IMG/VR virus record: IMGVR_UViG_3300028571_000139
Coordinates: 1-22,011 of that record
Length of the DNA: 22,011 bases
Strand: one strand, 5' to 3'
DNA from: a virus
Made by a program: the position numbers and the translations under genes. The notes beneath the pieces are model-generated. The model did not search any database. It had not been told where the DNA came from and saw only the letters and a list, made by a program, of their open reading frames with translations. This document shows, one piece after another, positions 1 through 22,011 of the stretch (the stretch's first letter is position 1; every line of letters starts with the position of its first letter).

Positions 1-1
1 T

Positions 2-1594
2 TCCAAAACGGTGACGGTGACACATGCGGATAATTTATTTTACTTTTGGCAAGGTATTAAAAAGGAATTAGGCACGGGCGGCTCGTGGACATCTCCTGCC
101 CATCCGACCACATTAGAGGCAAAGTATTACCTATATAGCGTTGATGGAATTAATTTTACGTGGTCAATTACGCCTTGGAATTTCTACGCGGTTATGATTG
201 CGTTTGTATGGCACGGCACAGCAGATAAGTTTTGCATTCGGGAATGTCACGGGTTAATGCCCTGGACTTGCCATGAAGAGTCACACAGGGTAACCGGGAC
301 TTACAAAGAGTCAGGCGGTACGCTGTCGGGCTATGTTCTTGCGTCAACCACAGCGACCAACCGACGGCCTCTTGTAGCTGCAACCATAGTGCATGATGAA
401 GACATCAAGACAACTATACCGGCAATTACGAATGAAACAAATGCTTACACGACTATGAGTCTATCTGGAGCCGGAGCGGTAAATACATTTACAAAAGCGT
501 ATGCTGAAATAGTCCCCGTTCTCGGAAATAATCCTTATTACAACACATGGGACGGAGCCGAGTGGATTCAGACGCTGATGGCGAATAACAGTTATATGTC
601 CGTTTGGCTGTTTGCTGCTCCAATGGCATCTGATGCAGAGTCGCAGTCGTATCGGTATGCCTGGGTGCAAGGGCAAACAAGCGGAAATCTTGCACAGGAA
701 CAAGCGAAAACCCCTTCTGATCTCAATCTGGGACAGCTCACAAGCATCACAACCGAAGGTTCTTTTATCGGGAAGATTATCATCAGATACACAGGAGGTA
801 ACTGGCAGTGGCAGCAGGTGGATATTCTATCGGGCAGCAGAGCTCTTTATGTAGGCAGTCCGGCAGGGGCTTACCTGGCATCCGTTTTTACCGATGAGAC
901 AATGGGCGGCGATGGCAGTGTCACAACGCCTCTTGGTGTTTTACTGACAGCCGATACGACTCCTGTAGATTCCGATATGGCCATTTCTTTGCGTGGTACG
1001 GGCTTATTAAAAACAACCTGGACCACCATAAAGACATTCCTCAAGACCTACTTTGACACTATTTATCAAGCAGCAGGTGAATATCTTACCAGCGGCGGCG
1101 CACTTGGCACACCGTCAAGCGGCAATCTGGCAAATTGCACATTCCCCACGTTAAACCAGAATACAACCGGCACGGCAGCGGGTCTCTCAGGCAATCCGAA
1201 TATCACGGTCGCCAGCGCAACATTCGGCACAAATATCACCAGCGATACCATTGCATCAGCAGCTTTTACTGCGATTGAGGCTGCTGGAATAGCAAGTAGG
1301 GAACATCAGAAAACGCTGAAACAGAGATTGCAAACCGGTACCGTGACAATCATGCAGAGTTCCGGCGCAAAAGCCGATGCATGGACATGGTCAACCGTGC
1401 CTTTTGTGGCGGTTACACTTCCATACAACTTTGATTCAGCAGGCTACACGGTTTTAATCGAAGTAGTCAGCTTTGTCGGCAATGTTGGCGTGGTAACAGT
1501 CGAAAATAAAACCACAACCGGATTCAAAGTACAGCACAACGGCAATGCCAACAGCGTGGTAGTAAACTGGATCGCCATAAAGCTGAACCTGTAA
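2..1594 (+). CDS. Tail fibre protein, 5' end cut by window edge
   Basis: Probably a receptor-binding tail fibre or fibre-tip protein. The frame is open from base 2, upstream of the first GTG at base 11, so the true start probably lies outside the window. The visible ~530 residues are Gly/Ser/Thr/Asn-rich and low in charge, as in beta-structured fibres. A segment near 1090-1200 (GTPSSGNLANCTFPTLNQ, then TGTAAGLSG) is the kind of linker common in phage fibre proteins. The last ~80 residues form a compact beta-rich, aromatic domain ending in VVNWIAIKLNL, which resembles fibre-tip lectin-like domains. It ends 15 bases before the next gene. The fibre role rests on composition and position before baseplate genes; I recognise no enzymatic motif. 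Confidence 0.65.
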   Translation, partial: SKTVTVTHADNLFYFWQGIKKELGTGGSWTSPAHPTTLEAKYYLYSVDGINFTWSITPWNFYAVMIAFVWHGTADKFCIRECHGLMPWTCHEESHRVTGTYKESGGTLSGYVLASTTATNRRPLVAATIVHDEDIKTTIPAITNETNAYTTMSLSGAGAVNTFTKAYAEIVPVLGNNPYYNTWDGAEWIQTLMANNSYMSVWLFAAPMASDAESQSYRYAWVQGQTSGNLAQEQAKTPSDLNLGQLTSITTEGSFIGKIIIRYTGGNWQWQQVDILSGSRALYVGSPAGAYLASVFTDETMGGDGSVTTPLGVLLTADTTPVDSDMAISLRGTGLLKTTWTTIKTFLKTYFDTIYQAAGEYLTSGGALGTPSSGNLANCTFPTLNQNTTGTAAGLSGNPNITVASATFGTNITSDTIASAAFTAIEAAGIASREHQKTLKQRLQTGTVTIMQSSGAKADAWTWSTVPFVAVTLPYNFDSAGYTVLIEVVSFVGNVGVVTVENKTTTGFKVQHNGNANSVVVNWIAIKLNL

Positions 1595-1609
1595 CAGGGA
1601 GCGGAGACA

Positions 1610-1906
1610 ATGACCGCATTCCAGCCAAATGCTTTCCAGGTAACAGCTTTTCAAGTTAGCATACTGGCTTTTCAATCTTGTGCCTTTCAATACCCAGGAT
1701 TCCAGACAACTGAATGCGCAGTAGTTCCACCGCCGATAATTAAGCCAAAACCTCCAGTTCCAACAGGAGGGGGCGGCGGTTACATTATATATGACGGTTG
1801 GCATGATCTTTTTAAGGAGCTACCACGCAGGAAAAAGGATGAAGAAATGTTGATGGTGCTTTCGATGTTTGCGCTACTAGAGGATGAAAATAATGGCTTA
1901 TTTTGA
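1610..1906 (+). CDS. Small AFQ-repeat phage protein
   Basis: A 98-residue protein of unknown function. Its first ~32 residues carry six copies of an AFQ/GFQ triplet (TAFQ, NAFQ, TAFQ, LAFQ, CAFQ, PGFQ), each separated by two to five residues. A Pro/Gly linker follows (PPPIIKPKPPVP, then five glycines), then a charged C-terminal segment with KELPRRKKDEE. Repeats of this type occur at the N-terminus of small phage structural proteins next to tail fibres, but I cannot assign a precise role. The start is supported by GGAGCGGAG just upstream of the ATG. Its 3' end overlaps the start of the next gene by 14 bases, so the two are probably translated together. Confidence 0.6.
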   Translation: MTAFQPNAFQVTAFQVSILAFQSCAFQYPGFQTTECAVVPPPIIKPKPPVPTGGGGGYIIYDGWHDLFKELPRRKKDEEMLMVLSMFALLEDENNGLF

Positions 1907-3179
1907 TTTTTATGCAGGGGAAATACCTGATCAGCAGATTGAAGAGCTGGACAGTATAATGGCTGTCTACGAAAAAGCCGGAGTACGTCCGTTTGATGCG
2001 GCATTGCAGGCAGTGCGAGATATGTTGGTGCGGGCGCAAAATAACAAGGTAGAAATTGAGCGGCTTGTTCTTGAGGCGGCGAAAGGAGCCGGTAAAAAAT
2101 TCATGGGCGGTAAGCTGGTTTTGCAGCACGGCAGGGCAATGGACACAGGCGGCATGGAGTTACATTACCTTCGTCATATTACATATAACTCGGTGGGTGA
2201 CATTGAGTCAGAAACGTATTCCGATGATTATGGTTTTGGGATTGCGGCAAAAACGTTACCAGAACTCAAAAAGAAAATGGCGAAGCATGGAAGAATTGAA
2301 GAGGCGGCAGCGGAACCAAAAACAATCAAGGGGTGGCTTTCCGTAATCCAAAAAGCCCCTCATAACAAAAAAGACCACCGTTTTTACGATTTTTTGGATT
2401 CAGGCGGTGACGAAAAGAAACTGCTCCAGGGAATGGTCTTGTCCTTGCCTGCTGGCGGCTACAAGTTGCATAGCCACAAATATGGGACAAATATCACGGA
2501 TGTAATACACAAAATTTACGGCACAATGGCAAGCAATCTTATGGCTGAGCCTCTTCTGCTGGGACTTTCAATTACCAATCCGCTCAAGGTGCAGGCTTCA
2601 TTCACTCACGATATGGATAAAATCACCATATTTGAATCCGCTCTTTCTGACTCAATCGACGCAGCAGCACACCAGGCGGCAACCTCTCCAAAGAACGACT
2701 TGCCCGAGCCGACACCGGCACAGCAGGCCGCTGGCAATTATGCGCTTGGAAGCATCCGGCTTTACGGTCTGGACATCGCCATAGAGAACCCCAAAGGCTC
2801 TGCACGGCGAGGAATAGACCCGAACGGAAAGCCATGGAAAACTATTCTTCCCGCTCATTATGGCTACATAAAACGGACGGAAGGGGCCGATGGTGACCAC
2901 GTTGATGTCTACATAGGCGAGCACCCGGAAAGTGAACGGGTTTTCGTAGTAGATCAACAGGACTTGTTTAGGGGTGGCTTTGACGAGCACAAGATCGTGC
3001 TTGCTTGTAAGGATCAGGAAGATGCCCGTAACGTATATTGTGGCGGCTTTTCTGATGGCAAGGGAGCCGACCGGATAGGAGCTATTACGGAAATCAGCCT
3101 TGATGCGTTCAAGAAATGGCTGAAGACAGGTAAAACCCAGAAACCAATGAGTGCCGTGCTTGAGATTATAAAGACATAA
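1893..3179 (+). CDS. Polyvalent protein with inorganic-pyrophosphatase-like domain
   Basis: About 428 residues. The C-terminal third (from about residue 280) matches my memory of the InPase domain of phage and plasmid polyvalent proteins: AIENPKGS, then DPNGKPW, PAHYGYIKRTEGADGDHVDVYIG, VFVVDQ, FDEHK and SDGKGADRIGAITEIS. The acidic DGDHVDVY cluster would bind metal. The N-terminal ~280 residues are unassigned; they contain a hydrophobic SLPAGGYKLHSHKYG region. I chose the second in-frame ATG (1893) over 1884 because AGAGG at 1879-1883 abuts the first ATG but sits nine bases before the second. Pyrophosphate removal, or a role as a protein injected with DNA, is inference. The stop codon lies inside the promoter-like repeat. 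Confidence 0.7.
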   Translation: MAYFDFYAGEIPDQQIEELDSIMAVYEKAGVRPFDAALQAVRDMLVRAQNNKVEIERLVLEAAKGAGKKFMGGKLVLQHGRAMDTGGMELHYLRHITYNSVGDIESETYSDDYGFGIAAKTLPELKKKMAKHGRIEEAAAEPKTIKGWLSVIQKAPHNKKDHRFYDFLDSGGDEKKLLQGMVLSLPAGGYKLHSHKYGTNITDVIHKIYGTMASNLMAEPLLLGLSITNPLKVQASFTHDMDKITIFESALSDSIDAAAHQAATSPKNDLPEPTPAQQAAGNYALGSIRLYGLDIAIENPKGSARRGIDPNGKPWKTILPAHYGYIKRTEGADGDHVDVYIGEHPESERVFVVDQQDLFRGGFDEHKIVLACKDQEDARNVYCGGFSDGKGADRIGAITEISLDAFKKWLKTGKTQKPMSAVLEIIKT

Positions 3180-3238
3180 AATACCCTCCCAAGAATATTC
3201 CAAGCCTTTTTATCTCTTTTTGTCACATTTGGTGTAAT
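3173..3238 (+). promoter_or_regulatory. Repeated promoter-like element, copy 1
   Basis: This begins at the last codons of the preceding gene. About 36 of its first 38 bases are identical to 18824-18861, including GACATAAAATACCCT and CCAAGAATATTCCAA. The core contains the palindrome GAATATTC. A T-rich tract follows and similarity fades by about 3238. It starts 139 bases before the gp25-like start codon; copy 2 starts 133 bases before the tail-tube-like start. Matching position in front of two separate tail operons suggests a phage promoter or activator site. ATAAAATA resembles a -10-like box of T4 late-promoter type, but that reading is a guess. Confidence 0.55.
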
Positions 3239-3311
3239 TCCCTCCTTGATTGGTCTCATGTATCGTTAAGACAATATAGACGTCTGTTTACGCAATTCAT
3301 AAAGGCGCACC

Positions 3312-3671
3312 ATGGCAAAAGATATTGATTCAATAGAAGAATTCGACCACCTGTTTAGAGGCGATCCAGCAGGGCTCGCTATTCGTGCCGGTGCATCCGG
3401 TCTCGAAGATCGTATTCAGGAATGGCTTGCCACACCAGAAGGTACGGTAGCTGATATTCCGTGGTGGGGTAATCAGCTTTCTTTTTTGAAGCATGAGCCA
3501 CAAGGGGTTCATCTGGAGGTTTTGGCAGAGATGTTGATAGCCAAAAAACTGCCAAGTGACATTCGTAATATCGTAATGAAGAGCGTCCGTGTGGTGAATA
3601 CAGAAATCGACTTGGTGAAAATATTGATTGAATACCAATACGGAGTGTATATCGGGGAGGTTGTGCTGTGA
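3312..3671 (+). CDS. Baseplate wedge protein, gp25-like
   Basis: A 119-residue acidic protein. Its size, position directly before a gpJ-like baseplate gene, and pattern (a WWGNQL segment followed by a helix and the ending KSVRVVNTEIDLVKILIEYQ) fit the gpW/gp25 family. Those proteins form the inner baseplate wedge that helps start sheath assembly. The match is by context and weak sequence pattern rather than a strong signature. An AAAGG lies ahead of the ATG. The stop overlaps the next start as GTGA (3668-3671), which indicates translational coupling. It is the first gene after the promoter-like repeat and a ~130-base gap. Confidence 0.6.
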   Translation: MAKDIDSIEEFDHLFRGDPAGLAIRAGASGLEDRIQEWLATPEGTVADIPWWGNQLSFLKHEPQGVHLEVLAEMLIAKKLPSDIRNIVMKSVRVVNTEIDLVKILIEYQYGVYIGEVVL

Positions 3672-5059
3672 TTACTCGCGAAGAAGCAGCAACCTATTTT
3701 CGCAACCTTATAGGCAGCAAGGCCAGTTGGCTGAATCTGAAAGAATCGCAGTTTGTTGGTCATCTGTCGGTATTCGTTTCATGGTGTTTGCGTGAAGCAC
3801 TCTGGAGGATTGAACGTACTGAGCAGGAATTCTTCATCAGCACGGCTTTAAACGATGCTTCTATCAGGGCACATGCCGAAGATCGTGAATATATCCCGCG
3901 TAAACGCAAGCCTGCAACTGGAACTGTAACGGTTGTCAATACAGGAGAAGCAGCTCTCTCATTCCCCGCTCTTCTTGAGCTCTCATCAAATGACGGCACC
4001 CCCTATCTTACTACAGATGTAGTCGAAACATTACAGCCTGGTGAAAGCGTGGTTATCGGTTGTCAGCAATCTGAATTACAAACGATTGCTCATACGGTTA
4101 CAACAGAAGAGCCGTTTTATCAATTCACGTTGGATTCGGATATCTCGGTGCAACTGGCGAGCTTCTCTGTCTTGGTACAGGAATCTGCTGCTGACAACTT
4201 CGAGCTGTGGTCTCTTGCTCGCTTGTTCCAAAATAGCTACCCGGACAGCAAAGTATTTGACGAATTTTATACACATCAGGGAAAAACCGGTATCCGCTTT
4301 GGTAATGGCCTTTTTGGGGCGATACCACAGCAAGGTGCCGAAATCAAAATAGAAGTTGTTCTGACAAATGGCTCTACAACGCTTATGCCTGAAACACAGC
4401 TATCTCAGGTTGTCACTGATTATCCTTGTACTATCACCGTTCATGAGACCATCTGGAATGGCGGAGAAGCGGAGTCGATCAAAGAGATGAAGAACAACCT
4501 GCATTATTGGGCAACCTACAACGAAAAGCTTATCTGGGATGATGACTACACGTTTTTTATGAAACGCCATATTTCAGGAATAGTTTGGTGCAAGGCGTGG
4601 GGTGAAGCTGAAGAAGAGGCACAAAGCGGGTTTAAGCTGCATAATATAAATAGGATTTTCCTTACCGGTTACGCTCCAGATAATACCGCTTTAGACGGTC
4701 AAGTCCTTGGGCTTTTGAGCAACGTCCATTTGCTCAATCGTAAGTTCACATGGGTAGCACCTATTTTCACGCCTTACTCACTGATTATTACTGGCAAAGT
4801 TACTCGCACAACTAACATTACAACAGCGGAGCAGGCTATCAGAAACGCTCTGGCCGCCGATTATAGCAAGGATTCACCTGCTCGGATAGATACTGTTTTC
4901 GTGAAAGATTTTTACCGGATCATTGAAAGCACCGGCTATTTTTCTGGTACGAACGCCCGTTTTGAGGTTGTCGTAAATGGTTCGGTAGTGCCGACACAGT
5001 TGCAAGAGATGGTTTACCTGGATATGAGCACAACTGCCATAAATCTGGCCTACGCATAA
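3668..5059 (+). CDS. Baseplate assembly protein, gpJ/gp6-like
   Basis: A 463-residue homologue-like match to the baseplate J family (P2 gpJ, Mu gp47, T4 gp6), which forms the baseplate wedge ring. Supporting signs are an N-terminal helical region; the segment IPRKRKPATGTVTVVNTG followed by a beta domain (SFPALLELSSNDGTPYLTT); and the characteristic IRFGNGLFGAIPQQGAEIKI, equivalent to the FGDG-x-G motif of the family. The C-terminal half has the usual alternating strands and ends in a hydrophobic tail. The start is GTG, with GGGGAGG seven bases upstream inside the preceding gene. The start overlaps that gene's stop codon. Confidence 0.8.
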   Translation: MITREEAATYFRNLIGSKASWLNLKESQFVGHLSVFVSWCLREALWRIERTEQEFFISTALNDASIRAHAEDREYIPRKRKPATGTVTVVNTGEAALSFPALLELSSNDGTPYLTTDVVETLQPGESVVIGCQQSELQTIAHTVTTEEPFYQFTLDSDISVQLASFSVLVQESAADNFELWSLARLFQNSYPDSKVFDEFYTHQGKTGIRFGNGLFGAIPQQGAEIKIEVVLTNGSTTLMPETQLSQVVTDYPCTITVHETIWNGGEAESIKEMKNNLHYWATYNEKLIWDDDYTFFMKRHISGIVWCKAWGEAEEEAQSGFKLHNINRIFLTGYAPDNTALDGQVLGLLSNVHLLNRKFTWVAPIFTPYSLIITGKVTRTTNITTAEQAIRNALAADYSKDSPARIDTVFVKDFYRIIESTGYFSGTNARFEVVVNGSVVPTQLQEMVYLDMSTTAINLAYA

Positions 5060-5069
5060 AAGGATCGCA

Positions 5070-6632
5070 ATGCTCAACTGGCTTACAAAAAGGCTCTCCC
5101 CTGTCAAAAAAGATTCTTCCCGGTGGGTAGATTTGTCCAAGTCGTTGGAAGAGACTTGGGAGACTCATTTTAACCCCGGTTGCGATACTCTTGCCGGGTT
5201 GAAGTCTATTTATACCTCCAGCGAAGAAGGTCAACGCAAAAAGCTGGCAGAATACGGCGAACGGTACGAAAAGAACCTTGCAGCAAAACACCTGCCTGTT
5301 GCTCTTGCTATGCGTAAATTGGAGATGCTGCAAAAAGATACCGCTTTCCCTTCTGAGATGATGATTATCCGGTCTCTTGGCAGCACCGCAGAAAACCCAG
5401 TTAAGCCGCTGTATGCGCTGTCAAGCGAGCCTTATGGCGCACATTTCTATACAGACGAGCAACTGGCAGAAATGGGGATAACGGCTGACTACAGCAATGC
5501 CGAATATCAAGCAGTAAAACAAGTTGACGGCACATGGAAATTAACCGACCCAGCAAGCGTACAGCTTGGCAGGGCTCTACCGTTTCTGACTTCTCGCGTT
5601 GGCGTTTGTGTTGATTTATCAGAATTGGTTGTACCGCCTGATGTGTTGCAGATCAAAGAAGATTTCGCATACTTGAAACCCCTCCATATCGTACTTGACC
5701 GCCTCATATTTGTTATCAACATGCAAATAGATATCAGAGTACAGCACTCCTATTACCTGTTTATGGAGAAGAGTTTTACTCAGTATATTTCACGCAATAA
5801 GCGGCTTGATGGCTGCTGGAAGCTTGGCAGTCAGATTCTGCATGAAGCGCGAAGTATTGACGGTTCGTGGAAATTACAGGCAGGCATGAATCTTGGTCAA
5901 TATTACACGAATGGTACTGTTTACGCGACACTGAGAGATTTGAGGATAGCTACTGCTGGCATTTTAATAAAGCAAATTGAGCGGCCTGACAACTATCTAA
6001 CTGCGCGGCTGTCGGAAAGCCACTTGCGCTTGGATAAGACCTGGAAAGTTGGCGGCAACCGAATACTAACGCTTGTTGGCGGCACGGCGGTAAGCAAACA
6101 GTCGGACGCTCCTGTAAATGCACGGTCTGAAATAGTTCACTCGTTTAAGAGCGAAATGGCCTATCCGAAAAGCCCCGCTAAGATTATCCCACTTATTACG
6201 CTAAACCCCGGTCGCAGAGTAAATGGTTCCTGGAAGTTGGGGCAACCGGCACTGACTTCTAAAAAGCTTAACGGGTTATGGCGTGTAATTTCTCTCGGCA
6301 TTAAGTGCGAAGAGACTCTGGCAGCAACGATTAAAGCCGAAACTGTTTTTATGCCTATGCGGCTGACAAGCGGATCGGCAAGGCTCGGCACAAACAGCCT
6401 GAAACTGAATAGTTTATGGAAAATCGGCGCTCATAACAAGCTTGATGGCTCATGGAGATTGCGCAAAGGACGACTACTTTCAGCGCCTAAGCTCAAAGAT
6501 CAGGCACTCTACCGGCTTGATGGCGGGTGGCAGTTGACCATGCACGCTAAAAAGTTGAACGGAAGGTGGAAACTCAACCAGCCAGCAGGCATGGCGGTAG
6601 AATCGTGGATGATAATTAGAAAAGCTGCTTAA
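5070..6632 (+). CDS. gpI-like tail protein with tryptophan repeats
   Basis: A 520-residue protein that follows gpJ by 10 bases, the place of gpI (tail fibre attachment/tail formation) in P2-like phages. The first ~220 residues are the likely gpI-type part: DTLAGLKSIY near the start and an FAYLKPLHIVLDRLIFVI helix near residue 200. The remainder contains a degenerate repeat of the form [LIV][DN]G-x-W-[KR]-[LV], of which I count ten: VDGTWKL, LDGCWKL, IDGSWKL, LDKTWKV, VNGSWKL, LNGLWRV, LNSLWKI, LDGSWRL, LDGGWQL and LNGRWKL. Each may add one strand to a beta stack that binds fibres or sugars; that is inference. AAAGGAT precedes the ATG. gpI proteins are usually ~180-250 residues, so the repeat region is a large extension. 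Confidence 0.6.
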   Translation: MLNWLTKRLSPVKKDSSRWVDLSKSLEETWETHFNPGCDTLAGLKSIYTSSEEGQRKKLAEYGERYEKNLAAKHLPVALAMRKLEMLQKDTAFPSEMMIIRSLGSTAENPVKPLYALSSEPYGAHFYTDEQLAEMGITADYSNAEYQAVKQVDGTWKLTDPASVQLGRALPFLTSRVGVCVDLSELVVPPDVLQIKEDFAYLKPLHIVLDRLIFVINMQIDIRVQHSYYLFMEKSFTQYISRNKRLDGCWKLGSQILHEARSIDGSWKLQAGMNLGQYYTNGTVYATLRDLRIATAGILIKQIERPDNYLTARLSESHLRLDKTWKVGGNRILTLVGGTAVSKQSDAPVNARSEIVHSFKSEMAYPKSPAKIIPLITLNPGRRVNGSWKLGQPALTSKKLNGLWRVISLGIKCEETLAATIKAETVFMPMRLTSGSARLGTNSLKLNSLWKIGAHNKLDGSWRLRKGRLLSAPKLKDQALYRLDGGWQLTMHAKKLNGRWKLNQPAGMAVESWMIIRKAA

Positions 6633-6659
6633 CCAATTAAATCATAAAGGAGAAGCAAA

Positions 6660-7037
6660 ATGGCAGAGGCAACCACAACTAACAATTTCAGACAGAGACT
6701 TGCAAAGCACATGTTCGACGGGACTGTACTCCCCCAGGCAACGCAGATGGCGTTTGGCGACGGTGGGCACACTGGCTTGAGCCCTAAGACAGCGGACGCA
6801 AGCAGGACGGAGCTTTACCATGAAGTGCTACGCAAATCACTATCAAGCATCGTTCAGGAAGATGTTTACTCAATGACCGGTACCGGTAGAATTGAAGTTT
6901 CAGAGCTGATAGGTATTTCAATCTCTGAGGCCGCTCTTCTGGATAGCGCGGGTAATATGCTTGGATTCAGGAACTTTGCGCCCAAAGTCAAAGAATCCGA
7001 CGAGACATACGATATAAAAATCAAGCTTAAATTCTAA
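6660..7037 (+). CDS. Tail-collar/fibre-like structural protein
   Basis: A 125-residue protein with an ideal AAGGAG site. The stretch MAFGDGGHTG, then RTELYHEVLRKSL, then a TGTGRIEVSELIGISISEAALLDSAGNMLGF pattern closely resembles the N-terminal attachment part of phage tail-collar fibre proteins. In those, an ISE-x-x-L-x-D-x-x-G segment follows a strand-rich half. Here it stands alone as a short gene after gpI, where P2-like phages have a fibre gene. It may be an adaptor between the baseplate and a separate fibre, or a minor virion protein. It is the last gene of the baseplate run before the anti-restriction block. Confidence 0.55.
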   Translation: MAEATTTNNFRQRLAKHMFDGTVLPQATQMAFGDGGHTGLSPKTADASRTELYHEVLRKSLSSIVQEDVYSMTGTGRIEVSELIGISISEAALLDSAGNMLGFRNFAPKVKESDETYDIKIKLKF

Positions 7038-7055
7038 CGGAAAGGACACAAGACC

Positions 7056-8009
7056 ATGACAACCTTTGATTATGAACAATTCAACAAAAAGGGCTTAAAA
7101 GATGTTGTCAAATACTTCGATAAAAAGGCTTTGCCTGTTAAAGAAGTGCGCGGCAACAACATACCCAAGCGGGAAAACGGCTTTCAGGTAAAGTCAGCAG
7201 AGATTGAGTTTGAAAGCGGTCAGGTGTTACTTGTAAAGGCGAAACCCCAGGCACCGGCGTTTTTTCAAGTGAAGCTAAATAACAAGGTGCTGGCAATCAG
7301 AGATTACAAACAGCTCGATAACGAATTGAGAGAGATTGCTATATATGTGCAGGAGAATGAGCCTAAATTCTCCAAAAATCAGGAAAAGGCAGCGGCAAAG
7401 CAGAAGATAAAGATCGATCTTCCCCCGGCTGTCAGCACAACCGTTGCCGAACAGACAGAGGCATTACAGGCCGGGCTTGCCGAGTTGCAGGGACAGAGTG
7501 AAGCCTTGACAAATCAGGTTACAGAGATAACTGCGCAAGTCAGTCTAAAGAGCAGCATGCTTGCCGATCTGCAAAGTAAACTGGATGCTGAGAAGGCTGT
7601 TACGGTAGAACTTGAAGCGGCTATTGAGAAGGCGAAAAACGGAATCTTTGAAGCGGCGGGTAGCTCCGTCAACGACCTGGCGGCAAAGCTGTTGAAAATG
7701 ACCGATATGAAAGACATAGAGACAGTGATAGCTTTTTTGGTGAAGTCATTCCGCTTGGCACAACCGGCAGCGGATAAGATTATTGGCATGTTGGCTGGCA
7801 TTAAAAAAACAGGCGGCATGGTGAATGAGTCGGCTCTTGAATCGGTTGTAACGATTGCACAGCTTCAGGAAATTTACCAGTTAGTGCTTGAGGCGGCGGA
7901 AGCTGAAGAGCCGGGCGAAGATCCTGAAGAGGAAGCAACTGAAACCGAGGAAGAAGAGGCTGCTGAAGAAGTAACGGAAAGCTGTAAAGACAAAAAGGAG
8001 GTAAAATAA
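7056..8009 (+). CDS. Coiled-coil protein of the anti-restriction block
   Basis: A 317-residue protein of unproven function. The first ~110 residues form a mixed alpha/beta domain (FESGQVLLVKAKP, then FFQVKLNNKVLAIRDY). Residues ~129-195 are a clear heptad-rich coiled coil (AEQTEALQAGLAELQGQSEA and onward). The last ~35 residues are almost entirely acidic. Its domain order (small N-terminal domain, coiled coil, acidic tail) and its place directly upstream of a DarA-related gene suggest a partner of that protein, possibly packaged with it. AAAGGA precedes the ATG. The 13-base string AAAGGACACAAGA ahead of the start recurs at 10810. The stop lies one base before the next start. Confidence 0.55.
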   Translation: MTTFDYEQFNKKGLKDVVKYFDKKALPVKEVRGNNIPKRENGFQVKSAEIEFESGQVLLVKAKPQAPAFFQVKLNNKVLAIRDYKQLDNELREIAIYVQENEPKFSKNQEKAAAKQKIKIDLPPAVSTTVAEQTEALQAGLAELQGQSEALTNQVTEITAQVSLKSSMLADLQSKLDAEKAVTVELEAAIEKAKNGIFEAAGSSVNDLAAKLLKMTDMKDIETVIAFLVKSFRLAQPAADKIIGMLAGIKKTGGMVNESALESVVTIAQLQEIYQLVLEAAEAEEPGEDPEEEATETEEEEAAEEVTESCKDKKEVK

Positions 8010-8010
8010 C

Positions 8011-9699
8011 ATGACCATTTCCAACAATCCGTTTGAGTGCGGACAAAAACTCAAAACCGGTTTTGATTACTTTGCTAAAGGTTTCAGCAAAAACGAACTG
8101 GTAGACGTATTTTATCACCTGATTTCAGATAGGCGGCAGGGTCAATTACTGGTTGAATCCGCTGAATTCTGTGATGTTGACACTATGTACAACCCCGGCG
8201 AAGAGATTGACGATAGCTCAGACCGCTTATCTACCTCCGAAGTGATGATCCTTGAGGCGGTTCGCGTTCGACAGTTTGCGCAAACAGCAAAAACGATGGC
8301 GGCTTTACAGCGTGTTCTCAATAAAAAGCTGGAATCACTTGGCGATATTACAGCCGGAGAAGCAATCATTGGCAAGCCTAAGAAAACCGGTCTGTTTGCA
8401 AGCGTTACAGTACAGTTTCCGCTCTCAGATGGTCAGACGCTTTCAATCATCTTTCACAGCCCTGAAGGCAACAAAATGAAAATCACCGCAAGTGATGAGA
8501 TTCTTGCTTTCCGGTGGCTCCTTAATAAGCGAGATATCACGGTTGCGGTTGCGCCCGACAGTGCTGAAGAGGGCAACCTTCCCGGACTTCCGGCAGCCGG
8601 TAAAGATGTAAGCCTGGAAGACGTGGGAATGCGTTGTGCTCAACTAATTTCAAAAAACAGCGCAAGGTTTGCCGCGAAATCGGCTGAATTAGTGGCAGCA
8701 AAAAAGTTGAAAGAAGAATTATCGGCGCAGGCCGACCAGTTGCAGGCCAGTAACGGGCAGTTGCAGCAAGATTTGACAGTAAAGGTTTATGAGGATGAAC
8801 AGGCAGCGGCCCAGATTAACGCCACACAAAAACAGCTCGAAAACCAGATCAACTTCAATGCTGAACTTAGGGCAAAGCTGGAAGGATTGAAAGCTACCGG
8901 CGCGGGTAATACCGGCAAGGCCGACGGAGAAGATACGACAGGCGGAGTAGATAAGGAGGCGGCTGATGCTGCCTTGTTTGAAGAGAAAAAGGCAGCGTTT
9001 GAAGGGGAATTGACCGGGCGTGGGTTTGTTCCTTACGCCGATGATGTTTACTCGATAGCAGCCGGTACCGAAACAATAAAGGCAAAATTTAGCAGCTACA
9101 CAAATATTGGATACGGCGTGGTTGTCGGTACCGATACGGATGCACCCAAACTTGTCCCGTCAAAAACCCTTGCCGGCCTCGATAAGCAGATCGCCAAAGC
9201 CCTTGCATGGATCGACAAGAAGCTGGGAGAAGCAAAGAAGGCGGCACCGTCCCCTGTTGAAATTATAAATACTGAAGCCGATCCGGTTGAACTTGTTCCG
9301 GCAGCAAACCCGGAGCCTGAAGTAATCGAGCCGTCTACTCAAATACCTGAAAAGGAAACACCGCCTGAGCCGGAAGTTGCAAATATTGACCCTCTCGGCA
9401 CAGACACAAATCCTGATCGTGATCATGCTGCTGAAATTGACATTGCTCTTGCCACTCTGGATGACATAATTTCAGGGAAATATATTTATTCCACAGCAAT
9501 TAGTGATGTCCTGGACGCTGCTGCGGCTAAATTTGAAGAATTCGGAGTTATTGAATTGCCTGAAATAGACGCGAAACTCAATGAAGCAGCCGACTTCTTG
9601 ACTATCAAATTACGCGAAGAAGCGGAAACCACAGCGCGAGAGTTTAGGCAAGCGAAGCGACCTTTCCGGGCAGCGGTTTGGTCGCCTGGTCGCACTTAA
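8011..9699 (+). CDS. DarA-related anti-restriction protein
   Basis: A 562-residue protein whose first ~220 residues fit the N-terminal domain of P1 DarA-related proteins: LLVESAEFCDVD, then VTVQFPLSDGQTLSIIFHSP, then EILAFRWLLNKRDITVAVAP, then an RCAQLISKNSARFAAKSAEL helix. DarA is a virion-internal P1 protein that protects incoming DNA from type I restriction. A coiled coil follows (~214-294), then a small domain around GRGFVPYADDVYSIAAGT (~327-400), a Pro/Glu linker (~410-470) and a helical C-terminus. The final ~30 codons overlap, out of frame, the N-terminal coding part of the next gene, a homing endonuclease, so the native end was probably replaced. An AAGGAGG site lies before the ATG. 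Confidence 0.75.
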   Translation: MTISNNPFECGQKLKTGFDYFAKGFSKNELVDVFYHLISDRRQGQLLVESAEFCDVDTMYNPGEEIDDSSDRLSTSEVMILEAVRVRQFAQTAKTMAALQRVLNKKLESLGDITAGEAIIGKPKKTGLFASVTVQFPLSDGQTLSIIFHSPEGNKMKITASDEILAFRWLLNKRDITVAVAPDSAEEGNLPGLPAAGKDVSLEDVGMRCAQLISKNSARFAAKSAELVAAKKLKEELSAQADQLQASNGQLQQDLTVKVYEDEQAAAQINATQKQLENQINFNAELRAKLEGLKATGAGNTGKADGEDTTGGVDKEAADAALFEEKKAAFEGELTGRGFVPYADDVYSIAAGTETIKAKFSSYTNIGYGVVVGTDTDAPKLVPSKTLAGLDKQIAKALAWIDKKLGEAKKAAPSPVEIINTEADPVELVPAANPEPEVIEPSTQIPEKETPPEPEVANIDPLGTDTNPDRDHAAEIDIALATLDDIISGKYIYSTAISDVLDAAAAKFEEFGVIELPEIDAKLNEAADFLTIKLREEAETTAREFRQAKRPFRAAVWSPGRT

Positions 9700-9730
9700 A
9701 GACGCGGGGAGTAACCCTGGTAAATGCCGA

Positions 9731-10312
9731 ATGTGGTTATGCAAGTGCGACTGTGGCGCCGAAACTACTGTCGTAAGCTCAGACCTGAAAACAGGACACA
9801 CCAGAAGTTGTGGGTGCTTCAACCTTGATCGCATTCAAGAACGTAATTTTAAACACGGCAGTTGTTTTACTCGTTTGTACAAGACTTGGGCAAACATGAA
9901 CAGTCGTTGTTATACGCATTCTGCTACTAGATTTGCGGAGTATGGTGGGCGGGGTATATCGGTATGTGAAGCGTGGAAAGATGATTTTTCTTCATTCCGA
10001 TTGTGGGCAGAGGCTATGGGTTATTCTGAAAAAATGACTATTGAACGTCGTGATGTAAACGGGAATTATGAGCCTGATAATTGCATCTGGATACCATTGC
10101 CAGAACAGTCCAGAAACACAACCAAAACCATTGATATTGAAATTGACGGTGTTTCTATGCTGCAAATAGAGTGGATGCGTAAATACGAAATCAGTGCGTG
10201 TGCTTTCCACGCCAGACGAAAAGCAGGAATGCTCCCGAAAGATATAATATTAGAATTAAGAAATAGGGTCAAAAGAAAGAGTCCTAAAAACAAACTCAAG
10301 GAGGCGGCATAA
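9731..10312 (+). CDS. HNH-type homing endonuclease, 5' end ambiguous
   Basis: A site-specific phage endonuclease of the type that spreads itself into genes. Seen: WLCKCDCG and SCGC zinc-binding cysteines, RLYKTWANMNSRCY, EYGGRGISVCEAW, and the catalytic-type stretch MTIERRDVNGNYEPDNCIWI. A C-terminal helical part may bind DNA. The first ATG is at 9731, but coding similarity clearly begins earlier: this frame is open from 9602 and reads SGQRFGRLVALKDAG just upstream, the usual N-terminus of the family. No ATG, GTG or TTG lies in that extension, and no good ribosome site precedes 9731. It may be a remnant, depend on a +1 shift from the darA-like gene, or use an unusual start. Its 3' end holds the next gene's AAGGAGG. 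Confidence 0.75.
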   Translation: MWLCKCDCGAETTVVSSDLKTGHTRSCGCFNLDRIQERNFKHGSCFTRLYKTWANMNSRCYTHSATRFAEYGGRGISVCEAWKDDFSSFRLWAEAMGYSEKMTIERRDVNGNYEPDNCIWIPLPEQSRNTTKTIDIEIDGVSMLQIEWMRKYEISACAFHARRKAGMLPKDIILELRNRVKRKSPKNKLKEAA

Positions 10313-10313
10313 T

Positions 10314-10706
10314 ATGTTGACCTTTACTGAAAAAAGAAATCTGCAAAAGATCGTAACCACAAATCTTTCCGCCCTCACAGCGGGAGGGGTGTCCTTTTCT
10401 GATAAGCGAAAGCTACAGAAAGAAACGACTGAAGCACTGGCAAAGCTGGGAGAAAAAGCGGTAGAGCCAGTAATTAACCCTGAACCCACCCCTGAAATCA
10501 ATCCCCGCCTTGCTGCCTTGCTCGCAGGCAATTACAACAATATGGAACCGCAGGCATTTATTACGCTTGTCGGTCAGATCGTAGAAGAGATTAAGGATGT
10601 ACAGGCTGTCAAACCTGGCATACTGGCATACGTTGCTGCCGCCAAAGCGGACGGTCGTATTACTGAATCAGCTGCACAAGAACTGCTGGAAACCGCAAGG
10701 GGTTAA
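10314..10706 (+). CDS. Hypothetical 130-aa protein
   Basis: Unknown function. Two related segments at the N-terminus suggest a duplication: LTFTEKRNLQKIVTTNLSAL (residues ~2-21) and VSFSDKRKLQKETTEALAKL (~25-45). A Pro/Glu linker follows (EPVINPEPTPEINP), then a helical domain (LAALLAGNYNNMEPQAFITL, ending in AAQELLETARG). Its helical, linker-rich style and position suggest it could be the detached C-terminal part of the upstream darA-like gene, now separated by the homing endonuclease, but I have no alignment to prove that. Start is supported by AAGGAGG inside the endonuclease gene; only one base separates the two genes. Confidence 0.55.
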   Translation: MLTFTEKRNLQKIVTTNLSALTAGGVSFSDKRKLQKETTEALAKLGEKAVEPVINPEPTPEINPRLAALLAGNYNNMEPQAFITLVGQIVEEIKDVQAVKPGILAYVAAAKADGRITESAAQELLETARG

Positions 10707-10711
10707 TAACT

Positions 10712-10866
10712 ATGCTGCCTGATGTGGCAGGCCGGACGGAGAGTCGTCACTGCATCCCGCATAAGATGCAGAGCAAAGTGAGGCCAAAGTAACGGAGTAG
10801 CTACCGCGAAAAGGACACAAGAGCCGTGACGATTGGGAGGGTCAGAGTGGGGAACCTGACCAGCAT
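10712..10866 (+). ncRNA. Structured leader before the DarB-like gene
   Basis: This holds most of the 202-base gap between genes. Three perfect hairpins are visible: CTGCC/GGCAG at 10715-10730, CTGCATC/GATGCAG at 10750-10771, and GGTCAG/CTGACC at 10840-10861. In addition GTCGTCAC (10743-10750) can pair with GTGACGAT (10826-10833) with one G-T pair, enclosing the middle. This could be a regulatory leader or small RNA for the giant downstream gene. I do not recognise a riboswitch, group I or group II core. A 26-codon reading frame (10712-10792) crosses the first two hairpins but looks fortuitous. Confidence 0.35.
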
Positions 10867-10912
10867 ACTTTTATATACAAGAATATTTCGTATAAAGGAG
10901 ATTTACCTATGA
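10826..10912 (+). CDS. Possible 28-codon leader ORF coupled to DarB-like gene
   Basis: A GTG at 10826 opens a frame that ends in TGA at 10910-10912, overlapping the ATG of the DarB-like gene (ATGA). The peptide starts MTIGRVRVGNLTSILLY. AAAGGACACAAGA precedes it, the same 13 bases that precede the 7056 start codon, followed in both by CC-RTGAC. It could be a translational-coupling leader or the relic of a duplicated gene start. The stop/start overlap favours real coupling, but a 28-codon frame may arise by chance. Confidence 0.25.
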   Translation: MTIGRVRVGNLTSILLYTRIFRIKEIYL

Positions 10913-13900
10913 ATTTATCAGAAGCATATCAGCAGATTAACGATGCGACATCATTTCTGGATTACGCAAAAGTATTCAAAGAGTTGTTCGGGACTGTAGT
11001 GCCCGGTCAGGAGCCGCCTGTCAACCCAGACTCTTACAAGGACGAAAACAGCGATTACGGCCTAAAGGCAAAAGGCATTAAAGCCCGTGAAAAGTTGAAT
11101 GCCGACTGCAAAGAAATCCTTGACCGAGTGAAAGACCCGAAAGACCTTACCCGTGCTGACATTGAGGTATTGCGACAGTACAGTGGTAAAGGTGGGCTTG
11201 CTGAAGGAAGTCAGTACGAATATTACACGCCACAACATGTCGCAGAGGGGTGCTGGGACTCACTGGCAGCGCAAGGGTTCACAGCAGGTAATGTGCTAGA
11301 CCCATCAACCGGCGCGGGAATGTTTGAGGCGACCAAGAACAAATCTGCAATTATAACCGGATGCGATCTTGATAAAACCAGTTCACGTATTGCACAACTC
11401 CTGCATCCAGAAGAGCAAATTGAAAACAAGCCCTTTGAACAACTTGCGGTTGAAACGCCTGATAATACATTTGACGCCGTTATTACCAACGTGCCGTTCG
11501 GTTCAGCCCGTGGCAAATCTCAGCATCTTGATCCTGATTATAAGAGCGAAAAGAAAATTGAGCGGTATTTCATTCTCCGAGCACTTCAAAAGCTAAAGCC
11601 TGGAGGGCTCGCTGTTTTCGTGTGCCCGGTCAACATAGTAGGAGCAAAAGACGGGCAGTTTGCTAAATGGCGCACTCAGATATCAAAAATTGCTGAATTC
11701 ATGGGAGCGCATAAACTCCCCTCCAAGACCTTCAAAGACCAAGGAACCGATACCGTGGTTGATGTAGTGGTATTTAGGAAACACCCTGAAAGTCTATTGT
11801 CCAAGATTGATAGTATACCATTTGATACCTTGAAATCTGCCAACGTGGCATGGGATGAATTTATTAGCGGCTTATGGTGGCAGGGCGAAGGAAAGAAGTA
11901 CATCATGGGTACCTATATTCCGAAAGTTGATGGTGACCGTTGGAGCCGTGAAACCGTTGACGGTGACATTGACAATGCCAGCTTAAAAGCTAAACTTGCC
12001 GCAAAATTCAACAGCCGTATTGACTGGGCAATGCTTGAAGATGCCGAGCCGGTACAACGTCTGTATGCGGAAGGCGACCGAAAAGTAATGAACAGCTCCG
12101 AGTATGAATTTACACACGGACAATGGATAAAGATAGTTTCCAGTGACAAGTCAACCCCGATTGACAAGGATAAGTACGGAGCCGCTACAGTTGAAGAGCT
12201 ACGGAGTATCCTGCAAGACCCTCGCGCTTGCATGGGATTAACAGCACAACAGGCATTTGCTGCATGGAAAACATACCCTAACCTTATGGGCTCACTTCCC
12301 TCTCAGGCGATTGAATTCACCATGAGACAATCGAAAGTCGAATACCAGGAGCAACTCTGGAGAGGTTCGCTTATCGGCGGCATGATAGGCAGATATGATG
12401 CTTCCACAAAAGAAGGTGACAACAACGAAGATGAGCGAATTGCGCTGCAAGAACTGGTAGCGCAAGAGGTTATGAAATATGGGCACCCTGCCAACAATAA
12501 AGGGTTATCGGTTATTGGTGAAGATGCCAGAATGTACGGTCTATTCAAAAGTTCGCTTGATGTGAAGGGTAACTATTCCGATCTGCTGGCAGGCACAATG
12601 GATAACAGTGGGCGCAACTTGCAATTTGACCCTACGAATATTCAATCTATTGTGGAATACCTGTTTATCCGCGAAGGCCTGACGACGATAACCATTGACG
12701 ACGTAAAGGCGATGTACACCGGTGGCAAGAAGATCGAAACGCTTGGCGATCTTGCTGAGTGCGAAGAAATCTGTATTACGCCGGACGGGCTTATTATGCC
12801 GGTTTCCCGCTATACCGCTGGCGATATTTATCCCAAGATTGATGCTATGACCCTTGCAATAGGGATAGAAACAGATCAACGGATTATCTCTGCATATCAG
12901 CGGCAGATTGAGGCAATCGGCAAAAAGGCGAAGATCACACAGCTTCACGAAATTGATTTCACGCTTCAACAGAAGTGGATTCCAAAAGAGATGATCAGGG
13001 ACTTTTTAAAAGACTCCGGACATGAAGCGCGTTATGGCACTATCCAGAAAGTGAAACGTGTTGACGCGCTCACTGGAATAGAATCTGAGGTTGATGAGTT
13101 TGTCGAGGATTACAGCAACCCCTTTGGAGAGTGGCAAATTGCCGGAATGTCTGGCAGGGGCTACAGCCAGAAAGTTGACTTTGATAAAAAAATAGGCGGT
13201 TTCCCTTACAACCTTGAAAAGTACCTGAACGGCAAAAGCATACTTGACCACGTTGAAAAAGATGATGATGCCAAACGTGAAGCGTATATGCGCGACAAAA
13301 AGGCACTGGAAGATGGATTATCAGCTTATATATCAGGGCACCCAGATATTGAAACCGTGCTGGCAAGCTACAACCGCAAAATGAACGGGTATATCCCTTT
13401 CGATTACGATGAAAGCGACTTAGGGTTAAAGGGCGTTTCCGGGCAAGTTAAGCTGCACACCTACCAGAACGCTGCGGTACGGCGGATGAGTGAAGAGGGG
13501 AGCGGAATTTTAGCCTTTAATGTTGGCTTGGGCAAGAGTTTCACCGCGTTGGGGCTTGCCAAATATAACACGCAAATGGGGCGCTCAAAGCGTACCTGTA
13601 TTATAGTCCCTTCTTCGGTATTATCAAACTGGTATCACGAAGCTAAGATGATTTATGGCAACCTTGACCATGCTCTTTTTGTCGGCATCAGGCCAGAAGT
13701 AGGCAAGGATGGTAATATTCAGCGCGAAAGCATCCTTGACGAATGGGGACAGCCAAAAACCGGGAAAGATGGCAAGCCGCTGTTGCAGGATACCCTAAAA
13801 ACCGATAACGACGCGGAGGCGGTTTATAATGCTATGTGGCAGATACCACAATCCAATTATTCACTTATCGTGATGACAAAAGACCGCTTCGGACAGATAC

Positions 13901-16900
13901 CGCTTAAAAAGGAAAGCAAGGACGCTTATTCTGAATTGATGGCGGCTGACCTGAAAAACAGCGCAGAAAAACTTGCAGCAATGGATAAAAAGAAGAAAAA
14001 AGGGGGGTATGCCGGAGCTGTAGAAGATGAGCGCAATGAGGGCAAATTTTCAAATGATGGCACGAAAAAGCGGGGGGACTTCCCGTTTTTTGAGGATATG
14101 GGAATCACGGATGTCGTTGTAGATGAGGCGCATTGTTTTACCTACGACACAGAGATTACCACCATTGACGGAGTGTTTAAAATCGGTGATTTATGCGAAA
14201 AGCGCATGAATACAAAAATACTTGGAATGAATACTGAAAATGGTATACTGTCATACCAGCCGATAAAAGCATGGATGCCTAAACCACTATTAAAACAACT
14301 GGTGGAGGTTGCCCACGATAACGGCTCATTCATCTGCACAAGAGATCATCTTGTATGGACACTGGAGGCTGGTTATGTCGAAGCTGGAAAATTATCTGGT
14401 AAACACTCATTGCAAATATTGCAAAGTGGAGTTGCCGGAAACCAAGAGATTGAGGATGTTCTGTACACAGACGTGTGCGAAGAAGTGGACAACGGAAATC
14501 GGACTGGAAGAGAGAACGTGTCAAAATTGCGGAAAGACTTTCTCTGTGAAGCTGACTCTGGATCACGAACGGGAAAAGAGGTTTTGCAACACGGAATGTT
14601 CGGCTCTGTGGCGGATGAATTTACCAGAATCGAAGGAGCTGCACAGACAGATAATGACGGGGCAAACGTGGCTCAGGGGGCGCAAGAGTCCATCATCATC
14701 GGCACGGATGACGGCCAACAATCCAATGAAGAACTTGGAGTCACGGGAGAAAATGAGCCTGACCTTGCGGGGGATCGAGATCAAGAGCCGGGGCGGAAAC
14801 GGGAAGGGTCTGACCGTACCTCAATCGATGCTGGCGCGGGCAATGGACGGGGCAACGGAATACATAGTCAGAACACAGTCAATCAGATCAGTAATGCAGG
14901 GGTTGCCGACTTGCTACAAGATAGATGTGGCCTTCCCAAAATGCATGCTGGCGGTGGAAATCGACGGGAGCGGACACAAGGCGGCGAAAGTACAGGAGCG
15001 GGATCGGAAGAAAGAAGCTGCATTACAAGCTCTAGGGTGGTCAGTGTTACGATTTTGGAACCATCAGATTTTGAACGACTTGGACTCGGTGATCCAAGAA
15101 ATATCCAAGTCTATGATATTGAAGTAGCTGAGAATCACAACTTCTTTGCTAATGGGGTTCTTGCTCACAACTGTTTTAAGAATGGAGTTTCAGCATCCGG
15201 TGCTTACGATCAGAAATATTACCTGCCGAATACCGCCCCGTCAAACCGTGCTGTTGATATGGCAATGAAGTTGCACAACCTGAAGATGAACAATAACGGG
15301 CGTGGGGCATATTTCTTGACAGCAACTCCGATAACCAACAGCTTAAATGAAGTCTACACCATGTTGAATCACGTTGCACCCCGTAATGAATTTACCGATA
15401 GGGGTATTCATACCCTTGATGATTTCCTTGCAACATTTGGGCAATTCGACAGTGTGGCCAAGGTGCTTGCAAGCGGAGATATAAACAACGCCGAAGGTTT
15501 AACCGGCTTCAAAAATATGGATGGTTTACGCGATCTGTTTTTCAAATACATCAACATGAAAGACGCAACCCAGGTTGAAGAGTTGCGTAACTCTATGCCG
15601 GAAGCGGTGAAACTAACAGATGAAGTTGACATAAATTTTGAACAGAGAAAAGTCTATGCGACCCTTGTCGATGCATACAATGACAAGACACGACCGCTCT
15701 TCTCGATCATGCGTGACATGGACAAGGCGACCACAGACCTTGACCTGTATTACAATCGTATGACGTGGCACTTTCCATTATCCATGAAGGGGAACGTAGA
15801 GGCCATGCTGAAAAGCCTCCCCGCAAGCATCAAGGCAAAGGGCAAGGCTGAGCCAGGCGATGAGGGGTATGACGACACCAAAGATGCTGAGTCACAGAAA
15901 ATAGTTGAAACAACTATTAACCTTGCCGACACGCTGAAAACCTCCATTGATGGTGACACGTTTGTCGTTGTAACCCATGCTGGTTATGAAGAAGAGATTC
16001 TGGGAGCCTTGCCGACTCATAAGATTTCAGAAGAGGAAATATCTCATCCTATTTCCGCCAAGTATGCACGGCTTATTGAAAACTGCAAAACTGAAATGGA
16101 AACAAACGGGAAGCAGATTATTTTCAGTGAGGAAAAAGCACAACACAAGAAGATTGTCCGTCTGTTGGTTCATCAGATTCCGGCACTGCGTAACAAAGTA
16201 GGTATCATTAACGCAACCGAAGCAAAGGGCAACGAATTACAAAAAATAAGCGATGCCTATAACACCGGCATACTGGTTTATATTATAGCAAACCGCAAAG
16301 CAGAAGTGGGCGTGAACCTCCAGAAGGGCACTACCGCCATTCATCACATGACCTACCCCTGGACTAAGGCCAGTTTGACGCAGCGCGAAGGGCGCGGAGT
16401 CCGGCAGGGTAATACATCAAAAAAGGTCACCATTTATTACTACCAGGCCAAGGGTACCATTGACATGATGCGACTTGACCTGATTGAACATAAAGGGGCA
16501 CTGATAGACGATATCGCGCAAGGTCAGGGTAACCGTGCTGCAAACGGCGAAGCTGATCCCGAAATGGCGGCGCTGATGTTTGCCGCTAATCCTGAAGAGG
16601 CAAGAAAAAAGATTCAGGAGCAGCTTGCAGCAAAAGCAAAAGGCGAAGCTGATAGACTGAAAGCATCACTACTTGCGCAGTTTGGGGCGTATTCTGCAAA
16701 TATGCAGGCACTGTCTACTCTGGAAAGCAAAAGGGAAACCGAGCGCAAGGAGTTGATGGATAAGATAACTGGATTGAAAGCAGATATTGAGGAATATAAA
16801 GCACGAGGTGCCGCAATGCCAGAAGGCAGTTCAGGCCGTGTAAGTGCCTCTCAAAGGGTACAGCGCGAAACCGAAGCTCTCGCTAAACGTGAAGCTGAAC

Positions 16901-18288
16901 TTGCAAACCTTGATATCCGCTTTGACCAGAACAAAACGAAGCTGGAGGGGAATATCAAACGAGCCTCAAGCACCCTGAAAGCGGCAGCCAACAACGGCAC
17001 TTTACCGGTTGACGCCTCTTTGCTGGATCATCCTGAGGATGTACTTGTGACCGCCGATGGTTCGCAGGTTATCGGCAAGGGTGATATGTACGAAGTAACG
17101 CGGTATACTGGAGCAATCTCTTGCATTATTAAGATCGTATCTGTTGCCAATGGCTTGGCAGTAAATGGTGTAACGATACCGTATAAAGGTTTCAAATTTG
17201 AACAGTTGACTGGAAAACCGGCAAACAGCTACAGCAACAACCTCCCGCAACGCATGAGCAAAGACAGTAACGACATGGTCACGCTGTCACGGTTCCTTGA
17301 TAAAAACAGCAGTGAGCCGATGCCGGTACGTTGTTCATATTCTGAAAAAGAGATTGAGATTCAGCAGAAGCTTTCACAGCCATTCACCGATTATGCAAAG
17401 CTGAAAGAACTGGATAAGGACTTTTTCGCGGAATATTATAACAAGATGAGCTTTTCAGGCATGTACGGCTTTGTTGGCAGGGACGCAAGCGGGACAATCG
17501 GCTTATATGAAAGAATGGCTGAAGGTGTGACAATAGTCTATCCCGACACTGAGAATGAAAACTTGCGTAAGGCAGTAGGCACGGCGGCTCTTGCAGAAAA
17601 ACGAAGTACAACAGGTGTGGGGTATTGGAGTAAAAATACTCTGCGTACATTCTTTGGAGCAAACTGGGAGTCCGCAATCGCCGAATATGGCACAAAGACA
17701 ACTCAGGCAGAAGTGCTGGCAGCTTGCGAAAAGGCTTGGAAGCGCGAAACTATAAATGATGGTTACAGCGAACGTCAATTATCAGAAATGCCGTCGTCAT
17801 GGACAAACGGAGTCTGGTCTGTAATATCCAGCGAAGTAAACCTCCTTGGCGACAATAAAGAAGAGATCGGTTCATGGTTTAGAGAATTCCGCGACACTAC
17901 CACAATGCATCTCTTAGGCATTCGCGAACAAGGAAGGGTCGAAGCCGAAAAAGCTAAGCTCGACGCACTCCGCGATCATCCTGACTTCAAAGAGATTCCT
18001 GAAGCCACAAAACAGGCGTTCGACAAATTGGGGATTACCGTTAAGACCAATACCGGTAACTTGGTAATGCCCGGCTTCAAAGGACGTAGCACTACCGCTC
18101 CGGCTTTTTCTCGGTGGTATTTCCAGGACAGAGACGGTAAAAACGGCAAGTTGTATCGCATGAGAGAGCAGCTTAAAGGTCAATTCAAGGCTGAATATTT
18201 TGCGGATGCTGGCGGGGAATTCAATGGGTCATGGTGGCACGTTGACGCAAAAACCGACCTTGCAAGAATTTATGAACTACTGGCATAA
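10909..18288 (+). CDS. DarB-like DNA methyltransferase-helicase with intein
   Basis: A 2459-residue precursor (2113 after splicing) resembling P1 DarB, a virion-carried anti-restriction protein. The N-terminal part is an adenine-methyltransferase fold: VLDPSTGAG (residues 129-137, SAM binding) and NVPFG at 194-198 in the place of NPPY. Then comes an SNF2/superfamily 2 helicase: GLGKS Walker A at 873-877, DEAH at 1072-1075, LTATP at ~1470, and QREGRGVRQ at 1825. The intein occupies 1076-1421, leaving DEAH-CFKNG after splicing. A coiled coil lies near 1900-2020; the last ~450 residues are unassigned. AAGGAG is eight bases before the ATG. The activity (DNA modification or translocation protecting phage DNA) is inferred from the family. 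Confidence 0.85.
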   Translation: MNLSEAYQQINDATSFLDYAKVFKELFGTVVPGQEPPVNPDSYKDENSDYGLKAKGIKAREKLNADCKEILDRVKDPKDLTRADIEVLRQYSGKGGLAEGSQYEYYTPQHVAEGCWDSLAAQGFTAGNVLDPSTGAGMFEATKNKSAIITGCDLDKTSSRIAQLLHPEEQIENKPFEQLAVETPDNTFDAVITNVPFGSARGKSQHLDPDYKSEKKIERYFILRALQKLKPGGLAVFVCPVNIVGAKDGQFAKWRTQISKIAEFMGAHKLPSKTFKDQGTDTVVDVVVFRKHPESLLSKIDSIPFDTLKSANVAWDEFISGLWWQGEGKKYIMGTYIPKVDGDRWSRETVDGDIDNASLKAKLAAKFNSRIDWAMLEDAEPVQRLYAEGDRKVMNSSEYEFTHGQWIKIVSSDKSTPIDKDKYGAATVEELRSILQDPRACMGLTAQQAFAAWKTYPNLMGSLPSQAIEFTMRQSKVEYQEQLWRGSLIGGMIGRYDASTKEGDNNEDERIALQELVAQEVMKYGHPANNKGLSVIGEDARMYGLFKSSLDVKGNYSDLLAGTMDNSGRNLQFDPTNIQSIVEYLFIREGLTTITIDDVKAMYTGGKKIETLGDLAECEEICITPDGLIMPVSRYTAGDIYPKIDAMTLAIGIETDQRIISAYQRQIEAIGKKAKITQLHEIDFTLQQKWIPKEMIRDFLKDSGHEARYGTIQKVKRVDALTGIESEVDEFVEDYSNPFGEWQIAGMSGRGYSQKVDFDKKIGGFPYNLEKYLNGKSILDHVEKDDDAKREAYMRDKKALEDGLSAYISGHPDIETVLASYNRKMNGYIPFDYDESDLGLKGVSGQVKLHTYQNAAVRRMSEEGSGILAFNVGLGKSFTALGLAKYNTQMGRSKRTCIIVPSSVLSNWYHEAKMIYGNLDHALFVGIRPEVGKDGNIQRESILDEWGQPKTGKDGKPLLQDTLKTDNDAEAVYNAMWQIPQSNYSLIVMTKDRFGQIPLKKESKDAYSELMAADLKNSAEKLAAMDKKKKKGGYAGAVEDERNEGKFSNDGTKKRGDFPFFEDMGITDVVVDEAHCFTYDTEITTIDGVFKIGDLCEKRMNTKILGMNTENGILSYQPIKAWMPKPLLKQLVEVAHDNGSFICTRDHLVWTLEAGYVEAGKLSGKHSLQILQSGVAGNQEIEDVLYTDVCEEVDNGNRTGRENVSKLRKDFLCEADSGSRTGKEVLQHGMFGSVADEFTRIEGAAQTDNDGANVAQGAQESIIIGTDDGQQSNEELGVTGENEPDLAGDRDQEPGRKREGSDRTSIDAGAGNGRGNGIHSQNTVNQISNAGVADLLQDRCGLPKMHAGGGNRRERTQGGESTGAGSEERSCITSSRVVSVTILEPSDFERLGLGDPRNIQVYDIEVAENHNFFANGVLAHNCFKNGVSASGAYDQKYYLPNTAPSNRAVDMAMKLHNLKMNNNGRGAYFLTATPITNSLNEVYTMLNHVAPRNEFTDRGIHTLDDFLATFGQFDSVAKVLASGDINNAEGLTGFKNMDGLRDLFFKYINMKDATQVEELRNSMPEAVKLTDEVDINFEQRKVYATLVDAYNDKTRPLFSIMRDMDKATTDLDLYYNRMTWHFPLSMKGNVEAMLKSLPASIKAKGKAEPGDEGYDDTKDAESQKIVETTINLADTLKTSIDGDTFVVVTHAGYEEEILGALPTHKISEEEISHPISAKYARLIENCKTEMETNGKQIIFSEEKAQHKKIVRLLVHQIPALRNKVGIINATEAKGNELQKISDAYNTGILVYIIANRKAEVGVNLQKGTTAIHHMTYPWTKASLTQREGRGVRQGNTSKKVTIYYYQAKGTIDMMRLDLIEHKGALIDDIAQGQGNRAANGEADPEMAALMFAANPEEARKKIQEQLAAKAKGEADRLKASLLAQFGAYSANMQALSTLESKRETERKELMDKITGLKADIEEYKARGAAMPEGSSGRVSASQRVQRETEALAKREAELANLDIRFDQNKTKLEGNIKRASSTLKAAANNGTLPVDASLLDHPEDVLVTADGSQVIGKGDMYEVTRYTGAISCIIKIVSVANGLAVNGVTIPYKGFKFEQLTGKPANSYSNNLPQRMSKDSNDMVTLSRFLDKNSSEPMPVRCSYSEKEIEIQQKLSQPFTDYAKLKELDKDFFAEYYNKMSFSGMYGFVGRDASGTIGLYERMAEGVTIVYPDTENENLRKAVGTAALAEKRSTTGVGYWSKNTLRTFFGANWESAIAEYGTKTTQAEVLAACEKAWKRETINDGYSERQLSEMPSSWTNGVWSVISSEVNLLGDNKEEIGSWFREFRDTTTMHLLGIREQGRVEAEKAKLDALRDHPDFKEIPEATKQAFDKLGITVKTNTGNLVMPGFKGRSTTAPAFSRWYFQDRDGKNGKLYRMREQLKGQFKAEYFADAGGEFNGSWWHVDAKTDLARIYELLA
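14364..14368 (+). promoter_or_regulatory. Internal ribosome site for nested endonuclease
   Basis: GGAGG sits six bases before the ATG at 14375, inside the intein-coding sequence and just after the codons of intein block B. Spacing and sequence are close to ideal. It decides the nested gene's start over the upstream ATG at 14309, which would place 22 unrelated residues in front of the first zinc-binding unit. Confidence 0.75.
14375..15127 (+). CDS. EDxHD-type homing endonuclease nested out of frame in intein
   Basis: A 250-residue nuclease read in the +1 frame relative to the surrounding intein. Domains in order: a first zinc-finger-like unit, C13-C16-C30-C34; a second, C49-C52-C71-C75; a NUMOD3-like segment at about 115-133 (NNPMKNLESREKMSLTLRG); and a C-terminal Vsr/DUF559-like catalytic core with D184, E195-x-D197, H201 and D210 (VEIDGSGH, then ERDRKKEAALQALG) and the typical GWSVLRFWN ending. 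This matches the EDxHD homing endonuclease class (I-Bth0305I type). It probably cuts an intein-less copy of the darB-like gene at the DEAH site and drives intein spread. It starts right after intein block B and stops 44 bases before the intein end. Confidence 0.88.
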   Translation: MSKLENYLVNTHCKYCKVELPETKRLRMFCTQTCAKKWTTEIGLEERTCQNCGKTFSVKLTLDHEREKRFCNTECSALWRMNLPESKELHRQIMTGQTWLRGRKSPSSSARMTANNPMKNLESREKMSLTLRGIEIKSRGGNGKGLTVPQSMLARAMDGATEYIVRTQSIRSVMQGLPTCYKIDVAFPKCMLAVEIDGSGHKAAKVQERDRKKEAALQALGWSVLRFWNHQILNDLDSVIQEISKSMILK

Positions 18289-18315
18289 TCAAAACAAATA
18301 AGGAGGTAAAACGCC

Positions 18316-18741
18316 ATGACAAATATAGTAAAACCGACAGAAGCCGACCTTGCTCCGCTGATTACAGAGGCACTTGAAAAACAGACTCTTACACAGTGGA
18401 AAGCCAAATACATCGCAGCACTTGATAGGTTTTTCAAGAGCAACCCGCTCCGTTGCCGTTCTTATGGCCCGTGGTGGTGGCTTGTCAAAAAAGAGCTGAT
18501 TGCCAACGGTAACTTTGAATTTGGAGACGATCTTGACGCGGAATGGGTAGAGGCTCTTGACTACGGCAGGCTTGAATTGAATTTACTCGCAGCTCACGGC
18601 TATGCCGACTGGCGTTTTGAAAATGGTGCCGGTCATGAACCGCTTCATACATTGGAGCTGGCAAGCGGTGAAACTATTGACTATTTGATTGCAGATACAG
18701 ATATGGAACAAAGAGCAATAGCGAAGCGGATAACACAATAA
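18316..18741 (+). CDS. Hypothetical 141-aa protein with WWW motif
   Basis: Unknown. Residues near 52-62 read YGPWWWLVKKE, a run of three tryptophans. The rest is helical and acidic (DDLDAEWVEALDYGRLELNL, later ETIDYLIADTDMEQRAIAKR). There is no signal peptide or membrane segment. A very strong AAGGAGG lies nine bases before the ATG, and the gene follows the DarB-like gene by 27 bases and precedes a terminator, so it is the last gene of the anti-restriction transcript. A role as a partner or regulator of the DarB-like protein is suggested only by location. Confidence 0.6.
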   Translation: MTNIVKPTEADLAPLITEALEKQTLTQWKAKYIAALDRFFKSNPLRCRSYGPWWWLVKKELIANGNFEFGDDLDAEWVEALDYGRLELNLLAAHGYADWRFENGAGHEPLHTLELASGETIDYLIADTDMEQRAIAKRITQ

Positions 18742-18768
18742 ACCTACGGTCGCTGTCTAAACAATAAA

Positions 18769-18793
18769 AGCCCCCGGTGCGCAAACGGGGGCT
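18769..18793 (+). terminator. Rho-independent-like terminator
   Basis: A perfect 8-bp stem, AGCCCCCG (18769-18776) and CGGGGGCT (18786-18793), with a nine-base loop, lies 28 bases after the stop of the preceding gene. The downstream T tract is weak (CTATTTTC). It separates the anti-restriction block from the tail-tube operon. AAAA upstream of the stem could give some function in the reverse direction, but no reverse gene needs it. Confidence 0.7.
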
Positions 18794-18823
18794 AAGCTAT
18801 TTTCAGCCGATATATCTTGCCAC

Positions 18824-18890
18824 GACATAAAATACCCTTCCAAGAATATTCCAAACCTTTTGTCCTCTTTTATTGCCTTTCATACAATTA
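18824..18890 (+). promoter_or_regulatory. Repeated promoter-like element, copy 2
   Basis: The partner of the element at 3173. It contains GACATAAAATACCCT and CCAAGAATATTCCAA with only two differences in 38 bases, then a T-rich tract and weaker similarity to CAATTA. It lies just after the terminator and 133 bases before the tail-tube-like start, so it likely starts the rightward tail operon. No coding frame overlaps this copy, which shows that the conservation is not protein-driven. The rest of the 18742-18956 gap, apart from the terminator, holds nothing else I recognise. Confidence 0.6.
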
Positions 18891-18956
18891 TATTGCCGCT
18901 AAAACTGCTGTATTGTCAGACTGCCATTATCACATAAGCGCAAAGGGATAATCGAT

Positions 18957-19526
18957 ATGGGTATTGACTTCAAACCCTACCAGGGTCTGCAAGATTTAAT
19001 AGAAAAGCGGCACATGATCAACCGGCAGGCTGTCAGGCTCCATTACGCCGAACCATGGCAATTTCGGATTATGTTATATGACGGCTCCGCCATGTTTGAA
19101 ACCAAGCTTGAAACATTTCATAACCTGTTTGACTTCCTGGCGAGGGAAGTTAGCTTCGGCCCCACTGAGCTATCAACAGAGCCGGTGGAAGCTGGCGGCA
19201 CGGTGTTCACCTATCCGAAACAGTCACAACCGGTCGTTATCACCTGCACAGTACGGGATACGGGAGATCGGAAATTGCATAAATGGTTTAACAAGCTGGT
19301 AGGCAAGGTCGTCAACCCTGACGGCACTTTTAACCTGCCAAATGACTACTGCTATAAAATGAAAATTTTAAGCTACGAAGATGATAGCGAGGATGGACAA
19401 GATTTATGGGAAGGTCTTGTTTACCCGACGAAAATGGGTGATATCCAGATGTCGTTAGACGGTGAAAATTTCACAGAGTTCCCGATTGTATTTCAGCAGT
19501 TCAATTCTTTGGGTGTTATGAAATAA
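18957..19526 (+). CDS. Tail tube-like protein
   Basis: A 189-residue protein with an alternating strand pattern and no catalytic motif. Position just ahead of a chaperone-like gene and a long tape-measure-like gene fits a tail tube or tube-initiator protein of gp19 type. Segments such as QFRIMLYDGSAMFETKLETF and GDRKLHKWFNKLVGKVVNPDG fit a tube beta-sandwich with a connecting helix (the HKWFNKL part). The ending IVFQQFNSLGVMK resembles the final strand of tube proteins. Evidence is mostly context and length; a baseplate hub/tube-cap protein is the main alternative. AAAGGGA precedes the ATG. Confidence 0.5.
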   Translation: MGIDFKPYQGLQDLIEKRHMINRQAVRLHYAEPWQFRIMLYDGSAMFETKLETFHNLFDFLAREVSFGPTELSTEPVEAGGTVFTYPKQSQPVVITCTVRDTGDRKLHKWFNKLVGKVVNPDGTFNLPNDYCYKMKILSYEDDSEDGQDLWEGLVYPTKMGDIQMSLDGENFTEFPIVFQQFNSLGVMK

Positions 19527-19550
19527 GCATAAAAACAGGAGGATTAACCA

Positions 19551-20267
19551 ATGATGATACCAGGCTTTACCCTGCCGTCCCAGCAGGGCGTTACTATCAC
19601 GCTTCGCGAGGCGACTGTTTCAGATTTACTTGATTTTGCAGACAGCGAACCGGCTTTTGAGGAGAAGGTCACCACGCTGTTTTTAAATCGCTTGCAAGAC
19701 AAGGCAACCTTTGTGGACTCAAAAGAGTGGACTGTTGAAGACAGGAGATTTGCGCTCTACTGGTATTGGCTGCATACCACCGATGACGCCGAGGTTGCGA
19801 TTAAATACGCATGCGGGCATTGCGGAAAGACGCATACGTTTTTACAGGATTATCGCAAAATCGGTGACACCTATCAAAGTATCAAGGGGCTTCCGGAACG
19901 AGATATTGAAATTGACGGCAAGCGTATTACGGTTAAGCCGCTTAATGGTGGCGATGCCGAAATACTTGAAAGCATGGCACTGTCAGGAGATGGGCGAAAA
20001 GAGCAGGCGAAGCGAAGGATTGAGCATCTGAGCAGAGTGGCAAATATCCCTGTAGCAGAAATTATCGCCCTCACGGTTAAGGAGTTTCGTGCATTGGAAG
20101 CGAGCATCAAAGAAGCTTTATCGGATTTACAGCACGGCTTTGAAATCGATATTGACGGAACTCAGACGAGCTTTGTGTTGCCGCCTCATACATGTCCAAA
20201 CAACAAGGAGGTACAGACCCGCGTAAGGGTCTTATTTCGGACTTACGACTTCGTTCCGGCTTTATAG
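19551..20267 (+). CDS. Tail assembly chaperone / gp26-like protein
   Basis: A 238-residue protein with one visible zinc-binding-like pair, CGHC (about residue 88), in the segment IKYACGHCGKTHTF. A strand-rich part follows (RDIEIDGKRITVKPLNGGDA), then a helical half (KRRIEHLSRVANIPVAEIIA). Size, CxxC pair and location between tail tube and tape measure fit T4 gp26-like baseplate hub or tail assembly proteins of contractile phages. It starts ATGATG with AGGAGG upstream. The +1 frame is open from 20227 into the next small gene, so a +1 (or -2) shift near the end could join the two, as in many tail chaperone pairs; this is not proven. Confidence 0.55.
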   Translation: MMIPGFTLPSQQGVTITLREATVSDLLDFADSEPAFEEKVTTLFLNRLQDKATFVDSKEWTVEDRRFALYWYWLHTTDDAEVAIKYACGHCGKTHTFLQDYRKIGDTYQSIKGLPERDIEIDGKRITVKPLNGGDAEILESMALSGDGRKEQAKRRIEHLSRVANIPVAEIIALTVKEFRALEASIKEALSDLQHGFEIDIDGTQTSFVLPPHTCPNNKEVQTRVRVLFRTYDFVPAL

Positions 20268-20289
20268 TCAAAGAGCATGGGATGTGATT

Positions 20290-20439
20290 ATGGCAAACCT
20301 TTGCGAGATATATAGGCAGCCGATAAACGATCTGCTGAACGCCCCGGCAAGCAGGGTGTTAGCACTCCATGCAGAAATGGTAAAGCGACTTGAAAAACAA
20401 AAACAACAGCAGCAACAGGCGGCTGCAAGGCGGCGATAA
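20290..20439 (+). CDS. Small GpE-like tail protein (49 aa)
   Basis: A 49-residue frame with sequence MANLCEIYRQPINDLLNAP at its start and a Lys/Gln-rich end (KQKQQQQQAAARRR). Its size and place directly between a chaperone-like gene and a tape-measure-like gene fit the small GpE class of P2-like phages, which is often made by frameshift. The ribosome site is weak (GGGATG), so it may instead be the C-terminal part of a shifted product from the upstream gene. Its stop overlaps the next ATG (TAATG at 20437-20441). Confidence 0.5.
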   Translation: MANLCEIYRQPINDLLNAPASRVLALHAEMVKRLEKQKQQQQQAAARRR

Positions 20440-22011
20440 TGACGGATGACGATAAAACCATAGCAGATTTACTCCAAGAGATTGATGACAAAACGGCGGA
20501 CAAAAACGAGCTGTTACCGTTAGTGAGGAGTATCGAGCAGAATACCGCTGGGAATATGGCGAATGCCGTTGGTGAGGTTATTCCGAGCCCAATACAGGCA
20601 AGAGTACCTGATGCATTGCTTTCAGTAAATGCAGTAACTCCGACTCCTGCTACTAATAATGCAACTCAACAGCCATTTCTTGCGGCAGTAATAGAGGAAC
20701 AGACCACAGCAATAGAAGAACAGACTGTTGCTATTACAAGGGCGATACAAGCGTCTTACAATACCCAGGGGAACGCTCCAGCACATCAAGTACCTATTCG
20801 TGCCACCGATGGAACGAATGCCGCTATACCAGAAAGCCCAAATAATCCGCAAGTAACAGCCTCTCCAATTGGCACCGCAACACGGTCAGTCCTTAATCCA
20901 CGACAAAACAATAATCATCGAATGGCTCCAGCGGCAGCTTCAGCGCCACGGAGAACCGCAAGCGGACAATTTGCTCCCAGAGCAGAGAGAGACCCAAATA
21001 GAGGAGTAGCTCAAGCGCAAGAGCAAAACCAGCAGGATTCCCTTGCGAGGATTCTGAAAGACGCTGTCAGTGGAAATAAAAATGGAGAAGGAACAAAAAG
21101 CACACTAGGACGGCTTGCACTGGGGCCATTCTTTGATGTTGCGATGGAGCTGAAAGATGCAGCGACCGGTCTGAAAGACAACGCGGCTGACGACACAAGC
21201 ACACTGGGTCGTCTTAAAAAATGGGGTATGGGTAAGCTGGGAATTGCTCCGGCGGCAACGCCACCACCAGCAACAACTCCGGCACCGGTTTCTCCAGCGG
21301 CAGCTCCAGCAGAAAGACAGGCAAGACAACGAGACAACGCACAGCTACGCTCAAGAATGAGAAGAGACAGAGTCACGACTCAGCGGGGGAGGCAAAACCC
21401 GAGACCTGCTACAAATTCACCGGTACCGACAAGGCGCTCTATCCGGGTACCGAATGTGGCAAGGACTCCGCAGGTTCCATCAGGTGGCGGTGCAGGGGGC
21501 GGTGGTGGCGGTGATGGAATAATCGGTACCATTATGGGGCTTGGTGGCATGGGTCTAAAGTTGGCAGGCGCAGCGGCAGCGGCAACAGTAGGCACAGCCG
21601 CGTATTCCGCCGTAACAGGGAAAGATAACTGGATAAGTCAGGGGGCTCAAGGTCTTGGCCTTGTGCCGAAAATTGGAGGGCCTGAAAACCCTGAAGAAAA
21701 GGCGAAAGCAAACGCGCAAAACGTAGCCAATACCGAAAAAGTTAATAAAGAGAGAGTGGCGCAAGGTAAAAGAGCGTTAGAGTACGATAAAACTACAGGG
21801 GCGGTAGTATCGCAACCCAAAAGCGAGGTCGTTTCTACTCAAACTACTGCACCGGCAATTATCCCTCCTCCAGACGAAAAACAAGTAGCAGCAAAACCAT
21901 CGGCAATGGAGTTAAAAGCGCAAAAGCAAGCAGCAGGAGCTGCAACAGCAGCCGTTGAATCTGTCCCGAATGAATTGGCCGCTTTACCAATGAATCAGGT
22001 TGGCGCGATGA
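20439..22011 (+). CDS. Tape-measure-like tail protein, 3' end beyond window
   Basis: An open frame of at least 524 codons that reaches the right edge with no stop. The start ATG overlaps the stop of the 49-aa gene. The product is low-complexity: Ala/Pro/Gln/Asn-rich and basic stretches (PRRTASGQFAPRAERD), two STLGRL segments about 34 residues apart, a Gly run (GGGAGGGGGGDG), and one strongly hydrophobic segment (IIGTIMGLGGMGLKLAG, then AAAAATVG) that could cross a membrane. These traits and position fit a tape measure or tail-lysozyme-bearing protein that sets tail length and enters the host envelope. No lysozyme motif is seen in the visible part. Confidence 0.6.
   Translation, partial: MTDDDKTIADLLQEIDDKTADKNELLPLVRSIEQNTAGNMANAVGEVIPSPIQARVPDALLSVNAVTPTPATNNATQQPFLAAVIEEQTTAIEEQTVAITRAIQASYNTQGNAPAHQVPIRATDGTNAAIPESPNNPQVTASPIGTATRSVLNPRQNNNHRMAPAAASAPRRTASGQFAPRAERDPNRGVAQAQEQNQQDSLARILKDAVSGNKNGEGTKSTLGRLALGPFFDVAMELKDAATGLKDNAADDTSTLGRLKKWGMGKLGIAPAATPPPATTPAPVSPAAAPAERQARQRDNAQLRSRMRRDRVTTQRGRQNPRPATNSPVPTRRSIRVPNVARTPQVPSGGGAGGGGGGDGIIGTIMGLGGMGLKLAGAAAAATVGTAAYSAVTGKDNWISQGAQGLGLVPKIGGPENPEEKAKANAQNVANTEKVNKERVAQGKRALEYDKTTGAVVSQPKSEVVSTQTTAPAIIPPPDEKQVAAKPSAMELKAQKQAAGAATAAVESVPNELAALPMNQVGAM

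Follow-up and report, generated by a model that had tools for sequence, protein, structure and literature searches.

We analyzed a 22,011-nucleotide stretch of viral DNA (IMG/VR record IMGVR_UViG_3300028571_000139, positions 1 to 22,011; referred to as the window), in which all features described here lie on the plus strand. The gene at 10909..18288 encodes a 2459-aa protein combining an N6-methylase with an SNF2-type helicase, of the DarB-like antirestriction family. It matches N6_Mtase, SNF2-rel_dom and Helicase_C in Pfam and the DarB-like and DNA methyltransferase groups in PHROG, and tblastn reaches DarB of P1, P7 and D6. Its DarB-like sequence occupies 10909-14133 and 15172-18288, on either side of the insert. 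This host gene carries a 346-aa intein (Cys1 to Asn346, 14134..15171) between DEAH of motif II and C-FKN, in the context VVVDEAH↓C...N↓CFKNG (arrows mark intein boundaries). The boundary codons are TGT for Cys1 (14134-14136), AAC for Asn346 (15169-15171) and TGT for Cys+1 (15172-15174), the C-extein nucleophile, which is found as C347 in at least 90% of relatives. The N-terminal splicing half (residues 1-100, 14134..14433) holds block A with Cys1 and block B with C68-T69-x-x-H72; the C-terminal half (residues 291-346, 15004..15171) holds block F, VYDIEVAENHNFFANG, and block G, LAHN. Between the two lies a spacer of residues 101-290 (14434..15003), overprinted by an endonuclease gene, predicted to be unstructured and only kept free of stops. 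Intein profiles for the N- and C-terminal splicing regions flank the nested ORF in the host frame (TIGR01445, E=3e-6; TIGR01443, E=4e-9, in the C-terminal half; and PF14890), and the host frame, which lies one base upstream of the nested frame, is open through all bases of this ORF. The signature of a class 1 intein (Cys1, T69-x-x-H72, Asn346 and Cys+1) is present and conserved across 43 relatives, in which Cys1 and Asn346 are invariant and C68, T69 and H72 are conserved. The sequence-only reading had described a contiguous intein that looks competent for splicing; the in-frame blocks and the stop-free host frame across the insert agree with this, and splicing would be in cis.

The nested gene (14375..15127) encodes 250 aa in the +1 frame of the intein, from an ATG at 14375-14377 to a TAG at 15125-15127, with a GGAGG Shine-Dalgarno sequence (14364..14368) 6 nt 5' of the start. 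Thus, the complete ORF with its own GGAGG and ATG was found exactly as first read. Its product matches DUF559 with E=1.5e-14, better than the Pfam cut-off; DUF559 is present in 67/67 family members. The pattern of catalytic residues, D184 ... E195-x-D197 ... H201 ... D210 (14924..15004), is intact, as the earlier reading had held, and conserved across 67 relatives, with D184, D197, H201 and D210 invariant and E195 present in at least 90%. Further upstream, two zinc-binding-type Cys4 clusters (C13, C16, C30, C34 and C49, C52, C71, C75) span 14411..14599, a region with a zf-FCS-like match below the cut-off. Of the eight zinc-type cysteines named in the earlier reading, C49 and C52 of the second cluster are invariant and C71 and C75 occur in at least 90% of the 67 relatives; C13, C16, C30 and C34 are less constant. 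At 15109..15127 the end of the endonuclease (SMILK and the stop) is dual-coded with block F of the intein (VYDIEV), the same bases serving both translations.

Structure models were obtained for both frames; from each of the underlying alignments, two rows originating from annotated phage records were left out. The AlphaFold model of the endonuclease had a mean pLDDT of 88.7. Its first Foldseek hit in the PDB was I-Bth0305I (3r3p; E=1.7e-3, probability 1.00, TM 0.70-0.72 to the target), followed by 3hrl. PDB sequence matches were 3hrl (1.5e-11) and, weakly, 3r3p (3.6e-4). All five catalytic residues align with 3hrl; in the weak 3r3p alignment E195 is aligned, and N and W stand opposite D197 and H201. 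The search for nuclease similarity proposed at the outset thus returned DUF559 by homology and the catalytic domain of I-Bth0305I as best fold match, and we assign the product to the DUF559/Vsr superfamily of endonucleases, for which cleavage would be the expected activity. For the intein frame, the model evaluated in 10-residue blocks reached a pLDDT of 88-98 for residues 1-100 and 79-97 for the C-terminal half (291-346/347), and about 41-63 for the blocks of residues 101-290 except the last one. It gave 51 matches in the PDB at E<=0.001, and those ranked highest were all inteins, with the split intein NrdJ-1 first (HINT fold). Group I introns commonly carry such endonucleases, and the insert could in principle be an intron of group I or II that contains the endonuclease ORF and is removed as RNA, the open host frame being incidental. 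However, we consider this extremely improbable: in-frame conservation holds for blocks A, B, F and G, which the model places in an intein fold, selection would have no reason to keep stops out of the host frame of an intron, and a search of 13000-16500 for Rfam intron families gave no match at E up to 1.

Next, we looked at how both frames are maintained within the same bases. Synonymous recoding of the window endonuclease yields 14.8 expected stops in the intein frame, and permuting only its own codons yields 6.5, with 0 observed; none of 5000 synonymous recodings and 0.02% of the permutations reached zero stops. The stop-free intein frame over the endonuclease, pointed out by the sequence-only reading, is therefore beyond chance. 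Across nested loci the mean expectation is 13.3 host-frame stops, while split or free-standing copies contain 11 to 34, about as many as expected. Similarly, a T-ending codon before an AA, AG or GA codon was found in 0/6301 cases in nested loci versus 115/402 in split and 87/301 in free-standing ones (29%), and a conserved Tyr is encoded by TAC in all nested loci (103/103) and by TAT in 4/6 split ones.

The comparison of eight independent pairs of related nested loci gave differences of 117/92/319 at endonuclease codon positions 1/2/3 in the overlap, where endonuclease third positions are intein first positions, and of 54/37/128 at host positions 1/2/3 in the N-terminal splicing region. In most pairs the endonuclease-silent fraction of changes was about twice the neutral expectation or more, and the intein-frame-silent fraction in the overlap lay under expectation. 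Judged by these substitutions, amino-acid selection in relatives acts on the endonuclease frame in the overlap, and on the host frame in the splicing part. The intein frame in the overlap thus serves as a spacer, predicted to be unstructured, whose sole requirement is the lack of stops. The codon-level test of both frames suggested earlier thus speaks for the maintenance of both, with amino-acid selection in the overlap falling to the endonuclease. Selection on the hydropathy of the spacer was not detected against stop-conditioned synonymous recodings, and the idea of a selected hydrophilic or Cys-poor spacer was dropped, as it is no more hydrophilic and, if anything, slightly Cys-richer than such recodings.

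To place the window copy in context, phage records, viral contigs and bacterial genomes were scanned. With the window protein alone as query, viral contigs gave one distant locus, and an alignment of phage endonucleases was required to obtain more. The same build was found in 239 locus rows, always at +1, corresponding to 170 distinct loci when endonuclease identity is limited to <98%, and to 129 at <60%. Contigs recur among the rows of different scans, and nested members served as seeds of all queries, so that proportions are no population estimates. Both frames are open in the 239 rows, and a stop inside the endonuclease match occurred in 1/256 loci (255/256 free of stops); relatives with a disrupted +1 frame, which would have spoken against the two-frame arrangement, were thus not the pattern observed. 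These data also bear on the view that a sequencing or assembly frameshift, or decay, put an in-frame endonuclease domain out of frame. Nothing but the frame difference itself speaks for it, and we regard it as having next to no probability, given that isolates, metagenomes and bacterial contigs together supply 170 distinct loci, all at +1 with zero host-frame stops, and that 255/256 endonuclease matches are without stops.

A classifier was applied to 177 loci, using profiles for the N- and C-terminal intein regions that were derived from the locus set. Here, 151 were nested and had both blocks at +1, 11 rows contained host-frame stops with both blocks still at +1, 10 were open with one block undetected (mostly at contig ends) and 5 had no intein. 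In addition, a scan based on the catalytic motif only gave 76 nested loci, three open ones with the C block undetected and one with a single stop. Among phage records, tblastn matches of the endonuclease fall in genes annotated as helicase. In seven phages (CP-T1, 1.194.O, 1.088.O, K391, phi673, 104E43.1 and 159E43-1b) the match lies in the +1 frame of the annotated helicase, whose in-frame sequence is DE↓C(F)...HN↓CHH, and in Pseudomonas phage MR14 it is +1 by coordinates. Named members include CP-T1 gp10 and Corynebacterium phi673 gp43; in the Vibrio phage CP-T1, for example, the endonuclease is masked by a gene with the annotation 'putative helicase'. The earlier reading knew of no described contiguous intein built this way; the window copy is no singleton but belongs to a large phage family including sequenced isolates.

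Insertion sites mostly read DE↓CH and mostly correspond to motif II/Walker B of phage helicases and clamp loaders. Among the scanned C-exteins of host genes were SF2 helicases, a DNA polymerase III gamma/tau-type clamp loader and a single radical SAM protein. As the latter carries a distant nested member at its CxxxCxxC motif (L001, 4628-5653), the family is not confined to Walker B sites. The window site, DEAH↓(C/S)(F/Y)KN, is common to L187, L188, L191 and L199, and also to L197 with DEGH. Empty homologues at this site read DEGHNYRN in P1 DarB and DELHEQFKN in L012. For the gene in the window itself, the closest homologues lacking the insert are about 30% identical and no near relative without an intein was found, nor was a near DNA match to the window among phage records. 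As a separate observation, an antisense frame of Mycobacterium phage Camster gp55 (L007, 4941-5729) distantly matches the window endonuclease (E=2e-6). Antisense nesting in Fishburne-type mycobacteriophages was rejected, as the opposite annotated gene (gp55 in Camster) is probably spurious.

The uniform +1 register has a possible explanation in the genetic code. Host-frame stops in this register require an NNT codon with AA, AG or GA after it. As NNT can always be replaced silently by NNC, a stop-free version of any protein exists in the +1 register. Accordingly, unavoidable stops are zero in 122/122 endonucleases at +1 and in only 5/122 at +2, where the other 117/122 have unavoidable stops (mean 2.8). 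Hence +1 is the only same-strand register that always allows the silent removal of stops, and this constraint, as an explanation drawn from the code, could account for the uniform register. Common descent from one +1 ancestor is an alternative.

Expression of the endonuclease was approached with a fixed start rule (the ATG nearest 5' of the first CxxC), a best-of-several-starts test being weak from multiple choices. A Shine-Dalgarno sequence of at least 5 nt was found at 29/72 nested starts versus 4.0% for the remaining ATGs of these genes (p=8e-19), and about 60% of nested starts have none of this length under the fixed rule, so that starts are unsure in many relatives. Translation from an internal start is likely in many members according to these sequence signals. 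Because of the Shine-Dalgarno enrichment at nested starts, endonuclease output independent of host-protein translation is likely, with a shared transcript still needed. One could also envisage that ribosomes undergo programmed frameshifting out of the intein frame, so that the product is a fusion of N-intein and endonuclease. The frames do differ by +1, and about 27 codons 5' of the ATG are open in the endonuclease frame (stop-free from 14294). However, the window has GGAGG 6 nt before the ATG, and Shine-Dalgarno sequences of at least 5 nt at the start by the first zinc cluster occur at ten times the background frequency, so that frameshifting appears rather improbable.

Among Vibrio phages, the distribution of the insert itself is informative. 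In helicases with C-exteins 83-85% identical, the same gene occurs full, empty or with a mini-intein, all at DE↓CHH. Phage 1.194.O carries a 356-aa nested intein, a precise 1068-bp insertion compared to the empty alleles of 1.251.O and 141E35-1, and L184 and L185 (Vibrio phages 268E42.1 and K457) carry a 150-aa mini-intein without endonuclease at DE↓CHH. The full, empty and mini alleles fit a snapshot of a homing cycle; mobility appears from this pattern in relatives, not for the window copy. A non-homing role of the nested endonuclease, such as cleavage of the DNA of competing phages or control of the host gene, is conceivable insofar as DUF559/Vsr-like nucleases are found in other settings, including antiphage proteins (weak NCBIfam matches). 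Nevertheless, it is unlikely, as the position at the endonuclease site of an intein, the precise presence/absence polymorphism and the mini-intein derivatives are marks of homing, and free-standing copies of the endonuclease are rare in these scans. Besides that, an intein-less helicase (L051, 4890-4930) has four bases (cgga) in place of one codon between DE and HH, causing a frame shift exactly at the family insertion site, with a free-standing family endonuclease directly upstream. Either a scar left by repair or an error in sequencing may explain this.

Altogether, the earlier interpretation is supported, and we favor, with a probability of roughly 0.9, a mobile intein with a +1-overprinted homing endonuclease at the usual place between splicing blocks B and F. 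Reading of the host frame would produce a precursor whose two splicing halves fold around a loop of about 190 unstructured residues, and excision of the intein would release a 2113-aa DarB-like protein. A second initiation at the internal GGAGG/ATG would yield the free 250-aa zinc-finger DUF559/Vsr-like endonuclease. This enzyme may then cut intein-less alleles at the motif II codons, a target suggested by the insertion site only, and repair would copy the intein in.

Some relatives are split, with N and C halves in separate ORFs (L065, L088/L103, L090/L104, L105, L106, L107 and L108), and here the endonuclease overlaps both intein halves at +1. In a tree of the split loci and 110 nested relatives besides the window, read without inferring a root, six of them (L065, L103 and L105-L108) form one clade (SH-aLRT 99), placed among the diversity of nested forms. 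Single stops were seen in two further loci: a clamp-loader intein with a nested endonuclease is broken in frame by one TAG (L042, 4186-4188), and L188, with the insertion site of the window, has one TGA in an otherwise open frame. Both look like first steps to the split form, although the TAG in L042 may be either a recent step of this kind or a recoded stop. With the endonuclease as a separate gene, the spacer would be free to gain a stop, and a contiguous intein would become split without rearrangement. This nested-to-split route is plausible. We give about even odds to the broader proposal that +1-overprinted DUF559/Vsr-like inteins are a widespread class in phages as well as the source of 'fractured genes'.

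The arrangement shares features with several known systems. As in large inteins of the PI-SceI type, the endonuclease lies between blocks B and F, and the element is mobile and occupies a conserved site in the host enzyme. In the PI-SceI type, however, the endonuclease is part of the same polypeptide, whereas in the window it is a separate +1-frame protein and the intein contains a structureless spacer. Like the intron-encoded EDxHD homing endonuclease I-Bth0305I (phage group I intron; PDB 3r3p), the window endonuclease has this catalytic-domain fold, but it is nested in an intein. The best structural match of the window intein, NrdJ-1, is a split intein. Fractured genes, which Dassa and colleagues reportedly described in 2009 as split inteins with an intervening endonuclease gene, resemble it in having a free-standing endonuclease between intein halves in phage genes, and one clade of relatives appears to be of this form. 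In contrast, the host ORF of the window is uninterrupted, so that there is one host gene and splicing would be in cis. In the literature covered, which includes that on non-canonical inteins in part, the nearest published precedent is the ShiLan HNH insert. The ShiLan domain and the Pacc40 insert are out-of-frame HNH endonucleases in phage methylase genes; the ShiLan nuclease is in the third frame relative to the host, and its authors detected neither a Shine-Dalgarno sequence nor an intein or intron splicing function (PMC11855218). Common to both cases is an endonuclease hidden out of frame while the host frame is kept open. Unlike ShiLan, the window has intein blocks and an intein fold, a DUF559/Vsr-like nuclease, the +1 frame and a Shine-Dalgarno sequence.

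With more than a hundred divergent relatives of this build, inteins with +1-overprinted endonucleases seem to be selfish genes of a widespread kind that has largely been overlooked. They represent a third combination of splicing element and endonuclease, beside in-frame fusion and separate genes, and one which appears to be common yet hidden, as gene callers report the host gene only. They also offer a rare, clean case of overprinting, in which one frame carries all amino-acid selection and the other needs only to be free of stops, with a simple candidate reason in the genetic code for the constant +1 register. Finally, they provide a testable route from contiguous to split inteins, the latter being important in protein engineering.
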